A stretch of DNA of 64,000 bases from Clostridiales bacterium. Its GTDB lineage: Bacteria > Bacillota > Clostridia > Christensenellales > Pumilibacteraceae. Shown one piece after another: positions 1-64,000 of the stretch (position 1 is its first letter; the number at the start of each line of letters is the position of its first letter). A program made the translations under genes and the position numbers. The stretch spans positions 248,001 to 312,000 of the forward strand of contig JAFLVG010000001.1 of assembly GCA_022508445.1 (NCBI GenBank). Direction: 5' to 3'. The notes beneath the pieces were generated by a model. The model worked only from the letters and a program-made list of their open reading frames with translations. It did no database searches and had not been told where the DNA came from.

Positions 1-502
1 ACTGCTTGCGCTTTTCGAACGGCACTGCCACCGTTATATTGTCGGTTTCGATCGGCTCGAAAGTCATCTCGCACGCGAAGTCGCGCTTGCCGTTGTATTT
101 TTTATACTCGCACCGAAGCCGCCGCGTTCCGTCAGAATCTATATCGAATGAAATATCGACATTACCTTTTTTGAACCGAACATTCCCTTCCGAGCAGTTA
201 CTCGGCATTTTGAGCTTGCCGCGCGGAAGCAGTCCGACCTTGCTCTCGGTGATGTATTTAAGGTGCGTGAAGTCTATAACGGACGCCGACGCAAGCGACA
301 TATACGAGTTGTCCGCCACCGTCAGCGCTACGGCGTACTCATCGTCGCCGAAATAGTAATAGTCCCACTCTTTTATGCGCAGTTTTTTGCCCTTAATTGC
401 GCCTCGGTCATAGCTTTTGACCTGCGAAAACGCATAACCGCCTTCGCAAAGCTCTCCGCGAGCGTCGAGCAAATTTCCTTCGCCGAGCAGTCCCGACCGC
501 AT
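1..502 (-). CDS. DUF2804 family protein, N-terminal part (cut by window edge)
   Basis: About 167 codons read without a stop from an ATG at 502 to the left edge, so the C-terminal part is missing. The N-terminus (LLGEGNLLDARGELCEGGYA), then KLRIKEWDYYYFG and ADNSYMSLASASVIDF, matches my memory of the DUF2804 family start (a leucine-rich N-terminus, then 'KEWDYY', then 'ALTIADNSYMGLAS'). The family's function is unknown. The start follows the rpsI stop by a single codon in the same frame (TAA TCC ATG), with no Shine-Dalgarno sequence, so translation probably depends on reinitiation after rpsI. Family assignment is from memory of the motif order, not from a search. Confidence 0.72.
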   Translation of the reverse strand, partial: MRSGLLGEGNLLDARGELCEGGYAFSQVKSYDRGAIKGKKLRIKEWDYYYFGDDEYAVALTVADNSYMSLASASVIDFTHLKYITESKVGLLPRGKLKMPSNCSEGNVRFKKGNVDISFDIDSDGTRRLRCEYKKYNGKRDFACEMTFEPIETDNITVAVPFEKRKQ

Positions 503-505
503 GGA

Positions 506-922
506 TTAACGCTTGGAGAACTGCGGAGCTTTGCGCGCCTTTTTGAGACCGTATTTTTTACGCTCTTTCATGCGCGGATCGCGAGTGAGGAATCCCGCCT
601 TTTTGAGCGCCGGACGGTAAGTCGTGTCCACATTGCAAAGAGCGCGCGAAATGCCGTGACGAATCGCACCGGCTTGACCGGTATAACCGCCGCCGCGGAC
701 GTTGACGATTACGTCGAACTTACCTGCCGTATCGGTTTCGGCAAAGGGCTGATTGACAATAAGTTTAAGCGTATCGAGCGGAAAATAATCGTCGAGCGAA
801 CGCTTATTGACGGTTATCGTGCCGCTGCCGCCTGCCAAGATACGTACACGCGCGACCGCTTTTTTGCGGCGGCCCGTGCCCCAATATTGAACTTTCTTTT
901 TTGCGGAAGATTTAGCTGCCAT
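506..922 (-). CDS. rpsI: 30S ribosomal protein S9
   Basis: 138 aa, normal for S9. It binds the 3' major domain of 16S rRNA, and its C-terminal tail reaches the P-site tRNA. Visible signatures are [15 protein letters not shown] near the N-terminus, the central [21 protein letters not shown] and the basic C-terminus ending QFSKR. It lies 16 nt downstream of rplM, the usual L13-S9 pair, and is co-transcribed from the promoter at 1621-1649. The order rplM-rpsI is conserved in Firmicutes. The DUF2804 gene immediately downstream is less usual. Confidence 0.98.
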
Positions 923-938
923 AGCTTATTACCTCTTT

Positions 939-1427
939 TTAATTTGCCTTGTCGTTATAGAGCTTGATTGCAAGCGGCTGGGGTTTTTGAGCTTCGTGAT
1001 TATGCTCCGCGCCCTTGAACACTTTGAGCTTTTTGATCATCTGACGGCCGAGCGAGTTTTTGGGAAGCATTCCTTTGACGGCCTTTTGTATCGCCTTGTC
1101 CGAATTCTCTTCGAGGAAGTGCGAATACTTCTGCTGCTTCAAACCGCCCATATAACCGGTATGGTAGGTGCGAAGCTTTGCATTAGCCTTGTTTCCCGTA
1201 AGCACGACCTTGTCCGAATTGACGACAATAACGAAATCGCCGACATCGACGTTGGGGGTGTACTCGGGCTTGGTCTTGCCTTTGAGTACGGACGCGACGG
1301 TGCTTGCAAGCCGACCGAGCGGCACGCCTGCCGCGTCGATGACAAACCAATTGCGCTTATATTCCTTATCGCCGATCTTGTAGTCGGCGGTACGGGAATC
1401 GATTTTTTTTGCCATTAATGTTTTCAT
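939..1427 (-). CDS. rplM: 50S ribosomal protein L13
   Basis: 162 aa from the ATG at 1427, which is preceded by GAGG at a 9-nt spacing (1437-1440). An ATG at 1436 is too close to that site and one at 1415 is possible. L13 is an early-assembling 23S rRNA protein. Recognisable segments are RNWFVIDAAGVPLGRLAS, the GDFVIVVNSDKV stretch, YHTGYMGGLKQQ and GMLPKNSLGRQMIKKLKVF. It is the first gene of the operon and sits behind a leader of about 185 nt, long enough for autogenous control by L13 as known in other Firmicutes, though I could not match a named leader motif. Confidence 0.97.
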   Translation of the reverse strand: MKTLMAKKIDSRTADYKIGDKEYKRNWFVIDAAGVPLGRLASTVASVLKGKTKPEYTPNVDVGDFVIVVNSDKVVLTGNKANAKLRTYHTGYMGGLKQQKYSHFLEENSDKAIQKAVKGMLPKNSLGRQMIKKLKVFKGAEHNHEAQKPQPLAIKLYNDKAN

Positions 1428-1615
1428 TGAAAACAACCTCGTAAAAATTTTTTAACCGGATTTCGTCTAAATCGTACGGCGCAGTCGCTTGGGAATAGCA
1501 ACTCTCCGCGCGTATTATCGGAACTCCTAAGCGCAAACGTTTCACGCCGCCGCGCTCTTGCGGTACGAACAGACGGTTGCCGGGGCAGGTCAAACCCATC
1601 CGCGCCGCAGTGCAA
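1428..1615 (-). promoter_or_regulatory. Long 5' leader of rplM
   Basis: Roughly 185 nt of untranslated RNA between the promoter and the rplM Shine-Dalgarno. It is GC-rich and can form several short hairpins. A leader of this size before rplM suggests ribosomal-protein autoregulation, but I could not fold it or match it to the Bacillus L13 leader. The rest of the 1428-1839 stretch holds only this leader and the two divergent promoters. Confidence 0.4.
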
Positions 1616-1620
1616 AGAGT

Positions 1621-1649
1621 ATTATACAATAAATCTTTTCCTCTGTCAA
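1621..1649 (-). promoter_or_regulatory. Sigma-A promoter of rplM-rpsI
   Basis: On the minus strand TTGACA (1644-1649) and TATAAT (1621-1626) are separated by exactly 17 nt. This is a full consensus match, fitting a highly expressed ribosomal protein operon. The start site falls near 1614. Confidence 0.9.
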
Positions 1650-1804
1650 CTGTTTAAACAGCATTACCCTATCCTAATATTTAAGACAAAACCGCACGCC
1701 GTATGGATAATGAGAATTTCGGCACAAATTTTTTATGCCTTTTTTCGGGCACAAAAAGACACAAAATGACATAAAAAGCCTCCGCTCAAAAAGCGCACTT
1801 TTTG

Positions 1805-1833
1805 TTGATTATCGTCGTAAAAGCAGGTAAAAT
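1805..1833 (+). promoter_or_regulatory. Promoter giving a leaderless mRNA (1840 gene)
   Basis: TTGATT (1805-1810), 17 nt, TAAAAT (1828-1833), then six bases and the ATG at 1840. The predicted +1 is the A of the start codon, and there is no Shine-Dalgarno sequence. Confidence 0.7.
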
Positions 1834-1839
1834 GTATGC

Positions 1840-2223
1840 ATGGACAAAATCTTATTGAACGAATACATATCGCTGATTTCAGACTCCTCATTCAAGCTGA
1901 CAGCAGAAAGACTGACATTTAAGAGCGGTGTGCGCGCCGATCTCAAAGGCTGTGACCTGCTTGCGGAGGCCGTCATACTTTACGGCACGGAGACATGCAC
2001 TGCATTTTGCGAAATATACCGCATACTCGGCGAGCTTCACGGCCAGCGCGCAAAGTCGGTCATGCGTTCCATAGCTTACGCGATAATGCACGCTTACGAT
2101 ATATCCGCTCGCCTTTCCGACATGATAGGCGTGACCGTAAAGGCCACCGACATACACAACGGGCTTGTAATTTCGATACTCGGACGGATTTTCAAAAACC
2201 CCGATCTTGCGGTTTACAAATAG
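1840..2223 (+). CDS. Small Spo0A C-terminal-domain-like protein
   Basis: 127 aa with no receiver domain. The central part (SGVRADLKGCDLLAEAVIL, then about 30 residues, then KSVMRSIAYAIMHAY) follows the pattern of the Spo0A DNA-binding domain ('G.P.HLKGY.YLREAI', 'PSRVERAIRHAIEVAW'). Spo0A-C binds DNA at 0A boxes to start sporulation. A free-standing copy could be a DNA-binding regulator without phosphorylation control or a diverged relative. Identity is weak and the call rests on motif spacing and length. The start is set by the promoter six bases upstream. Confidence 0.5.
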   Translation: MDKILLNEYISLISDSSFKLTAERLTFKSGVRADLKGCDLLAEAVILYGTETCTAFCEIYRILGELHGQRAKSVMRSIAYAIMHAYDISARLSDMIGVTVKATDIHNGLVISILGRIFKNPDLAVYK

Positions 2224-2353
2224 AGACAAAAACCGACTAGCGCAGAAATACAATGCTCGAAATTTCAGGCAAACGAAAACGCCCGTCGAACCGACAGACG
2301 TCCCCGTTTCATACAGGCGGATAACGCCCGAAAAATGAAGCAAATTGATGTGC

Positions 2354-3991
2354 TTAGTGCGTCAAGAAGAACATGAGGATAAACAGCACCGCGATGACAA
2401 CGGTAACAACGTTTATCTTTTCTTTCTTTTCTACCGCAATTGTGTTGTCCTTGTTTTTAAGGCTGAACAGGTCGACAAAGATCTTGATGAGAAGCCACGA
2501 AATAATACCGAACGCGATACCGTAGGAAATATTGTAGGTAAGCGGCATCATAGCGATGGTGAGGAATGCGGGAACAGCTTCGGCCGCGTCCGTCCATTCA
2601 ATCTCACGCACGCAGTTCATCATGAGAACGCCGACATAGATAAGCGCAATCGAAGTCGCCGCGCTGGGAATCATCTCGGCGATCGGGCTGAGGAACATGG
2701 CGAGCAAGAAGCAGCCTGCGGTGATGAGCGAGGCAAAGCCGGTGCGCGCACCCGCGCCGATACCTGCCGACGATTCGACGAACGTCGTTACAGTGGAAGT
2801 ACCTGCGACAGCGCCTGTTGTCGTTGCGATAGCGTCGCAAAGCATGCAGTTGTTAATGTTGGGAATGCCGCCGTCTTTTTCGAGCATGTTGCCGCGCGCG
2901 CACGCGCCGTACAAAGTACCCATGGTATCGAACATATCGACCATGCAGAACGCCAAGGCGGAAGTAATGATAACGAGTGTGAGCGAACCGCCGTTGTGCG
3001 TTGCGAGATAACCGTCGAAGTTGAAGCCGTTGGCAAACACTTGCCCGACCGATTGAGTACCCCAATCCTTGAATGCGTCAATGGGATTGGAGAACGAGAA
3101 AGTATCGATAACGCCCTTGCAAGCGGCGTCACCGTAGCCGTAGCCTATTGCCATGAACAACCAGTACAATGCCGTGCCGCCGAGAAGCGCCCAAAGCACT
3201 GCGCCTTTTACTTTCTTCTTTGCCATGATAGCGACTGCGATAATGCCGACGATAGTGACAATGAGCGGCATTACCGAGCCGTAGGTAGCCGAACCGCCCA
3301 TGCTTGCGGGAAGAAGGTTGAACGAAGCAAGCTTAACGATGGTAGCCGAGCTGACTGCGCCGTCTACGATCGAGGCGTCGGTCGTGATAAGTCCGACATT
3401 TTGCATGCCGATAAACGCGATGAACAAGCCAATGCCGGCAGGAATTGCAATGCGGACAACCTTCGGAATGGCATTGAACAGCATTTTGCGGAGTCCGGTA
3501 ACGGTGAGCAGAATGAACACTACGCCGTCGATGAGGACGAGTACAAGCGCGTTAGCGTATGAGAGTCCGAAACCGAAGCAAATAGTGAATACGAAGAATG
3601 CGTTCAGTCCCATACCGCTCGCTTGTGCCATAGGCATACGAGCAAGCAACGCCATAAGCATTGTGCCGACGATTGCAGACAAAGCCGTTGCAATGTAGAT
3701 TGCACCGAAGCTCGGTCCGGTCATGCTCAACATACCGGCGTTGACGGGCAAGATGTAGACCATCGCCATAAAGGTGATAAGTCCGCCGATAAGCTCGGCG
3801 CGGAAGGTTGATTTGTTCTTTCTTATACCGAAGAACTTATCGAGTTTCCCCGCAAAGCCTTTGTACGGCTTTTGTTCGACTGCCGTGTCGTCGCCGCTCG
3901 CAACCGTTTCGGGCTGCGCAGTCGCTTCGGACACTTGGTCTTGTTGTGCAGCGTCTTGCGGCTCTGCAACAGTCATGTCTTCTGTTTCCAT
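2354..3991 (-). CDS. NCS2-family purine permease (AzgA-like)
   Basis: 545 aa, an inner-membrane proton-driven uptake protein for hypoxanthine, guanine or adenine. The family start TFRAELIGGLITFMAMVYILPVN is followed by about a dozen hydrophobic segments, with GLNAFFVFTICFGFGLSYANAL and the later FVESSAGIGAGARTGFASL characteristic of the AzgA branch. The first 60 residues are an acidic, glutamine-rich extension that is unusual for the family. The start has AAGGAG upstream. It lies 67 nt downstream of hpt, forming an import-plus-salvage operon. The exact purine transported cannot be read from the sequence. Confidence 0.9.
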   Translation of the reverse strand: METEDMTVAEPQDAAQQDQVSEATAQPETVASGDDTAVEQKPYKGFAGKLDKFFGIRKNKSTFRAELIGGLITFMAMVYILPVNAGMLSMTGPSFGAIYIATALSAIVGTMLMALLARMPMAQASGMGLNAFFVFTICFGFGLSYANALVLVLIDGVVFILLTVTGLRKMLFNAIPKVVRIAIPAGIGLFIAFIGMQNVGLITTDASIVDGAVSSATIVKLASFNLLPASMGGSATYGSVMPLIVTIVGIIAVAIMAKKKVKGAVLWALLGGTALYWLFMAIGYGYGDAACKGVIDTFSFSNPIDAFKDWGTQSVGQVFANGFNFDGYLATHNGGSLTLVIITSALAFCMVDMFDTMGTLYGACARGNMLEKDGGIPNINNCMLCDAIATTTGAVAGTSTVTTFVESSAGIGAGARTGFASLITAGCFLLAMFLSPIAEMIPSAATSIALIYVGVLMMNCVREIEWTDAAEAVPAFLTIAMMPLTYNISYGIAFGIISWLLIKIFVDLFSLKNKDNTIAVEKKEKINVVTVVIAVLFILMFFLTH

Positions 3992-4058
3992 AGACTCTCC
4001 TTTTGTTTATTATTTAACCGATATTCTCGGTCATTGCCGAACAAAAATATAACGCGGT

Positions 4059-4598
4059 CTACTTCTCGTAGATCTCGCGTTTGAGAATGCCGACATACGG
4101 CAAAGTGCGGTATTGTTGTGCATAGTCCAATCCGTACCCTACGATAAACTCGTCGCCTATTTCAAAGCACGAATAGTCTGCTTTGATGTCCACCTTGCGG
4201 CGAGAGGGCTTGTCGAACAACGTCACCGTAGTAAAAGTACTTGCGCCGCGCCCCATAAGGAGGTCGCGCATTCTTTGAAGCGTATAACCCGAATCGACGA
4301 TATCCTCTACGAGAATTACGTCGCGATCCTTGACGGAAGCCGCCAAATCCATGACGATTTTGGGCATGCCCGAGCTTTCCGACGAGGCGCCGTAGGACGA
4401 AACCGTCATAAAGTCGATTTGTACCGGTGTTTGCATAGCGCGAACAAGATCGCAAAAGAACATTACACTGCCTTTGAGTACACTGATAGCAAGCGGCTTT
4501 TTGCCGGCAAGCCGCTCGTCTAACCACGCCGCCGCCGCTTTGACCTTTTCCGCTATCTGCTCTTGGGTAAGAACTATGCTTTGCAAATCCTTATTCAT
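4059..4598 (-). CDS. hpt: Hypoxanthine phosphoribosyltransferase
   Basis: 179 aa from the ATG at 4598, chosen because GGGAG lies five bases upstream; an upstream in-frame methionine at 4643 lacks a site. It converts hypoxanthine or guanine plus PRPP to IMP or GMP. Visible motifs are SVLKGSVMFFCDLVR, the PRPP-binding loop VILVEDIVDSGYTL and the C-terminal FIVGYGLDYAQQYRTLPYVG. It heads the operon with the downstream purine permease. Confidence 0.95.
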   Translation of the reverse strand: MNKDLQSIVLTQEQIAEKVKAAAAWLDERLAGKKPLAISVLKGSVMFFCDLVRAMQTPVQIDFMTVSSYGASSESSGMPKIVMDLAASVKDRDVILVEDIVDSGYTLQRMRDLLMGRGASTFTTVTLFDKPSRRKVDIKADYSCFEIGDEFIVGYGLDYAQQYRTLPYVGILKREIYEK

Positions 4599-4687
4599 CA
4601 GTAGCTCCCGACCGTTAATAATTAGGAAAACAAAGTGCGGCAACCGCCTGATTACAACAAAGGCATAGCCGCAACACTTACATTTCG

Positions 4688-4716
4688 ATTATAACACAAG
4701 AAAGAAAATTATGCAA
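4688..4716 (-). promoter_or_regulatory. Promoter of hpt-permease operon
   Basis: TTGCAT (4711-4716), 17 nt, TATAAT (4688-4693) on the minus strand. The leader of about 80 nt contains a short GCGGC/GCCGC hairpin but no purine-riboswitch core that I can recognise. Confidence 0.75.
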
Positions 4717-4824
4717 TTGTTTGACGGCACATAGTGGAATTTTGTCGCATTTTGTTTCACAAATTTTGCACAAGCAATCCTGCTCCGCAAAGCGGCTACG
4801 GCAAAAAACGGAAATTTCCGCATT

Positions 4825-4852
4825 AAAAAAGCACGGCATTCCCGTGCTTTTT
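4825..4852 (-). terminator. Intrinsic terminator after the heptapeptide-repeat gene
   Basis: Stem GCACGG/CCGTGC extended by A/T pairs, with a five-base loop and T-rich runs on both sides. It ends transcription of the minus-strand gene whose stop is at 4871 and could work in both directions. Confidence 0.8.
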
Positions 4853-4870
4853 GTTCTTTTATCGATTAAC

Positions 4871-6049
4871 TTATCTACGGCTTGCCGCTGACATAGCTTT
4901 TAAGAGCTTGCTCAAAGCGTCGTTGAGTCTCTTCTGCTGCTCGGGCGTTTTGTTCTCGGGCTTGGCTCGTTCTTGTTGCAAGCGCGTAGCAACTTCGCGC
5001 ATTGCATCACGTGAGGCGCCTTCACGATCGATCTTTTCTATTTGAGCAATCACTTCGTCCGCAGACGTCATCGCGCCGGTGGGTGCGGCCTGCGGTTGTG
5101 CTTGTGCCTGTGCCTGTGCGGCTTGCTGTTGCGCACGCGCTTGCGCCATCGCCTCTTCACGCGCACGGCGTCTGATTTCCTCTTCGCTCTCTTGCGGCGT
5201 GGCCGTCATCACCGGCGGTTGCTCGGCGTAAGCCTGCTGCGGCTCGGCATAAGCCTGTTGAGGTTCTGCGTAGACTTGCTGCGGCTCCGCATAAGCCTGT
5301 TGAGGTTCCGCATAGACTTGCTGCGGCTCGGCATAAGCCTGTTGCGGTTCCGCATAGACTTGCTGGGGTTCCGCATAGGCCTGTTGCGGTTCCGCATAGG
5401 CCTGTTGCGGCTCGGCGTAGGCTTGCTGCTGCGGCGTGACAACATTGATCGGGGACGCGGACTGATTTTGCTGCGCTGCCATGGGCTGTTGGACTTGATC
5501 GCCGTCCATTATCGGCATAAACTTGGCGTATGTCTTGACGGCGCCGCCGTAAGCGACTTTGCCTATTATTCCGCCGACAACAGTCAAAATTCCGCCGACA
5601 ATCAAAACGGTGAGCGGCGTGACAAACGAAGCGAGCAAAAGCTCATCGATCTCTTTTGCGAGCGGCGCGGAAAAATAACCGATGCCGGCGCAGACAAGCG
5701 TCGCGGAAAGAGTTGTGAGCCAAACTTTGGAGATGAGCGAATGTTTGTACGGCGTAGAAACGCATACGTCTTCCGTCACGAGCATAGACGGTTTGAGATT
5801 GCCCATGCGCGCAGTCTTGTACTGCGCCTTGATCGGCGCAGGCATTTTTTTCATCGCGGCAACCACGGTTTGGGGTTTTGCGATCGCCGACTTCATCGCC
5901 GCCTTAATCGCTTTGAATTTACCGCTCAAAAGTCCCATAAGTAGCGGAACTAAAAATGCAACTACCACGACGATCAACGAAATCGTCAGCCACAAATCGG
6001 CGGACAATCCGAGCGTTTCCGTGAACATTTTAGTCATAGATTCGAGCAT
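4871..6049 (-). CDS. Membrane protein with ten tandem PQQ(A/V)YAE repeats
   Basis: 392 aa, not recognised as a known family. One membrane segment lies near residues 18-42. After a basic cytosolic-looking stretch come two more hydrophobic segments near 110-170. Residues about 205-276 are ten near-perfect seven-residue repeats of PQQAYAE or PQQVYAE, encoded by a 21-bp tandem repeat (5221-5435). The remainder is a charged and alanine/glutamine-rich helix (EEEIRRRAREEAMAQARAQQ) likely to form a coiled coil. The start has AAGGAG upstream. The repeats suggest an extended spacer or interaction arm; no function can be assigned. Confidence 0.8.
   Translation of the reverse strand: MLESMTKMFTETLGLSADLWLTISLIVVVVAFLVPLLMGLLSGKFKAIKAAMKSAIAKPQTVVAAMKKMPAPIKAQYKTARMGNLKPSMLVTEDVCVSTPYKHSLISKVWLTTLSATLVCAGIGYFSAPLAKEIDELLLASFVTPLTVLIVGGILTVVGGIIGKVAYGGAVKTYAKFMPIMDGDQVQQPMAAQQNQSASPINVVTPQQQAYAEPQQAYAEPQQAYAEPQQVYAEPQQAYAEPQQVYAEPQQAYAEPQQVYAEPQQAYAEPQQAYAEQPPVMTATPQESEEEIRRRAREEAMAQARAQQQAAQAQAQAQPQAAPTGAMTSADEVIAQIEKIDREGASRDAMREVATRLQQERAKPENKTPEQQKRLNDALSKLLKAMSAASRR
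5221..5435 (-). repeat. 21-bp tandem repeat inside a coding sequence
   Basis: Ten in-frame copies encoding PQQ(A/V)YAE. Copies differ mainly at synonymous positions and at the A/V position, so selection on the peptide rather than very recent DNA slippage seems likely. Copy number could vary between strains. Confidence 0.85.
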
Positions 6050-6221
6050 TTTACACTCTCCTTGCGTATATTTTCAGATACCGTATAGGCATGATTTCTT
6101 TGCGAGTATAGTTAGACAAATATAGTTTAGCATATACAAATAAAAAAATCTATACTTTTTAGAAACTTTTTCGGTTTTTTTGATATTTATGTGCTAACGG
6201 GTAAAATCATGAGCTTATAAG

Positions 6222-9200
6222 TCATTTTATTTCGGTGACTTCGAAAAGCTCGCCCGACGCAAAGGAATACAAATACGCATGCTTAACCTTAAAAGCAGGC
6301 ACGCTCTTTTCCACGGCGGCGGCATACAGGCGGAGCTGCATTCGGTATCCGGCGTTATCCTTGATTGCGCTCGGATTGCCCGTTTTGTAATCGACGATCG
6401 TCACATTGCCGCAATCGTCCGCTATCAGCAAATCTATTACGCCTTGAACCAATATATTTTCGTCCGCGCCGTCGCGGTAAAGTCCGTCGGCAGGCAGGTC
6501 CGCTATAAAATACCGTTCTTTCCAGACAAACGCCGCCGACTCCGCAAGCCCGTTCATGACCTTTGCCGCGCGCAATATTTGTCCTTCGTCCACAAGATCG
6601 AAGTTTTCGCACTGCTCTTTCAGCCTTTGCATGTCGGGCGATGAAAAATCCACAAGCTCCATGGCGCGGTGATACGCCGTGCCGCGAGCGCGTGCGTCGG
6701 CTCCGTCGCACTTTGGCATATCTCCGCCCTCGCCTTGAATATCGTCGTACTCGTCGGCGGTAAGTACGGGCGCCGCCGCGGTATAGTCGTCGCCTGTACT
6801 TATTTCCTCGTCGCCGTGCGAGATTGCGGTCACGCAAGTCTTGATGGGAAGCTCGTTCTTTTTGTACCCGTCGGTACGCAGAATGCGCTCTTTGACGGCG
6901 CGCACAATCCCGTCGTCTATGGGAAGAGCCTGTATTTCTTCTTCCGCTTCGACGGGAAGAAGAAGCGGCTCGGGCGTTACCGGCAAGAAATTAACAAAGT
7001 CGAGAAAGCACTTTGCCTCGCGAGGCTCAACCGCTTTTCTGTTTTTGTTCTTGCCGCACACAATGAGCTTTCTCTTTGCGCGAGTGAGAGCGACGTACAG
7101 GAGGCGCAGTTCTTCCGATTTTGTTCGCTCGGGTGCGAGCGCATTGCATACCATCCACGGAACGGACTTTTTGAGCGTGCGCGAGGACGCGTCGGGAATC
7201 TTAATCGCCACGCCGCTTTCCGTTGCCATTATGCGCGAGCTGTTGTCGCGCTCGTTGAACCTTCTCGCCGTGTCCGCCACAATGACGAAATCGTATTCGA
7301 GACCTTTGGACGAGTGTATCGTGGAAATCACAACCGCGTCGTCTCCGTCCGTAACGTCAAGCTCGAAGTCCGAGCTGTCGTAGTAATCGATGAACGCGTG
7401 CAAATCGCAATGCCGCTCGGCGGCGTAGTCGATAACCGCCTCCAAAACGCGAGCGTTACCGCCCTTTTCGTAGACGCTGCCGAAATAATCGATAGTGGAA
7501 GTGATATAACCGAGAGCGTCGGCGGCGTCGTGATTGGCGCGAGAGTAGCGCATGAACCTTTCGCGCAGTGCGAAAAACGCTTGAAGCCGCGCGCGATACT
7601 TGTCGCCGTTATACGCTTCGAGCTTTTGCCAAAACATTATGGGCGTTCTTGCTCCGAACGAATCGTTTTTATTGCCTTTGCGAAGCACATCGTCGCCGAC
7701 CGCCGCAATTTCGGCAAGCTCTTTGTCCGAAAATCCGCCCATGGACGAAGTCAGCGCGGTGTACAGCGCAACGTCGTCGTAACGGTTATCTACAAACCTC
7801 GCGATATCCATTAGCGCAACGGCTTCCGGGAAGTCCTTTACTTTGGTCTTGCGCCCGAAGCTGTGCTTGATATTGCGCATCTTGAATTCCGACGAAAGCG
7901 CCGCGCAAAACTCGGGATCGGCGGAGCGCAAAAGCACTGCCACCGAGCTTAAACTCGGTTTGTCCGTCGTCGCGAGCCACTTGGTTATTTCGCTTGCGAT
8001 AAACTGCGCCTCGCGATCCGGCTCGACAGCCACTGCCGCCGCGCCGTTCATCACCGAATACACGTCGCCGTAATCATTTTCGTCCGTTTCCGTGCTTACT
8101 TCGTTTTCGGACTCGGGACTGATTAAGACAAGCTCGGCTTTGCCGTCCGCCATAGCCTTATTGCCGAAAACAAGCCGTTGTCCACGTTGCCCTGTTTTGC
8201 CTGAGTAGTCCACTCCGCCGAACTCGGTTGTCATCGTCCTGTCGAACACTACGTTGATAAAATCGATAACCGGCTTTGCCGAACGGAAGTTTTCGGCAAG
8301 GGAAATGTGGGTGTATTCGCCGCTTAATATAGCGTCTTGGAAATGCTTGGGACTGCAACGCCTAAACCCGTATATGGATTGCTTGATGTCTCCCACCAAA
8401 AACATTTCCGCGCCTGCGTCCTTGAACTTTCGGGCTATTTCGGACTGTAACGGATTGACGTCTTGGAACTCGTCAATGAACACATATTTGACGGTTGCCG
8501 CAATTTCGGACATACAGTCGGGACTTTCGAGCACGGAAAACGCGCCGTGTTCGAGGTCGGAGTAATCTATCTTGCCGAGCGCTTCTTTGCGCTTTGAATA
8601 TCTTTTAAGCGCGTCGAACGCGACTGCGCAAACGGCGCGCACATACGGCGTGCCGTTGCACTCTTTTGCGGCTTTCGCTTCGCTGTTGAAAGTGCGGAAA
8701 GCCTTGCAATCGGCTTTGAGCGCTTTGAACATCTCGTTGAGTTCGTCGGTCGCGTCGCCTTTTATCCTGTGCGATGTTCCGGTGATATCGTCTATCGTGC
8801 CGTCCATATAATCGCCGAACTCGCCGATTACAACAGCATGCCTACTCATGCCTGCCGCGGCAAGGTCGGCTTTCAGCGCGTCTATCCTTTGGAACAGCGC
8901 TTCTCGCTTGTCGGTTACAATCTTATCGAGAGTATCGAAATACTCGCAGTCCTCTTTTACGGTTGTCAAATACTCTTCGGGCTTGGGAACGGAAAGCGCA
9001 AAGTCCAACACGTCGGTGACCGCGGAAATCACTCCGTCGTCGTTTTTGCGACTGCGCATCATGTCGTACAACGCCGAGAAAAAGGTATCGCCGCTCTCCC
9101 AAGCGCTTTTTACCGCGGCGGCTACTGCGGCACGCTTCAACGATGCCGCCTCGCTCTCCTCGCACACAACAGCCGACGGATCGATGCCGGTAGCGTAAAA

Positions 9201-9578
9201 ATACGTCTTTATCAGTTTTTGGCAATAGCTGTGAATAGTGCCGATATTGCACACCGACATATCTTCAATCGCTTGCGCGGCCGCGGTACGAATGCTATTA
9301 TCGAGATTTACGTCGGTTTTGAGCCTTAAAAGCTTTTCCGTGAGTTTTACGCGCATATCGGCGGCTGATGCGCGAGTAAACGTGACAATGAGCATGTCGG
9401 ATAGGCTCGCGCCGCCAATCAGCTTGTCTATTATACGCGCTATCATCACGGTCGATTTGCCGCTCCCTGCGCCTGCCGAAACAATCAAGCTCCCCTCTTC
9501 TTTAATGGCGCGTTTTTGATCTTTCGTGAACGGCACGTCGCTGATTGCCGCGAGTGTTTTTTCAAACCTATCGGACAT
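6222..9578 (-). CDS. addA: ATP-dependent helicase/nuclease subunit A
   Basis: 1118 aa UvrD-type helicase with a C-terminal RecB nuclease domain, acting with AddB to resect double-strand breaks and load RecA. Walker A is SAGAGSGKST (residues 34-43) and motif II is FIDEFQDVNPLQ. Later helicase motifs include VISTIHSSKGLEYDFV and LLYVALTRAKRKL, and the nuclease motif near the C-terminus is IVDYKTGNPS. Start ATG at 9578 with GGAGG upstream, one base after the addB stop, so the pair is translationally coupled. Length is close to other Clostridia (about 1200). Confidence 0.96.
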   Translation of the reverse strand: MSDRFEKTLAAISDVPFTKDQKRAIKEEGSLIVSAGAGSGKSTVMIARIIDKLIGGASLSDMLIVTFTRASAADMRVKLTEKLLRLKTDVNLDNSIRTAAAQAIEDMSVCNIGTIHSYCQKLIKTYFYATGIDPSAVVCEESEAASLKRAAVAAAVKSAWESGDTFFSALYDMMRSRKNDDGVISAVTDVLDFALSVPKPEEYLTTVKEDCEYFDTLDKIVTDKREALFQRIDALKADLAAAGMSRHAVVIGEFGDYMDGTIDDITGTSHRIKGDATDELNEMFKALKADCKAFRTFNSEAKAAKECNGTPYVRAVCAVAFDALKRYSKRKEALGKIDYSDLEHGAFSVLESPDCMSEIAATVKYVFIDEFQDVNPLQSEIARKFKDAGAEMFLVGDIKQSIYGFRRCSPKHFQDAILSGEYTHISLAENFRSAKPVIDFINVVFDRTMTTEFGGVDYSGKTGQRGQRLVFGNKAMADGKAELVLISPESENEVSTETDENDYGDVYSVMNGAAAVAVEPDREAQFIASEITKWLATTDKPSLSSVAVLLRSADPEFCAALSSEFKMRNIKHSFGRKTKVKDFPEAVALMDIARFVDNRYDDVALYTALTSSMGGFSDKELAEIAAVGDDVLRKGNKNDSFGARTPIMFWQKLEAYNGDKYRARLQAFFALRERFMRYSRANHDAADALGYITSTIDYFGSVYEKGGNARVLEAVIDYAAERHCDLHAFIDYYDSSDFELDVTDGDDAVVISTIHSSKGLEYDFVIVADTARRFNERDNSSRIMATESGVAIKIPDASSRTLKKSVPWMVCNALAPERTKSEELRLLYVALTRAKRKLIVCGKNKNRKAVEPREAKCFLDFVNFLPVTPEPLLLPVEAEEEIQALPIDDGIVRAVKERILRTDGYKKNELPIKTCVTAISHGDEEISTGDDYTAAAPVLTADEYDDIQGEGGDMPKCDGADARARGTAYHRAMELVDFSSPDMQRLKEQCENFDLVDEGQILRAAKVMNGLAESAAFVWKERYFIADLPADGLYRDGADENILVQGVIDLLIADDCGNVTIVDYKTGNPSAIKDNAGYRMQLRLYAAAVEKSVPAFKVKHAYLYSFASGELFEVTEIK

Positions 9579-9579
9579 A

Positions 9580-12372
9580 TCAGTCGCCCTCCGTATCGCT
9601 CACAACAGCGGCGCGCAAAACCGCACTGCCGCCGCATATTCCGCGGTATGCGCAGTAATCGCACGCACCGACAACGGGCGAGCGCGCAATATATCCGCTC
9701 GCTATTTCATCGGCGGCAACGTCCGCCGTCCGTACGCATTTTTCGATAAGCTCGTCGAACTCACAGCTTTCCACAAGCGCGGCTGTCGGGCGCGAAAACT
9801 CGGCGTTGCCGTCCTTATCGAACTTGAACTGCGCAGGAATGACCTTCGAGCGCTCGCCGAGTTCGAGACAGCGGTCGTATCGGCTTGCTATTTCCGTATC
9901 CTTGACAAGACAGCCCGACAAACGCCCGTCCGCGTCTTTCGCGTCGTAGCGCGGCGCGAACGTTTGATAAAACATTCCCGTGACCTCTCTTCCCGACTCG
10001 TTCACAGCGGCGGCGTACAGCGGAAGCTGCATATCCAATCCGCTTATGCACTTATCGAAATCAAAGGTCTTACTTCCCGTTTTGTAATCGATAATCCTCG
10101 CTTTATCCTCATAAACGTCCACTCTGTCGATAACGCCGTAAAACGTCGTATTCGCATTTTTTCCGAGGCGTTTTTGAAAGGTGAAGGACTTTTCCGTCTG
10201 CGCCGGGATGTAATCGCCGGCCTCGATGACTGCAACCGCCGCCGTCGCGTAATCAACGGCGTCGTCTGTAATCCGAGAGAGCAAATACGAATCGAGCTTT
10301 ATCTCTTTATTGTCGAGCGCTTTAATTATCAGTTTTTCAATTCTTTGACGTGAGCAATCATAATCTCCGCTGTCTATAAACATCTTCATAAAATCGTGAA
10401 GCACAATGCCGAAATCGATTGCGCCGAGCGCGGACGTTTTGCGCTCTTTCAGCCCTATCGCGTCAGACAAAAACCGCTTGTACGGACAAGTAAACCAATG
10501 AGTAAGTTCGCTCGCCGAAAGCGTGCGCTTTTTATTAAGCTCTATTTGCGGCTCGAATGGTGCGGCCTGTTTTTCGCTTTTTCCGACGGCGGCGCAAACC
10601 GACTCGGCATGCTTTGTAATCTTTCGCGCCGCTATCTCGCGCGCCGCACCGACCACGCACGCGTATTTCGAAATCTCACTGCCGTCGTCGGTGACTGCAA
10701 GCGCCGCTTGCCGCTCCGAAATATCGTACTTGAAAATATCAAATGCGAGCTCGTTTATAAACGCCGCAGGTCGCGCTCCGCCCGACGTGCAGTACGAGCA
10801 AACTACGTCCTCCGCGTTTGCGGTGACGGCGCGAAGCTCGGCGCGCTCTCGCTTGTTCATTTCCGCAACCGACGGCTCGACATCTCCTCCGAGCTCGTCA
10901 AGCTCTCTGTCGCTTATAAGCCCGGTATCGGACGTGACAGCCGGCAAAACACCCTCGTTGAAATCGGTTATGAAGAGCTTTTTGCAGGCAGTCATTCGAA
11001 GCGTTTTCGGCATGGTGACCGTCACCCTGTCGCGCTCTCTCGGCAGTGACTTGATCTCGACAGCGCGCGCCGCCGCGAAGAACGCGGTTGCGTCGGCGTC
11101 AAAATCATTAGTACCGTAGCGTTTGACAAGCGAAGTAAGCGCGTGTATCGGCGAAATTATATCCGTACTTCCCGCAACGTCGGCTGTAAGCCCGTCGTAA
11201 ACGGTTTGGAAATCGGCATATGTCATGACATTTTCGCATGCGTCCGCAAACCCGCCCGTAAACCGATCTACGATATCCTTCGCGTGTTTTAATGCTCGCG
11301 CCGCGCCGGCGTCATCAATATCAATATCGAACGCGCCGTATGAAATTCCGTGCGACACTATGTAGTTTTGCAGTTTTTCGGCGTCATCGGCGTCACAGCC
11401 CGAATACGGATTTTTGCAAAAAGAAGCAAGCGTTTCGCCGTCCGCTCCTTTTTTCAGCTTGTACAAAAGACAGAGCGCGGCAAGCGGCGGCGTTTCCGCA
11501 AGCGGTATGCACTCGTCGGTGTAGAACGGAATATCGTACTCGCGCAGTATTCTCGAAAGCGCGCGCGGCGACGGGCAAACGACTGAAACGTCGCTGTATC
11601 TGCGGCGCGGCAAAGTCGAGTCGGCGCCGCCGTCTATGTATTCGCGAATAAGCGTCGCGACTTCCTTGTACTGAGATATGCGGTCGGACGCGCCGAACAC
11701 GGTCATACTTTTTCGCGGCGCAGTGAGTGGTATGGACGAGCCGAAAAGCTCAAATGATTTCGCATATTTCTTTATCTCGCTGAAAACGCGAGCGTTTAAC
11801 TTTGTGGCAAAAGCGTATCCGATAGCGTAGACGTGCGACTTTGCGATGAGTTCGTCGGTTGGCAGTTTTTGTATGAGCGCGGCAAGCCTGTCCGGCGCGT
11901 CCAGGTTTTCCGCTTTGAGTTTGTCGTATTCGGCCTTGATGAGGGCAAGGTCGCGAAGCTTGCTCGCCGCGCGTCCGCTTGCCGACAGCTTTTCGATATC
12001 TACGTCGGACGAAGCTATCTGCAAGAGCGTTTGATACACCTCGCGCGCGAAATCGTGAAACCTCGCCGCGCGTCCGTAATATTCGAGCTTGTCTTTCACG
12101 CTGTCTATCGCGCGTGCGACAATCATTACACCGTCCTCGCGCGACAACGTCTTGATATCGCCGACGACACGTGAAGCAAGCCGCGATAACGTGAGTACCT
12201 CGCAATCGAGCGCACCGCCGCCCGAAAACAGCTCGCGCTCAACGGTCTGCGTGTAGCGGTCGGGCGTAAGCACAATGTAATACTCGTCCTGCGAGAATGT
12301 GCGTGCTCGCAGTTTTTGTGCAAGCTCGGTAAGGAGCGCGGGATAGCCTTTTTTGCGGTCGTCTTTTGCCAT
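9580..12372 (-). CDS. addB: ATP-dependent helicase/nuclease subunit B
   Basis: 930 aa from the ATG at 12372, shorter than the roughly 1150 aa usual for AddB. The C-terminal nuclease motif RIIDYKTGSKTF and the cysteines of the iron-sulfur-stapled nuclease domain (FTCPYKRFL and, at the end, CDYCAYRGIC) are present. The N-terminus goes straight into YYIVLTPDRYTQTVEREL: the Walker A loop that opens most AddB proteins is absent, as in streptococcal RexB. The start is fixed by a TTGATT-17-TATAAT promoter ending six bases before the ATG; a longer reading frame upstream would run through this promoter. Confidence 0.92.
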   Translation of the reverse strand: MAKDDRKKGYPALLTELAQKLRARTFSQDEYYIVLTPDRYTQTVERELFSGGGALDCEVLTLSRLASRVVGDIKTLSREDGVMIVARAIDSVKDKLEYYGRAARFHDFAREVYQTLLQIASSDVDIEKLSASGRAASKLRDLALIKAEYDKLKAENLDAPDRLAALIQKLPTDELIAKSHVYAIGYAFATKLNARVFSEIKKYAKSFELFGSSIPLTAPRKSMTVFGASDRISQYKEVATLIREYIDGGADSTLPRRRYSDVSVVCPSPRALSRILREYDIPFYTDECIPLAETPPLAALCLLYKLKKGADGETLASFCKNPYSGCDADDAEKLQNYIVSHGISYGAFDIDIDDAGAARALKHAKDIVDRFTGGFADACENVMTYADFQTVYDGLTADVAGSTDIISPIHALTSLVKRYGTNDFDADATAFFAAARAVEIKSLPRERDRVTVTMPKTLRMTACKKLFITDFNEGVLPAVTSDTGLISDRELDELGGDVEPSVAEMNKRERAELRAVTANAEDVVCSYCTSGGARPAAFINELAFDIFKYDISERQAALAVTDDGSEISKYACVVGAAREIAARKITKHAESVCAAVGKSEKQAAPFEPQIELNKKRTLSASELTHWFTCPYKRFLSDAIGLKERKTSALGAIDFGIVLHDFMKMFIDSGDYDCSRQRIEKLIIKALDNKEIKLDSYLLSRITDDAVDYATAAVAVIEAGDYIPAQTEKSFTFQKRLGKNANTTFYGVIDRVDVYEDKARIIDYKTGSKTFDFDKCISGLDMQLPLYAAAVNESGREVTGMFYQTFAPRYDAKDADGRLSGCLVKDTEIASRYDRCLELGERSKVIPAQFKFDKDGNAEFSRPTAALVESCEFDELIEKCVRTADVAADEIASGYIARSPVVGACDYCAYRGICGGSAVLRAAVVSDTEGD

Positions 12373-12378
12373 AACTTT

Positions 12379-12407
12379 ATTATATAGCCGTTTGACACAA
12401 AAATCAA
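12379..12407 (-). promoter_or_regulatory. Promoter giving a leaderless addB mRNA
   Basis: TTGATT (12402-12407), 17 nt, TATAAT (12379-12384), then AAAGTT and the ATG at 12372. No Shine-Dalgarno sequence fits in the gap. Confidence 0.8.
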
Positions 12408-12425
12408 GCGGACGCCCGTAAACAT

Positions 12426-12454
12426 TTGCCAAACGAATGAGTTTGTGGTAAAAT
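12426..12454 (+). promoter_or_regulatory. Promoter giving a leaderless mRNA (12461 lipoprotein)
   Basis: TTGCCA (12426-12431), 17 nt, TAAAAT (12449-12454), then six bases and the ATG at 12461. It is divergent from the addB promoter within the same 90-bp gap. Confidence 0.7.
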
Positions 12455-12460
12455 GTAGGC

Positions 12461-13450
12461 ATGAAAATTGCGGTTAGAAAAAAAATAAGCGTCGTTTTGG
12501 CGATGGTGACTGCTCTGTCGCTCGTAGGTTGCAGCAACGAACCCTCCGAATCGGATTTCGACAATCCCCTGCCCTGGCACGACTCGTTAGAGCTTGCGCC
12601 CACCGGCTCGTACGAAAAGCTCGAATATTCGGTTGCTATTTACGACACAACAAAGGGCGTTGCCGACGACAAGCGCGTACAAATAGCCGCCGGCGCAATG
12701 CACTTCGAGCTCAACGAGCAGGCAAACGGCTACACTACGCTCGACACCGTGTTTTCCGTCACGTACAACGAGTCCGCACCCGAAGAGGATAGAAATCTTA
12801 CCGACGAGATTACAAGCACGGTAGAGTTCGAAACGAACAGTCTCGACGCCAAGAGCATGGAAAAGACAGTGTCGCTCGCCGATCGGAAAGACGTAAAAAA
12901 TCTCTCTTACCGATTGACTGCCGATTATTTCACGCACAAGGCGACTTATCTTCAAACCAAGGTAGACGGTGCAAAAGAGAAAACGCGTTCGCTTCCTCGC
13001 GACGCGTGCCGCGACAACGAGATGATGTTCTTCCTCGCACGCGCGCAAAAAATAGGCAAGAATTCGTCCACGATGTTCAAAATGATAAACGTGTTCGATT
13101 CCTTCCTCAAAGGCGAGACTGCCGAGTACACCATGTCTATAAGCGGTGCGGCATCCAAAAAGACTATCGACATAGGAAATTGGGTTTCGGAGTTCGGCGT
13201 GGAGGGCGAATCGAACGCAATGATGAATACTACTACCTACTCTGTCGTTTGTTATTCGGTGAACATCGCAATAAGCAGCGAAAATTCAGGACCGCCTTAC
13301 ACTGTGCTTTATACAGAAAATCCCTTCAAAAAGAACGAAAAGGAACACGGCAAAATCCCTGTCAAGATATCGTATCCGCAGTACCGCGGCGGCTCGCCGT
13401 ACCGCGTTACCGAGTACATTCTCACAGGCTGTTCGTTCGACAACGAATAA
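12461..13450 (+). CDS. Predicted lipoprotein, unknown function
   Basis: 329 aa. A basic N-terminus, a hydrophobic segment and the lipobox LVGC (Cys24) predict export and lipid anchoring. The mature part is rich in acidic and polar residues with beta-type patterns (YEKLEYSVAIYDTTKGV, HFELNEQANGYTTLDTVFSV) and no recognised catalytic motif. Divergently transcribed from addB and followed by a strong hairpin at 13461-13488, so it is probably monocistronic. I do not recognise the family. Confidence 0.8.
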   Translation: MKIAVRKKISVVLAMVTALSLVGCSNEPSESDFDNPLPWHDSLELAPTGSYEKLEYSVAIYDTTKGVADDKRVQIAAGAMHFELNEQANGYTTLDTVFSVTYNESAPEEDRNLTDEITSTVEFETNSLDAKSMEKTVSLADRKDVKNLSYRLTADYFTHKATYLQTKVDGAKEKTRSLPRDACRDNEMMFFLARAQKIGKNSSTMFKMINVFDSFLKGETAEYTMSISGAASKKTIDIGNWVSEFGVEGESNAMMNTTTYSVVCYSVNIAISSENSGPPYTVLYTENPFKKNEKEHGKIPVKISYPQYRGGSPYRVTEYILTGCSFDNE

Positions 13451-13460
13451 TCGATTTGTT

Positions 13461-13490
13461 CACGCGGCGGAGGACATTCCGCCGTGTGTT
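13461..13490 (+). terminator. Hairpin between lipoprotein and RimK-like gene
   Basis: A ten-pair stem CACGCGGCGG/CCGCCGTGTG with an eight-base loop is followed by TTTATTT. It probably terminates the lipoprotein transcript. The next start codon is only 18 nt further, so the downstream gene must rely on read-through or on an internal promoter I cannot place. Confidence 0.7.
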
Positions 13491-13505
13491 TATTTGGGAA
13501 GTTTT

Positions 13506-14384
13506 ATGAAAAACCTACACGGCTTGATACTTACAAACGCATACACGCAAGACCTAGAAACGCGGCAGGTGCGACGAATGAGCGAGGAATTACATTCTCG
13601 CGGAGTCGCAACAGACATCATGCGCAACAGTATCGCTCTTGCCGAGATAAACGGCGGCAACGTGATAGCAAAAGGCGATTTAGATTTTTGTCTGTTTCTC
13701 GACAAAGACAAATACATGTCGCAAATGCTTGAAAAAAGCGGCGTAAGGCTTTTCAACAGCGCTCGGGCTATTGAGCTGTGCGACGACAAAATGCAAACGC
13801 ACATTACGCTTGCAAATAACGGTATTCCCATGCCGCAAACCCTCGGTGGGCTTTTGTGCTACTTCGACGATTCAAAAACGGACAAGAACGAGCTGGACTA
13901 CGTCCAAAACAAGCTCGGCTTTCCTCTTATAGTCAAGCTCGCATACGGATCAATGGGCAAAAGCGTGTTCAAGGCCGATAACCGCAAACAACTCGACGAG
14001 CTTGCCGAAAGAGTGAAAATGCAACCTCACCTTTTCCAAAAGTATATAGACAAATCACACGGCAAAGATATGCGCGTTATAGTTATAGGCGGCAGGACTG
14101 TCGGGGCGATACTTCGCATGTCGAACGGAGATTTCCGCTCCAATATCGGGTTGGGCGGCACCGCAAAAAAGGTTGACGTGCCGAAAGAGATTTCCGACCT
14201 CGCAGAAAAAGCGGCGAACATCCTCGGTCTCGACTACTGCGGCATAGATTTCTTGCTCGGCGATACCCCCCTTCTTTGCGAGGTCAACTCCAACGCGTTT
14301 TTCGACGCATTCGAAAATGTGACGGGCATTAACGTTGCCGCAATATACGCAGAGCATATCATCGATAAGATGACGCGCACGTAA
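13506..14384 (+). CDS. RimK-family ATP-grasp ligase
   Basis: 292 aa. ATP-grasp enzymes join a carboxylate to an amine through an acyl phosphate; RimK relatives add glutamate to proteins or small molecules. Seen here are the N-terminal preATP-grasp part (DFCLFLDKDKYMSQMLEKSG), the opening of the ATP-grasp fold DDKMQTHITLANNGIPMPQT, the nucleotide-binding PLIVKLAYGSMGKSVF and MRVIVIGGRTVGAI, and the metal-binding end YCGIDFLLGDTPLLCEVNSNAFF. Substrate is unknown. Start ATG at 13506 with GGGAAG upstream. Confidence 0.85.
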   Translation: MKNLHGLILTNAYTQDLETRQVRRMSEELHSRGVATDIMRNSIALAEINGGNVIAKGDLDFCLFLDKDKYMSQMLEKSGVRLFNSARAIELCDDKMQTHITLANNGIPMPQTLGGLLCYFDDSKTDKNELDYVQNKLGFPLIVKLAYGSMGKSVFKADNRKQLDELAERVKMQPHLFQKYIDKSHGKDMRVIVIGGRTVGAILRMSNGDFRSNIGLGGTAKKVDVPKEISDLAEKAANILGLDYCGIDFLLGDTPLLCEVNSNAFFDAFENVTGINVAAIYAEHIIDKMTRT

Positions 14385-14443
14385 GACAATTTATAAGTCC
14401 GAAAGCATTCGATATGTGCAAACATATACGAATGTTGTTGTAT

Positions 14444-14473
14444 TTGACAAATTTCATTGTTTATGATAAAATT
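14444..14473 (+). promoter_or_regulatory. Promoter of the hybrid sensor kinase
   Basis: TTGACA (14444-14449), 18 nt, TAAAAT (14468-14473). A normal leader with AAAGGAG precedes the ATG at 14503. Confidence 0.75.
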
Positions 14474-14502
14474 ATCACGATAACAAAAGGAGTCCAAGCA
14501 TT

Positions 14503-16698
14503 ATGAACAAACAGGCGTTAGAAAACAGCATTATCGAATACATGCTATCGTTTTCTCATGCGAACGATTCCAATGCCGACACAACCCAACAAAACAAATG
14601 TGCACGCGCAAACCAGCCGCAAAACAAAGTGGAGCTTGTCATAAAATCTTTTGTCGACGAGCTTCCCAGCGGCTTCTTGATTTACTCCGCCGACGAACAA
14701 GAAAAAATAATTTACGCAAACAAAGCGCTTCTCAAAATTTATAATTGTGAAAGTTATTCGGAGTTCCTGGAATTTACCGGCGGCAGTTTTCGCGGTATAG
14801 TGCATCCGGACGACTTGGAGCAAGTCGAGCAAAGCATCATAGACCAAATCAATACAAGCGAAGACAAGATAGACTACGTCGAATATCGTATTATCCGCAA
14901 AGACGGCGCTATACGCTGGGCGGAGGACTACGGTCACCTTACGCACAGTAAGGTGCACGGCGATTTCTATTACGTTTTCATCAACGACGCTACCGAAAAG
15001 GTTACGCGCCGCATGCTGGAAACGGCGACTATCATCAACGAAGGCAAGGTCAAACAGCAAGAGCTTCAAAACCTTATCGATCTGTACGACAAAGAGCGTT
15101 TGCAGAGGCTTAAAGTTATCGAGGGATTGAGCGTCAATTACGATTCCATTCTATATGCCGACCTCGACACAAACACGGTACTGCCCTACCGATTGAGTTC
15201 ACGACTCGAACGTCAGTTCGAACAGCAACTGCAAGTTCTCGATTTGCAATGGTTCTTGGACGACTACGTCAATGTGTGGGTGCACCCCGACGACCGCGCA
15301 ACCGTCGCCGAAAAGACTTCGCCCGATTACATGCGCAAGACTCTCAAAGAATCGGACACTTATTATCTCAACTACAAAGCCGTTCAAAACGGCGAAACAA
15401 GGTTCATTCAGCTCCGCATAGTCAACGTAGGCGACCGCGAAAACGTTTCGCAGGTTGTTATAGGTTGCCGCAACGTCGACGAAGAAATCATGTTCGAGAT
15501 GAAGCAAAAACAGCTGCTCGAAGTTGCGCTCAACAACGCCAAGCTCGCCGAAATTGCCAAGAACACATTCCTCACGAATATGTCGCACGACATGCGCACT
15601 CCGCTCAATGCGGTGTTCGGATACCTCGCTCTTGCAAAGAATAAAATATCGAGCGGCGAAGACGTTCTTCCCTATCTCGACAAAATCCAGACCGCAGGCG
15701 AGCAGATTTTGGAGCTTATAGAAAAAGTTCTCGAAATGTCGAGCAGGTCCGCGCAGGACAACGCCGTGACCGAATCGCCGTGCAATATAATAGAGCTGAT
15801 GAACGAAACGTACGACGCTATGAAAGGTCAAGCGGAGCAAAAGAACATCGCTTTCACGCTCAATACCGATTCTGTCACTCACTCCGACGTGTATTTAGAT
15901 AAACACAAGCTCTTGCAAGCGCTTCACCACATCATCGGCAACGCGCTGAAATACACAGATACCGGCGGTAAGATCGATATCACCGTGAAAGAAAAAGCGA
16001 GCGACAACAGCGGACAATTCTCCGCGTACACATTCGAAGTCACGGACACCGGTGTGGGAATCAAGCGTCCGCTTCTCAAACGCATATTCGATCCGTTCTT
16101 CCGCGAGCGCGACACCACGTCAAGCGGCATATTCGGCACAGGCCTCGGGCTGACGATATCAAAGCAGCTCATGGAAGCTATGGGCGGAGACATAACCGCA
16201 AAGAGCAAGGTCGGCAAAGGCAGCACCTTCACCATATCGCTCAGTTTGAGAAGACAAACGACGCAGGCCGCGGAACCCACCGACAACAGCGACACCGTAA
16301 AAATTCCCGAAGGCAAAAAAATACTCATCGTAGAGGACAACGAGATCAACCTCGAAATAGAAGAGGAGCTGTTGCAGGACTTGGGCTTTTTGACGGATAG
16401 CGCGCCCGACGGCTCTGTCGCAGTCGAAAAAATCAAGAACTCCAAGGACGGCGAATACGCGCTCATACTCATGGATATTCAAATGCCTGTCATGGACGGC
16501 CGCACGGCGACGGAAGAAATCAGAAAGCTCAAAAACCCCGCGCACGCTCACATCCCGATCATCGCGCTTTCGGCAAACGCGCTGGAAAGCGACAAACGCG
16601 AGTCGATCGCAGTTGGCATGAACGAGCATTTGGCAAAGCCTATCAATATTCCGATTCTTCTCGACGCAATCAGAAAGGCTCTTCCCGATATGAAGTAA
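14503..16698 (+). CDS. PAS-domain hybrid sensor histidine kinase/response regulator
   Basis: 731 aa with no membrane segment, so a cytosolic sensor. In order: a PAS domain (about 50-165, GFLIYSADEQEKIIYANKAL), a linking helix, a second PAS-like domain (about 205-325), the dimerisation helix with His362 in FLTNMSHDMRTPLNAVFGY, the ATP-binding domain with NALKYTDTGG, DTGVGIK and FGTGLGLTISKQLM, and a C-terminal receiver (about 605-728) with Asp658 in LILMDIQMPVMDG. The final receiver accepts phosphate from His362. Output is unknown, since no partner gene adjoins it. Confidence 0.92.
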   Translation: MNKQALENSIIEYMLSFSHANDSNADTTQQNKCARANQPQNKVELVIKSFVDELPSGFLIYSADEQEKIIYANKALLKIYNCESYSEFLEFTGGSFRGIVHPDDLEQVEQSIIDQINTSEDKIDYVEYRIIRKDGAIRWAEDYGHLTHSKVHGDFYYVFINDATEKVTRRMLETATIINEGKVKQQELQNLIDLYDKERLQRLKVIEGLSVNYDSILYADLDTNTVLPYRLSSRLERQFEQQLQVLDLQWFLDDYVNVWVHPDDRATVAEKTSPDYMRKTLKESDTYYLNYKAVQNGETRFIQLRIVNVGDRENVSQVVIGCRNVDEEIMFEMKQKQLLEVALNNAKLAEIAKNTFLTNMSHDMRTPLNAVFGYLALAKNKISSGEDVLPYLDKIQTAGEQILELIEKVLEMSSRSAQDNAVTESPCNIIELMNETYDAMKGQAEQKNIAFTLNTDSVTHSDVYLDKHKLLQALHHIIGNALKYTDTGGKIDITVKEKASDNSGQFSAYTFEVTDTGVGIKRPLLKRIFDPFFRERDTTSSGIFGTGLGLTISKQLMEAMGGDITAKSKVGKGSTFTISLSLRRQTTQAAEPTDNSDTVKIPEGKKILIVEDNEINLEIEEELLQDLGFLTDSAPDGSVAVEKIKNSKDGEYALILMDIQMPVMDGRTATEEIRKLKNPAHAHIPIIALSANALESDKRESIAVGMNEHLAKPINIPILLDAIRKALPDMK

Positions 16699-16712
16699 TT
16701 TGAGTTAAAACA

Positions 16713-16745
16713 CAAAAGCAGATATAAAAGTATCTGCTTTTTTAT
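16713..16745 (+). terminator. Terminator of the hybrid kinase
   Basis: Stem AAAAGCAGATA/TATCTGCTTTT with a six-base loop and a T run. Strong intrinsic terminator. Confidence 0.85.
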
Positions 16746-16746
16746 T

Positions 16747-17002
16747 GAGTGAAAACTGCTTATTACTTAGGTTAGCGGTAATCGAACCCATAAGGTTTTC
16801 GGCGCGTTAAGTGGCGTGGTGCAGCGTCAAAGCACGCTCGACGTACTTTCTCTTGCTTGACGCCACTTACCTCTCCCTAAAACTGTTTTCACCAAAACGC
16901 CGTAGTTCGTAGATAGTCAGATACTTATGGAGCGCAGTAATGCCCTATGCGGCACGGCAAGCGACATAAGGGGTAAAGCCAAAAAATGCGGCGTTTTGGT
17001 TT
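16747..17002. repeat. Nested inverted repeats, possible structured RNA or MITE-like remnant
   Basis: Non-coding stretch with three separate inverted repeats: GTGAAAAC (16749) with GTTTTCAC (about 16884), AAGTGGCGT (about 16809) with ACGCCACTT (about 16860), and a 12-bp pair ACCAAAACGCCG (about 16892) with CGGCGTTTTGGT (about 16990). No gene, tRNA or known riboswitch core is recognised. The arrangement is too regular for background sequence. Confidence 0.5.
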
Positions 17003-17027
17003 ACTGCGTTCGACTGCTCGACTCCCA

Positions 17028-18350
17028 CTAACCTATAATATCGCCCGTCGAGAGGTTTTGGAAAATAAGCCAATAGCCCTTGCCCGTCGGAACGGAGCGC
17101 TCTAACGGCAGCCATTGCGCCTCGTCGCCGAGCGGCGAAATTTTTTCGTAAGTGCCGAGAACGGCATAGCAAAGAAACTCATTGCCGCCCCGCCCCACCG
17201 AAATGGCGCGTCCGTCGAATTCGACCTTTACCCATACCATGTCGGGTAAAAGCCGAGTAAGCGTTTTATCGGGCTCGGCGTTTTTAAAGAGCAGTTCTAT
17301 ATCCGCCCTTGCGCGCTCGAAAAATGAGGACGCGCGCAAAAACTTGACATTGGCGTTATCGGGAATCTTGCGCACGCGCTCCTGCCGCACCATGGGCGCG
17401 CGCTTCGTTCTGTTTTTGAGCCAGCGCGCAGTGATTTCCCACGGCATTTCGGCACCGTCATCGGCTCGCAATGGCAAAACGTCATTCGCCGTGCTTTCGA
17501 CGTCCACAACAGTGCTCGCTTGTTCTTTATCCGCTTCGTCGACTGTAAACGAAGCGTACTCTTCCGACGCGGATTCGCTGTTTTTTACGGGCGTGTCCGA
17601 TGACTCGGCGTTAGGCTCGGGTGGTGCTTCCGCATCCGCCGTTGCCGTTACCTCGATTTCTTCGTTTTCTTGCTCCGCTCGCTCAACAGACGATTCGGCT
17701 ACGTTATCGTCACCGTCCTGTTCAATTGCGGCCGCGGTTGTTTCTTCACTAATCTCGCTCGCAGAAATGTTCGGGGGCGGCACGACGCGCGGAGCCAGCC
17801 CGTCGAGAACACGCGGTGAATCGAGGAAATTGTCGACAACGCTCATGCGCGACTCTATATCGAGCGGCGTATAAAAATCGGTTTCCGCGAGCGCCTCGTC
17901 GCCGTAGAGCGCAAGCCTCGACTGCGGAATACCCGTGCCGTCGGGCATGGGCAAAACTCGCGGCGTGGGCGCAATAGGCGGCAATGCCGGCGCGGTAACA
18001 GGGTTAAGATTTGGCGCGCGCCGATCGTTTTTACATAATAGGTCCATGATGTTTGCTTCCCACATGCGTTTCGAGTTCGTGCCGTACAGCCGCAAACGCT
18101 TATCGAATACGGCAAAATGCAGCGTCGAAATATCGCCTGCGTCGATTGTAAACGTCGCGGCAGGATTGACTCCGCTCGGCAAATCACGCACATAAACGGA
18201 AGTGCGCGTGATTATTCCGGCTTTAAGCACGTCGCATGTGGGCATATCGAAGGTGCGTAGCGAAAATCTAACACCGCCGGCACTCTTTTCTATCAGCACA
18301 ACACCCTTGCCGTCGCCCGACAGAATCAGCATCTTTTTTTCGTACAGCAT
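17028..18350 (-). CDS. Conserved clostridial protein of unknown function with acidic middle
   Basis: 440 aa from the ATG at 18350, preceded by AAGGTGG. Residues 1-120 look globular. Residues 170-290 are an acidic, proline/serine/glutamate-rich disordered linker. The last 110 residues (FFERARADIELLFKNAEPDK, then MVWVKVEF, then EFLCYAVLGTYE, QWLPLERSVPTGKGYWLIFQ) resemble, from memory, a domain recurring at the C-terminus of clostridial hypothetical proteins that ends 'QWLP.....KGYW..YQDA.TG'. No catalytic motif is visible. It is read convergently to the hybrid kinase across the inverted-repeat region. Confidence 0.75.
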   Translation of the reverse strand: MLYEKKMLILSGDGKGVVLIEKSAGGVRFSLRTFDMPTCDVLKAGIITRTSVYVRDLPSGVNPAATFTIDAGDISTLHFAVFDKRLRLYGTNSKRMWEANIMDLLCKNDRRAPNLNPVTAPALPPIAPTPRVLPMPDGTGIPQSRLALYGDEALAETDFYTPLDIESRMSVVDNFLDSPRVLDGLAPRVVPPPNISASEISEETTAAAIEQDGDDNVAESSVERAEQENEEIEVTATADAEAPPEPNAESSDTPVKNSESASEEYASFTVDEADKEQASTVVDVESTANDVLPLRADDGAEMPWEITARWLKNRTKRAPMVRQERVRKIPDNANVKFLRASSFFERARADIELLFKNAEPDKTLTRLLPDMVWVKVEFDGRAISVGRGGNEFLCYAVLGTYEKISPLGDEAQWLPLERSVPTGKGYWLIFQNLSTGDIIG

Positions 18351-18471
18351 AAATCCACCTTGGCACAATATTACTATACATTGTATGCCGTGTTTTGTTG
18401 GATTTATGATGCCCGTCGCGATAATTGTCTAATTCGGCATGTAGCTTCGATAAAGAAAACCCATATAAAAC

Positions 18472-18503
18472 AAAAAGAGCATTGCACAAAAGCAACGCTC
18501 TTT
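18472..18503 (-). terminator. Terminator of the CvpA-like gene
   Basis: On the minus strand AAAGAGCGTTGC pairs with GCAATGCTCTTT around a short loop, followed by TTGTTTTATA. Confidence 0.8.
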
Positions 18504-18521
18504 AAAAGAATGCTATCGGTA

Positions 18522-20468
18522 TTAAAGTGCGGCTCTGTACTTTTCAATCACCGCAATTTGCGCCAATAAATTTTCGCTTGCGTTTTCGACTCCGTACTCT
18601 TCTTCCTGCGCTCCTGCTGTCGCACATTCGGGGATAAGCTCGTCAAGCACGGGGAAATCGTCAAATCCATCGAGAGTGGCGTATTGCGCTTTCAATGCTT
18701 GGAGAGTTTCTTGGATTGCGGCGTAGTTTTGTGCGAGAGTGCTGTTCAAACTTTCAATCTCTTCTTGCTGCTCTTCGGTGAGCGTTGTGCCGCTTTCGAA
18801 GTTCGTAAGATATGTACGGAGTTGCGATATAAGCGTAGTCAGCTTCCCGTTGATTGAAACGACCGTGTCGTTATACGTTCCGAAATTCGTATCTTCAAGC
18901 TCGGTCAGGTTATCAAGATCGTCGACAAACTCCGCGGCCGCTTCGTTGTAGTCGAGGATTGCTTGGAGCGCTTCGTCAAACCCTACCGCCGCAAACGCGG
19001 AAGCGTTTATCGCCTGCGCATTCTCTTCGGCGAACCTGCGCTTTCCTGTCTCGACATCGATGCTCCAAGGCGAGTTTTCGTAGTTGAGATTACTCAAACT
19101 TATAAACAGTTTAAGGCGACTTCCCGTGAGCGTCTCCCGATCTCCGTCTCCGCTCGGTCCTTCTTCCTGTTGAGGGCCGGCATTGACGCGATCGGGGATT
19201 AGGTCTGTAAGATCGGGGAACTCGGCAAACTCTTGGATTGCACCGTACTGTTCGGCTATCGCTTGCAGTGTGAGCTTGATTTTGTTATAGTCGTCGCTAA
19301 GCGTGGTGTTGTTCCAATTATCTATCTCCGTTTGCCCGGTGAGCGTTTGACCGTACTCGAAATCTACAATATATGCGCGAAGATTGGTCATAAGCGAATT
19401 CATATTGTTATAGACCGAAGTCGTATTCGATTGAATAATGCCGTTGTAAGCCACGAAATTCGCTTCGCTGAGATCTTTGAGATTTTCGAGATTGTCTACA
19501 AATTCGGCAGCGGCTTTGTTGTATTCGAGGATTGCCTTAACGACGTTTTCAAATCCGACCTTTGCGAATTCGGACGCGTTAATAGGTGTAGCGTCATTCT
19601 CGTCGAACTTGCGCTTTTTAGTAGCTTGATCGATAGTCCACGGTGAGTTTTCGTAGTTGAGGTTGCTCAAATTGATAAACAATTCAAGGCGGCCTCCCGT
19701 GAGCTTTTCCAAATCTTCATTCGGCTTCGGATCCTTTTTGCCCATTCGCTCGACGATACGTCCGTACATATCGGAGTCGGGCAAGAACAGATTGTTCCGA
19801 ATGTAGTATGCGCCGTTATTGAACGACTCGCACACCACGCCGTTCTTATGTTCGTATTCTTTTTCGACCGCGCCGAAAGCCGGCATGAACGTCAGACCTC
19901 CGAAGCAAGTGAACACGAGCGTAATGGCAAACGCCCACATCGCGCCGCGCATCGCGCCTACAATAAATCCGAACAAACGCGTAAGCGGCGTCTTGGCCTT
20001 ACCGATATACGATTTGACGATGACGGTGACGATAACGAGCAAAAAGCGCACGATAATGAAAATACCTACACCGCATATCGCCGAGAACATCAAGAATGCA
20101 AGGTACACCGCAAGGCCCTGATCGGGCGAAATGTCTACCTTTGCTTTGGCGATGATTTCGATTATAGGGTTATAAAAATGCTTCATAATGTACGGGCTGA
20201 TGGACGTACCTTCTTTTTGGAGCGAATGATATATCCAATTGGCAAGCGAAAAACTCGACTTTTCGTCGAACCCGTCGCCGAGAACAAAGCCCTTGATTCC
20301 CTCGATTCCGATAAGCGCTTCTGCGACGACGTTGGCAAGGAAAAACGCCAAAAGGAACGCAATCAAGAATGCGCCCGTCGACAGCAGTGACTTTTTAAGT
20401 CCCTTCCACACGCCGAACAGTCCCAAAAGAACCACCAGCGCAATTATACCTATATCAATCCAAGACAT
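18522..20468 (-). CDS. CvpA-family membrane protein with a duplicated C-terminal module
   Basis: 648 aa. The N-terminal 210 residues match the CvpA family (colicin V production protein) in pattern: IDIGIIALVVLLGLFGVWKGLKK followed by membrane helices and TPLTRLFGFIVGAMRGAMWAF. The remainder is probably extracytoplasmic and contains two copies of a module of about 165 residues, each starting LTG(G/S)RL(E/K)LFI(N/S)LSNLNYENSPW and ending (F/D)xFP.L.(D/E)LIP. Typical CvpA proteins are only 160-250 aa, so the tail is an addition. Start has GGAGG upstream. Confidence 0.85.
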   Translation of the reverse strand: MSWIDIGIIALVVLLGLFGVWKGLKKSLLSTGAFLIAFLLAFFLANVVAEALIGIEGIKGFVLGDGFDEKSSFSLANWIYHSLQKEGTSISPYIMKHFYNPIIEIIAKAKVDISPDQGLAVYLAFLMFSAICGVGIFIIVRFLLVIVTVIVKSYIGKAKTPLTRLFGFIVGAMRGAMWAFAITLVFTCFGGLTFMPAFGAVEKEYEHKNGVVCESFNNGAYYIRNNLFLPDSDMYGRIVERMGKKDPKPNEDLEKLTGGRLELFINLSNLNYENSPWTIDQATKKRKFDENDATPINASEFAKVGFENVVKAILEYNKAAAEFVDNLENLKDLSEANFVAYNGIIQSNTTSVYNNMNSLMTNLRAYIVDFEYGQTLTGQTEIDNWNNTTLSDDYNKIKLTLQAIAEQYGAIQEFAEFPDLTDLIPDRVNAGPQQEEGPSGDGDRETLTGSRLKLFISLSNLNYENSPWSIDVETGKRRFAEENAQAINASAFAAVGFDEALQAILDYNEAAAEFVDDLDNLTELEDTNFGTYNDTVVSINGKLTTLISQLRTYLTNFESGTTLTEEQQEEIESLNSTLAQNYAAIQETLQALKAQYATLDGFDDFPVLDELIPECATAGAQEEEYGVENASENLLAQIAVIEKYRAAL

Positions 20469-20545
20469 TTTAAGCCTCCGTATTCTTATTGCCGTGTTGC
20501 GCCCGTTTTAAACGGATAACAATTTTGCGTTTACAGCAGACTCGG

Positions 20546-20551
20546 TATAAT
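20546..20551 (+). promoter_or_regulatory. TATAAT box flanked by inverted arms, upstream of yyaC
   Basis: The bases CTCGG-TATAAT-CCGAG (20541-20556) put a perfect -10 hexamer in the loop of a five-pair inverted repeat. The -35 is poor. Thirty bases separate it from the yyaC ATG and no Shine-Dalgarno is seen. Confidence 0.45.
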
Positions 20552-20579
20552 CCGAGCACAATCGGGCAAAAATCGATGT

Positions 20580-21125
20580 ATGACTTTCGACGAAAATACC
20601 TCATCCGAAATACTATCCGCGAGTCCCGACATAATCCGCACAGAATCACCGCAAGATTTCGAGTTCGACTGCGCGTTGCTGAGTCTCGGCAAGCTCCCCG
20701 TTGTGCTCTGCATAGGCTCCGACCGCGTGACCGGCGATTGTCTCGGTCCGATAGTCGGACAAATGCTCGTCGAGCGCGGCGCGAATGCGTTTGTTTACGG
20801 CACTCTCGCCCGCCCGATAACCGCGCTTAACCTCAAAGATGCGGTAAAGCATATCAAGGCGGCGCACGGCGACAAAAAGGTGCTTGCAATCGATTCGTCG
20901 GTCGGCAAAATCACCGACGTGGGCAAGATCCGCGTTGCGTTCGGTTCGATTGCCCCGGGCAGTGCCGACGGTAAAAAGCTTCCCAAGGTCGGCGACGTGT
21001 CCATAACGGCTACCGTAACCGATCCGCACAGCACTCCGCTTTCGGCAGTGCGATTGGGCGTTGTGTATTCGCTCGCGCAAGACATCGCGTCGCGAATAAT
21101 CCGCTGTTTACAGTACCCGATATGA
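20580..21125 (+). CDS. yyaC: YyaC-type sporulation protein (DUF1256)
   Basis: 181 aa. The core VVLCIGSDRVTGDCLGPIVGQML is the YyaC signature, and the fold is related to hydrogenase-maturation/GPR-like peptidases. AIDSSVGKITDVGKIRVAFGSIAPGSADGKKLPKVGD continues the family pattern, and the C-terminal TPLSAVRLGVVYSLAQDI is also typical. In Bacillus the gene is expressed during sporulation and its substrate is uncertain. Divergent from the CvpA-like gene. It supports the organism being a spore former. Confidence 0.88.
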   Translation: MTFDENTSSEILSASPDIIRTESPQDFEFDCALLSLGKLPVVLCIGSDRVTGDCLGPIVGQMLVERGANAFVYGTLARPITALNLKDAVKHIKAAHGDKKVLAIDSSVGKITDVGKIRVAFGSIAPGSADGKKLPKVGDVSITATVTDPHSTPLSAVRLGVVYSLAQDIASRIIRCLQYPI

Positions 21126-21256
21126 GCATTATATCACAATAAATGTTATCTTGTCATTAGCGCAACATTAAAATTTGATTAGAACGCCTACCTTTTTATA
21201 GACAAACAGCGAGCAAAACACAGAAAAACCCACAATTTTCGACCGTGCGTATTATG

Positions 21257-21262
21257 TATAAT
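21257..21262 (+). promoter_or_regulatory. -10 box predicting a leaderless mRNA (21269 gene)
   Basis: TATAAT at 21257-21262, six bases, then ATG at 21269. The -35 is not clear; TG directly before the hexamer may help. Confidence 0.55.
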
Positions 21263-21268
21263 GTACGC

Positions 21269-22450
21269 ATGAAACATAATTTCGACACTTTGCCGTTTAA
21301 TGATGATTCTCAATGTTTGAGCGATGACGTACATACTTCCGATGCAGAAACCCCGACGCAGACAGCGTTTTTCGACAGTGCGCTCGAAGCATTAAACGCC
21401 GCCGCGCCGATGGGCAGCACTGTCCGCGCAGTCGGCTTCGACCACGCGGATATGTTTTTGCGTGCGGGCTACCGAGTATTGGAGGGCGAAGCCGACGTTG
21501 CGATAGCGCGCGGCGGAGAACGCGAGTTCGACGAGGCACGCAAATTCCCGTGCAAAAAACTCATACTCGTCCCCACTCACGCCTATGCCGCCGTTGCGAC
21601 GCCGCGCTATCGCACGCAGGACAAAAGCTTCGCCGTCATGCGCGAGGGGGCAAAGCCGTTTGCCGCCGTATTCGATAAAACGGACGTCCACTCAAATCTC
21701 GCGTCGCTTTTCGGCGAGATAGCCGCGCTCGACCTTGCCGCGTTCGACGTGACGTTCGGTGCGCGCATGCGCGGCGAGCGCGCCGACCGCGAGCTTACGC
21801 AAGAAATCGCCGCGCTCGTTTCAGGTCTCACCGCCGAGCTCAAACAGCTCGAAAAGGATCGCGCTTCGCAAGCGAACGCTCTTATCGCCGCAGGCAAAAA
21901 GACCGCGCGTATTATCGAACGCCGCCCCGAGCTACTTCACGCGTCCGGCGCTTCGCAAGCCGCCGAAGCCTTACGAATGCTGTACGCCGCCGAAGATAGG
22001 GCGATCGGCATGCGCGGTGAAACAGAAATGCTGATCGCGCCGTACATAACCGACTTCTATATAAAAAGCCTGACATCAAATAAGCCCGAGTTTCCGCCCG
22101 ACAACAACAAGCGCATAGACAGCATTTGCGAGTATTTCGGCGTAGACGTCAGGCGCGCCTGCGTATACACAACCGCTATATACCCTCCAATAAAAATGCG
22201 GCTCTTCGAATACCGCCGCGACGAGTTCCGAGCCGAGCTTTTGCGAATGCTGTCGGAGCTCAATTCGCGGCAATCCGCCGCATGGCACGTGTTCAAACGC
22301 CTGTATCACGACGACGGATACGGCTTGAAAACGTTAGTAGACAAAACGGATATCGGTCTTTGCGTGGCGCTCGCGCCCGATGTGTTCGCCGTAGACTCAA
22401 TGCTGTCCTTCCTTAAACAAACGGGACGGTTGGAAAAATATATTGTTTGA
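21269..22450 (+). CDS. Uncharacterised protein, possibly a degenerate dehydroquinate synthase/iron-ADH fold
   Basis: 393 aa from the ATG at 21269, which lies six bases after a TATAAT box; a GTG at 21245 is upstream of that box and therefore unlikely. GEADVAIARGGEREFDEARKF followed by KKLILVPTHAYAAVATPRY loosely recalls the nucleotide-binding half of glycerol-1-phosphate dehydrogenases ('GGG...D.AK', then 'P..P.T'). The C-terminal half is all helical. The glycine-rich loop is degraded, so enzymatic activity is doubtful. Soluble, no signal peptide. I do not recognise a family with confidence. Confidence 0.7.
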   Translation: MKHNFDTLPFNDDSQCLSDDVHTSDAETPTQTAFFDSALEALNAAAPMGSTVRAVGFDHADMFLRAGYRVLEGEADVAIARGGEREFDEARKFPCKKLILVPTHAYAAVATPRYRTQDKSFAVMREGAKPFAAVFDKTDVHSNLASLFGEIAALDLAAFDVTFGARMRGERADRELTQEIAALVSGLTAELKQLEKDRASQANALIAAGKKTARIIERRPELLHASGASQAAEALRMLYAAEDRAIGMRGETEMLIAPYITDFYIKSLTSNKPEFPPDNNKRIDSICEYFGVDVRRACVYTTAIYPPIKMRLFEYRRDEFRAELLRMLSELNSRQSAAWHVFKRLYHDDGYGLKTLVDKTDIGLCVALAPDVFAVDSMLSFLKQTGRLEKYIV

Positions 22451-22665
22451 GCGAAAATATATAAGTCCGAGATTCTTTACGCGCTTGCTCGTTTTGAACG
22501 ACAAAAGCGTAATCTCCCATCATTTCGACCGAAAAGCTGAACGCGTTTTCTCTACGGAGAAATCCATACGTCTACGCACTGTTATTTTCATTGTCAGTCA
22601 TTCTTGCAACATACAGCTCATAATCGATAAAAACAACTAAATAATAAGAATTTTTCCGTAAAGTG

Positions 22666-22695
22666 TTGACACCTAAATTTCCTTTGTGCTATAAT
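22666..22695 (+). promoter_or_regulatory. Promoter of the 22729 membrane protein
   Basis: TTGACA (22666-22671), 18 nt, TATAAT (22690-22695) with an extended TGC in front. GGAGG at 22718-22722 precedes the ATG. The remaining gap from 22451 holds only an imperfect hairpin near 22480-22515. Confidence 0.85.
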
Positions 22696-22728
22696 CATGT
22701 ATATCAATTTTTCCATCGGAGGTAAAAA

Positions 22729-23190
22729 ATGGAAGAAAAAGCAAAGAAGCTGTGTGGCTATATTTTTGCCGCACTCGTACTCGTGGGCCTTGTGCTCGTG
22801 ATCGTCGGCATGTGCACGAACGCAGTCAGCGTGGGCGATGAGGGCGTGACACTGTTTGACGAAGGTTGGGAATTCATACCCGCCGAAGTCGCTTCGCCCA
22901 CCTTCGGTATCATTGCGTTCATCGTAGCACTCGTTGGCGCGGTTGTCCTGCTTGTTGAGGCTATCCTTCGCTTGTTCGTTGGCAAGACCATCAAGATTCT
23001 CGGCATCGTCGGCGCTGCTGTTGCTCTTGTAGGCGGTGTCTTGGCTTTGGTTGCAGGCATCTTGCTCGCAGGCGATCTTGATCCGACCGGCTTGCTTGCC
23101 AGCGTTGGTATCGGCCCCATCCTCGGCCTTATCGGCGGCATCCTTGCAGCAGTCGGTGGTTGCCTTCCCCTTCTTAAAGCTTTCAACTAA
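22729..23190 (+). CDS. Small four-helix membrane protein, unknown function
   Basis: 153 aa. Four hydrophobic segments (about 12-32, 60-82, 88-112, 125-150), the last two rich in glycine and alanine (GIVGAAVALVGGVLALVAGIL, GPILGLIGGILAAVGGCL). Between the first and second is a short acidic loop. A consensus promoter, GGAGG site and strong terminator indicate a well-expressed single gene. Family not recognised. Confidence 0.85.
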   Translation: MEEKAKKLCGYIFAALVLVGLVLVIVGMCTNAVSVGDEGVTLFDEGWEFIPAEVASPTFGIIAFIVALVGAVVLLVEAILRLFVGKTIKILGIVGAAVALVGGVLALVAGILLAGDLDPTGLLASVGIGPILGLIGGILAAVGGCLPLLKAFN

Positions 23191-23216
23191 TATTAAATAA
23201 ACAATACTTAACATCA

Positions 23217-23252
23217 GAAAATCCCACGGTAAAAGCGCCGTGGGATTTTTCG
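23217..23252 (+). terminator. Terminator of the 22729 gene
   Basis: Stem AAATCCCACGG/CCGTGGGATTT with an eight-base loop and a T run. Confidence 0.9.
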
Positions 23253-23304
23253 TTGTGACTTTTTTGATGTAGCGAGCGTCGGATTTTCTAATATTTATCT
23301 TAGC

Positions 23305-23853
23305 TTAAAACTGTATCTTCTCTTTTATTTGCGCGGCCTTGTCTTCGCCGACAAGCAAGCCTACAAGCGCAAGTCCGAGTTCGAGCGTACATCCGAGTCC
23401 GCGCGCGGTGATTATTTGCCCGTCGGTGACAACTCGCGCACCCGTTGAGATATCGGCGCCGTTCATGTGTTTTTCAAACCCCGGGAAGCAAATAGCGCTC
23501 TTGCCGCGCAAAAACCCGTTCGCGCCGAGAACGAGCGCAGGCGCGGCGCAGATGGCCGCGACGTACTTGCCGCGCGCCAGTGTTTGTTCGATTGCGGCTA
23601 TCACCTTTTCGCATGCCGCGATATTGCTTGTGCCGGGCATTCCGCCGGGGGTAAAGATGAGGTCGGCGTCAGAAAAATCGGTTTCGGCAATCGTTCTGTC
23701 GGCGGTTATAACAACACCGTGCGAGCTTTTGACGGTTAGTTCGCCAACCGACACTATTTCCGTAGTTACGCCTGCCCTTCGAAGAACGTCCACCACTCCG
23801 AGGCACTCGACTTCTTCTGTGCCGTCGGCAATTATTGCATAGGCTTTTGCCAT
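23305..23853 (-). CDS. DJ-1/PfpI family protein
   Basis: 182 aa, the full length of the DJ-1 branch. The start MAKAYAIIADGTEEVECLGVVDVLRRAG contains the conserved glutamate (TEE.E). The nucleophilic-elbow cysteine is in YVAAICAAPALVLG, and FTPGGMPGTSNI precedes it. Family members act as protein or glyoxal deglycases, chaperones or redox sensors, so the exact role is open. Start preceded by GAGGTGG. Divergent from thiN. Confidence 0.92.
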   Translation of the reverse strand: MAKAYAIIADGTEEVECLGVVDVLRRAGVTTEIVSVGELTVKSSHGVVITADRTIAETDFSDADLIFTPGGMPGTSNIAACEKVIAAIEQTLARGKYVAAICAAPALVLGANGFLRGKSAICFPGFEKHMNGADISTGARVVTDGQIITARGLGCTLELGLALVGLLVGEDKAAQIKEKIQF

Positions 23854-24061
23854 AGTTCCACCTCACTTTGTCTTTAATGCCGCCATGCCCGTTCGATGGC
23901 AATGCGCATTTTGTATAGTATAGCATATTGATCCGAATTTTCCTACCGTTTTAATATTGAGATTCTTCACTGCGATTCGCTTGTTTAAAATGACAAAATA
24001 AGATTATACGTGGCTTCTCGCATAGCCCACCCACTTCGGTCGGACCGGCGGGATAATAGGC

Positions 24062-24090
24062 TTGATTTATATTGCTCTATATGCTATAAT
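24062..24090 (+). promoter_or_regulatory. Promoter giving a leaderless thiN mRNA
   Basis: TTGATT (24062-24067), 17 nt, TATAAT (24085-24090) with extended TGC, six bases, then ATG at 24097. Confidence 0.8.
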
Positions 24091-24096
24091 CTCGGC

Positions 24097-24714
24097 ATGG
24101 AAAAACTGTGCGTTATTTTCGGCGCAGGCGAAGTGTTTTCGCCGCGCAAGGCTTTTAATAAGAACGATTTGATTATCGCTGCCGACGGCGGTTATAAAGC
24201 GGTAACTGCCGCAGGGCTTGCGCCAGACGTCATTATCGGCGATTTCGATTCGAGCGACAAGCCGACAGATACCGAGGCGTTCGTCGTCAAGCTGAACCGC
24301 GATAAGGATGACACCGATATGCTCGCCGCGGTCAAGCTCGGGCTTCGTCGCGGCTACAAGACGTTTGTGCTGTACGGCGGCACGGGCGGACGGCTCGATC
24401 ACACGGTTGCAAATATCGCAACGCTCGCGTATCTCAACTTATTCGGCGCGCACGGCTATCTTGTAGACCGCAACAGCATTGCAACGGTCATAACCGACGA
24501 GAAGTTCATACTTCCAAAGCAATGCCGCGGCACTGTTTCCGTATTTGCCTACGGCGGCGCGAGCGATGGCGTGACGCTCGAAAATTTGAGCTACACTCTC
24601 GAAAACGCCGAGCTGTCGCCCGACTTTCCGCTCGGAGTTTCCAACGCCACAAATAAGGACGGCGGCGCGATATCGGTCAAGCACGGCTCGCTTTTAATAT
24701 TTTTTCCGAGGTAA
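24097..24714 (+). CDS. thiN: Thiamine pyrophosphokinase
   Basis: 205 aa. Transfers pyrophosphate from ATP to thiamine, making the active cofactor. Conserved pieces are LIIAADGGYKAV, PDVIIGDFDSSD, the DKDDTDMLAAVKLG motif and YGGTGGRLDHTVANI, with a C-terminal thiamine-binding beta domain (SVSNATNKDG-like ending). The usual neighbours rpe and rsgA are absent. The promoter six bases upstream sets the start, and a longer in-frame extension to 24010 would cross it. Confidence 0.95.
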   Translation: MEKLCVIFGAGEVFSPRKAFNKNDLIIAADGGYKAVTAAGLAPDVIIGDFDSSDKPTDTEAFVVKLNRDKDDTDMLAAVKLGLRRGYKTFVLYGGTGGRLDHTVANIATLAYLNLFGAHGYLVDRNSIATVITDEKFILPKQCRGTVSVFAYGGASDGVTLENLSYTLENAELSPDFPLGVSNATNKDGGAISVKHGSLLIFFPR

Positions 24715-24741
24715 GTATTTGCTGTCTTATATTACGGCAAT

Positions 24742-24777
24742 AAAAAACGCGGCGAGGAAATTCTCACCGCGTTTTTT
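24742..24777. terminator. Bidirectional terminator between thiN and the 24790 lipoprotein
   Basis: AAAAAACGCGG pairs with CCGCGTTTTTT, giving A/T tracts on both sides. It serves the two convergent genes. Confidence 0.88.
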
Positions 24778-24789
24778 GATTACTGACAA

Positions 24790-25938
24790 TTATGCCGAGA
24801 ACGTAACGCTAACTGCCAAACTATTGCCGCTCACAGTGACGGTAAACGTGTACGTGCCGGTTGTTTTGATAATCATGTTATCCATAGGTCCGCCGTTGTA
24901 CGTGATATTCGATGCGCCTGTTCCGCTCAACGAACCCTGCCATACAGAACCTGACGTGCCGCCGTACTTGACGAACTTGCAGTTATCATTTTGCGTAAGC
25001 TTTACCGTAAGAGTATACGAGCTGCCGCTTGCATTTGCCTTTAAGGCTTTGTGCTTGCCGGTGCTGTCGTTCCAATCGTTCCAGGTGAAGTCGGCGCCTG
25101 TGATGTTGCCTGCAAGATAGACGTTGCCGGCCACAGCATTCTCGCCTTGTATGCTGACCTCATCGTCGGTTATAGTACGGCTGCCGTAAAGCTGCCAAGA
25201 CGAACCTACTTTTTTGAGATACAGTTCGAATGTACCGCCCTTTGCAACCGTTACCGTGCCGCCGGAGAACGACAAGCCTGTGCTTGCGCCGTCGAGCTCA
25301 CTGACTGTAATCTGGTTACCGCCTACCGTAAATACAAGCGTATCGCCGGTATTGAACGTAGCGCCGGTAATCATGTACTCCTCGTCAACGCCTGCCATCG
25401 GTGTCGGGTTCTTGGACATTTTCTTTCCGTTTACAGTCGCATCCGAGCCGTCGGGAGTGGGCACATAACCGCCGCCGTCGCTCTCGGTCTCCCATTTAGC
25501 GTAAAGGAAGAGATCGGCTTCAAGCTTGGAAGGCATTGTTTCCACCATTTCCACAACGCCGTCCCTTGCGTACATCCAGCCCACGAACGTGGTCTTGGCG
25601 CGCTCTGTTTGGGCGTCGGGGAGCTTCTCTCCTGCCGATACCGTCGCAAAGTACGCGTTGGTCACCCAGTACGCTTCCTCTTGCGCCGAAGTGAGCTTTG
25701 TCGCACCGGACGTATCAACCGTGTTTGCGGTTGCACCGGTTTTGTCGTAACCGTATTGATATCCGGGATTGAGTATTACTTGCGGAGTGGAAAGCTTATC
25801 GCTTGCCGCAGATACCGTAGTCGCCGCGGTGTGACCTGCCGTGTCTTGCGATTGGATATCAGAGGCACAGCCGGCGCAGAATCCGCAGAACGCGGTCGCC
25901 ATACATAACGCAGTTGCTATTGAAGTTATCTTTTTCAT
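24790..25938 (-). CDS. Secreted carbohydrate-cluster lipoprotein with an InlB-type repeat
   Basis: 382 aa from the ATG at 25938, which has AAGGAGG upstream. Signal peptide with Cys24 as the likely lipidated residue (CAGC). The segment TTFVGWMYARDGVVEMVETM...LFLYAKWE is a repeat of the InlB/Listeria-Bacteroides type. Two beta-sandwich-like regions follow, the last (NVYLAGNITGADFTWNDWND, then NDNCKFVKYGG and NITYNGG) resembling starch-binding modules of the SusE/SusF type. It starts 20 nt after the upstream amylase stop, so the two are co-transcribed. Likely binds starch or maltodextrin at the cell surface. Confidence 0.75.
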   Translation of the reverse strand: MKKITSIATALCMATAFCGFCAGCASDIQSQDTAGHTAATTVSAASDKLSTPQVILNPGYQYGYDKTGATANTVDTSGATKLTSAQEEAYWVTNAYFATVSAGEKLPDAQTERAKTTFVGWMYARDGVVEMVETMPSKLEADLFLYAKWETESDGGGYVPTPDGSDATVNGKKMSKNPTPMAGVDEEYMITGATFNTGDTLVFTVGGNQITVSELDGASTGLSFSGGTVTVAKGGTFELYLKKVGSSWQLYGSRTITDDEVSIQGENAVAGNVYLAGNITGADFTWNDWNDSTGKHKALKANASGSSYTLTVKLTQNDNCKFVKYGGTSGSVWQGSLSGTGASNITYNGGPMDNMIIKTTGTYTFTVTVSGNSLAVSVTFSA

Positions 25939-25958
25939 AATTTCGTTGCCTCCTTTCC

Positions 25959-28730
25959 TTACGCTACCGTGACGGAGCACGTTTTGCCTGCAACCGTACC
26001 CGACCAGAACGCTTTGGCGCCTGCCGGTTTGGATGACGTCGCGCCGCTTCCGGCAACGATAGTTACGGTCAAGCTTCCGTTGCCGCCTGTAACCGTATAC
26101 GTGATTTTGTTGCCGCTTCCACTACCGGAGATATTGGTCGCTTTGCCGAGCTGATATTGCTTGCGAAGCGCACCGAGCGTTTGCACCCATTCTATCAAGC
26201 TTCCGCTCTGGAACGAGTAATGTCCGTTAGAGATACCCGTCGTCAACTCCTCGACGCTCTTGACGGAGCTCGTCGCGTTGATGCCTGTAAGCTCGGCTTT
26301 GAGCGTTTCGTAGCCTATTTCGTAGGACGCGTTACCGTTCGCCTTCCACTTCATGGGCTGACGGTAAACTCTGTCCTCATGCGGATCGCTGAGCAACGAG
26401 TCGGTGCTGCCGTTATTATTGATAGTGTAGTCCATAACGCCTTCCATGCCGAGCTCGTCTCCGTAGTAAATCCATGTTACGCCGGGAAGAGTCATAAGGA
26501 AGCCGTAGTACATATAGAGCAAATTCTCGGAATCATTAATAAGATCGGTACCCTGAATTCTGCCGTAAGTATCCTTCTCGGCGCCGTCCGTTCCCGAAAG
26601 CGCCATGCGGTTTCTTGCACGCGGAAGGTCGTGGTTGGACGTGAACTGTCCGCCGATGAAGTTGGGATTGACTTTCCTAAATTCGGTATAGCCTCTCATG
26701 TAGGCCTCGTTGCCGAACACTGCGCCCATCCAATTTTCATCGGTTTTACTGCCTCCGTTAAGGTTGTTAATGCCGCGAATCGTAGCAAAGCTACGGCTTG
26801 CAAAATAGGTGTTGAATTCGAACTGCGAATCGATGCCGGCATAATACGGGGCAGTACGCGCATTATAGCCGTCGAGATTTTCGCCTACTACGAACGCATT
26901 GGGATGCATTGTTTTGAGGCGGTAGTTGAACTCGCGGTAGAAGTGTACGTTGCGCTTTTGATCGTGCGAATAAAGTCCGTCGTCGATAACCGCGCTGCCC
27001 GGTTGCGTACCTTTGCTACCCGACAAAGTTTTGCCGACCGGAACAATCTCGTTTTCCATGTAGATGTGCTTTACGGCGTCAAGACGGAAGCCGTCCAAGC
27101 CGAAGGACATCCAATAATCGCAAACTTCGAGAACGGCGTCGCGGACGGGCTGATAGTCGTAGTTGAGCTCCGGCATGTCGGAGGAGAACGACGAATAGAA
27201 GTAGTATCCGTAAGGATCGCCGTACCACTGGTCCTTTTCGCACTCGTGCTTGTCTGCCTTCTTGGACGCGGGAGTGCAGTCGTGAAGGTTGTTGTACGTT
27301 TCTTCGTTAATCCAGTTGTAGAACTGGCGGTAATCGATTTCGTTTTCCTCACCCTTGTTTTCCACAACGAGCTGTTGAGATTTGCCGAACCAAGGGTTGC
27401 TCTTGGAGGTGTGATTGAGAACGAAGTCCATAACGATCTTCATTCCTCTCTGGTGAACCTTGTACACGAGCTCGCGGTAGTCCGCAATCGTGCCGAAACG
27501 CGAATCGACAGAGAAGTAATCCTTAATGTCGTATCCGTGATAGTTGGTCGAATCCTGGAAAGGAGTGAGCCAAAGTATGTCTACGTTAAGGCTTTCGAGA
27601 TAATCAAGCTTGTTGATGATTCCGCGAATATCGCCGAAGTTGTCGCCGTCGCTGTCCGCAAACGAGCCGATAAAGATTTGATATCCGGTGCTCGAATCGA
27701 AGTTCTGCACGCGGCTGCCCCAAGTCGGGTACTGCGAGCTGTTATCGGAAGCACTGTCGAGCATGCCCGGGCCGTCTTTTCTCGTCACCGCCGAACCTTC
27801 GGGGATATCCTTATACGGATTGTTTAAAACTTCCGAAGTGAAGGTTGCTTTGCCTGCACTGCCTTCGCTGATAAACCAGTGATAGCCGACGCTCGGACGG
27901 TATGCCTCGCCGAGCGGCACTGTTCTGTCGCCCTGATCGCCTATCCAATGACCGCCGTTGGTACGCGACGAAATCATGTGAAGAAGAACGCCGAAGCTAC
28001 TGTCTTGATTGTTGTACTTCGAGTAGTCAATCGAGATAGCGGGATCGGGTGTAGCGCCCAAACCGCCGTTTGCCTTGCTGTTCCAACCGCAGTCGTTGTA
28101 TGTCTTTGTGAGATCGATGTCGTAAACGGCGCCGCTCGCGTCGACGAACGCCGCATTAAACAGTCTGCCGTTGGCGTTACCTACCGGCCAGCCCCAAAGT
28201 CCCCAGTTGCCGTATGCGGTTGAAGAAATTGCACCGTTATATGTAGGAGCGGCGGAAGAGTTCTTGACATTACCTTCCTCACTCGCGTCGTGAGCGCGGC
28301 GCATATAGTGGACGTACAAGTGCCCTTCCTTCCAGCCGTTTGCAGGCGTGATAGACTTTTCGTATTCGGCAGCCTCTTCTTCTTGCTGCTGATTGGATTT
28401 CCACTTCGCCGTTACGGTCATGTCGCTCGTGACCGGTGTTGTCGTCGTGAACAACTTGCCTGCCGCAGTATACCATCCTTGGAACGTTTGACCGGCATAT
28501 GTACTGGGCACCGGCAATTTTGCGATGGTTCCGCCGGACTTGACGTCGATGGACTCCGGATGCACCGTCACACCTGCCGCCGCGGCATCCGTTCCGACGT
28601 AGAATACTACGGTGTACGTCTGACCGCCGCCGACGCCAGGACCGCCCGTCACGTCTTTGCTACACGCAAAAAGCGGCAGTGCCAAAACGAAACACAGCAC
28701 AAAACAAATTGCTTTTTTTAGCCTCATCAT
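25959..28730 (-). CDS. Secreted GH13 alpha-amylase/pullulanase-like lipoprotein (copy 1)
   Basis: 923 aa. Signal peptide with lipobox FAC (Cys23), an InlB-type repeat (about 38-112, FQGWYTAAGK...VTAKWK), then a pullulanase-associated starch-binding region (LYVHYMRRAHDA, WGLWGWPVG) and a GH13 barrel (about 345-800). Catalytic motifs: FVLNHTS, the nucleophile in DGFRLDAVKH, the acid/base glutamate in VVGENLDG and the transition-state stabiliser in TSNHD. It hydrolyses alpha-1,4 or alpha-1,6 bonds at the cell surface. ATG 28730 or the next ATG at 28727 fits the GGAGG site. First gene of a two-gene operon. Confidence 0.92.
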   Translation of the reverse strand: MMRLKKAICFVLCFVLALPLFACSKDVTGGPGVGGGQTYTVVFYVGTDAAAAGVTVHPESIDVKSGGTIAKLPVPSTYAGQTFQGWYTAAGKLFTTTTPVTSDMTVTAKWKSNQQQEEEAAEYEKSITPANGWKEGHLYVHYMRRAHDASEEGNVKNSSAAPTYNGAISSTAYGNWGLWGWPVGNANGRLFNAAFVDASGAVYDIDLTKTYNDCGWNSKANGGLGATPDPAISIDYSKYNNQDSSFGVLLHMISSRTNGGHWIGDQGDRTVPLGEAYRPSVGYHWFISEGSAGKATFTSEVLNNPYKDIPEGSAVTRKDGPGMLDSASDNSSQYPTWGSRVQNFDSSTGYQIFIGSFADSDGDNFGDIRGIINKLDYLESLNVDILWLTPFQDSTNYHGYDIKDYFSVDSRFGTIADYRELVYKVHQRGMKIVMDFVLNHTSKSNPWFGKSQQLVVENKGEENEIDYRQFYNWINEETYNNLHDCTPASKKADKHECEKDQWYGDPYGYYFYSSFSSDMPELNYDYQPVRDAVLEVCDYWMSFGLDGFRLDAVKHIYMENEIVPVGKTLSGSKGTQPGSAVIDDGLYSHDQKRNVHFYREFNYRLKTMHPNAFVVGENLDGYNARTAPYYAGIDSQFEFNTYFASRSFATIRGINNLNGGSKTDENWMGAVFGNEAYMRGYTEFRKVNPNFIGGQFTSNHDLPRARNRMALSGTDGAEKDTYGRIQGTDLINDSENLLYMYYGFLMTLPGVTWIYYGDELGMEGVMDYTINNNGSTDSLLSDPHEDRVYRQPMKWKANGNASYEIGYETLKAELTGINATSSVKSVEELTTGISNGHYSFQSGSLIEWVQTLGALRKQYQLGKATNISGSGSGNKITYTVTGGNGSLTVTIVAGSGATSSKPAGAKAFWSGTVAGKTCSVTVA

Positions 28731-28775
28731 TTTACCTCCGATTACTTTACGATTTGTATAATCGTTGCATTAGTT

Positions 28776-28804
28776 ATTATACACCCGACAAGAACACTTG
28801 TCAA
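28776..28804 (-). promoter_or_regulatory. Promoter of the copy-1 amylase operon
   Basis: TTGACA (28799-28804), 17 nt, TATAAT (28776-28781): full consensus on the minus strand. A palindrome overlaps it. Confidence 0.9.
28787..28802. promoter_or_regulatory. Palindrome overlapping the amylase -35 box (putative operator)
   Basis: GACAAG-AACA-CTTGTC, a perfect six-base inverted repeat with a four-base centre, covers most of the spacer and part of the -35. A repressor bound here would block polymerase. No regulator gene adjoins it. Confidence 0.55.
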
Positions 28805-28849
28805 TACTTTTCTCCATTTTTATGCAAAACGGTGAAAAATAAACAAAAT

Positions 28850-28889
28850 AATACGACGCATCAAAAAGGAGGAATCGATACGTCGTATT
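28850..28889 (-). terminator. Terminator of the copy-2 amylase
   Basis: AATACGACG (28850-28858) pairs with CGTCGTATT (28881-28889), continued by ATC/GAT. On the minus strand it is followed by a T-rich tail. Confidence 0.75.
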
Positions 28890-29032
28890 ACCAAAGGAAG
28901 AAAAAGATTGAAAAGATTAACTCTTCACGTTTACAATTATATTATACAATAGTGTTAGCCGTGTGTAAAAAACATGTAGATTACAAGAATAATTTTACTG
29001 CCGAAAAGCTACTGCTCTACCCCTATGTTTCA

Positions 29033-31621
29033 TCACTTGACGACTGTCGTGCCGTAAGCGCCGACAGAGTTGGTGCCGAACACGGGTGTTCCGCCGACGG
29101 TCTTTGTGTTCGACGAGAAGTTGTGGTACACGGTGAGCGTCTGCGTTCCGTTCGTGACCGAAATTTTGAGCATGCCGTCCTGCGTAGAGCAAGTGGCGGT
29201 GCCGCTCGTGAGCACGGGATAGTCGTTTCTGAGTTTTGTCAACTTAATGACGTAGTTCAACAGCGAATTATTGTCGGTAAGCTGATCGGCGACGCTGACC
29301 GTTGCCGAATTAAGATCCTTTTTGGAAATAGCGTTATGGCACTCGTACTGCCAATTGCTCGTCCACTTCATGGACTGGCGGTAGTTATTATCACTGCCGC
29401 TCGGGCCTATCAGTCCGATTTCGTCGCCGTAGTATATCCATGACAGTCCGGGCATCGTCATAAGTATCGCAAAGTACAGCTTGGACTGCTCGGTTGAAAG
29501 TTTGCTTGAAAGGCGCGGAATGTCGTGGTTGGAGCTTATCATGGAATTGATAGGTCTGTCTTTTCGGTATTGCGCGTACATGCTCGCATTGCTGTTGAGC
29601 GTGCTTGCCGCTTCGCTCACATTGCCCGACTTGATCCTGTCGGACATATTATAATATGTATTGAAATCGAACAGCGAGTCCATGCCGGCATAGAACGGCG
29701 CCACGTTGGACGCATTGCCGTCGAGCTGTTCGCCGAGCAGGTAGCAGTGCGGATACTTCTTTTTGAGCGTGTAATTGAACTCTTTAAAGAATTCGACGTT
29801 CTTGTCGAGGTTGTACTGCCAACCGCTGTCGCCGACAATGCGATCGCTACCGGCGTTTTCGCTCTCGTCGTTCATGAACACGTGCTTGATAGCGTCCATG
29901 CGGAAGCCGTCAAGTCCGTAGTTCATCCAGTACGCCGCAACGTCGGCCATTGCCCTGCGCACCGCCTTGCAGTCGTAGTTGAGCTCGGGCATATTGCTGC
30001 CGAACGACGAATAGAAGTACCAGCCGTTGCCGCCGTCGTACTTGCGGTTTCCGCTGCTTTGACTCCATCTGTAAAAATCGCGGTACTTGACTTCGGCGGT
30101 CGTTCCGTCCTGATACGTGACCGTTTCGACTACGCCTTTTTTGGATTTTATGAACCATTCATTATTGGGCGAGGTGTGATTGACGACCAAGTCCATGATT
30201 ATCTTCATGCCTTTTTTGTGCGCCTTGAACACGAGCTCGCGATAATCGGCGTTGGTGCCGAACTTCTCGTCTATGCAGTAATAATCGAAGCAGTCGTATC
30301 CGTGATAAGAATTGCTGCTCTGCACGGGCGTGAGCCAAAGCACGTCCACGTTAAGACTTTCGAGATAATCGAGCTTCTGAATGATTCCGCGGATATCACC
30401 CACGCCGTCGCCGTCGCTGTCGCAGAACGACGCGACGAATATCTGATACCCTACGCCTGCCTCGTCCCAGCCGCTAACCGTAGACGCGACCGGAAGAGCC
30501 GCCGCCTCCGAGCGCACAACATCGCCCTTGCTCGCGCGCAAGGGTTCGGTTTTTACGTCGTCGTTTACCACATCGTCCACGAAATACGCCGTGCCGTTTC
30601 CGGTATTGCCCTCGCGAACATACCAGTGATAGCTGCCCCCCACTTTTTGTGCGTTCGACGGAACGACTGAACAGTCGCCGCCGTCGGATACGCCCCATTT
30701 ATTGTTCTCGTCTATTATACCCGGCTTGAAGTTGACCGCCGTCGAGGCAGAAGAAATGCTTATTTTATAAACCGCGCCCGATTTATCTTTCGTGATCGGG
30801 GTGTAGCGCGTGCCGCTTCCCGTGCCCCATACCCACAAGCACCAGCCGTCGTAATCGCCTGCCGAGCGCAAATAGTGGATATAAAGAGTATTGTTATCGG
30901 TCATCGTAGGAGTATATTGCGTTCCGCTGCTGCCGATTGTCCAGCGCGCAAACAGCGTTGTGTTTTGAGAAACGGTATTCGAGTTGAAATTCCACGCGGT
31001 GCTTCCGCTATCCTCGGCATACCAACCGGAAAGCGTGTAACCCTTGCGCGTAATTTGCGGAGCGGTCACCTTGCTTCCGCTGTTTACCGTTTGCGCGGGC
31101 GGATTGGAAAGCCCGCTCTTTCTCGCGTCCAAACCGACGTTGAACGTTACGGTAACTTTTCCGTCGTTGTTTCCGCCCCCGTTATCGCCGCCTTCGCCGT
31201 TGCCGCCGCCCTCGTTGTTGCCGCCGCCCCCGTTATCGCCGCCTTCGCCGTTGCCGCCACTCTCATTGCCGCCACTCTCGCTCTTTTTTACCCATTTGGC
31301 GTAAAGCACGGTAGGACCTTCCACAGTAGAGGTGTCAAAGTTCCACTTCTTCCCCGAATCGAATTGCGGACTTGTGTACCAGCCTTCCAAGACCATGCCG
31401 CCGTTCGAGGGATCGGGCGGACGCTTAACCTTGCCGCCTGCCGGCACTCTCTGCGTCGGTATTGATTCGGCGCAGTTTGTTATGAACGCCACCGAGTACG
31501 TTTCGCCTACTTCGGGCGTTTTCGAATCGCCGCAAGCGAAGAGCAAAAAGCTCGACGCAAATACCATTGCGAGCAAAACGCACAGTATTGAAAAACGTCT
31601 TTTAACAACAAGTTTATTCAT
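29033..31621 (-). CDS. Secreted GH13 alpha-amylase-like lipoprotein (copy 2)
   Basis: 862 aa. Signal peptide and lipobox FAC (Cys30). Two InlB-type repeats (EGWYTSPQFDSGKKWNF...YAKWV and SGWYAEDSGSTAWNF...FARW) flank a flexible linker of about 35 residues built from GGNGEGGDNGGG units. A starch-binding region (LYIHYLRSAGDYDGWCLWVWG) and the GH13 domain follow, with LVVNHTS, DGFRMDAIKH, LLGEQLDG and SSNHD. It shares domain order with the downstream amylase but has its own promoter and terminator, consistent with an old duplication. Confidence 0.92.
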   Translation of the reverse strand: MNKLVVKRRFSILCVLLAMVFASSFLLFACGDSKTPEVGETYSVAFITNCAESIPTQRVPAGGKVKRPPDPSNGGMVLEGWYTSPQFDSGKKWNFDTSTVEGPTVLYAKWVKKSESGGNESGGNGEGGDNGGGGNNEGGGNGEGGDNGGGNNDGKVTVTFNVGLDARKSGLSNPPAQTVNSGSKVTAPQITRKGYTLSGWYAEDSGSTAWNFNSNTVSQNTTLFARWTIGSSGTQYTPTMTDNNTLYIHYLRSAGDYDGWCLWVWGTGSGTRYTPITKDKSGAVYKISISSASTAVNFKPGIIDENNKWGVSDGGDCSVVPSNAQKVGGSYHWYVREGNTGNGTAYFVDDVVNDDVKTEPLRASKGDVVRSEAAALPVASTVSGWDEAGVGYQIFVASFCDSDGDGVGDIRGIIQKLDYLESLNVDVLWLTPVQSSNSYHGYDCFDYYCIDEKFGTNADYRELVFKAHKKGMKIIMDLVVNHTSPNNEWFIKSKKGVVETVTYQDGTTAEVKYRDFYRWSQSSGNRKYDGGNGWYFYSSFGSNMPELNYDCKAVRRAMADVAAYWMNYGLDGFRMDAIKHVFMNDESENAGSDRIVGDSGWQYNLDKNVEFFKEFNYTLKKKYPHCYLLGEQLDGNASNVAPFYAGMDSLFDFNTYYNMSDRIKSGNVSEAASTLNSNASMYAQYRKDRPINSMISSNHDIPRLSSKLSTEQSKLYFAILMTMPGLSWIYYGDEIGLIGPSGSDNNYRQSMKWTSNWQYECHNAISKKDLNSATVSVADQLTDNNSLLNYVIKLTKLRNDYPVLTSGTATCSTQDGMLKISVTNGTQTLTVYHNFSSNTKTVGGTPVFGTNSVGAYGTTVVK

Positions 31622-31657
31622 TGAAATTTCACCCTTTCGATATTTCTATGCTATCTA

Positions 31658-31686
31658 ATAATACATTGTAGTCCGCGATTTGTCAA
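31658..31686 (-). promoter_or_regulatory. Promoter of the copy-2 amylase
   Basis: TTGACA (31681-31686), 17 nt, TATTAT (31658-31663). No counterpart of the copy-1 palindrome is seen. Confidence 0.82.
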
Positions 31687-31719
31687 GCAAGCGCGGTGGA
31701 TTTGCGACGTTTCACGCCG

Positions 31720-32439
31720 TTATTTCACAAGCAACGATCCGCCGCTCTTTATTTTGTATTCTTTCACCTTGCGCGCAAGATAAATGACGGGCGTATCGAG
31801 CAATGATGTGAATACGAATATCACGTAACCCGAGCCGAAAATGGAAAGCAAAGTCATGAAGTCATACGTGCCTGCGAATGCGAGAGTGGTGAACAAAAGC
31901 GTGTTGATAAGCTGACTGACAAGCGTCGATCCGTTGTTGCGCAGCCATAAATACTTTTTCTTGTCGCCGAACTTTCTCTCGGTAAAGCTCCACCATTTGT
32001 GATACAGCCACACGTCGAAAAACTGGCTTACGGCGTATACCGCGAGCGACGCGACCACAAGCCGCGGCGTTTGCGAAAACAGCTGATTTACCGCCGGCAT
32101 CGAAGCGTCCGCCTCGCTCGGATCGAACAGCATCCACAATTGCGACAGCGCGAGAAAGAACAACGTCGAAAATATGCCTATGTACACCGCTTTGTTCGCC
32201 GAGGCCTTGCTTTCGCATTCCGAAAGTATATCGGTGGCGAGGAAAGTGGCGGCAAACAACACGTTGCCGAGCGTTTGCTCCATGCCGAACGCTTTTATGA
32301 GAATGACGACCTCGACGTTGGCAAAAACGGTCGCAAGCGCGGATACGCAATAAATCCCGGCGCGGCCGAAGAACATGTAGGCCACAAGCACCGAGCCGAA
32401 TATGAGCAACACCGAAACTATAAGCAAAAGCTCGTTCAT
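31720..32439 (-). CDS. VUT-family queuosine precursor transporter (YhhQ-like)
   Basis: 239 aa, about six membrane helices. Matches the VUT_1/YhhQ family in ATFLATDILSECESKASANKAVYIG and YAVSQFFDVWLYHKWW. The E. coli member imports preQ0 and preQ1, and other members carry queuine. The ATG overlaps the stop of the upstream radical SAM gene (ATGA), so the two are translated together. The substrate here is probably queuine or another 7-deazaguanine, inferred from the partner gene. Confidence 0.85.
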   Translation of the reverse strand: MNELLLIVSVLLIFGSVLVAYMFFGRAGIYCVSALATVFANVEVVILIKAFGMEQTLGNVLFAATFLATDILSECESKASANKAVYIGIFSTLFFLALSQLWMLFDPSEADASMPAVNQLFSQTPRLVVASLAVYAVSQFFDVWLYHKWWSFTERKFGDKKKYLWLRNNGSTLVSQLINTLLFTTLAFAGTYDFMTLLSIFGSGYVIFVFTSLLDTPVIYLARKVKEYKIKSGGSLLVK

Positions 32440-33131
32440 GCACCCACCCCGAAATCCGTATTTTCAATAAGAATGTCCACGCGCGCGTCGTCCTTATATA
32501 TAGGATAAAGCTCGCGCATAAAAACATCGGTAACGCCGCGGTCGGGTTTAACCTCCGTACTGTTGTCGCACATGACGTTTATACAAATGCGTTCGAAATA
32601 TGTAAGCCCCAGCTCGATGTCGCGCTTCATCGACTGCGCCGTCTGTCCGCTTATCCCGAAAAGAAAATTTGCCTCGTCGAAATTTCGGCTTATAAGATCC
32701 GGATTGCGTTCGGGTATGCCTTTTTTCAAAACGTTTTCGCGAAAGTCGAAGTCGAAGGTTTCCAAACCGAGCTTCATTTTGAGCGTGAACGCTTCGAACT
32801 CTTTTCTTAACGCCGCGATTTTGTTTTCGTACATGTAGTGCGATTCGAAATGTATGACCTTTATGCCGCGCACTTCACATGTCGTCTTTATAAGCTCGAC
32901 CGTTTTTTTGTCGAGCTCGAACACCGAGCCGCTGTTTATCACTTCCAGCTCGCCGTACTTGCCCGTGACGTGCGATAATACTTCGCTGTTCAACGCGAAG
33001 TTTTCTTGTTCGTTTTTCGACATGTCGAGATGATAATCGCAGAACGTACACAGCTTGTATGCACAGCCCATGCCGCGAAGAAGTACAATCTCGCGCGGAC
33101 GCTTGTCCGTGATTTCGGAATATCTAACCAT
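32436..33131 (-). CDS. Radical SAM protein, candidate queuine-salvage enzyme (QueL-like)
   Basis: 231 aa. The cluster-binding motif is RGMGCAYKLCTFCDYH, where the cysteines are spaced C-x4-C-x2-C rather than the usual C-x3-C-x2-C. EVINSGSVFE and KLGLETFDFDFRENVLKKG are further radical SAM-like segments, and the protein is short for the superfamily. It overlaps a queuosine-precursor transporter, the arrangement known for QueL, the radical SAM lyase that releases queuine from queuosine 5'-phosphate in Clostridioides. Function is inferred from context; QueK was not found nearby. Its SD lies in the terminator hairpin of the leader. Confidence 0.7.
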   Translation of the reverse strand: MVRYSEITDKRPREIVLLRGMGCAYKLCTFCDYHLDMSKNEQENFALNSEVLSHVTGKYGELEVINSGSVFELDKKTVELIKTTCEVRGIKVIHFESHYMYENKIAALRKEFEAFTLKMKLGLETFDFDFRENVLKKGIPERNPDLISRNFDEANFLFGISGQTAQSMKRDIELGLTYFERICINVMCDNSTEVKPDRGVTDVFMRELYPIYKDDARVDILIENTDFGVGA

Positions 33132-33281
33132 AAAAAAACGCTCCGTGTGACATCACAAAACACACGGGCATTATTACGGGTTTTTCCGCAAGTATGTATT
33201 ACGGGAATTTTATATCCCTGTACTCCGTAGTTTTGATTCGCGGTTTTTCCGCAGGCAGGATGGTCACGAACTGCCTTTTAT
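33132..33281 (-). promoter_or_regulatory. Structured leader with terminator at the start codon (riboswitch candidate)
   Basis: About 150 nt of leader before the radical SAM/transporter pair. It holds hairpins GGCAG/CTGCC, GCGG-A5-CCGC and GGGA/TCCC, two copies of TGCGGAAAAACC and two of CCCGTAATA. It ends with CCGTGTG/CACACGG (33143-33167) followed by AGCG and seven T residues directly before the ATG at 33131. The GGAG ribosome site is in the 3' edge of that stem. This is the layout of a ligand-controlled attenuator. I could not match it to preQ1-I, -II or -III. Confidence 0.6.
33143..33167 (-). terminator. Attenuator hairpin abutting the radical SAM start codon
   Basis: Seven-pair stem, 11-base loop, T7 at 33132-33138, ATG at 33131. 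It would stop transcription just before the gene unless an alternative fold forms. Confidence 0.75.
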
Positions 33282-33287
33282 AGTACG

Positions 33288-33316
33288 ATTATAAACTCAC
33301 GCCGAACATTTGTCAA
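33288..33316 (-). promoter_or_regulatory. Promoter of the radical SAM/transporter operon
   Basis: TTGACA (33311-33316), 17 nt, TATAAT (33288-33293), full consensus, immediately after the luxS stop codon. No terminator separates it from luxS. Confidence 0.88.
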
Positions 33317-33317
33317 G

Positions 33318-33749
33318 CTAACTCAACAAGTTTAATATTTCAAGATATCTTATGAGCTCTTGCTTTGCGCCGTCGAGGTCGTGTTCGAGATAGTTGCCGC
33401 ACTCCTCTTTTTTGCTGCCGGGAACTTCGGTAAGCTCCGTTGCGACTTTTATGCAGGATTTGAGAAGCTCCGTCACCTGCTCGCGAGTCATATCGACGGT
33501 CAAAAGATAAAAGCCCGTCCTGCAACCCATCGGCCCGAAGTAGATTATCTTGTCCTTGTGAAAGGAATTGCGCAGTACGGTTGCGAGCATATGCTCGATA
33601 GAGTGCAGAGCCTTTTGCGAAATGAAATCGTCGGCGTTGGGTTTTTTAAACCGCAAATCCCAGGTTGTCACGCCGTGGGCATTGCCGCTCTCGTGCAATC
33701 CGACGTCGAGCTTATTGTGGTCTTTTTGAAACGACGGTATTTTCTCCAT
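33318..33749 (-). CDS. luxS: S-ribosylhomocysteine lyase
   Basis: 143 aa, slightly shorter than the usual 150-160. Cleaves S-ribosylhomocysteine to homocysteine and DPD, the precursor of autoinducer-2. Metal ligands are in HSIEHMLATVLRN and in KKEECGNYLEHDL; the catalytic cysteine is in GPMGCRTGFYL. It starts nine bases after the iscU stop, with AGGA overlapping that stop, and is the last gene of the nifS-iscU-luxS operon. Confidence 0.95.
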   Translation of the reverse strand: MEKIPSFQKDHNKLDVGLHESGNAHGVTTWDLRFKKPNADDFISQKALHSIEHMLATVLRNSFHKDKIIYFGPMGCRTGFYLLTVDMTREQVTELLKSCIKVATELTEVPGSKKEECGNYLEHDLDGAKQELIRYLEILNLLS

Positions 33750-33758
33750 GCTTGTGTC

Positions 33759-34202
33759 CTATTCATCAAAGTCGTGGCCGTGTTCGTCCTCGTCTGTCGG
33801 ATCCGGGAATTTCGATTTGTCGTAATCTATGCCGTGCTTATCGTAGTAGTCCTTGATTGCTGATCTTATCGCCTCTTCGGCAAGCACCGAGCAGTGCAAT
33901 TTGTGCGCAGGCAGGCCGTCGAGCGCTTCCGCGACAGCTTTGTTGGTAAGCTCCAACGCCTCGGATATAGGTTTGCCCTTTATCATCTCGGTTGCCATGG
34001 ACGAGCTTGCGATTGCGCTTCCGCAACCGAAGGTGTTGAACTTGACGTCGGTTATGATGTCGTTTTCCACCTTGATATAGATTTTCATGATGTCGCCGCA
34101 ACGCGCGTTGCCGACCTCGCCTATTCCGTCGGCGTCGTCGAGCTTGCCCACGTTGCGCGGATTTTTGAAGTGGTCCATAACCTTTTCGCTGTATAATGCC
34201 AT
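33759..34202 (-). CDS. iscU: Iron-sulfur cluster scaffold protein (IscU/NifU type)
   Basis: 147 aa. Starts MALYSEKVMDHFKNPRNVGKLDDADGIGEVGNARCGD, the IscU/NifU N-terminus. Three cysteines that hold the nascent cluster are in NARCGD, FGCGSAIASSSMATEMIKG and HKLHCSVLAEEA. It receives sulfur from the cysteine desulfurase encoded 44 nt upstream. The C-terminal DPTDEDEHGHDFDE tail is acidic and histidine-containing. Confidence 0.95.
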   Translation of the reverse strand: MALYSEKVMDHFKNPRNVGKLDDADGIGEVGNARCGDIMKIYIKVENDIITDVKFNTFGCGSAIASSSMATEMIKGKPISEALELTNKAVAEALDGLPAHKLHCSVLAEEAIRSAIKDYYDKHGIDYDKSKFPDPTDEDEHGHDFDE

Positions 34203-34246
34203 GATTTCTCCTTTATATTGCAGTTAGCCGGATTGCTTGTTGATTA

Positions 34247-35443
34247 TCAGATAAGATGTTTCTTCTCGCCCTTTTCGAGCGCTTCCCAAACGGGCGACAT
34301 GTTGCGCAGGTATTCCACAACCTTTGGCACTGCGTCCAAAATCGCGTCTACGTCCGATTCGGTGTTGTATTCCGAAAGGCTTATGCGAAGCGAGCCGTGC
34401 GCCACCTCGTGCGGAAGCCCGAGCGCGAGCAAGACGTGCGACGGATCGAGCGAGCCGGACGTGCAAGCCGAGCCGCTCGACGCGCATATACCTTTATCGT
34501 CGAGAAGAAGAAGCAGCCCCTCGCCCTCGATACCCTCGAAACACATGTTAACGATATTCGGAAGCCTTTTTTCGCGGTCGCCGTTTAGTCTGCTGTGCGG
34601 AATCTTTTTAAGCCCGTCTATCAGCCTGTCGCAAAGCGCGCGCTCTTTTTTTGCGTTTGCCGCCATGCCATCGCACGCCTCGTCGAGCGCCGCCGCCATT
34701 GCCGCAATGCCTGCGAGGTTTTCCGTTCCCGCACGCCGTCCGCGCTCCTGCGCTCCGCCCTCGATGAGAGTGTTGATAGGCACGCCGCGCCGCACATACA
34801 GTGCACCCACGCCCTTCGCGCCGTGAAACTTATGCGCGGAAAGCGACAGCATATCGATATTCATTGCCTTGACGTCAATCGGCACATGCCCTACCGCTTG
34901 CACCGCGTCGGTGTGGAAAACTATCTTGCGCTCGCGGCACAGCTTGCCTATTTCCGCAATCGGCTGAATAGTTCCTATCTCGTTGTTTGCAAACATGACC
35001 GTTACGAGCGCGGTGTCGTCGCGCAGAGCGTTTTTCACCTCTTCGGGTGCAATCACGCCGTTTTCGTGAACGTCTAAGTAGGTTACTTCAAACCCTTCGC
35101 GCTCCAATTTTTTGAGCGTGTGCAAAACCGCGTGATGCTCGAACGCAGTGGATACGATGTGCTTTTTTCCGCGTTTCAATCCGTTTGCCGCCGCGGAGCG
35201 TATGGCCTGATTGTCTGCCTCACTGCCACCCGATGTGAAAAATATCTCGCCGGGCTCGGCATTAAGCCTTGCCGCTATCCGCGCACGCGCATCGTCAAGC
35301 GCTTCCTTCGCAACCTGACCGCTCGTGTGAAGCGACGACGGATTGCCGTACACCTCTTTTAGATACGGCATCATCGCGTTTACCGCCGCGTCGCTCATCG
35401 CGGTCGTCGCCGCGTTATCTACATATACGGTTTTCTCGTTCAT
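34247..35443 (-). CDS. nifS: Cysteine desulfurase (NifS/IscS family)
   Basis: 398 aa. A PLP enzyme that takes sulfur from cysteine for iron-sulfur clusters and tRNA thiolation. The PLP lysine is in SLSAHKFHGAKGVGALYVR, and the mobile active cysteine is in SSGSACTSGSLDPSHVL. YVDNAATTAMSDAAVNAM starts the protein. First gene of the nifS-iscU-luxS operon. No IscR-type regulator precedes it, unlike many clostridial isc loci. Confidence 0.95.
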   Translation of the reverse strand: MNEKTVYVDNAATTAMSDAAVNAMMPYLKEVYGNPSSLHTSGQVAKEALDDARARIAARLNAEPGEIFFTSGGSEADNQAIRSAAANGLKRGKKHIVSTAFEHHAVLHTLKKLEREGFEVTYLDVHENGVIAPEEVKNALRDDTALVTVMFANNEIGTIQPIAEIGKLCRERKIVFHTDAVQAVGHVPIDVKAMNIDMLSLSAHKFHGAKGVGALYVRRGVPINTLIEGGAQERGRRAGTENLAGIAAMAAALDEACDGMAANAKKERALCDRLIDGLKKIPHSRLNGDREKRLPNIVNMCFEGIEGEGLLLLLDDKGICASSGSACTSGSLDPSHVLLALGLPHEVAHGSLRISLSEYNTESDVDAILDAVPKVVEYLRNMSPVWEALEKGEKKHLI

Positions 35444-35488
35444 TATGCTTTAATTCCTATTGAATTAGTATGAATTAACTACAAGGCT

Positions 35489-35517
35489 ATTATAAGCCTA
35501 ATGTGATTATTTGTCAA
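35489..35517 (-). promoter_or_regulatory. Promoter of nifS-iscU-luxS
   Basis: TTGACA (35512-35517), 17 nt, TATAAT (35489-35494). An imperfect inverted repeat TTAATTC...GAATTAA lies in the leader between 35449 and 35480. Confidence 0.88.
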
Positions 35518-35583
35518 TGATATTGCGCACATAATAAAAATCTTTTTATGTTTGTTATATGAAGTTCGTCGAATTTTCGGCAT

Positions 35584-35609
35584 GAAAAAACCGCCTCTCG
35601 GCGGTTTTT
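35584..35609 (-). terminator. Terminator of the small membrane protein gene
   Basis: CCGCC-TCTC-GGCGG with A and T runs on the two sides (stem 35591-35604). Confidence 0.9.
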
Positions 35610-35616
35610 ATCGAGA

Positions 35617-35835
35617 TTAGATGTTGAGCAAGCGGAAAATCTCTTTGTTCATGATCATGAAAACAAGGTCAAGGAGCCAAATGAGCCAGCCGCCGAAGAT
35701 ACGGATTATGCCCGCAACAATTTTGCCTTCTTGCAAGCGCGTAACTATACCCAAAAACCATGCTGTGATGGGAATGATAGCGAGAATCACGCTAACAATG
35801 TAGGAAAGGCCAAAATAATCCTTACTTTTTGCCAT
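35617..35835 (-). CDS. Small two-helix membrane protein
   Basis: 72 aa. Two hydrophobic segments (YIVSVILAIIPITAWFLGIV and IIRIFGGWLIWLLDLVFMIM) joined by a short basic loop. It has its own consensus promoter, an AAAAGGAG site and a terminator, so it is a real, probably well-expressed gene. Proteins of this size and pattern are common in Clostridia; the function is unknown. Confidence 0.85.
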   Translation of the reverse strand: MAKSKDYFGLSYIVSVILAIIPITAWFLGIVTRLQEGKIVAGIIRIFGGWLIWLLDLVFMIMNKEIFRLLNI

Positions 35836-35868
35836 GATAAAATCTCCTTTTAATATTTTGTTATTATC

Positions 35869-35897
35869 ATTATACTATTTATATGCAAGCATGTCAA
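35869..35897 (-). promoter_or_regulatory. Promoter of the 72-residue membrane protein gene
   Basis: TTGACA (35892-35897), 17 nt, TATAAT (35869-35874). Confidence 0.9.
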
Positions 35898-35958
35898 GTA
35901 CATTTCAAAAAAATTACACGAACAATTTGCGGCTCATATTCCTCAAAATTTTTTAGGC

Positions 35959-35987
35959 TTGACAGCATATTCGACCTATGTTATACT
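35959..35987 (+). promoter_or_regulatory. Promoter giving a leaderless GH3 mRNA
   Basis: TTGACA (35959-35964), 17 nt, TATACT (35982-35987), seven bases, then ATG at 35995 with no Shine-Dalgarno. Confidence 0.8.
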
Positions 35988-35994
35988 TTTTGTA

Positions 35995-38337
35995 ATGAAC
36001 GGAGAAAGGCTGGACATAGAAAAAACGCTTGCGTATCTCACCCTCGACGAGAAGCTGCGTATGCTGTCGGGCGACGGCATGTGGCACACCTTCGGCGCGG
36101 GCGAGCTTCCGCGCGTTCGCATGTCAGACGGTCCGAACGGACTCAGAATGGACGACGGCATGGGTTCGTCCGTGCCTGCGACCTGCTTCCCTACCGCGTC
36201 GATGCTCGCATGCAGTTGGGATCCCGCAATGCTGTACAGCATAGGTGCGGCAATGGGCGAAGAAGCGACCGCACTCGGCGTCAATCTTTTGCTCGCGCCG
36301 GGAATAAACGTCAAACGCCATCCGCGCGGTGGGCGCAACTTCGAATATTTTTCGGAAGATCCGTATTTAGCCGGCGATCTCGCAAAAGCGTTCGTATCCG
36401 GCGTGCAATCTTCGGGCGTAGGCGCGTGTATCAAGCATTACGCGGCAAACAACCAAGAAGATATGCGCATGTATTCCGATTCCGTAATCGACGCTCGCGC
36501 ACTGCGTGAAATATATCTTAAACCGTTTGAAATCGCACTCAAAGCCGAGCCGGAAGCCGTCATGTGCGCTTACAACAAGCTCGGCGGCGAGTACTGCTCG
36601 CAAAACAAATTTCTTCTCACGGACGTACTGCGTAACGATTGGAAATATGACGGCGTAGTCGTTTCCGATTGGGGCGCCGTTCACGACCGCGCAAAAGCGC
36701 TTAACGCAGGACTCGATCTTGCCATGCCCGATTCGCTCGGCTTGTTCGAGGAACAACTTCGCGACGCTGTTGCATCAAACACAATCGACGAGCAAACGGT
36801 GGACCGTTCGCTCAAACGAATATTGCGGCTTATAGACGACGTGTATTTAGAGCCTTACGGCGAATTTGACGCGGACACGCACGACAAGCTAACCTACAAC
36901 ACCGCCGCCGCATGCGTGGTCATGCTCAAAAACGAGGGCGGATTTTTGCCTATAACGAAGGACATGCACATTGCCGTCGTAGGCGAGCTTGCAAAAACAG
37001 CACCCATTCAGGGCGGAGGAAGCTCGCATGTTTCGCCGCTCAAATCGATTTCTCCGCTCGACGCATTCGGAATGCGCGCGGTGGGAGCGACTTATCTTAA
37101 CGGCTACTCGTCAACGGCAAGTGCAAAACAAAACGAAAGATTGCTCGAAGAAGCCGTATCCTGCACCGCGGACTGCGACGCCGTTATCGTATACGTCGGC
37201 CAGCCTGCGCCAGGCGAAGGGATAGACAGAAAAAGCCTCGAACTTCCGCCCGAGCAGAACAGACTTATAAACGAGCTGACCGCCGCAGGACGGCGCGTAG
37301 TCGTGGTTTTGTGTTCGGCAGGGCCTGTCTTAATGCCGTGGGTGAACCGAGTTCGCGCCGTAATTTACGCAGGACTCAACGGACAGAGCGGAGCGCTCGC
37401 CGCAGTGGACGCGCTGTTCGGAAGAATCAACCCCAGAGGTAAGCTCGCAGAAACCTTCCCCAAAGAGGATTACTCGGCGGACTTCGGCGGACTCATGCCC
37501 GTCTACCGCGAAAGCATATTCGTCGGATACAGATACTACGACAAAACAAACACGCCCGTGCTTTTCCCATTCGGACACGGACTGTCGTTTTCGAACTTAA
37601 CCTACGACGATATGCACGTCAGGCGCATTGCGGGCGACGCGTTCGACGTTACCGTCACGCTCACGAACAACTCGGTGCGCGACGCCTATGAAATAGTGCA
37701 AATATACGTTTCCGACCGTTCCGGAAGAGTGTTGCGCCCCGAAAAACAGCTTGCCGGATACATGAAGGTTTTTGTCGAAGGTCAAACGACGGCAACCGCG
37801 ACAATACATCTGCCGCGCTCGGCTTTTGAGTTTTTCGACGTAAAAAGCGGCACGTTCAAAGTCCCCGACGGCGAATACACCGTTCTTGCGGCGGCAAGCG
37901 CGCAAGACATAAGGATTAAAACGACGGTCAAGGTGGACGGCGACTTTTTCGATTACGTAAAATATCCTGACGTCTACAATTTGCCGATCAGAGAAAAAAT
38001 CACGGACGACGATTTCAAAGCGCTTTACGGCTCGGATTTGCCCGAAAAGCCGCTGCCTCTTCAAAGGGGCGAGTTTACGCTCGACTGCTGTATAAACGAC
38101 ATCAAAGGCACGCTCGCGGGTAAGTTCGCAAAAAGGGCTGTGATGCGAAGAGCAAAATCGGTTGGTAAGCGCGGCAGCGTGGAATATGACGCATTTGTCG
38201 CGTCGGCGATGAATACCCCGCTCTCGTCGGTATTCGCCATGTCCGGCGGCAAGATGTCATTCAACACGGCAAACGGCATTGTCGAAATGGCAAACGGACA
38301 CTACCTCAAAGGGCTCAAACTCTTGCTCAAAAAGTAA
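35995..38337 (+). CDS. GH3 family beta-glucosidase-like glycoside hydrolase
   Basis: 780 aa, no signal peptide, so cytosolic. GH3 N-terminal barrel with LTLDEKLRMLSGDGMWHT and the nucleophile aspartate in GVVVSDWGAVHDRAKALNAG. The second domain has the typical GGGSSHVSPLKSISPLDAF and LAETFPKEDYSADFGG, and a fibronectin III-like end follows (VRDAYEIVQIYVSD). The last 110 residues (from about IREKITDDDFKALYG) are an extra helical tail also seen in some clostridial members. Probably trims imported beta-glucosides; substrate not determinable. ATG 35995 is set by the promoter. Confidence 0.93.
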   Translation: MNGERLDIEKTLAYLTLDEKLRMLSGDGMWHTFGAGELPRVRMSDGPNGLRMDDGMGSSVPATCFPTASMLACSWDPAMLYSIGAAMGEEATALGVNLLLAPGINVKRHPRGGRNFEYFSEDPYLAGDLAKAFVSGVQSSGVGACIKHYAANNQEDMRMYSDSVIDARALREIYLKPFEIALKAEPEAVMCAYNKLGGEYCSQNKFLLTDVLRNDWKYDGVVVSDWGAVHDRAKALNAGLDLAMPDSLGLFEEQLRDAVASNTIDEQTVDRSLKRILRLIDDVYLEPYGEFDADTHDKLTYNTAAACVVMLKNEGGFLPITKDMHIAVVGELAKTAPIQGGGSSHVSPLKSISPLDAFGMRAVGATYLNGYSSTASAKQNERLLEEAVSCTADCDAVIVYVGQPAPGEGIDRKSLELPPEQNRLINELTAAGRRVVVVLCSAGPVLMPWVNRVRAVIYAGLNGQSGALAAVDALFGRINPRGKLAETFPKEDYSADFGGLMPVYRESIFVGYRYYDKTNTPVLFPFGHGLSFSNLTYDDMHVRRIAGDAFDVTVTLTNNSVRDAYEIVQIYVSDRSGRVLRPEKQLAGYMKVFVEGQTTATATIHLPRSAFEFFDVKSGTFKVPDGEYTVLAAASAQDIRIKTTVKVDGDFFDYVKYPDVYNLPIREKITDDDFKALYGSDLPEKPLPLQRGEFTLDCCINDIKGTLAGKFAKRAVMRRAKSVGKRGSVEYDAFVASAMNTPLSSVFAMSGGKMSFNTANGIVEMANGHYLKGLKLLLKK

Positions 38338-38419
38338 TATTAGCATATACGCACCCGTGCGCATTTTACACTTTATCTTAAAATAGAATGTATAGCCCAA
38401 CAGCATAAAAAGGAAAATT

Positions 38420-39709
38420 ATGAGTAAACTGGACGTTTTCGAATATATCGAGCAGGCCGCGAGCGTACTTGACGCCAATCTTGTCGGTTTCACTCACGCC
38501 GCAGATAAGCTCACCGAATTTTTAACGATGCGTTTCGGCGACATCGACGCCACAATCGGCGTAACCTCACGCATAAAGACGCGCGACAGCCTTAAAGAAA
38601 AAATACTGCGAAACAACCTCTACCGCGAAGCTCCGGCCGAGCGGATAGTGTTTGAAATGCACGACATCATCGGTGTAAAGATAGAGTGTCGATTCTTCAA
38701 GGACGAAAAATATATTTACGAGAAAATACGCGAAACGTTCTGCGTAGATGTGGGGGGCGGCTTGTTTTGCCCTGCCGACAAAAAAGCAGTCAGGCTGAAA
38801 CTCGACACACCCCAGCCCGAACGGCAAAAGAACGGCTATTCCATTTACAGGATTGACGGCAACGTCACTTACGCAGGCGAAAACTACAATTTCGAGCTCC
38901 AAATCAAATCGCTTGTCAACAGCTTCTGGTCGGAGATCGAGCATAAGCTCATATACAAAAACAACAGGCTTAACCAGTTCGACAATCTCATGAAAGAAAT
39001 GCTCGACTACACGCACGAGAGCCTTTCCGGCATCGACCACCAGCTCAACCTCATTTTCGATCGTGTATCGGGCAACACTATCAGCAATCAGCAAGAACAG
39101 CTAAAAAGCATGCTCGCGCTCGGGCTTAACGAGATGTACACGGCAATAGTAAAAGCCAACGTCGGCATTCCCGTCACAATAACCGAATACTCGGAAGCTA
39201 TCGTCGACTATCTGATAACCGCTTCGTCGTACACCGACGAAATGAAAGGCGAATCGTCCATACAAACCATACGCGACAATATTTCGGGGCTTATAGCGCA
39301 AAAAACGCACACCGCCCTTCCCAACAGCAACAATGGCGGCGACAACTACGGCGGACTGCTCGTGAGCCTTATGGAATGGATGCGGAATATCGACTACGCC
39401 GCAATCGCTATCGGCGAAAAGATAACCGTGGACGTCGAGCTTGACGGCGTCGAGGGCGAAGTGGCAAAAATCCTGCTAAAAGAAATTAACACCGACTTCT
39501 ACCTTAACACATTTTTTCATATATTCTTTTCGCTCGAACGCGGCGACGATTCGCAGGACTTCACGTCATACGTCAAGTACTACACCGACCGCATAATATC
39601 GGGCAAAACGCAAGAACAGCTCTACCGCACGCTCGCGCGTCTGTCCGAGCTTCCGGCAAACAAGCTTCCCCTTTCCGCGACCTTAAAAATGCTTGCGGAC
39701 ATTCATTAA
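38420..39709 (+). CDS. RelA/SpoT-domain protein with a long C-terminal extension
   Basis: 429 aa. The first 220 residues follow the (p)ppGpp synthetase domain: SRIKTRDSLKEKILRN, the metal aspartate in FEMHDIIGVKIECRF, NGYSIYRI in place of the usual GYxSxH, and NFELQIKSLVNSFWSEIEHKLIYK with the catalytic glutamate. There is no hydrolase, TGS or ACT domain, so it resembles a small alarmone synthetase. The extra 200 helical residues and the changed GYxSxH loop suggest altered substrate or regulation. AAGGAAAA precedes the start. Confidence 0.82.
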   Translation: MSKLDVFEYIEQAASVLDANLVGFTHAADKLTEFLTMRFGDIDATIGVTSRIKTRDSLKEKILRNNLYREAPAERIVFEMHDIIGVKIECRFFKDEKYIYEKIRETFCVDVGGGLFCPADKKAVRLKLDTPQPERQKNGYSIYRIDGNVTYAGENYNFELQIKSLVNSFWSEIEHKLIYKNNRLNQFDNLMKEMLDYTHESLSGIDHQLNLIFDRVSGNTISNQQEQLKSMLALGLNEMYTAIVKANVGIPVTITEYSEAIVDYLITASSYTDEMKGESSIQTIRDNISGLIAQKTHTALPNSNNGGDNYGGLLVSLMEWMRNIDYAAIAIGEKITVDVELDGVEGEVAKILLKEINTDFYLNTFFHIFFSLERGDDSQDFTSYVKYYTDRIISGKTQEQLYRTLARLSELPANKLPLSATLKMLADIH

Positions 39710-39728
39710 AAACATTTAGGAGCAAGGC

Positions 39729-40352
39729 ATGAAAGTATTATTAGTCAACGGCAGTCCGAGAGTGAACGGCTGCACCTTCACCGCACTGACCGAGATAGCT
39801 GAAACGCTCAAAAAAGAAAACATAGAAACGGAAATATTCCAGCTCGGCAACAAGCCCATACGCGACTGTATCGCTTGCGGCGGCTGCAACGGCAAAAACA
39901 AATGCGTGTTCGACGACGACGTCGCAAACAGCTTAATAGCAAAGGCCGCGGAATGCGACGGATTTGTTTTCGGCTCGCCCGTTTATTACGCTCACCCGTC
40001 GGGACGGATACTCTCGGTGCTCGACCGCGCGTTCTACGCAGGAAAAGCGAGCTTTACTCATAAGCCTGCCGCCGCAATAGTATCGGCAAGGCGCGGAGGC
40101 TCGGCGGCGTCTTACGACGTTCTCAACAAATATTTCGGCATAACTCAAATGCCTATCGTTTCATCGTCGTATTGGAACATGGTGTACGGCTCTTCCGCCG
40201 AACAAGTAAAACAGGACGCGGAAGGCATGCAGACAATGCGCAACATCGGCAGAAACATGGCATGGATACTCAAATGTATCGAAGCCGGAAAAGCCGCAGG
40301 CATTTCTCTTCCGCAAACCGAAGCAAGCGAAAGAACAAATTTTATAAGATAA
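39729..40352 (+). CDS. Flavodoxin-like NADPH-dependent FMN reductase family protein
   Basis: 207 aa. MKVLLVNGSPRVNGCTFTAL is the FMN phosphate-binding start. GSPVYYAHPSGRILSVLDR contacts the flavin ring, and CIACGGCNGKNKCVFDDD is the cysteine-rich loop common in the iron-sulfur-flavoprotein-like branch. It probably reduces small electron acceptors. It begins 19 nt after the RelA/SpoT-domain gene with TAGGAG, so likely in one operon ending at 40365-40397. Confidence 0.9.
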   Translation: MKVLLVNGSPRVNGCTFTALTEIAETLKKENIETEIFQLGNKPIRDCIACGGCNGKNKCVFDDDVANSLIAKAAECDGFVFGSPVYYAHPSGRILSVLDRAFYAGKASFTHKPAAAIVSARRGGSAASYDVLNKYFGITQMPIVSSSYWNMVYGSSAEQVKQDAEGMQTMRNIGRNMAWILKCIEAGKAAGISLPQTEASERTNFIR

Positions 40353-40364
40353 GGTATTAAATTC

Positions 40365-40397
40365 AAAAATCCGACTTGAAGTCAAGTCGGATTTTTT
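40365..40397. terminator. Bidirectional terminator between flavodoxin and hydrolase genes
   Basis: A 15-pair stem AAAAATCCGACTTGA/TCAAGTCGGATTTTT with a two-base loop. Confidence 0.9.
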
Positions 40398-40411
40398 ATG
40401 TTGGAAATTTG

Positions 40412-41866
40412 CTATCTCTGTCTTTTACATCTTGTGCGATAAATAGAAATATATATATTATTGCGCTTTGTATTTAAGAGAATTGCTTTAATTATTCCGC
40501 CTACAAAAAGCAATGTGGCCGATATCAATATTGTAATATACATATCCGGAACAAAAGCGCGCACTACCCAAAGAGGCGTTGAAAAGACTATTTGCGGTAA
40601 AAGCAATATAAACATCGGCGCAAGCAAGTGCAACAAAACGAGCGCCGCTGTTTTAATTGCAAGATTACCTGTTTTCAAAGTCTTTTTATAAACATTAAGC
40701 AAGCAAAGCGGTAAAACGGACATTATAAACACCGCCAAATAGATAAGGTCGTAGAGCAAATGCCCAATCGCATATTCGTTTCCGTCGATTTGATTTGGCT
40801 CATCGCCCATAAGCAGTAAAGCGACTCCCCAATCGATTCTGTCCATAAGATCTTTTCCGACAAAATAATCGTTTGTATTTACGGCGATAGCAAAACCCTT
40901 CTCGCTTTCGGGCAAAATATAAATCGTCGACATGCCCGTTTCCACAAGTCCGCTGTGCCGAAGCGCGGGTTCCTTTAACGGCTCGTTGATTAAAGTCCAA
41001 CCCATACCGTAGCAATACGGAATAGACGCGTTTACGCTCACATTCTCGTAAAACATTTTATTTATGCTATCGCTCGAAATTATCCCTTGACCGCCGTTTA
41101 AGTACATTTGAAGGTATTTGCCGAGATCGGCTGTCGAAGCAGACAAGTACCCTGCCGGAACGGAAATCCAATCTCCGTCGGCTTTGGGGTACTTGGGCGT
41201 TGTTTTTATATTGAAGCCAAACCAATTTTCGTAGCCGCAAATCAATCCGTTTTCTATGCTTTCTTTAAGCGTTGCCGCCGATTTCGACATATTCAAAGGA
41301 CGGAAAACGTTTTCCGCTATATAGCTTTCATAGCTTTTGTCGCTTACGGCTTCAACAATCTTGCCGAGTAACGAATAGTTAACGTTTGCGTAAACATGAA
41401 CGCCTTGTTTGCCCACTATTTTATAATTATCGAGATTTTGATGCTCTCCGAGTCCGCCGGTATGATTTAGAAGCTGCCTGATTGTTATTCTGTTCCCGTC
41501 CGTTGATTTCGGCAGGTATTTCGATATTTTTGCATCTAAATCGATTTTGCCTTGTTCCACAAGCTGCATAATGCAAAGCGCCGTAAACGACTTGCTCACC
41601 GAGCCAAGCAAAAACGGGGTGTTCGTGCTTTTACAGCTTCCGTAAGTTTTGGAGAGCAGTACGTTTTCTTTATCTACAACGGTAATCGACATCGACGGGA
41701 AATGCGCTTTGGACGTAGCGTCCGAAAGATATGCGTCGATTCTGTCGTACACACTGCCGGCACTGTCGGCATAAGCTCTTGTTCGGTCAGCAAAACCCAC
41801 GGTGCACACCGAACATATAACGAGCATTGCCAATGTTATTATCGTTATCTTTATGTATTTTTTCAT
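40412..41866 (-). CDS. Serine hydrolase of the beta-lactamase/class C family with C-terminal membrane helices
   Basis: 484 aa. Signal peptide (about 1-32), then the beta-lactamase-type fold with SxxK as SVSK in FLLGSVSKSFTAL, a YxN-type motif around YANVNYS and HSG in LRHSGLVETG. After residue 370 there are three to four membrane helices (YDLIYLAVFIMSVLPLCLL and later), so the enzyme faces outside on a membrane anchor. Probable peptidase or esterase acting on the cell wall or small peptides; not evidence of antibiotic resistance. AGAGGA precedes the start. Confidence 0.88.
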   Translation of the reverse strand: MKKYIKITIITLAMLVICSVCTVGFADRTRAYADSAGSVYDRIDAYLSDATSKAHFPSMSITVVDKENVLLSKTYGSCKSTNTPFLLGSVSKSFTALCIMQLVEQGKIDLDAKISKYLPKSTDGNRITIRQLLNHTGGLGEHQNLDNYKIVGKQGVHVYANVNYSLLGKIVEAVSDKSYESYIAENVFRPLNMSKSAATLKESIENGLICGYENWFGFNIKTTPKYPKADGDWISVPAGYLSASTADLGKYLQMYLNGGQGIISSDSINKMFYENVSVNASIPYCYGMGWTLINEPLKEPALRHSGLVETGMSTIYILPESEKGFAIAVNTNDYFVGKDLMDRIDWGVALLLMGDEPNQIDGNEYAIGHLLYDLIYLAVFIMSVLPLCLLNVYKKTLKTGNLAIKTAALVLLHLLAPMFILLLPQIVFSTPLWVVRAFVPDMYITILISATLLFVGGIIKAILLNTKRNNIYISIYRTRCKRQR

Positions 41867-41900
41867 CTAATCCTCTGCAAATCACCGTACATCGTACAAC

Positions 41901-41929
41901 ATTATAGCACATGGCGGCAATAAAAACAA
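41901..41929 (-). promoter_or_regulatory. Promoter of the serine hydrolase gene
   Basis: TTGTTT (41924-41929), 17 nt, TATAAT (41901-41906) with an extended TGTGC. It overlaps the T tract of the preceding terminator. Confidence 0.65.
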
Positions 41930-41955
41930 GGGCAACGTATTATTCGTTACCCTTG
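41922..41955 (-). terminator. Terminator of the bile salt hydrolase gene
   Basis: On the minus strand CAAGGGTAACG pairs with CGTTGCCCTTG, followed by TTTTTATT. Confidence 0.85.
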
Positions 41956-42005
41956 CCGACTTTCGCACTGTTTATTTCCATAAGAAAAATATATTTGCCG
42001 AGTTT

Positions 42006-42980
42006 TCAGTTTTGCATAAATATCGTTTCGCCGTGCAAGAACGGATACCGTATGATAGCCGTTCCGTCGATATTCTCCTTGTGCATATCCACTGCGGTAA
42101 TTCTGCTGTTGTCGTAGCTCGTGTAATACACAATGCCCTTGTCGGCGTCCATGCACGACGTGTAAATCGTAACTTCGTATTCGCCGTTTTCCATAACGCA
42201 ACAGCCGCGCGTCTGCTCTACCGTGCCGAGAATGTGAAAAAACTGATTTACGCTCTCGTCGCAAGTTTTACAGCACGTCGAGTTGAGTGCGGTAAACGCC
42301 GCGCGCACAAACCGCGATTGCGAGGATAAATCCCCGGGCAGTCCCAACGCGCCCATTCCTCTGCTGTATTCCGTAAGATTGAGCTTTTTCGAGAACTCGT
42401 TTTTGGGCGGTCTGGGCGACAGACTCATGTAGTTGTTCAGATTGAACAGCTGTTCGGGGAACGGCGGATTGTTTGTCAAAACACCTACGGGGTTATCGTA
42501 CACATGAAGGCCCGTCGCGGTACTTTCGACTGTGATAGCGGCATGCTTATCGGCTATTATCCAGTGCAGCGGCGATACGGGCAATTCGGGCTTGAACGGG
42601 GTGTCCGTGAAATTCATTCTCGAAAGCGCGCGCTTTGCTTCCGGAACCGTAGCACAGCCGCCAAGCAACCACGGAATGAGCTCGAACTGCGCTATGTTAT
42701 CCTTGCCGCTTTGCACCTTGTTATAAACGGCATTGCCGGCAAACCGAAGCCCTGCCATAGCCAAACCCTTTTCGTTGACCGCGTCGTAATACATCGGGTA
42801 ATCGTCGATTACGCATCCGACGCCTATGAATGCATAATGCGCTTGCACCGTTCCTGCGTCACGGTAAGAAAAGCGCTTACGGCGCGGTGTGATTATCACC
42901 TCTTCGCCGTAAGAACAATCATTGTCGAGCGTTCGTCCGAAAAAGAAGTCTTCCGATACGAATTTGATTGCTGTACACAT
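42006..42980 (-). CDS. bsh: Choloylglycine (bile salt) hydrolase
   Basis: 324 aa. An Ntn hydrolase whose Cys2 becomes the nucleophile after removal of Met1 (MCTAIKF). Conserved residues are Arg16 and Asp19 in GRTLDND, the asparagine pair in LTNNPPFPEQLFNLNNYMSLSP and the arginine in SSQSRFVRA. The LTNNP..D/E.QLFNLNNY segment favours bile salt hydrolase over penicillin V acylase. It releases taurine or glycine from conjugated bile acids. No signal peptide. It supports a gut origin. Confidence 0.93.
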   Translation of the reverse strand: MCTAIKFVSEDFFFGRTLDNDCSYGEEVIITPRRKRFSYRDAGTVQAHYAFIGVGCVIDDYPMYYDAVNEKGLAMAGLRFAGNAVYNKVQSGKDNIAQFELIPWLLGGCATVPEAKRALSRMNFTDTPFKPELPVSPLHWIIADKHAAITVESTATGLHVYDNPVGVLTNNPPFPEQLFNLNNYMSLSPRPPKNEFSKKLNLTEYSRGMGALGLPGDLSSQSRFVRAAFTALNSTCCKTCDESVNQFFHILGTVEQTRGCCVMENGEYEVTIYTSCMDADKGIVYYTSYDNSRITAVDMHKENIDGTAIIRYPFLHGETIFMQN

Positions 42981-43059
42981 AATTATACTCCCTTATTGAG
43001 TTGTTGCGCACTTATTATTATATGCTCCGTTCGGAGTATTATTTCGTGCAACGGCTTAA

Positions 43060-43098
43060 ACAAAAAGCTGAGATTTTCACTAATGAAAATCTCAGCTT
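43060..43098 (-). terminator. Terminator of the mrnC-gpmI operon
   Basis: A 15-pair perfect stem AAGCTGAGATTTTCA/TGAAAATCTCAGCTT with a four-base loop and a T run on the minus strand. A second palindrome, CTCCG/CGGAG near 43026, lies beside the bsh -10 box. Confidence 0.92.
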
Positions 43099-43112
43099 AT
43101 AAATCACTTTTA

Positions 43113-44627
43113 CTATTTTTCTATTATGCTCTCGCCCGTCATTTCGCTCGGCTTTTCCACGCCCATGATGTCGAGAAGCGTGGGAGCAACGTCGCAGAGC
43201 GCTTTGCCCGATTTGAGCGTTTTGCCTAAATACTTGTCGCCTGCAACAATGAGCGGTACCAGGTTTGTAGTATGCGAGGTACAAGGCGATCCGCCCTCGA
43301 ACTGCATAACTTCGGCATTGCCGTGGTCTGCCGTTACGATTGCCGTGCCGCCGCTCTTCCACACGGCCTCGACGACTTTTTTAAGACATTCGTCAACGGC
43401 TTCGACCGCTTTGACCGCAGCATTGAACACGCCGGTATGTCCGACCATGTCGCAGTTGGCGAAGTTGAGGATCAAAACGTCCTTGCCGCTTTGCACCTGC
43501 TCGACCGCTTTGTCCGCCACCTCGTATGCGCTCATCTCGGGTTGAAGGTCATACGTCGGCACCTTGGGGCTTGCGACGAGTACGCGCGTTTCATTGTCGT
43601 TCGGTTTTTCCACACCGCCGTTAAAGAAGAATGTGACGTGCGCGTACTTTTCGGTTTCCGCTACTCGGGCTTGGGTAAAGCCTTTGCTTGCAAGATACTC
43701 GCCGAGCGTGTTCTTTAAGTGCCGCGGCGGAAACGCCGTTTCGATATTGTTAAGCGTGACGTCGTACTGCGTCATGCCTACATACGTTATCTTTTTGTAT
43801 CCGCCCATGCGCTCAAAGCAGTCGAACTGCGGCTCGGTGATAGCACGCGAAATCTGACGTGCGCGGTCGGCGCGGAAGTTATAGAATATCATCGCGTCGC
43901 CGGCGTTTACGCCCTTGTACTCGCCTATTACGACAGGCTCGACAAACTCGTCCATCGTGCCTGCGGCATAGCTCGATGCCATTGCCGAGTCGGGCGAGCT
44001 GAAATGCTTGCCTGCGCCCGCGAACACCGCGTTGTATCCGCGCGCCACGCGCTCCCAGCGGTTGTCCCTGTCCATATAGTAATATCTGCCGACGATCGTG
44101 CCGACTTGTCCGACGCCGATTTCCTTCATTTTATCTTCGAGCTCGCGAATAAATCCTCGCCCCGAGTCGGGCGGAACGTCGCGCCCGTCGGTGATGCAAT
44201 GCACGTACACCTTGCTCACGCCGCGCTTTTTGCAAAGTTCGAGCAAAGCGTACAGATGCGTGTTCATGCTGTGCACTCCGCCGTTGCTTAAAAGCCCGAC
44301 GAGGTGCATTGCGGACTTGTTATTAAGCACGGCGTCGATAGCCGTGTTAAACGCCGCATTGCTGTCGAACGAGCCGTCCTTGATTGCGTCGTCGATAGTC
44401 GTAATGTCTTGGTAAACGACTCTTCCCGCGCCGAGATTCAAGTGTCCGACCTCGCTGTTGCCCATTTGCCCCTCGGGGAGGCCTACGGCGTATCCCGAAG
44501 CATTGATGAGCGTGTGCGGGTACTTTTCAATCAGCGAGTCGATAAAAGGCTTTTTCGCCTTTTTTACGGCGTTGCCGTAATCGTCTTGATTGTTGCCGAA
44601 TCCGTCGAGAATGATCAAAGCGTTCAT
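43113..44627 (-). CDS. gpmI: 2,3-bisphosphoglycerate-independent phosphoglycerate mutase
   Basis: 504 aa. Interconverts 3- and 2-phosphoglycerate in glycolysis using two manganese ions and a phosphoserine. The metal aspartate is in MNALIILDGFGNN and the nucleophilic serine in GQMGNSEVGHLNLGAGR. HCITDGRDVPPDS and ADHGNAE are also conserved. Last gene of a five-gene operon. A 106-nt gap before it has an AAGAAGG site and could hold its own promoter. Confidence 0.97.
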   Translation of the reverse strand: MNALIILDGFGNNQDDYGNAVKKAKKPFIDSLIEKYPHTLINASGYAVGLPEGQMGNSEVGHLNLGAGRVVYQDITTIDDAIKDGSFDSNAAFNTAIDAVLNNKSAMHLVGLLSNGGVHSMNTHLYALLELCKKRGVSKVYVHCITDGRDVPPDSGRGFIRELEDKMKEIGVGQVGTIVGRYYYMDRDNRWERVARGYNAVFAGAGKHFSSPDSAMASSYAAGTMDEFVEPVVIGEYKGVNAGDAMIFYNFRADRARQISRAITEPQFDCFERMGGYKKITYVGMTQYDVTLNNIETAFPPRHLKNTLGEYLASKGFTQARVAETEKYAHVTFFFNGGVEKPNDNETRVLVASPKVPTYDLQPEMSAYEVADKAVEQVQSGKDVLILNFANCDMVGHTGVFNAAVKAVEAVDECLKKVVEAVWKSGGTAIVTADHGNAEVMQFEGGSPCTSHTTNLVPLIVAGDKYLGKTLKSGKALCDVAPTLLDIMGVEKPSEMTGESIIEK

Positions 44628-44733
44628 AATTATACCTTCTTTAATTCTTTTGTACTATTATTTTATTTCGAGTAACAAGTTTACTTGCTTACAATAGCAA
44701 ATTTGCGGCGATAACAAATCGACATAGTATCGC

Positions 44734-45486
44734 TTATTTCGCGGCGTTTACGATATAAGCAAAATCGTCGGCTTTAAGGCTCGCACCGCCGATAAGTCCG
44801 CCGTCGATTTCGGGCCGGGCCATAAGTCCGTCCACGTTCTTCGCGTTCATGCTGCCGCCATACTGAATGCGCATACCGTCCGCTACCGCTTCGCCGTAAA
44901 GCTCCTTCACTACCGAACGAATGTATCCGATTGTTTCGTTCGCCTGCTCGTCGGTAGCGGTCTTGCCCGTGCCGATCGCCCACACCGGCTCATAAGCGAT
45001 AACAACCTTTTTCGCGTCGTCCGCCGAAATATTCTCGAACGCGCCGACAACCTGCGTGCGGCATACTTTTTCGGTCATGCCGCCCTCGCGCTCGGCGAGC
45101 ATTTCGCCCACGCAAACGATGGGAGTAAATCCGTATTTAAGCGCTTGAACAAGCCGCGCGTTGACCGTCTTGTCGGTTTCGCCGAAATATTGGCGGCGTT
45201 CGCTGTGACCTATGATAACATAGCTCGCGCCGGCTTCTTTCAGCATTGCCGCAGAAATCTCGCCCGTAAACGCGCCGCTGTCCGCCCACGCGATGTTTTG
45301 CGCGCCGACTGCGATATTGGTTTTCTTGCAAAGCTCCGCCGCAAGCGCGATGTCGGTAAACGGTACGCACACAACCACGTCACACGCCGCATTTTTGACT
45401 TTGGGCGCAAGCGCGGAAATAAGCTCGCGGCACTCCGCCGCCGTCTTATTCATCTTCCAGTTGCCTGCTATTATAGGTTTTCTCAT
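44734..45486 (-). CDS. tpiA: Triosephosphate isomerase
   Basis: 250 aa from the ATG at 45486 with AAGGAG upstream. Interconverts dihydroxyacetone phosphate and glyceraldehyde 3-phosphate. The active-site lysine is in AGNWKMNKT, the histidine in VIIGHSERRQYFGE and the glutamate in VIAYEPVWAIGTGKTA, and GGSMNAKNV binds phosphate. It lies 11 nt after rlmB, an unusual link of glycolysis to an RNA/nucleotide operon. Confidence 0.97.
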   Translation of the reverse strand: MRKPIIAGNWKMNKTAAECRELISALAPKVKNAACDVVVCVPFTDIALAAELCKKTNIAVGAQNIAWADSGAFTGEISAAMLKEAGASYVIIGHSERRQYFGETDKTVNARLVQALKYGFTPIVCVGEMLAEREGGMTEKVCRTQVVGAFENISADDAKKVVIAYEPVWAIGTGKTATDEQANETIGYIRSVVKELYGEAVADGMRIQYGGSMNAKNVDGLMARPEIDGGLIGGASLKADDFAYIVNAAK

Positions 45487-45497
45487 GACAATCTCCT

Positions 45498-46238
45498 TTA
45501 TTCGGTACGAGAGCCTCTCTCGCATTGTAGTTTTGCATAAATCCCGAGCGCCGCCGCAACGCCTGCGTTGAGCGAGTTTATCTTGCCGCGCATGGGCAGC
45601 GACACAACCCCGTCGCACAGCTCGCGCGTAAGCCGCGATATGCCATTGCCTTCCGCGCCGACAACGAGTGCGACTGCGCCCGACAAATCTGTTTTATAAA
45701 TGTCCGTTTCGCCCATGTCGAGGGCGTACACCCACACACCGCGTCGTTTAAGCTCGCGTACCGCGTCGTTGACGTTGGTAACTCGCGCGACTTTAACGTA
45801 TTCCGCCGCGCCCGCCGCCACTTTTATCACGGTGTCGTTAACGGGAACTTGTCTGTTCTTGCCGATCACCACCCCGTGAACTCCGCCGCACTCGCAAGAA
45901 CGCAAAATGCTTCCGAAGTTGTGCGGATCCTCGATTCCGTCGAGAATAACTATAAACGGCTTTTCGCTTTTTGCCTCCGCCGCAGAGAAGATGCCGTCCA
46001 GATCGGAATACTCGAAATCGGTACAGTACCCTATACAGCCTTGGTACGACGCGCCCTCCGCCGCGCGATCGAGCGCCGCCTTGTCCGAAAACCGAACGGG
46101 TACGCCGGCACGCCTTGCACGGTCTAATATCTCGGTCGTTCGACCGTCGTGGCCGTGTGTGCCGACAATCTCGATGCGGTTGAAGCCGCCGCCGTTTTTA
46201 AGCCGTTCGAGAACGGCATTTTTACCGAAAATTTTTAT
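45498..46238 (-). CDS. rlmB: TrmH/SpoU-family RNA 2'-O-methyltransferase (RlmB-like), no standard start codon
   Basis: The frame reads continuously from a TGA inside the end of thyX, but contains no ATG, GTG or TTG before the conserved core. (x)KIFGKNAVLERLKNG, the normal RlmB N-terminus, begins with ATA at 46238, five bases after GGGTG. A single G for A would give ATG AAA ATT. From there the protein is 246 aa, the family length. Core motifs are ILDGIEDPHNFGSILRSCECGG, LVVGAEGNGIS and LPMRGKINSLNAGVAAALGIY of the knotted methyltransferase fold. It probably methylates 23S rRNA. The first TTG start would lose half the protein. Confidence 0.85.
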   Translation of the reverse strand: MKIFGKNAVLERLKNGGGFNRIEIVGTHGHDGRTTEILDRARRAGVPVRFSDKAALDRAAEGASYQGCIGYCTDFEYSDLDGIFSAAEAKSEKPFIVILDGIEDPHNFGSILRSCECGGVHGVVIGKNRQVPVNDTVIKVAAGAAEYVKVARVTNVNDAVRELKRRGVWVYALDMGETDIYKTDLSGAVALVVGAEGNGISRLTRELCDGVVSLPMRGKINSLNAGVAAALGIYAKLQCERGSRTE

Positions 46239-46258
46239 ATGTACACCCGTTATGCTTT

Positions 46259-46990
46259 TTATGCCTTGACGTTTTCAAACAGCTTGTCGCGCATAGCTTT
46301 GACTTCCGCGCTTTTGCCGCACGACTTTTTGCCTTCGGGACACGCGCCGTGCAAGCACCCGGGGCCGCAGTCTCGGAATAGATTGGGCGCGACCTTTACG
46401 GCCTCTCCCATCATCAGCCACGCCACACTGCGAATTTCCCACTGCGCGCGGTTACAGCAACGCAGTTCGAAAAAGTGCATAAGCTCGCGCGCGTTCATCG
46501 TAACTATCATTTTGGTTTCGCAAGCATTGGGCAGAATGAACCGCGCGTCCTCGTTTGACTTTTCACCCCTACCGAGCGCCGTTTGCCAATCGCGGTACCA
46601 GTCCATTATCGTGTCCATCTGACCCTTGTAACGCGCTACCGCCGCCGCACCCATGTCCTCTATCGCAGGCGGAACGACGTAGTTGAACGAATCCTCCGAT
46701 ACATAGCGTTGAGAACGCACAGAGAACGACGCAATGCGGTGTCTTGTTATCTGCGCCAAGAACGCACGCGAAACGCCTTCTACCGAAAACGTGAACGACG
46801 CATGCTCTATGGGAGAATGGTGTCCCATTTCGGTAAGCCGCGCAATAAACGCGCTGTTATCGCCCGACATGATGTTGTCAGTGAGATCGTCCAGCTCTCT
46901 ATCCGAGTAGCACAGCTTCGCGGCAAGCGCGACCGTGGCTTCCGGATCGGCAGTGTAGCGTATTAACTTGACTTTGGGTGTTACTTGCAT
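46259..46990 (-). CDS. thyX: Flavin-dependent thymidylate synthase
   Basis: 243 aa. Makes dTMP from dUMP using methylene-tetrahydrofolate and FAD. The signature RHRIASFSVRSQRY (RHRxxSxxxxSxRY) is intact, with EHASFTFSVEGVSRAFLAQITRH before it and ARFILPNACETKM and NRAQWEIR after. A cysteine-rich C-terminus (CGPGCLHGACPEGKKSCG) is typical of the clostridial branch. Order mrnC-thyX-rlmB is common in Clostridia. Confidence 0.96.
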   Translation of the reverse strand: MQVTPKVKLIRYTADPEATVALAAKLCYSDRELDDLTDNIMSGDNSAFIARLTEMGHHSPIEHASFTFSVEGVSRAFLAQITRHRIASFSVRSQRYVSEDSFNYVVPPAIEDMGAAAVARYKGQMDTIMDWYRDWQTALGRGEKSNEDARFILPNACETKMIVTMNARELMHFFELRCCNRAQWEIRSVAWLMMGEAVKVAPNLFRDCGPGCLHGACPEGKKSCGKSAEVKAMRDKLFENVKA

Positions 46991-47051
46991 ACTGTTTCCT
47001 TTTGTATGTATTGTTTATAGAAAAACCGAAACGCCGTCTCGCGCTTTGGAT

Positions 47052-47447
47052 TTAATCCTTTGCCTGACACTCGGCGCAAAGATCGAGCAAATACTTCTCT
47101 CGCTCCGTGTCGCCCGAAATGTGAACGAACCCGATGACCGCTTCTAATGCGGTTGCTTTGTGGTAGTCTGTGGGAGTAGCGGTCTTGGAGCGCGAATGCA
47201 GGTGCGCGTTTTTGGCACGCCGCGCAACGTCGGCCTCTTCGTCGGTGAACACTCCGCGTTCGATAAGCTCGTCGAACACCGCAGCCTGCGCCCGAGCATT
47301 GACTTGACGTGACGCCGCGGTGTGCAAAGTCCCGATAACGCCGTCGCTGCTTTCAAGCACACGCTCGCGAACGTACAGAGTATGTACCGCGTCGCCTATA
47401 AACGCCAAACCGACGGGCGTCAACCTTTCCGCACGGAGCTTTTCCAC
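47052..47447 (-). CDS. mrnC: Mini-ribonuclease 3
   Basis: 131 aa with an RNase III catalytic domain and no double-stranded RNA-binding domain. Matures 23S rRNA ends. LAFIGDAVHTLYVRERVL contains the conserved aspartate, and the second acidic site is in DYHKATALEAVIGFVH. The start is GTG at 47447, six bases after a TATAAT box. First gene of the mrnC-thyX-rlmB-tpiA-gpmI operon; cysS, its common upstream neighbour, is missing. Confidence 0.93.
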   Translation of the reverse strand: MEKLRAERLTPVGLAFIGDAVHTLYVRERVLESSDGVIGTLHTAASRQVNARAQAAVFDELIERGVFTDEEADVARRAKNAHLHSRSKTATPTDYHKATALEAVIGFVHISGDTEREKYLLDLCAECQAKD

Positions 47448-47453
47448 AATTCT

Positions 47454-47482
47454 ATTATACCTTTTGCTTCTCGATAAGTCAA
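47454..47482 (-). promoter_or_regulatory. Promoter giving a leaderless mrnC operon mRNA
   Basis: TTGACT (47477-47482), 17 nt, TATAAT (47454-47459), AGAATT, then GTG at 47447. The predicted +1 is the first base of GTG. Confidence 0.82.
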
Positions 47483-47633
47483 CAAAATAAAGGGGCTACT
47501 GCGCACCCCGAAAAATTATATCTTCGTCGCCCGCCACCTCCCGCGGCGAATAATATAGCCTCGAAGCATTAAGCGCGCAACACCGCGGTCAACAACGCCG
47601 ACGCGTTAATTCGGGCAAATGCGCGAAAAACAC

Positions 47634-47662
47634 TTGAATTATTCGTTATCACATGCTATAAT
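47634..47662 (+). promoter_or_regulatory. Promoter of the zinc-ribbon protein gene
   Basis: TTGAAT (47634-47639), 17 nt, TATAAT (47657-47662) with extended TGC. A leader of about 25 nt carries AGAGG at 47682. Confidence 0.82.
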
Positions 47663-47693
47663 GTATACAAATAAGATATACAGAGGCCTGTTG

Positions 47694-48311
47694 ATGACTA
47701 AAACCGTTACTTTCAAATGTGCCAAATGCGGCAAAGAGCATGCCTTCACCGTCGGCACTCGGGATATCGCAACTCTGCAAGACGCCGTGAACAATGTTCC
47801 GGAACGCGATGCCGACAAACTTCTCGAATCGGTCAACCGCATGCTCATGAACAAAACAGAAGCGCAGCGCACAGCGTTCATGATGAATAATGCCGACGGA
47901 CTTTCCATGATAAACTATGACGTTTGCGGCCCGTCGATCAATATGTTCGAGACCGAGGATATCAAAGAAATCTACGGCAAGTATACGCAGGACCAGATCG
48001 ACAGGCTCAACAAGAGTATGGGCATGTGGGCTGACGCGCACAACACAGACGGATTCATGGCGTTCGACGCAATTTTCTATTGCAGAAAATGCAAAAAGAT
48101 CCAACAAGGCTTGTTTCTCAAAGTCCGCTCGATCGAGGACAAGAAAGAGCGCACATATATGTACAACCCGAGATGCAAAAACTGCAACGCGGAGCTTGTG
48201 TTAGTCAACGACGCAAATATGGGCTTCATGTTCGAGGGCTTAACGGCAAGAGCGCCCTGCCCCGACTGCGGCGGCGCGCTTACGGTAACGGATATACGAT
48301 TCAAACCGTAA
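47694..48311 (+). CDS. Zinc-ribbon protein with four CxxC knuckles
   Basis: 205 aa from the ATG at 47694, preceded by AGAGG. CxxC pairs are in FKCAKCGKEH near the start, YCRKCKK near 125, RCKNCN near 160 and PCPDCGG near 190, enough for two zinc sites. The middle is helical with no other motif. The N-terminus resembles CpXC-type domains. Role unknown; a nucleic-acid or protein-binding adaptor is a guess. Its own promoter and terminator indicate a single gene. Confidence 0.8.
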   Translation: MTKTVTFKCAKCGKEHAFTVGTRDIATLQDAVNNVPERDADKLLESVNRMLMNKTEAQRTAFMMNNADGLSMINYDVCGPSINMFETEDIKEIYGKYTQDQIDRLNKSMGMWADAHNTDGFMAFDAIFYCRKCKKIQQGLFLKVRSIEDKKERTYMYNPRCKNCNAELVLVNDANMGFMFEGLTARAPCPDCGGALTVTDIRFKP

Positions 48312-48330
48312 GGCAACTGAAAGTTACATA

Positions 48331-48358
48331 ATCGGCGCGAAACAACGCGCCGATTTTC
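48331..48358 (+). terminator. Terminator of the zinc-ribbon gene
   Basis: AATCGGCGCG-AAACAA-CGCGCCGATT followed by a short T stretch. Confidence 0.8.
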
Positions 48359-48418
48359 ATTGCGGAAAAACGACAGCCGAGAATTTTCAAGATAAATCGA
48401 TAAATCCGAGCAAAGCAT

Positions 48419-48447
48419 TTGACAAATAGCGGTAAACGGCGTATAAT
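48419..48447 (+). promoter_or_regulatory. Promoter of the tRNA-Pro/tRNA-Ser unit
   Basis: TTGACA (48419-48424), 17 nt, TATAAT (48442-48447). Full consensus, about 5 nt from the expected start and 12 nt from the mature tRNA. Confidence 0.9.
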
Positions 48448-48458
48448 AAATCAGCTAA

Positions 48459-48534
48459 CGAGGTGTAGCGCAGTTGGTAGCGCGCATGGTTCGGGACCAT
48501 GAGGCCGCGAGTTCGAGTCTCGCCACTTCGACCA
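48459..48534 (+). tRNA. tRNA-Pro (anticodon CGG)
   Basis: 76 nt with encoded CCA. Acceptor CGAGGTG/CACTTCG, D stem GCGC/GCGC, anticodon stem CATGG/CCATG around loop TTCGGGA (anticodon 48492-48494) and T loop TTCGAGT. Confidence 0.95.
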
Positions 48535-48587
48535 TGATCGTGCACACGCGATCCAAACAAATCCGCGCAACGAAAAGCGCGGCATAC

Positions 48588-48676
48588 GGAGCGGTATCGA
48601 AGTGGTCATAACGGGCCTGACTCGAAATCAGGTAGCCCGCAAGGGCTCGTGGGTTCGAATCCCACCCGCTCCGCCA
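48588..48676 (+). tRNA. tRNA-Ser (anticodon CGA)
   Basis: 89 nt with encoded CCA and a long variable arm (GCCCGCAAGGGC), as expected for serine. Acceptor GGAGCGG/CCGCTCC, anticodon stem CCTGA/TCAGG around CTCGAAA (anticodon 48623-48625), T arm GTGGG-TTCGAAT-CCCAC. Its 3' end is the insertion point of the island. Confidence 0.96.
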
Positions 48677-49407
48677 AGAGCACCCAATTTGAACCCAAGC
48701 GGCTCAAAAAGGGTGTTTTCTTTTGCGGTAAAACTTTTCAGCTCGTCTAACTCGTCGTTGGTTAGCTTTACCTTTGTAGGCGTTTCTGGCGAGATGTTGT
48801 AAAAGATATAAAGATAATCGTCGAATAACACCGCGCGGTATATGAACAAATTAAAGAACTCGTTCTTTTCTTCGTCGTTTTTGTATTGCTTTTTTGCAAA
48901 GTAGGTTAGGAACGTTTTAATCGTCTCATAATCTAGCGGCTGAATCTGCCTTGCTTTTTCTACTGCAATCTTATTTTCTAATTTGTCATTTTGCTGTTCC
49001 AAAGCGAGTAATCTCTCTTTGGTGGACTTTGTCACAATTCCTTCTGCAATAGCATTAAGAAAACCGTTAATCGCTTTCTGTACTTGCTGTTGTTCTTTTT
49101 CGAGTAGTACAAGATGATCCGACTTTTGCAATCCTTCGTTAAACCTATCGACCACAGAAACGGCAATCTTGTCTATTACCTGTAGTTGCAAAACATAATC
49201 TATTGTCTTTTCAAACACAAGATTTTCCAACATCTCTTTTGTAATATTGCTCTTATTGCATTCGGTTTTGTTCTTCTTTCTATTAAAGCATTTGTAGTAA
49301 TGATACACCTTTCCCGTATGAATTGTGCCGTCCTCTGCGGTCATAAGTGTTCCGCAGTTTCCACAGAAAAGTTTTCCGCTCAATATGTATTCGCTGTGTT
49401 GTTGCAC
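48628..49407 (-). pseudogene. Serine recombinase C-terminal remnant
   Basis: 260 codons from a GTG at 49407. It contains the recombinase zinc-ribbon (YILSGKLFCGNCGTLM...YYKCFNRKKNKTECNK) and the long coiled coil of large serine recombinases. The whole N-terminal catalytic domain with its serine is gone, and an in-frame TAA lies just upstream of AYRRKAVQQHSEY. The last 16 codons (IRTHEPLRAT) are antisense to tRNA-Ser. It cannot catalyse integration and marks a decayed mobile element. Confidence 0.85.
48667..48676. repeat. Left attachment-site repeat at tRNA-Ser 3' end
   Basis: CGCTCCGCCA, the last ten bases of tRNA-Ser, recurs exactly at 53601-53610. Confidence 0.6.
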
Positions 49408-49756
49408 GGCTTTTCTCCGATATGCACATTAGGTAAATCGTCCTCACTACAAGGATAGTAATACAGATATTTTCCTTCAGTTTTCGCCGGCTGTTGCTTC
49501 TTATTCAAATGATATGCTAACTTATCCTCAGGATAAGTTTACAATACTAATAGTGACAACATATTATCTATAAAAACAGAAAACTCAAAAAATCCAGAAT
49601 ATTTCTTCCCAAAATTATGATGCATTTTACCGCTGCCAAAGCAGGATAAGAAAGTGGGCAAACCCGCTTTCGAGGACGTTCGCTCCGCGAAGTCCGAACA
49701 AGCGGGAAACCCGCTTTTAGTTGATCGGAACTTTTAAAAATTTATATTTTTAACCG
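49408..49756. other. Gene-free stretch inside the island
   Basis: Contains debris upstream of the recombinase remnant (a short frame on the minus strand reading KYLYYYPCSEDDLPNVHIGE) and, at 49700-49718, a hairpin AAGCGGG-AAA-CCCGCTT followed by T residues. No intact gene is seen. Confidence 0.6.
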
Positions 49757-49785
49757 TTGAAAGTTTTTTCGAGATGTGATATAAT
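49757..49785 (+). promoter_or_regulatory. Promoter of the nuclease/TGT-like pair
   Basis: TTGAAA (49757-49762), 17 nt, TATAAT (49780-49785) with a TGTGA extension. AGGAG precedes the ATG at 49819. Confidence 0.8.
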
Positions 49786-49818
49786 ATAACTGGTTTTTTA
49801 TATTCAGGAGACAAAATT

Positions 49819-50610
49819 ATGTTATACGATGAACTCTTAATTTTCTCCAAAGATAAAATTGCTGAGTTTTTTAAGAATGTAACTCTTTTTGACAATCAAT
49901 TTAATTTTACGGAATTTCATAAGATTTGCTATGAAAATATGTATGCTGTTAACAACTCTGATTGTCCAAGCACGGTTAAGGAACTAAAATCACAAATCCA
50001 AGAGTTGGCTATGGTATGTAAAAAATGTGGGCCGTATTATATGAACCCACGAAATTCTAGCCATATTAAGTATGACTTAATGATGGGAAAATTGTTTGAA
50101 GATATTTTAATTGACTTCTTCACGCAGAAATTACATATAAAGGCAATGCATGCGGATAATAGCAACAAGCAGTATCCAGATTGTATGATTTTATGTGGAG
50201 ATAAGCAAATAGCTGCTTATTTTGAAGTAAAATATCATTCGGCTCCTTTTATATCAGCTATTAATAAAATCAATAGATATTGTTATGAAGGAAGCATTAC
50301 TCTTGATTATAAAAAGATAATAAAACAATTAGAGTTGATTGACTCTGATATAGAACGACCTGTGTTCTATTTGCATTGGGTAGATTTTCCTTGCTTAAAA
50401 GGCGTATTTTTTGAGACATCAGAACAAATTAAACAATACATTTATGATAATGGTGAAGAATTTTCCAGAGAGAAACGCGTGGGAGATGACGAGAAGAACC
50501 CGAAAAGTATCTATCTTTCTAAATTTTACTCACCGCTTTTGCAAATGGGAACATTCGAGGAATTTGTTGAATTAATCAGAAAAATTATTAAGGAGAAGAA
50601 ACACAAATGA
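49819..50610 (+). CDS. PD-(D/E)XK endonuclease, probable restriction enzyme
   Basis: 263 aa. A helix glutamate (Glu94 in GKLFEDILIDFF) is followed by Asp121 in QYPDCMILCG and by Glu136-x-Lys138 in AAYFEVKYHS, the order and spacing of a PD-(D/E)XK active site. A cysteine pair (CKKCG near 67-71) precedes it. No helicase or translocase domain, so type II-like. It overlaps the next gene by four bases (ATGA), and two methyltransferases lie in the same island. Specific recognition sequence is unknown. It does not resemble a named restriction enzyme family I recall. Confidence 0.78.
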   Translation: MLYDELLIFSKDKIAEFFKNVTLFDNQFNFTEFHKICYENMYAVNNSDCPSTVKELKSQIQELAMVCKKCGPYYMNPRNSSHIKYDLMMGKLFEDILIDFFTQKLHIKAMHADNSNKQYPDCMILCGDKQIAAYFEVKYHSAPFISAINKINRYCYEGSITLDYKKIIKQLELIDSDIERPVFYLHWVDFPCLKGVFFETSEQIKQYIYDNGEEFSREKRVGDDEKNPKSIYLSKFYSPLLQMGTFEEFVELIRKIIKEKKHK

Positions 50611-51722
50611 AATATTATTTTATATACAGTGCAGGTGGTGGCGCTGGGGATTGGAATGGTGTAAAAAGAATTTGGAACGACTGTATGCCTATTGCTATCA
50701 AGTCAAATATACTTCTAAAATTCGGAGATGTGTTTCTTAATCATGCGGCTCCAACAACTCCTTGTAGACCTCGCAGATGGAATGACATTACAAATTTAAG
50801 AGAATGGCTATATGAGGCAACTGCTGACGAATACACTCTAAACGAAGCGAATATTTTATTAGATTCCGGAAGTGCAAAACTTGTAAATTTTATAGCACAT
50901 AATAACCCACAAATTTCGAACGATGACCTTATTGTTGAATTTGATAATATACTTAATAGATACCAAATAATCGAAAAGTACATTGATATTATAGCAACTT
51001 CAAATATTAATGGCGCAGTTACTTTCGATATTCCCAACCCATTTAAAATACGTAGTCAAAATGGTAATGCGAGATTGAATATTTTGACTCAAACCGACAG
51101 GCAGCGCCTTATTGAACTTTCTGCTAATTATTCTAATAGGATATACCATGTCTTAAACAACAGCAGTGAGCGATTATATACTATTATCAATGGGGAATGG
51201 AGTCTTGACGAAGTCAATATCTTTTTGAGTTTGCTTGATTATAGGCCTAGAAATTTTGCCATTGGCGGCGTATCTTCTGCGGACGAATCAACTTTTATAG
51301 AATGTATAAACACACTCGCACAAGCACAATTGAATTATGAACACATTCACTTTTTAGGGTGTGGCGGGCTAAAAAAAGTCGCAATTTTGCGAAATACAGT
51401 TTTTGACAATGAACGAACATCGGTTGATTGTTCTACACCGATCAATCGTTCAATAGATGGAAATGTTAGCGGCACAGCCCAATCTTGTTACTATTCTTAT
51501 CAAAATCAAGAACTTATCAGAATAAAACCCGAAACAAGGAATAGAATATTACAATTACATGCTGCCGTGGAAAATCCTTTGTTTGATTTGAATGAAATGA
51601 CAAATATTATTGACACCGTTTTGAGACATCAGAATCATCAATCTAACGAGGAAACTTACAACGGAAGAGCTAAATTGCTAATTCATAATACGGATGTTTA
51701 TAAACGATTCGCAAATAATTAG
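50607..51722 (+). CDS. TGT/DpdA-like transglycosylase in a restriction island
   Basis: 371 aa. Four landmarks of tRNA-guanine transglycosylases appear in order: Asp86 in NILLDSGSAKLV (compare TDSGGFQ), Asp141 in GAVTFDIPNPF, GG at 220-221 in FAIGGVSSADE (compare GGLAVGE) and Asp274 in TSVDCSTPINRS (compare the nucleophile in FDCVxPTRxARNG). Intervals 86-141-274 parallel 102-156-280 in Zymomonas TGT. The C-terminal zinc cluster of TGT is missing, as in DpdA, which exchanges guanine for preQ0 in DNA. It is translationally coupled to the nuclease. DNA base exchange is the inference; another substrate, or loss of activity, is possible. Confidence 0.72.
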   Translation: MKYYFIYSAGGGAGDWNGVKRIWNDCMPIAIKSNILLKFGDVFLNHAAPTTPCRPRRWNDITNLREWLYEATADEYTLNEANILLDSGSAKLVNFIAHNNPQISNDDLIVEFDNILNRYQIIEKYIDIIATSNINGAVTFDIPNPFKIRSQNGNARLNILTQTDRQRLIELSANYSNRIYHVLNNSSERLYTIINGEWSLDEVNIFLSLLDYRPRNFAIGGVSSADESTFIECINTLAQAQLNYEHIHFLGCGGLKKVAILRNTVFDNERTSVDCSTPINRSIDGNVSGTAQSCYYSYQNQELIRIKPETRNRILQLHAAVENPLFDLNEMTNIIDTVLRHQNHQSNEETYNGRAKLLIHNTDVYKRFANN

Positions 51723-51724
51723 TT

Positions 51725-51754
51725 AAAAAAGATGGATTAATTTCCATCTTTTTT
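51725..51754. terminator. Bidirectional terminator shared by TGT-like gene and methyltransferase
   Basis: AAAAAAGATGGA/TCCATCTTTTTT, a 12-pair stem, overlaps the last codons and stop of the minus-strand methyltransferase. Confidence 0.85.
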
Positions 51755-52561
51755 AATTTGATTCATCCAATCAAATATGGATTGTTGGAGATTCTTTACT
51801 TCGGTTTCTATTCTTTTTGATATTTCGCTTTCATAGGATTGATCTAGCTCAAAGCCAACAGCTTTTCTATCGAGATTGAGTGCCGCTACAGCTGTCGTTC
51901 CGCTACCGAGAAAAGGATCTAGTACGGTATCGCCTATATTTGAGGACATCTTTATTATTCTTTCAATCATTTCTATCGGATAAACGGTGGGATGTGATAA
52001 ACCCAACTTTTCCTTTGTCATGTTGTTGACACGATTGAAGTACCAAACATCTGTAGGGTTTCTTCCTGTTCCACCTTCTAATCTTTTGTCATTTTGAGTT
52101 ATATATGGGATTCTTACATCGTCAAGATTAAACACATAATTCTTTAGATCCTTTACGCCCCAGACAATGTTTTCATATCTACCAGACAACCTCTGAGTGC
52201 AGTTTTGCATATTGTTAAAAGTCCAAGTAATGATATTTCTAATGTAAAACCCGGCTTCTTTCATAATATCGTACCCGATATAAGGTAAAGGCAAAATTTC
52301 CTTATTTTCGCCGAAGGGAACCGGGGAAAGATTCAAAAAGAAACTACCATCTGGAGTTAAAGTCCTAAATACTTCTTTTGTTACTTCGGAAATTAAATTC
52401 TTCCATTCATCCAAAGGTATTTTATCTTTATATTTTCCATATGGTTTACCAATGTTATAGGGTGGAGATGTTACTACTAATTTTATGCTTCCATCAGGGA
52501 TCGATTTTAATAGATTCCTTGAGTCTCCAAAATCAATATATAAATTCTCGGTTTTAATCAC
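51737..52561 (-). CDS. Beta-class DNA methyltransferase (N4-cytosine or N6-adenine), first
   Basis: 274 aa from a GTG at 52561, nine bases after GGAGG; an ATG at 52609 lies within the upstream gene and lacks a site. Catalytic motif TSPPYN (residues 31-36) comes first and the AdoMet-binding DPFLGSGTTAVAA near 220 comes last, the order of beta-class enzymes. TSPPY is frequent among N4-cytosine enzymes but not decisive. The start overlaps the stop of the other methyltransferase by eight bases (GTGATTAA), so the two are coupled. Confidence 0.9.
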   Translation of the reverse strand: MIKTENLYIDFGDSRNLLKSIPDGSIKLVVTSPPYNIGKPYGKYKDKIPLDEWKNLISEVTKEVFRTLTPDGSFFLNLSPVPFGENKEILPLPYIGYDIMKEAGFYIRNIITWTFNNMQNCTQRLSGRYENIVWGVKDLKNYVFNLDDVRIPYITQNDKRLEGGTGRNPTDVWYFNRVNNMTKEKLGLSHPTVYPIEMIERIIKMSSNIGDTVLDPFLGSGTTAVAALNLDRKAVGFELDQSYESEISKRIETEVKNLQQSIFDWMNQIKKDGN

Positions 52562-53345
52562 TGTTATCTTCCTCCTGAATATTGGCAAGACGAACGTTTG
52601 ACATTTCAATATATTCTGGGACTATTTCGTAACCAATATATCTGCGACATAATTTTTTTGCTACAACGGCAGTAGTTCCGCTACCCATAAATGGATCTAA
52701 AACGACATCGTTTTTATTTGTTCCCGCTAAAATTATACGTTCTATTAATTTTTCCGGGTATTGCGCAGGGTGCCCGGTGCGCTCTAGGAAATTGCCAGAA
52801 ACCATAGGGATTTTCCAAACGTCACTAGGATTTTTTAATTGGGATTTATATCTATCCGGTCTGTAATTAACCGCAGGAATTGATACATCTGAAAGATTAA
52901 ATGTATAGGCATTTTTATCTTTTGTGAACCAAAAGACGAACTCATATCTAGGCGCAAATCGCTTGTTTGTAGAACCACCCCAATCAAAATTCCAAACTAT
53001 TAGATTTTTTAGGGTAAACTCTTGGAAATATTCTTGAATCCAAAATGGTGGTATTATTTCGCCGTTACTATAACGATTTTTTATATTTATCCAAATTGAA
53101 CCATTCTTTTTTAGTACTCTTTTACATTCGCTAAAAACAGAACGAAGCATTCCCCTATATTCTGATTCTGCCATTTTATCGGAGTATTTTACGGCTTTAC
53201 TAGCTGTTACTTTGCCCTTTTCAGTCTTGTTTCCATATTGTATATCAATGTTATATGGAGGCGATGTAACTATCAAGTCAACGCTTTCGTTTGGGACTTC
53301 GCACATTGATTCACTTGATTTCAAATAAATAATGTTAGTTTGCAT
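52554..53345 (-). CDS. Beta-class DNA methyltransferase, second
   Basis: 263 aa. TSPPYNIDIQYG (motif IV, residues 27-32) and DPFMGSGTTAVVAKKL (motif I) in the same order as its neighbour, with a long central target-recognition part (RYSNGEIIPPFWIQEYF, PSDVWKIPMVSG). Two distinct methyltransferases beside one nuclease is the usual set for a non-palindromic recognition site, one for each strand. First gene of the pair. AGGA precedes the ATG. Confidence 0.9.
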   Translation of the reverse strand: MQTNIIYLKSSESMCEVPNESVDLIVTSPPYNIDIQYGNKTEKGKVTASKAVKYSDKMAESEYRGMLRSVFSECKRVLKKNGSIWINIKNRYSNGEIIPPFWIQEYFQEFTLKNLIVWNFDWGGSTNKRFAPRYEFVFWFTKDKNAYTFNLSDVSIPAVNYRPDRYKSQLKNPSDVWKIPMVSGNFLERTGHPAQYPEKLIERIILAGTNKNDVVLDPFMGSGTTAVVAKKLCRRYIGYEIVPEYIEMSNVRLANIQEEDNSD

Positions 53346-53375
53346 ATTTAAATCCTATAGTGCTATTCTATGATT

Positions 53376-53404
53376 ATTATACCACGCTGAATTGGCGGGG
53401 TCAA
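53376..53404 (-). promoter_or_regulatory. Promoter of the methyltransferase pair
   Basis: TTGACC (53399-53404), 17 nt, TATAAT (53376-53381). The remaining island sequence to 53600 is AT-rich without a gene. Confidence 0.82.
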
Positions 53405-53600
53405 GCATTTTATGCTAGTTTTGCTTCTTTTATAAAAAATTTTTTTCTTTTACTTGAGGGAAACATCTATAATGTTAATTTATATTGTACCACAAATATT
53501 AATAAAACGAGCAGATATATCGGCGTTTATTTGATTTTTATAAAATTAACCTTACTGCAAATGTTTTTCCACACATAAACAGTTCAACTTTGGATAATGA

Positions 53601-53610
53601 CGCTCCGCCA
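53601..53610. repeat. Right attachment-site repeat
   Basis: CGCTCCGCCA, identical to the tRNA-Ser 3' end, located where the AT-rich sequence gives way to chromosomal composition. Confidence 0.55.
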
Positions 53611-53613
53611 CGT

Positions 53614-53647
53614 AAAACCCTAAACGAATATTTCGTTTAGGGTTTTG
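53614..53647 (-). terminator. Terminator after the metallophosphoesterase gene
   Basis: AAAACCCTAAACGAA/TTCGTTTAGGGTTTT, 15 pairs with a three-base loop. Confidence 0.82.
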
Positions 53648-53704
53648 TAATGAAATTCGTCCGGTGGCGAGTAATATAACGGTGCTATGATTTTTTCTTG
53701 TTTA

Positions 53705-54859
53705 TTATGCTCCGTGAAGCGGTCCCAATTGAACGCTTGTAAATTGCTCTGACGAGTATATTCTTGTCCAGTCGTAAGAGCCGTCAGCTTTGATTTTTAT
53801 ACAAGTTCCGCCGACCTCGATTGGAGATTCTCCCGGTTCGCAACCATAATAAGAATATGTTGTCAATGTTTTAAGTCCTTGTATCAGCATAAGTCCGTTG
53901 TAAGCATAGACCGACCTGTCTCTGTGTAGATGCCCCACAAACATTGCTTTTGTGCTTTTCAGCTCCAAGGCCATTTCTACAAGCTTTGAACGATTACAGG
54001 GATATAATCTTTCGTCATAGGCGACGTCGTCATCGGTTTCCGTTGCAATGCTGCCGTCAGGCGCTTTTACATTCATGCCGTAGTCGGCAAGCATTTGTTG
54101 TCTACAATCCCAAAACTCCTGTTGAGGAACATGGTAAAACATCATGGACGGCACGACTTTATTATTATCGGGATCGAACGTTCCGTAAACAGCCGCGCTT
54201 ACACCCTTGATGCACCACGCGTAATAATCGACTTGGTCATCGCGAATCCAGTCGTATCGTTTTGGATTATCGGGGACGGTGTAAGAGTCGCCCGAATCCA
54301 AAAACATAAGGGTGTAAACGATTTGTTTATTGTTTTTTACATTAATCTGATAGTTGGATTCGCCGTGTAACGCTTTGGGCCCGGTAAAGAAAATCCCATA
54401 TTCGGATGCATTGTAACACCTTTCAAAGTCGGCTGCTTTTGCGTCGCCATCTCGGTCATGATTTCCGAAGACCAAAGCAAATGGGGTTTTGAAGCTATCC
54501 ATCACTTTAACATATTCACTCAAAACAGCCTTAGTGTTGCTCTTCCAAATAGAATCTCCGGTAATAACAATTAAATCCGGGTCGGCAGCCGTAACAAGCT
54601 CGCCGACGCAATCTTTCATATATTCAAGTTGGTCGACGCTTCTTATATGAGTGTCGGTTAGCTGCAAAATCGTGAAGCTGTCGCTGTTCTTCCGAAAGTC
54701 AAGCGTTGTAACCGAATCGACATCATATTTTCCCCAGGTATGGCCTGTGTATTTTTCCGGCGAATCCGGATCTATGTCTTTTGTTTTACTGCATGCCGAC
54801 AGCGAACATAGTATCGCCGCCGATAGTGCAGTTGCTAAAAATTTGAACGTTTTTTTCAT
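53705..54859 (-). CDS. Calcineurin-like metallophosphoesterase lipoprotein
   Basis: 384 aa. Signal peptide with lipobox LSAC (Cys23). Two-metal motifs in order: LQLTDTHIRS, VITGDSIW, VFGNHDRDGD and MFVGHLHRDRS, plus the FYHVP histidine. It belongs to the extracellular phosphoesterase group related to purple acid phosphatase-like Icc proteins. Substrate unknown; hydrolysis of phosphate esters outside the membrane is expected. First chromosomal gene beyond the island. Confidence 0.92.
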   Translation of the reverse strand: MKKTFKFLATALSAAILCSLSACSKTKDIDPDSPEKYTGHTWGKYDVDSVTTLDFRKNSDSFTILQLTDTHIRSVDQLEYMKDCVGELVTAADPDLIVITGDSIWKSNTKAVLSEYVKVMDSFKTPFALVFGNHDRDGDAKAADFERCYNASEYGIFFTGPKALHGESNYQINVKNNKQIVYTLMFLDSGDSYTVPDNPKRYDWIRDDQVDYYAWCIKGVSAAVYGTFDPDNNKVVPSMMFYHVPQQEFWDCRQQMLADYGMNVKAPDGSIATETDDDVAYDERLYPCNRSKLVEMALELKSTKAMFVGHLHRDRSVYAYNGLMLIQGLKTLTTYSYYGCEPGESPIEVGGTCIKIKADGSYDWTRIYSSEQFTSVQLGPLHGA

Positions 54860-55301
54860 TTTTCCCTAACCGTAACCGAATTTCGAACCTTTATCCATAA
54901 ATTTATTTATATGAACTAATATATCACACCATATCACATGATGTCAAACTACTATACGACTTTGCGAGGTAATAGAGCTATATTCGGTGGGATGAATAGA
55001 CATATAGTTTTAGTTAATTGTCGCTCCGTCAACGCAAAGCCCGTGTGCGACTTCCGCGCACAATCCCACACAAAATTGTACGAACACGCGACAAAGCGAG
55101 TTCGTACTTTTGTTTTGTATGAGCGTTTCGGACTGTATTTGTCGATTATGGATAAATATACCCCCACCCTACCTTCAACGGTGCGAGGATTATCAAAATT
55201 CATCGATTATACGGAGCCGTAATCGCTTACCCGGCTTAAACAAAACAAAAAGCAAGCCGAGAGTTCTTCGGCTTGCATTGTTATTCAGTGTTTTTAATGC
55301 T
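54860..55301. other. Intergenic region with a hairpin and a degenerate repeat
   Basis: No convincing gene. At 55078-55110 GTACGAAC pairs with GTTCGTAC and is followed by TTTTGTTTTG, a terminator shape for the plus strand without an upstream gene. A segment from about 55035 resembles one near 56800. A second hairpin, AAGCCGA/TCGGCTT near 55252-55275, precedes the cotF stop and may terminate it. Confidence 0.5.
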
Positions 55302-55757
55302 CTACGCCACCATTTTGTTTGCGGTTTTGTACATCCAAATCATTTCCGCGTGGTTCTGTTCGTCGGTCATGATAGCGTTCAGGACGTTGCGCACTTCGGG
55401 CGACGCAAAGTAGAAAAGGTCGTTGTTGTAGGCGGTGGCTACATACTTTTCGGTGGCTATGATGTCGGTGCACAAAAACTTATCGAATTCCTTGGCCGTA
55501 GATTCGCCGTTGTACGTGGCCTGCGGCGCGTATGTTACGGCGCCCGGCTTGCGGTTCTTGATTGCAGGCACCGTGCCTGCGGTGAGAGCGTTTAACATAT
55601 CATAATGATTTTGCTCCATTTTTAAGATCTTTTTGAACAGCTTTTTCAGTTCGGGATCCTTTGCTTGGTTTGCGTAAAAATCATACTTTTGAACGCACAG
55701 CTGCTCTTGGGTTTTGAGGTCGGTGATGAGTTGCACTTCCTTCTGATTCAGGTTCAT
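55302..55757 (-). CDS. CotF-type spore coat/ferritin-like protein
   Basis: 151 aa. Two helical hairpins with EQLCVQKYDFYANQAKDPELKKLFKKILKMEQNHYDML and later TDEQNHAEMIWMYK, the pattern of the coat F family, built on a ferritin-like fold. The EQNH pairs recall metal-binding positions. A GPV/YAPQ-rich middle joins the halves. Expected in the spore coat or as a general ferritin-like protein. Supports sporulation ability. Confidence 0.85.
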   Translation of the reverse strand: MNLNQKEVQLITDLKTQEQLCVQKYDFYANQAKDPELKKLFKKILKMEQNHYDMLNALTAGTVPAIKNRKPGAVTYAPQATYNGESTAKEFDKFLCTDIIATEKYVATAYNNDLFYFASPEVRNVLNAIMTDEQNHAEMIWMYKTANKMVA

Positions 55758-55904
55758 ATTTATTTTGCTTGCACGACTGTTCGGAGACGGCAGGCGTGCA
55801 AATCTCCTTTTCGTTTTTGTCTCCGAAATGATTCTTGCCTATCGCAAAAAAGTTATTCACCGGAAATCCACTTGCAATGATTTAAGCGCTTTTTCAGACA
55901 AGCA

Positions 55905-55933
55905 TTGACACCGTAAGATAAATATGTTACAGT
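55905..55933 (+). promoter_or_regulatory. Promoter of the sirtuin gene
   Basis: TTGACA (55905-55910), 17 nt, TACAGT (55928-55933). The leader is about 100 nt and contains a short hydrophobic reading frame (55974-56030). Confidence 0.7.
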
Positions 55934-56039
55934 GTTTTTAATGACGACGCAGCCCCAACTATGATTGCAATATATGTTTCGCATCACAGCTTTTATTGGC
56001 GCAGTTTTTGCGCTTCTTGTGCATATATAGAGGTTGAGC

Positions 56040-56741
56040 ATGACAGTTGAAGAATATAAAGAAAGATTGGAGAAAGCAACCGACATTGTGTTTTTCGGCG
56101 GCGCAGGCGTGTCGACGGAGAGCGGCATACCGGATTTTAGGAGCGTGGACGGGCTGTACAACCAAAAGTACAAGTATCCGCCCGAAACTATGCTGTCCGC
56201 CGATTTTTTCTATGCCCACACGGACGAGTTTTTCAGGTTTTACTTTGACAAGATGATATATACGGACGCCAAGCCGAACGCCGCGCACATTAAACTCGCC
56301 GAATGGGAAAAAACGGGCAAGCTAAAAGCGGTGGTCACGCAGAACATTGACGGCCTGCACCAAATGGCAGGGAGCAAAACCGTTTACGAGCTTCACGGCT
56401 CCGTACACCGCAACACATGCATTCATTGCGGAAAGAGGTTTGGGCTTGACGAAATGTTAAAACAAGCTCCGTCTGTTCCGCGGTGCGAGTGCGGCGGCGT
56501 GATTAAGCCGGATGTCGTTCTGTACGGCGAGGGCTTGCCGGAACACACCGTGGCCATGGCAATCGAGGCGATAGCTTCCGCGGATATGCTCATCGTGGGC
56601 GGAACGTCGCTCGCGGTCTATCCTGCGGCAGGGTTTATCGGATACTACAACGGCAGTCCGGATAATCTTATCGTAATTAACAAAACGATTATACACGGGT
56701 TTAAAAATCAGCTCAACGGTACGTTGGGTGAACTGCTGTAA
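56040..56741 (+). CDS. cobB: Sir2-family NAD-dependent protein deacylase
   Basis: 233 aa from the ATG at 56040, with AGAGG six bases upstream. Removes acyl groups from lysines using NAD. NAD-binding FFGGAGVSTESGIPDFRS, VVTQNIDGLHQMAG, the catalytic histidine in YELHGSVH, four zinc cysteines in CIHCGKRF and CECGG and the closing GGTSLAVYPAAGF are all present. The C-terminus is slightly shorter than usual. Confidence 0.94.
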   Translation: MTVEEYKERLEKATDIVFFGGAGVSTESGIPDFRSVDGLYNQKYKYPPETMLSADFFYAHTDEFFRFYFDKMIYTDAKPNAAHIKLAEWEKTGKLKAVVTQNIDGLHQMAGSKTVYELHGSVHRNTCIHCGKRFGLDEMLKQAPSVPRCECGGVIKPDVVLYGEGLPEHTVAMAIEAIASADMLIVGGTSLAVYPAAGFIGYYNGSPDNLIVINKTIIHGFKNQLNGTLGELL

Positions 56742-56892
56742 ACTATTAGTAAGCGTGAACACTTTGACGGCGACCGATTTATTAAATAACGGCCACGCCG
56801 AAGCCCGCGCGAGACTTCCGCGCACATACCCTTCCCACACACACGCACCTCGCTCAACAAAACATTCGAGCCTTTTGTTTAGATATCTTTTA

Positions 56893-56921
56893 TTGATTTT
56901 TACGACAAAATATGTTAATAT
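56893..56921 (+). promoter_or_regulatory. Promoter of the 56952 gene
   Basis: TTGATT (56893-56898), 17 nt, TAATAT (56916-56921), lying under the palindrome. Confidence 0.6.
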
Positions 56922-56927
56922 TTTGTC
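56904..56927. promoter_or_regulatory. Perfect 10-4-10 palindrome over the promoter (putative operator)
   Basis: GACAAAATAT-GTTA-ATATTTTGTC covers most of the spacer and the -10 box. It is too close to the -10 and lacks a T run to be a terminator, so a repressor site is likelier. Confidence 0.6.
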
Positions 56928-56951
56928 AATAAAAATTTTCAGGAGTTTCGT

Positions 56952-57476
56952 ATGGATTTAAGTGTGCTTATTTTGCAAGTCGTTACTATTCTGATTTCTG
57001 TAAGTTCTCTCGTTTTTAATCTGATTATAACCACGCGTGAAAACAATAAAAAACAGTACGTCAAGGTTGTCACCGCTCAAAGGTTGAGCAACAAGGAAAT
57101 AATCAGGGACAATGTAAGAATACTTTTGAGCAATTCCAACGCTTATGCATTGAGACTTTTTGACGAGCAAACATTAAAACAATGTGTTACAAGCGCAGCG
57201 GCGATCGAAACGGTTTTGAAAACAATATATAACGAGGACAACGCTGTTCTGGTAGCCGTAAATGAACTTATTAAAGAGCTTGCCGCTTATCTCGACAGCG
57301 AAAATAACGCGGAAAGTGTTCAATCGGCAAGGCAAAATTTGTTTAATGAATATTCCGTTTACGACCTGTCCGATTGGAGATTTATTAAAAAACAAGCTCA
57401 CGGCAATTCATATGACAGTGCCGATTTCATACAAATATACGATGCTACACGTAAAGAGTATTTCATTGAAAAATAA
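56952..57476 (+). CDS. Single-pass membrane protein, unknown function
   Basis: 174 aa. One N-terminal membrane helix (LSVLILQVVTILISVSSLVFNLII) then a soluble helical domain with no recognised motif (NKEIIRDNVRILLSNSNAYALRLF, ETVLKTIYNEDNAVLVAVNELIKELAAYL). AGGAG precedes the start. Possible sensor or structural protein; the promoter carries a strong palindrome, so it is probably repressed under some conditions. G+C looks slightly lower than that of neighbours. Confidence 0.8.
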   Translation: MDLSVLILQVVTILISVSSLVFNLIITTRENNKKQYVKVVTAQRLSNKEIIRDNVRILLSNSNAYALRLFDEQTLKQCVTSAAAIETVLKTIYNEDNAVLVAVNELIKELAAYLDSENNAESVQSARQNLFNEYSVYDLSDWRFIKKQAHGNSYDSADFIQIYDATRKEYFIEK

Positions 57477-57811
57477 AAAATAATCTTTGATTTGTTACTG
57501 CGCTTCGACATGCAATGCGCGCAAGGCCTTTCGTTCGGCGCCATAATAACTTCGCGTGTATGCCGGCGAACAACGTCGCTAATGCTTATAACGCGTGAAA
57601 TGTGCTTGTGAATTTTATTTGCTTTGAATACTCGCCATACTTTTTAAACGACAATTTTAGTAAACAAAATACTATCTTGCGCCGCAAAACGAATGACAAA
57701 TGATATGTTTCGAGTTATAATATATGCGGCGATACGTATGATGTAAAATTTTCGGCAAGCCGAAAATTCGTCGAACACCATTCCCTACTAATTAATCATA
57801 GGAGAAAACTT
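57477..57811. other. Intergenic region before mscS
   Basis: No gene seen to about 57690. ATGACA (57693-57698), 17 nt, TATAAT (57716-57721) is the mscS promoter. The leader has a ten-pair hairpin AATTTTCGGC/GCCGAAAATT (57747-57768) without a T run. Confidence 0.65.
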
Positions 57812-58744
57812 ATGCCCTGGTATCAACGAATGTGGAATTGGATCAAGGACTTCTTTTTGAACAATTGGTCGCAGATCATCATATTTTTCTGCGTGCTGAT
57901 TTTCGGAATAATCCTTATCAAGGTTATTCTCGCGCTACTTAACAAAACGTTCAAGAAGTCGCAACGGGTGAATGCAACCGCGCGTCATTTCTTTATCGGC
58001 GTCATCAAGGCGGTGCTGTACATAGTCTACATCATAGCGCTTTTGTCGCTGCTCGGCATACCCACCACGAGCATGATAGCGCTTCTGTCGGCGTTCGCCC
58101 TCGCTATCTCGCTGGCACTTCAAGACACCATATCAAACCTAGCGAGCGGCGTGGTGCTTATATTCACCAAACCGTTCTCCGAGGGCGATTATATAGAACT
58201 CAGCGGCGGCGCGGCAGGCACGGTTACTCGGATTACGATGTTCAACACCCACCTTCGCACCCCGTCCAATCAAGTGGTTATCATTCCCAACAGGACGGCG
58301 GTTTCATGCAACACCACCAATTACAGCATAGAGGGCACGCGCCGGCTCGAAATTCCGCTCTCGGTCGCTTACGGCACCGACGTCGAAAAAGTCAAGAATG
58401 TCGGGCTTGCGGTTGCGACCGCGCACGAAAAAGTGCTTAGCGATCCCGCGCCCATGGCAAGGCTTAACAATCACGGATCAAGCTCGCTCGATTTCATTCT
58501 GCGCGTGTGGGTTAAAAAAGACGACTATTGGGACGTCTACTTCGATCTCAAAGAGCAAGTCGTCGCCGCATTTAACGAGAACGGCATTGAGATTCCGTTC
58601 AATCAGCTCGATCTGCACGTCAAAGAGGAAGTCGTAGTAAAGGAATTAAACAAAGCTGTTGCCGACAAAAAAGCGGAAACAGAGACGGCGGACACAACCG
58701 AAGCGCAAGTCGAAAAGCCCAAAAAGAGAAGCAAAAAATCATAA
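57812..58744 (+). CDS. mscS: MscS-family mechanosensitive channel
   Basis: 310 aa. Three membrane helices (about 20-45, 63-85, 88-118); the pore-lining third reads LLSAFALAISLALQDTISNLASGVVLIFTKPF, with the glycine/alanine pattern of MscS. The beta domain follows (GDYIELSGGAAGTVTRITMFNTHLRTPSNQVVIIPN), then an alpha/beta C-terminal domain. A charged tail of about 35 residues rich in lysine and glutamate is added. It opens under membrane tension to release solutes during osmotic downshift. AGGAG precedes the ATG. Confidence 0.94.
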   Translation: MPWYQRMWNWIKDFFLNNWSQIIIFFCVLIFGIILIKVILALLNKTFKKSQRVNATARHFFIGVIKAVLYIVYIIALLSLLGIPTTSMIALLSAFALAISLALQDTISNLASGVVLIFTKPFSEGDYIELSGGAAGTVTRITMFNTHLRTPSNQVVIIPNRTAVSCNTTNYSIEGTRRLEIPLSVAYGTDVEKVKNVGLAVATAHEKVLSDPAPMARLNNHGSSSLDFILRVWVKKDDYWDVYFDLKEQVVAAFNENGIEIPFNQLDLHVKEEVVVKELNKAVADKKAETETADTTEAQVEKPKKRSKKS

Positions 58745-58761
58745 TCGCACAATAATCGATA

Positions 58762-58796
58762 AACCCCGACAGACTAATCCGTCGGGGTTGTTTTTA
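58762..58796 (+). terminator. Terminator of mscS
   Basis: AACCCCGAC/GTCGGGGTT stem followed by GTTTTTAT. Confidence 0.88.
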
Positions 58797-58839
58797 TGAA
58801 ATAAACGGCGTAATTTACAACAAACAATTAAAATAATTA

Positions 58840-59445
58840 TCAACCGCCCAAAGTTATGTCTTGACGGGAATACCATTCGAGTGCGTCGAGAAGATGCTCC
58901 TCTTTGAAATCGGGCCAAAGCTCGTCCACGATATAGAAATCGGCGTACACCGTTTGTATGGGCAAAAATCCCGACAGCCTTCGCATCCCGCCCCAGCGTA
59001 TTACCATATCTATTCTCGGAATCTCGCGCGACGGCCAGCCGTTATTCATGTCCCATTCCCAGCCGTAATTGACCAAAAGATTGACGCGCAATTTGTCTTT
59101 TCCGGTATTTTTGCGCTCCGTGTACGGGATCATCTCGGGCGGAAAACACGCCGAGCTCGTATTGCCCACGACCAACACGTCCGCCCCCTCGTTTTCTATC
59201 AGCTTGACCGCCTTTGTGCAAGCGTCCGAAAATGCGCTCACCTGCGCTTTGGGGCGCTTGCAGTTGTCCACAGTAAAGCCGTAGTAGGTCAGCTCTTGTA
59301 TTCCGTGCTGCTTTGCGGCGCGCATAAGCCGAAGCCCGGGGAGCAAGCCGTGCTCATATCCGTCTTCCTTATTCATGCCGTTTTGCGTCGCCCACCTTCT
59401 ATTCCCGTCGGGTATTATTCCTATGTGAGTCGGAGTTCGGTACAT
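58840..59445 (-). CDS. UppS-like cis-prenyltransferase with an altered metal site
   Basis: 201 aa from the ATG at 59445, preceded by AGAGG; short against the family's 230-260. The N-terminal diphosphate site HIGIIPDGNRRWA keeps the catalytic aspartate, and TYYGFTVDNCKRPKAQVSAF follows. Near the C-terminus, where UppS has IRTSGEQRLSNFLLWQ.AY.E, this protein has IRWGGMRRLSGFLPIQTVYAD: the glutamate that helps hold magnesium is methionine. It may make a different polyprenyl product or be inactive. It is not adjacent to cdsA or frr, so it is probably a second, specialised copy. Confidence 0.8.
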   Translation of the reverse strand: MYRTPTHIGIIPDGNRRWATQNGMNKEDGYEHGLLPGLRLMRAAKQHGIQELTYYGFTVDNCKRPKAQVSAFSDACTKAVKLIENEGADVLVVGNTSSACFPPEMIPYTERKNTGKDKLRVNLLVNYGWEWDMNNGWPSREIPRIDMVIRWGGMRRLSGFLPIQTVYADFYIVDELWPDFKEEHLLDALEWYSRQDITLGG

Positions 59446-59549
59446 ATCTTTTCCTCTGCCGTAAACATTATTAAATTTCAACAATTATTATTTGCTGTTA
59501 CAGCTGTGTTTTATGTAAATATTAAATTTCGGTCAGCAACCCAAAACAA

Positions 59550-59578
59550 TTGCTTTTGGCGGCGAAATATAATATAAT
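59550..59578 (+). promoter_or_regulatory. Promoter of the M18 aminopeptidase gene
   Basis: TTGCTT (59550-59555), 17 nt, TATAAT (59573-59578), with AGAGG a few bases before the ATG at 59598. Confidence 0.75.
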
Positions 59579-59597
59579 AGTATATAGAGGTGATACT

Positions 59598-60959
59598 ATG
59601 GATTTGACCTACAAGAAGAAGAACATTTATGCCGCCGCGGACGAGGCAGAGCGCAAGCGCATTTTCGAGTACTGCGAAGGCTACAAGAAATTCCTCGACA
59701 ACGGCAAGACCGAACGCGAGGCGGTTGCCGAAGCAATCAAGATGGCGAAGAAGAACGGTTACAAGCCGTACACGCTGGGCGACAAGATTTCAAAGGGCGA
59801 CAAGCTGTACTACAACAACCGCGGCAAGAGCCTTTTCCTTTTGCGCGCAGGCACTGCGGACATAGCCAAAAACGGCGTGCGCATTCTCGTTGCGCACGTT
59901 GACAGCCCGAGGCTCGACCTCAAACAAGTGCCGCTTTACGAAAAATCGGATATCGCGTTTTTGAAAACGCACTATTACGGCGGCATCAAAAAATATCATT
60001 GGCTGACGATTCCGCTTGCTCTGCACGGCGTTGTCGTATTAAAAGACGGCAAGACTGTAAACGTCAATATCGGCGAGGCCGAAACCGATCCCGTTTTCTA
60101 CATAACAGATCTTTTACCTCACCTTTCGCAAGAGCTCAACACCAAAACAATTGCGGAAGGCTTCAAGGCCGAAAACCTCAATCTAATCGTCGGCGGCATG
60201 CCTGCGCACGGCGAAGAAACAGACGCCGTTAAAAAAGGCGTTCTCGCTCTTCTCAACGAAAAGTACGGCATGACCGAAGAGGACTTTTTGAGCGCCGAGC
60301 TTGAAGCGGTCCCTGCCGTCAAAGCCAAGGATGTCGGACTCGACCGCGCGTTTATAGCAAGCTACGGCCATGACGACAGCGTTTGCGCCTACCCCGAAAT
60401 TACCGCGACGCTCCAAACCGAAACCGACCAGACCGTCCTTACCATTCTCGCCGACAAGGAGGAAATCGGCTCGGAAGGCAACACCGGCATGCAATGCATT
60501 CTCATTCACGACATTTTGGACGAGATCGCAAAAAGCTACGGCGTCAATCCGGCGGTTCTTCGCGAACATTCAATGTGCATTTCAGCCGACGTGACTGCGG
60601 CATATGATCCCACTTTTGCCTCGGCGTTCGAAGAAATGAACGTCGGGCTCGTAAGCCGCGGCGTCACCATGAACAAGTTTACCGGCGCGCGCGGCAAGTC
60701 TGGCTCGAACGACGCGTCCGCAGAGTTCGTGGGCTACCTTCGCGGCGTGTTCGACAAAGCCAACGTCGTTTGGCAGACGGGCGAGCTCGGAAGAGTCGAT
60801 CTCGGCGGAGGCGGAACTGTTGCAAAGTACATCGCCAAAAACAATATAGACACAGTGGATATGGGCGTACCCGTACTCTCCATGCACGCGCCCTACGAGC
60901 TTGTTTCAAAAGCCGATATCTATTCGGCGCACCTGGCATTTGCGGCATTCATAAAATAG
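59598..60959 (+). CDS. M18 family aspartyl aminopeptidase
   Basis: 453 aa from the ATG at 59598. A dodecameric di-zinc enzyme releasing N-terminal acidic residues from peptides. Metal ligands are in ILVAHVDSPRLDLK, SYGHDDSVCAYPE, ILADKEEIGSEGNTG, the aspartate in SADVTAAYDP and the histidine in VLSMHAPYELVS. YYGGIKKYHWLTIPLALHG is typical of the bacterial branch. Cytosolic peptide turnover. Ends in a strong terminator. Confidence 0.95.
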   Translation: MDLTYKKKNIYAAADEAERKRIFEYCEGYKKFLDNGKTEREAVAEAIKMAKKNGYKPYTLGDKISKGDKLYYNNRGKSLFLLRAGTADIAKNGVRILVAHVDSPRLDLKQVPLYEKSDIAFLKTHYYGGIKKYHWLTIPLALHGVVVLKDGKTVNVNIGEAETDPVFYITDLLPHLSQELNTKTIAEGFKAENLNLIVGGMPAHGEETDAVKKGVLALLNEKYGMTEEDFLSAELEAVPAVKAKDVGLDRAFIASYGHDDSVCAYPEITATLQTETDQTVLTILADKEEIGSEGNTGMQCILIHDILDEIAKSYGVNPAVLREHSMCISADVTAAYDPTFASAFEEMNVGLVSRGVTMNKFTGARGKSGSNDASAEFVGYLRGVFDKANVVWQTGELGRVDLGGGGTVAKYIAKNNIDTVDMGVPVLSMHAPYELVSKADIYSAHLAFAAFIK

Positions 60960-60977
60960 TAAAGCAAAATTAAAAAC

Positions 60978-61017
60978 AAAAATCCGAGCGTAATCTTACG
61001 TTACGCTCGGATTTTTT
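60978..61017. terminator. Terminator between aminopeptidase and DUF885 genes
   Basis: AAAATCCGAGCGTAA pairs with TTACGCTCGGATTTT across a seven-base loop, with A/T runs on both sides. Confidence 0.9.
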
Positions 61018-61043
61018 ATTTGCTTATTTGCTTCATTTTACAG

Positions 61044-62921
61044 CTATGCCGCGGACTTTTTCTTTGATACAAACGATGACGTTATGCTCTTTGCGCGGTC
61101 GAGCGTAGGCGCAAAACCTTCGGAAAGCAACGCACGGTTAAACTCGCATTCGTCGTAACGCTCGCCGAGCGCGGCTTTTGCGCTGTTGTGAAGCTCGACC
61201 ATGACGTGCATACCGTACCCGTAAGGCACATACGCCGCAGGTATTTCCATCAAGCGCTCGACAATCGTTTGTGCATTCTCTCTGTCCTCGCCGAGCTTAA
61301 CCATATCCTCGACGCTATAACCGAAGTAATTGACCATCATATCATTTAACAGACTCGCTACATATCCGGTGAGAGTGGCGTAATAGCTTTCGTTGCAATA
61401 GAGCTTGACCGCCACATCGTCCGTTTCTTCGGCGATATTATTAAGTAGCGCAAGCTCGGTGTAGTTCGCCCAGCCCTCCGAAAAAGCCGAGCAGTTCACG
61501 AGCGTGGCAAGCAGCGAAGTGCCGTTCTCTTTGGCGTTTACGTAAGCGTAAAGATGTCCGGGATAGCCCTCGTGCGCCAAAACGGTTAGGGTTTCGGCAG
61601 GATTGCCGGCGGTCGTATATCCGTTGATTGTTATGCGCTCGGTGGCGTTTTGCTCGTCAATCGGCGAATGCAGGTAGTACGCCAAAGCATTGGATATCTC
61701 TGCGGCGGTGTCGTCCATGTACTTAAACGTTATCTCTGGCATTGATTTCAAATCGGGCACTATTTTTTTGGCGGCGACTTTGAGGTAATCCATCATCTCC
61801 TGCGGTTCGTCCAACCCGAGTAGCGCCTTGTCGCCGTTTTTATATGCCTTGTAATCGTCGAACGCCGCTTTGTTTGTAGTTTCAAGCTGTTCCGCCTGCG
61901 CTTTTGCGGTTTGAAGTCCTGCATTGTATACGACATAAGCTTGGTATATATCGTTGTAAACGGTATACATGTTGACGTTTCTCATGCCCGTTTTCTGCTT
62001 GAACATCCATTCGTAATAAGCTCTGCCTGCATTGCCGTAAGCGGTAAGATAGCTCTCCTCTGTTGTTTCAACGTTGCCTTTATAGCTTTCGAGACCTTGC
62101 GAAAGCTCGCGCACCCCCACCATGAAACAGTCGGTCAGCGCCGCGCTGTATTCGGTTTTGTATCTATCCTTTTCTGTTTCGGACAAGAACGTCGCGCCGT
62201 CTATCATCGACTCGGTCAGCGAGTAAAGATAATAGTCGGTCCCCTGTTTCGCCACCTTATCGAGATAGTCCTGCATGGCGTTGATGGTGTAATCGTAAAG
62301 CGGATATCCGGACTGCGCACGGTCATCGGCAAAATTCAAGTACGAAACGAAAGCGTCCTTTGTGGAGACGGTCAGAGAAAGAAGATTCTTTACGTCGTTC
62401 TCGTTCCTGAACGCATAGTTTTCGCAAGTATCGGCAAAATCGGATACATACCCGCCGGTGGCGTTTATGAAGCTTCCGCCCATGAGTGAAAACTGCGCCG
62501 CGTACTGCGACGAATAGTAATCGTTATATGTGTTGAGCGCGTAATCTATCGCGCGGTAGGTCGCGGCGTCGGCGGCGCCGAGCGCCGAATAGTCAACCTT
62601 ATTCAATTCGCGCTTATAAAGATTTAACAGCATTCTACCGCTGTAAATGTCGTTTTGAGTAACCTTTTCGTAAGTGTACCACTGCGGATTTTCAATCGTA
62701 ACGCCGTAGGACTGTTCGGGGCGTATCGAGCATACATTCCATGTGAACGCGTCATAGCCCACGAGCGAAACCGCGAGCGAGTCCGCGAGCATGTTTAGCT
62801 CATCCGCGCCGTATTCGTAGCTCGGTAGATCGTAGCTACATCCCATAAGTCCGCACGTCGCCGACGGAACAACCATAACAAAGCTCAACACTGTCGCGAT
62901 TGATTTTTTTCTTATTTTCAC
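61044..62921 (-). CDS. DUF885 family lipoprotein, putative metallopeptidase
   Basis: 625 aa with a GTG start at 62921, GGGAG six bases upstream. Signal peptide with lipobox LMGC (Cys28). The DUF885 zinc motif HEGYPGH is in VLAHEGYPGHLYAY, followed by FSEGWANYTELALL; the region resembles thermolysin-like HExxH families. The long N-terminal part is helical. A cell-surface peptidase is likely. It stands alone between two terminators. Confidence 0.9.
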   Translation of the reverse strand: MKIRKKSIATVLSFVMVVPSATCGLMGCSYDLPSYEYGADELNMLADSLAVSLVGYDAFTWNVCSIRPEQSYGVTIENPQWYTYEKVTQNDIYSGRMLLNLYKRELNKVDYSALGAADAATYRAIDYALNTYNDYYSSQYAAQFSLMGGSFINATGGYVSDFADTCENYAFRNENDVKNLLSLTVSTKDAFVSYLNFADDRAQSGYPLYDYTINAMQDYLDKVAKQGTDYYLYSLTESMIDGATFLSETEKDRYKTEYSAALTDCFMVGVRELSQGLESYKGNVETTEESYLTAYGNAGRAYYEWMFKQKTGMRNVNMYTVYNDIYQAYVVYNAGLQTAKAQAEQLETTNKAAFDDYKAYKNGDKALLGLDEPQEMMDYLKVAAKKIVPDLKSMPEITFKYMDDTAAEISNALAYYLHSPIDEQNATERITINGYTTAGNPAETLTVLAHEGYPGHLYAYVNAKENGTSLLATLVNCSAFSEGWANYTELALLNNIAEETDDVAVKLYCNESYYATLTGYVASLLNDMMVNYFGYSVEDMVKLGEDRENAQTIVERLMEIPAAYVPYGYGMHVMVELHNSAKAALGERYDECEFNRALLSEGFAPTLDRAKSITSSFVSKKKSAA

Positions 62922-63124
62922 AGTTTACTCCCGTAATGCGAGAACTCTCTCGTCGGTTTGACCGCCCAAACAGTCACAATCCGAACAAGATATATTATAC
63001 ACAAAAACCGACAAAAGTCAACACAGTACGCCGCAGGCGATAATGACAATGCGGTTTTTACGCGCATTCGTAATTATTTATATATAGTATGTCACGAATA
63101 AACGTATAACATTAAAGGTTACTA

Positions 63125-63157
63125 TTTAAAAACACAGCGAGATTACTCTCGCCGTGT
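63125..63157 (-). terminator. Terminator of the Cthe_2159-like gene
   Basis: On the minus strand ACACGGCGAG/CTCGCTGTGT with one G-T pair and a six-base loop, followed by TTTTTAAAT. Confidence 0.75.
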
Positions 63158-63178
63158 CACTTAATTGCACTTTGGTTA

Positions 63179-64000
63179 TTACCATCTGCCGCCGGGGCCA
63201 CCACTGCCCGGTCCGCCACCGGGAGTGCCGCCACCGGGGAACGTGCTACCCGAAGAGCCCACAGTGGTTATAATCGACGAAACGGTAAAACTCGTCATCT
63301 GCGTACTGCCGCAGTAAATGGAGTAGTTCGAGCCGTTCTTTATATCGGGCGAGCTAATGATTATGGATTGACATTCCTTCTCCACAGTGACGGACACAAG
63401 CGTATTACCGTTGCTGTCGCAAAGCGAAACGACAGAGCTTGCCGAAATTTTGGATTGATGCGCGTAAGATATTACGTACTGCTTGGAATTGCTCGCAGGT
63501 GTTTCTACCATGCCGAGTGTGGAAGTGACAAACAGCATGCCGCCGTTTACGATAATGCCCTTGTCGGCGTCCATACCTGCGTCACCGCCCGACGTGGGAC
63601 CATGTACAGTGACCTTGCCGCCGCTTATGAGAATACTGCCGTTGGAGTCAAGGCCGTCGCCGCTCGAATTAACCGTAATGTCGCCGCCGCTTATGATGAT
63701 ATGCGCGGTGACGCTTTTGTCGTCGCTCGCCGCGTTAATGCCGTCGTCGGACGCGACAAGGCTTATTGTGCCGCCGCTTATCTCCACGTAAGCGCCCTCG
63801 ATTCCCTCGTAGCACTTCGTTATCGTAATATTGCCGCCCGTAATCTTGGTGAGCTTGTCGGAAGTCAGCGCGTCGTCATATGTGGAAATATTAAACGTTC
63901 CGCCCTCTATGAGCAAGTTGCCGCTGTTTGTATGAATTGCGTCGTCTGTACTGTCGATAACGAATGTGCCGTCCGTGATTGCGATTAGATAATCGCCGTC
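63179..64000 (-). CDS. Cthe_2159-like carbohydrate-binding beta-helix protein (N-terminus outside window)
   Basis: The reading frame is open to the right edge; about 273 C-terminal residues are visible. Repeated turns such as DSTDDAIHTNSGNLLIEGGTF, YDDALTSDKLTKITGGNI, ASDDGINAASDDKS and SSGDGLDSNGSILISGGKV build a right-handed beta-helix with calcium-type aspartates, as in the Cthe_2159 family (cellulose and acid-sugar binding). A beta domain and a glycine/proline-rich tail (GGGTPGGGPGSGGPGGRW) follow. Probably exported to bind polysaccharide. Confidence 0.85.
   Translation of the reverse strand, partial: DGDYLIAITDGTFVIDSTDDAIHTNSGNLLIEGGTFNISTYDDALTSDKLTKITGGNITITKCYEGIEGAYVEISGGTISLVASDDGINAASDDKSVTAHIIISGGDITVNSSGDGLDSNGSILISGGKVTVHGPTSGGDAGMDADKGIIVNGGMLFVTSTLGMVETPASNSKQYVISYAHQSKISASSVVSLCDSNGNTLVSVTVEKECQSIIISSPDIKNGSNYSIYCGSTQMTSFTVSSIITTVGSSGSTFPGGGTPGGGPGSGGPGGRW

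Follow-up and report, generated by a model that had tools for sequence, protein, structure and literature searches.

A four-gene restriction-type cassette that pairs a nuclease-like protein with a DpdA/TGT-like protein and two DNA methyltransferases

In a 64,000-nucleotide stretch of a Clostridiales bacterium genome (contig JAFLVG010000001.1, positions 248,001 to 312,000; hereafter designated the window), we found four genes at 49819..53345 that encode a nuclease-like protein, a DpdA/TGT-like protein, and two DNA methyltransferases (Table 1), with coordinates and reading frames verified in the window. The four genes and their motifs are conserved as a unit in three genomes from at least two phyla, the unit lies at a break in GC content, and QueC was not recognizable in any of the three hosts. 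We tentatively read the four genes, at somewhat less than an even chance, as a new small mobile cassette of the restriction-modification (RM) type, in which the DpdA-like enzyme would belong to the restriction side and act on guanine at unmethylated sites, either ahead of cleavage or together with it. The cassette, which is rare and of which no description was found in the literature searched, points to an undescribed way of distinguishing foreign DNA from self.

Table 1 Features of the cassette and its surroundings in the window
Feature	Position	Strand	Basis
PD-(D/E)XK nuclease-like protein, 263 aa	49819..50610	+	ORF; E94, D121, E136-x-K138; Pfam HSDR_N E=0.12
DpdA/archaeosine-TGT-like putative base-exchange enzyme, 371 aa	50607..51722	+	D86, D141, G220, H248, D274, N280-R281; NCBIfam DpdA E=0.001
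14-bp perfect inverted repeat between convergent operons	51723..51756	.	repeat search and RNA fold
Beta-class DNA methyltransferase 2 (TSPPY), 274 aa	51737..52561	-	PF01555 E=1.4e-52; GTG start 52561
Beta-class DNA methyltransferase 1 (TSPPY), 263 aa	52554..53345	-	PF01555 E=1e-60
GC-poor segment	49500..53499	.	31-37% GC vs 46-57% upstream, 37-51% downstream of 54000
tRNA-Ser(CGA), 1.1 kb upstream of cassette	48588..48676	+	possible integration site
Recombinase C-terminal remnant, end inside tRNA-Ser	48628..49407	-	Zn_ribbon_recom E=8.6e-14; recombinase XisF C-terminal part E=2.5e-8

The nuclease-like and DpdA-like reading frames are joined by an ATGA overlap, as the first-pass annotation of this DNA had described, and the methyltransferase pair runs convergently to them. 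The RNA fold of positions 51718-51762, between the two operons, was calculated at -17.9 kcal/mol (z -6.3), none of 200 shuffled sequences being equally stable, and the inverted repeat is likely a two-way terminator. The GC-poor segment is probably acquired DNA and the cassette is apparently mobile, with the upstream tRNA-Ser gene as a possible integration site; the catalytic domain of the neighboring recombinase remnant was unmatched in Pfam. No repeat pair readable as att sites was found around the cassette, and, in a search for an empty site, the matching same-genus genomes (8 of the 19 others) held just distant phosphoesterase relatives (25-35% identity), with flanks that could not be aligned.

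A genome search for the four-gene neighborhood, which the annotation had proposed, yielded two further loci, one in an Oscillospiraceae metagenome-assembled genome (L002) and one in Flavobacterium solisilvae (L003), bearing out the view of a cassette of restriction type that includes a protein of the TGT/DpdA superfamily. At all three loci, the nuclease gene and the DpdA-like gene are adjacent in the same order and are accompanied by the methyltransferase genes, that is, with the nuclease-methyltransferase linkage of a type II RM system. The two genes of the pair overlap by ATGA in the window and by a single base in L003, and are separated by 3 nt in L002; a fixed ratio of the two proteins, which had been deduced from coupled translation, is thus not implied. 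The methyltransferase genes form a separate convergent operon at two loci, whereas all four genes lie on one strand in L002. Further members were found neither in viral contigs (three queries), phages, and plasmids nor among 101 relatives, 398 genomes of the phylum, 397 of the Flavobacterium family, and 378 of the L002 family, the source genome alone being matched in each genome set. The scan of genome contigs was run with six peptides taken from the window protein, which more diverged members may escape. With the methyltransferases as queries, distant methylases alone (24-41% identity) were retrieved from plasmids and viral contigs and nothing from phages at E<=1e-40, and neither nuclease nor DpdA-like relatives were present at E<=0.1 at the seven viral methylase loci.

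The product of the first gene is, from its sequence, likely a DNA-cutting enzyme. The nuclease motif assigned earlier (Glu94, Asp121, and Glu136-x-Lys138) is invariant, together with Pro120, in all three homologues, the other two being 63% and 37% identical to the window protein. Pfam gave a weak HSDR_N match over residues 108-157, and no relevant match to the protein or its profile was found among PDB sequences. The two convergent beta-class methyltransferases were likewise confirmed by their orientation and PF01555 matches, except that the start of methyltransferase 2 is more likely GTG 52561 than TTG 52609 given by the ORF finder, in view of the GGAGGA ahead of the former and the homologue length. 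Both SPPY enzymes are probably of the N4-cytosine type; the best PDB match of methyltransferase 1, which is 74% and 67% identical to its cassette homologues, is a DNA cytosine-N4 methyltransferase (E=2e-29) with SPPY in common.

The assignment of the 371-residue protein to the TGT/DpdA superfamily is supported by its sequence. A motif-block model whose training set comprised TGT, DpdA, and archaeosine-TGT-type sequences alone and excluded the cassette placed the landmarks at D86, D141, G220, H248, and D274, thus recovering the ordered catalytic motifs of the superfamily (DSG, D, GG, [HY]xxGxG, D). The window protein scored 53.6, which none of 400 shuffles reached, against 26.4 for the best ORF that is neither TGT-family nor cassette-encoded. 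The L002 homologue also exceeded this value (38.1; 0 of 400 shuffles), whereas the L003 homologue fell below it (23.5; 5 of 400), with block 1 misplaced by the model; in a MAFFT alignment, the L003 homologue is in register with the other members. The model leans on DpdA, blocks 2-5 having been extracted from just 3 of 20 TGTs, and its DpdAs were gathered mostly by scanning with the block-5 pattern, so that block 5 is conserved by selection. All five residues are invariant in the three homologues, the other two being 60% and 43% identical to the window protein. Hence, among the landmarks listed earlier, Asp86, Asp141, Gly220, and Asp274 stand and were picked by the model, while Gly221 varies (G/A/A). 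Loss of the aspartates in homologues, which the annotation would have counted against the assignment, was seen in neither homologue found, and the invariance of the catalytic Asp set argues for retained chemistry.

The TGT zinc cluster is missing, as had been noted: CxCxxC was found in none of the three cassette proteins and none of 57 DpdAs, for which its absence is therefore normal, compared with 17 of 20 TGTs. H248 is the counterpart of the conserved DpdA His (H196 of 9g DpdA); an H-x-[FL]-G pattern was present in all 57 DpdAs, and the motif-4 His occurs also in archaeosine TGT and hence is not exclusive to DpdA. Together, H248 and the lack of CxCxxC make the protein DpdA/archaeosine-TGT-like rather than tRNA-TGT-like. 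The reading as an ordinary tRNA-TGT was rejected on the absent zinc cluster and on His in place of Tyr in motif 4; each host has its own TGT elsewhere in the genome.

It is most improbable that the protein lies outside the superfamily and bears these motifs by chance, although several comparisons could be read in that way. Pfam TGT gave no match at E<=1, and neither the protein nor the three-sequence profile had a relevant match in the PDB, including the solved TGT or DpdA chains. By hhalign, the cassette profile gave P=0.0044 (Prob 8%) against DpdA; with the 57 DpdAs, it scored 22.7 (100 column shuffles: mean 15.8, sd 2.7, maximum 22.8), and its score of 18.2 against TGT was within the shuffles (mean 16.1, maximum 25.6); a known TGT-DpdA pair reached only 23.3, however, so that this test is underpowered. 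The cassette profile gave no usable signal against single superfamily members and was not significant against DpdA or TGT, searches of local ORFs with HMMs built on phage DpdA or on host TGT ranked some cassette members in the first four, at E 0.2-1.5, and the L002 and L003 homologues matched no DpdA model. The window protein matched the DpdA models of NCBIfam (NF041059; E=0.001, 18 bits, below the cut-off of 200 bits, as were L111 and other DpdA-model matches) and PADLOC (E=0.0012). In its own genome, moreover, nothing besides this protein (E=4.3e-4) matched the DpdA model at E<=0.001, and the other 19 matches in 684 genomes appeared TGT-family-like; this selectivity and the choice of the same protein by a model trained without the cassette speak against chance. 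A motif regular expression written after seeing the cassette, which misses L003, 30 of 57 DpdAs, and 7 of 20 TGTs, was superseded by the motif-block test. A PDC-M46A match of the window protein (E=2e-4), whose strongest part, residues 67-125, includes motif 1 and none of the other motifs and which both homologues lack, was taken as chance; PDC-M46 overlaps a Lamassu assignment in one paper. No DpdA2 gene was seen in the gene table of the L110 stretch.

In the scheme that we infer, including that the enzyme acts on DNA, that its role lies in restriction and not in marking, which base it targets, and in what order the steps occur, the two SPPY methyltransferases would mark host sites, perhaps with each modifying one strand where the site is asymmetric, and the restriction side would consist of the PD-(D/E)XK nuclease and the DpdA-like transglycosylase. 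On unmethylated DNA, the latter would flip out a guanine, with attack of Asp274 on C1', the base would then be released or exchanged, and the nuclease would cut at, or close to, the covalent, abasic, or exchanged site thus produced. It is rather doubtful, but conceivable, that a transglycosylase of the TGT/DpdA fold provides the damaging step itself, releasing or exchanging guanine at unmethylated sites for the coupled nuclease to complete the cut. The restriction reading draws on the presence of the same four genes together in three genomes that span at least two phyla, the constant adjacency and order of the nuclease and DpdA-like genes, the separate convergent methyltransferase operon at two of three loci, and the DpdA/archaeosine-TGT-type His at motif 4 without the zinc cluster. 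It also has precedents in base-excision restriction enzymes, which are blocked by methylation (PMC10273834, PMC4357717), and in E. coli TGT, which exchanges guanine in DNA hairpins (PMC10103133). Against it, DpdAs are described in one paper as inserting a base, not damaging DNA (PMC6884629), the hosts handle 7-deazaguanines for tRNA, a canonical nuclease requires no glycosylase partner, the same-strand arrangement in L002 shows that the two-operon split is not universal, and just three members of the family are known, with a profile not significant against DpdA, TGT, or solved chains.

The first-pass annotation had offered two roles for the transglycosylase, a base-releasing partner of the nuclease and an installer of a protective base, of which the former appears to fit the anatomy better. 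A Dpd-like self-marking, in which salvaged 7-deazaguanine (preQ0/preQ1), inserted into host DNA, would serve as an additional or conditional mark, DNA lacking it being cut by the nuclease, is unlikely, though it matches the known DpdA activity (PMC6884629), and some dpd islands without dpdC or preQ0 genes are perhaps salvage-reliant (PMC11888242). TGT and QueA are present in all three hosts, and a YhhQ-type transporter in two, one of them encoded at 31720-32439 of the window; a marking substrate may thus exist, as the hosts handle 7-deazaguanines for tRNA, but salvage would be the required source of preQ0. Five weak QueC matches were obtained in the three genomes, three above the cut-off of 22 bits; four proved by Pfam to be NAD synthase, MnmA (two), and ThiI, and the fifth (L021) contains stops within the matched region. 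The lack of recognizable QueC lends little support to a dedicated 7-deazaguanine supply. PADLOC matched no DpdB, DpdC, or other Dpd protein among 20 neighboring proteins scanned or among the cassette nucleases. The protective-base idea is weakened by these two results and because two methyltransferases already supply self-marking, making a third mark redundant, and the DpdA-like gene adjoins the nuclease gene at every locus.

Two other roles have been weighed against restriction by base release or exchange. Slightly less probable than self-marking is that the TGT fold acts without base exchange, as a binding or specificity subunit steering the nuclease to unmethylated sites. The coupling to the nuclease gene is consistent with such a role, as is the position that we take to be Q203 in TGT numbering, which appears as N or lost in the alignments, and Cap10 of type IV CBASS is described as remodeled to bind a modified protein end (PMC11996544); binding alone, however, would not require that D86, D141, H248, and D274 stay invariant, as they do among homologues of 43-60% identity. 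Very unlikely is a toxin or abortive-infection unit directed at RNA, in which the pair, restrained by some unrelated mechanism, would exchange bases in tRNA or cleave it and the methylases would be an ordinary partner. TGT ancestry and the TGT-dependent tRNA modification genes kept by the hosts favor it, whereas the missing tRNA-TGT zinc cluster, the motif-4 His for Tyr, and the methylases traveling with the pair in all three genomes do not.

Type II RM systems with two methyltransferases exist as a kind, and the cassette resembles them in its PD-(D/E)XK-type protein, two adjacent beta-class methyltransferases, and low GC content; it differs in the base-exchange-type gene beside the nuclease gene in all members. 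With Dpd (DpdA-DpdK), it shares the restriction setting and a TGT-superfamily protein that lacks the zinc cluster and has the His of DpdA in motif 4, but one nuclease and two methyltransferases replace the Dpd partners, no QueC is recognizable, and the DpdA score is 18 bits against a cut-off of 200. R.PabI/HALFPIPE enzymes would be alike, if our inference is right, in attacking the N-glycosidic bond at unmethylated sites, whereas they are single glycosylase/AP lyases and the cassette has TGT-type motifs, with the nuclease as a distinct protein; no HALFPIPE/R.PabI-like domain appeared among its Pfam matches at E<=10. Cap10 is also a TGT-family protein in an anti-phage operon, but acts on a protein end, and BREX-related capture (BRC) with TGT/GNAT is a proposed defence operon with a TGT homologue and without DpdB/DpdC. 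PADLOC matched no CD-NTase, QueC-like Cap9, HerA/FtsK, or PglZ among the 20 neighboring proteins scanned, and DUF6079 was not seen alongside the cassette; a 944-residue neighbor in L003 with a strong defence match (PADLOC mad3 E=5e-86, 35 weaker) is UvrA by NCBIfam and was therefore dismissed as a defence partner. In archaeosine TGT (PDB 1iq8), the DSGS, DIP-x-P, IGG, and V-H-x-x-G motifs correspond on our reading of the alignment, but there was no significant profile match, and the cassette belongs to a DNA restriction context instead of a tRNA one.

Apart from the R.PabI superfamily, every known family of restriction enzymes is described as consisting of phosphodiesterases (PMC10273834). If the restriction side does include a base-exchange enzyme, this would be a second chemical route, with the DpdA fold serving attack as well as camouflage, and a damaging transglycosylase would represent a second, unrelated origin of base-excision restriction with the protective role of DpdA reversed. 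Self-marking, if true, would instead make this an unusually small Dpd-like system uniting methylation and base exchange in four genes. Since Flavobacterium solisilvae SE-s27, the source of one member, is a named isolate, the question is directly testable.

The four genes, encoding a nuclease-like protein, a DpdA-like protein and two methyltransferases, form a real and conserved unit. When GTDB species genomes were scanned using peptides from the 371-aa DpdA-like protein, two relatives came up, in an Oscillospiraceae MAG contig (L002; 59%, best segment) and in Flavobacterium solisilvae SE-s27 (L003; 42%). The four-gene neighbourhood, a search for which the first-pass annotation had proposed, is present in both, with the same four genes and no gene interposed. 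In L003, the methyltransferases converge on the nuclease/DpdA-like pair as they do in the window, and in L002 one strand carries all four genes. Identities to the window proteins in the two homologues are 63% and 37% for the nuclease, 60% and 43% for the DpdA-like protein, 74% and 67% for methyltransferase 1, and 75% and 57% for methyltransferase 2. The best plasmid matches of the methyltransferases (E ≤ 1e-40) are just 35–39% identical; therefore, both belong to the cassette family. In the window, the plus-strand pair and its ATGA overlap are as previously described. For methyltransferase 2, the GTG start is more probable than the TTG start because GGAGGA precedes it, and from this GTG the gene shares 8 bases with the end of methyltransferase 1.

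Features of the cassette and its surroundings (window positions)
Feature	Position	Strand	Remark
YhhQ/Vut_1 family 7-deazaguanine-type transporter	31720-32439	-	PF02592, E=7e-46
tRNA-Ser	48588-48676		1.1 kb upstream of cassette
Recombinase zinc-ribbon remnant	48628-49407	-	C-terminus encoded within tRNA-Ser gene
Nuclease-like ORF	49819-50610	+	263 aa
DpdA-like ORF	50607-51722	+	371 aa
Methyltransferase 1	52554-53345	-	PF01555, TSPPY
Methyltransferase 2	ORF finder start TTG 52609; likelier GTG 52561	-	PF01555, TSPPY

Within the reach of the searches made, the cassette is rare. Source genomes aside, four genome sets (101 relatives, 398 genomes of the phylum, 397 Flavobacterium-family genomes and 378 L002-family genomes) gave no match, and neither did the phages, plasmids and viral contigs searched. 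Among 20 neighbouring proteins (10 window, 4 L002 and 6 L003), 19 had no PADLOC match at E ≤ 0.001, and the sole exception is identified by NCBIfam as UvrA. Directly upstream of the L003 nuclease gene, and sharing one base with it, lies a 143-aa ORF (L003:6788-7219, +) with neither a Pfam match at E ≤ 0.001 nor a PADLOC match, no counterpart of which was seen beside the window or L002 nuclease genes; it could be a regulator or inhibitor.

The 371-aa protein very probably belongs to the superfamily of tRNA-guanine transglycosylase (TGT) and its DNA base-exchange relative DpdA, as judged from weak model matches and motifs. The DpdA models of NCBIfam (E=0.001, 18 bits against a cut-off of 200) and PADLOC (E=0.0012) matched it, and neither matched the L002 and L003 homologues. 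As a calibration, the NCBIfam model was run over 684 genomes at E ≤ 0.001; 20 were matched (3/299 and 17/385) with no obvious false match among them, namely 16 Bacteroidota proteins recognised by the TGT HMM (E<1e-148), L028 with DSGG and CDC-x-x-C motifs (itself within the training set of that HMM), the DpdA-like L111, the TGT-like L027, and the window protein, which is the only match in its own genome. As a more powerful test, a five-block motif model was trained on 57 DpdAs, 20 TGTs, one archaeosine TGT, L111 and L027, with the cassette excluded. The window protein scored 53.6 in this model, which leans on DpdA because blocks 2–5 were extracted from just 3 of the 20 TGTs, and most of whose training DpdAs had been retrieved by a block-5 pattern. 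Its blocks fell at D86, D141, G220, H248 and D274, the landmarks D86, D141, G220 and D274 being the very residues singled out in the first-pass annotation. The maximum among 400 shuffles of it was 26.3. When 177 ORFs were scored, five DpdAs and two members of the cassette family took the first seven places, the best unrelated ORF reaching 26.4; one of these five DpdAs (L014, a tblastn match of 9g DpdA whose reading frame was checked) lay outside the training set and scored 49.7. The L002 homologue scored 38.1 (reached by 0/400 shuffles) and the L003 homologue 23.5, which 5/400 shuffles reach and which is not significant alone. Profile-profile tests of the family were weak and lack power, because in one and the same test the true TGT-DpdA pair scored barely higher (23.3) than the cassette family did against DpdA (22.7).

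Within the superfamily, the protein is, by its motifs, DpdA/arcTGT-like rather than tRNA-TGT-like, because it has the motif-4 His, no CxCxxC and a TFDIPNPF stretch resembling, by eye, FLDIPTPP of archaeosine TGT (arcTGT). The zinc cluster CxCxxC occurs in 17/20 TGTs, 0/57 DpdAs and 0/3 cassette proteins, in agreement with its reported absence from the 371-aa protein. At motif 4, H-x-[FL]-G is found in all 57 DpdAs, with the His likewise present in the cassette, and Y-x-MGVG in 19/20 TGTs (the His form occurs somewhere in 1/20); the His is not DpdA-exclusive, being shared by archaeosine TGT. This residue appears to be the His at position 196 that, in a passage of PMC6884629, separates DpdA from DpdA2. 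A passage of PMC12137116 gives the PDB code of the S. Montevideo DpdA structure.

The 263-aa protein is a predicted PD-(D/E)XK nuclease on the motifs P120-D121 and E136-x-K138, plus E94 upstream, which are invariant across the three homologues. No family model matched it above threshold, and a weak HSDR_N match spans the motif region. SPPY is taken as a sign of N4-cytosine methyltransferases, and both methyltransferases carry TSPPY; in the alignments, the adenine enzymes RsrI and CcrM have DPPY. The closest solved relative of methyltransferase 1 is an N4-cytosine enzyme with SPPY. For methyltransferase 2, the closest chains are named just 'Methyltransferase', followed by RsrI, and TSPPY alone points to a putative N4-cytosine enzyme.

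A restriction-modification-type nature of the cassette is likely. The DpdA-like gene lies beside the nuclease gene in 3/3 loci and on the strand opposite to the methyltransferases in 2/3, an arrangement that separates restriction from modification. Because of this layout and the invariant catalytic Asp residues, our tentative first choice is that the DpdA-like protein would attack a base as part of restriction, ahead of a role in marking self DNA, which seems unlikely, or a binding-only role by analogy with Cap10, which is slightly less likely again. Marking would draw on 7-deazaguanine, for which the hosts look like salvagers (TGT and QueA in 3/3, a YhhQ-type transporter in 2/3, one of them within the window); therefore, a salvaged base could be used as the mark, although marking is not specially served. 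No recognisable QueC was found with PF06508 in the three genomes, all draft assemblies in which absence is not proof. The five weak PF06508 matches (≤28.6 bits, three exceeding the cut-off of 22) were rejected, four being accounted for by Pfam NAD synthase, MnmA (two) and ThiI, and the fifth being interrupted by stops. With transporter, TGT and QueA present and QueC not recognised, the window host is probably a queuosine-precursor salvager. LuxS and NifU-like genes lie near its transporter.

The cassette looks acquired by the window genome, because its GC content is low (31–37% vs 46–57% upstream; the downstream contrast is smaller, 37–51% beyond 54000), a tRNA-Ser gene lies upstream and a recombinase remnant ends inside that gene. 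The remnant hints that an old integration site lies about 1.1 kb from the cassette. Between the convergent operons of the window lies a perfect 14-bp inverted repeat (fold -17.9 kcal/mol, z -6.3).

Among the matches listed in the open-licence PMC literature, no described system has this make-up. The nearest are Dpd, BRIGADE (PMC12458937), BRC with TGT and GNAT (PMC12839542) and Cap10 of type IV CBASS (PMC11996544); base-excision restriction (PMC10273834) is nearest by imagined mechanism. Three other loci drew our attention. Alongside a DpdA/arcTGT-like protein (PDB arcTGT match, E=1e-14), a Bacteroidota-phylum locus (L111:1120-3356, -) encodes two others, one of 225 aa and one whose matches are to PDC-M57A (E=7e-10) and, weakly, to DpdC (E=0.0075). 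This may be a further Dpd-like system not yet catalogued. At a contig end in a genome from the same phylum as the window (L027:1-1971), a TGT/DpdA-like fragment adjoins a 264-aa protein that weakly matches Csa3 (E=0.0037), together with the first part of an ATPase-like ORF; the locus may be of BRC type. Finally, a plasmid record of Monoglobus pectinilyticus that contains phage genes has a DpdA-like gene flanked by a gene with a ParB domain on one side and one for a queuosine precursor transporter on the other (L014:7495-9391), and this looks like a phage-type Dpd set dependent on salvage.
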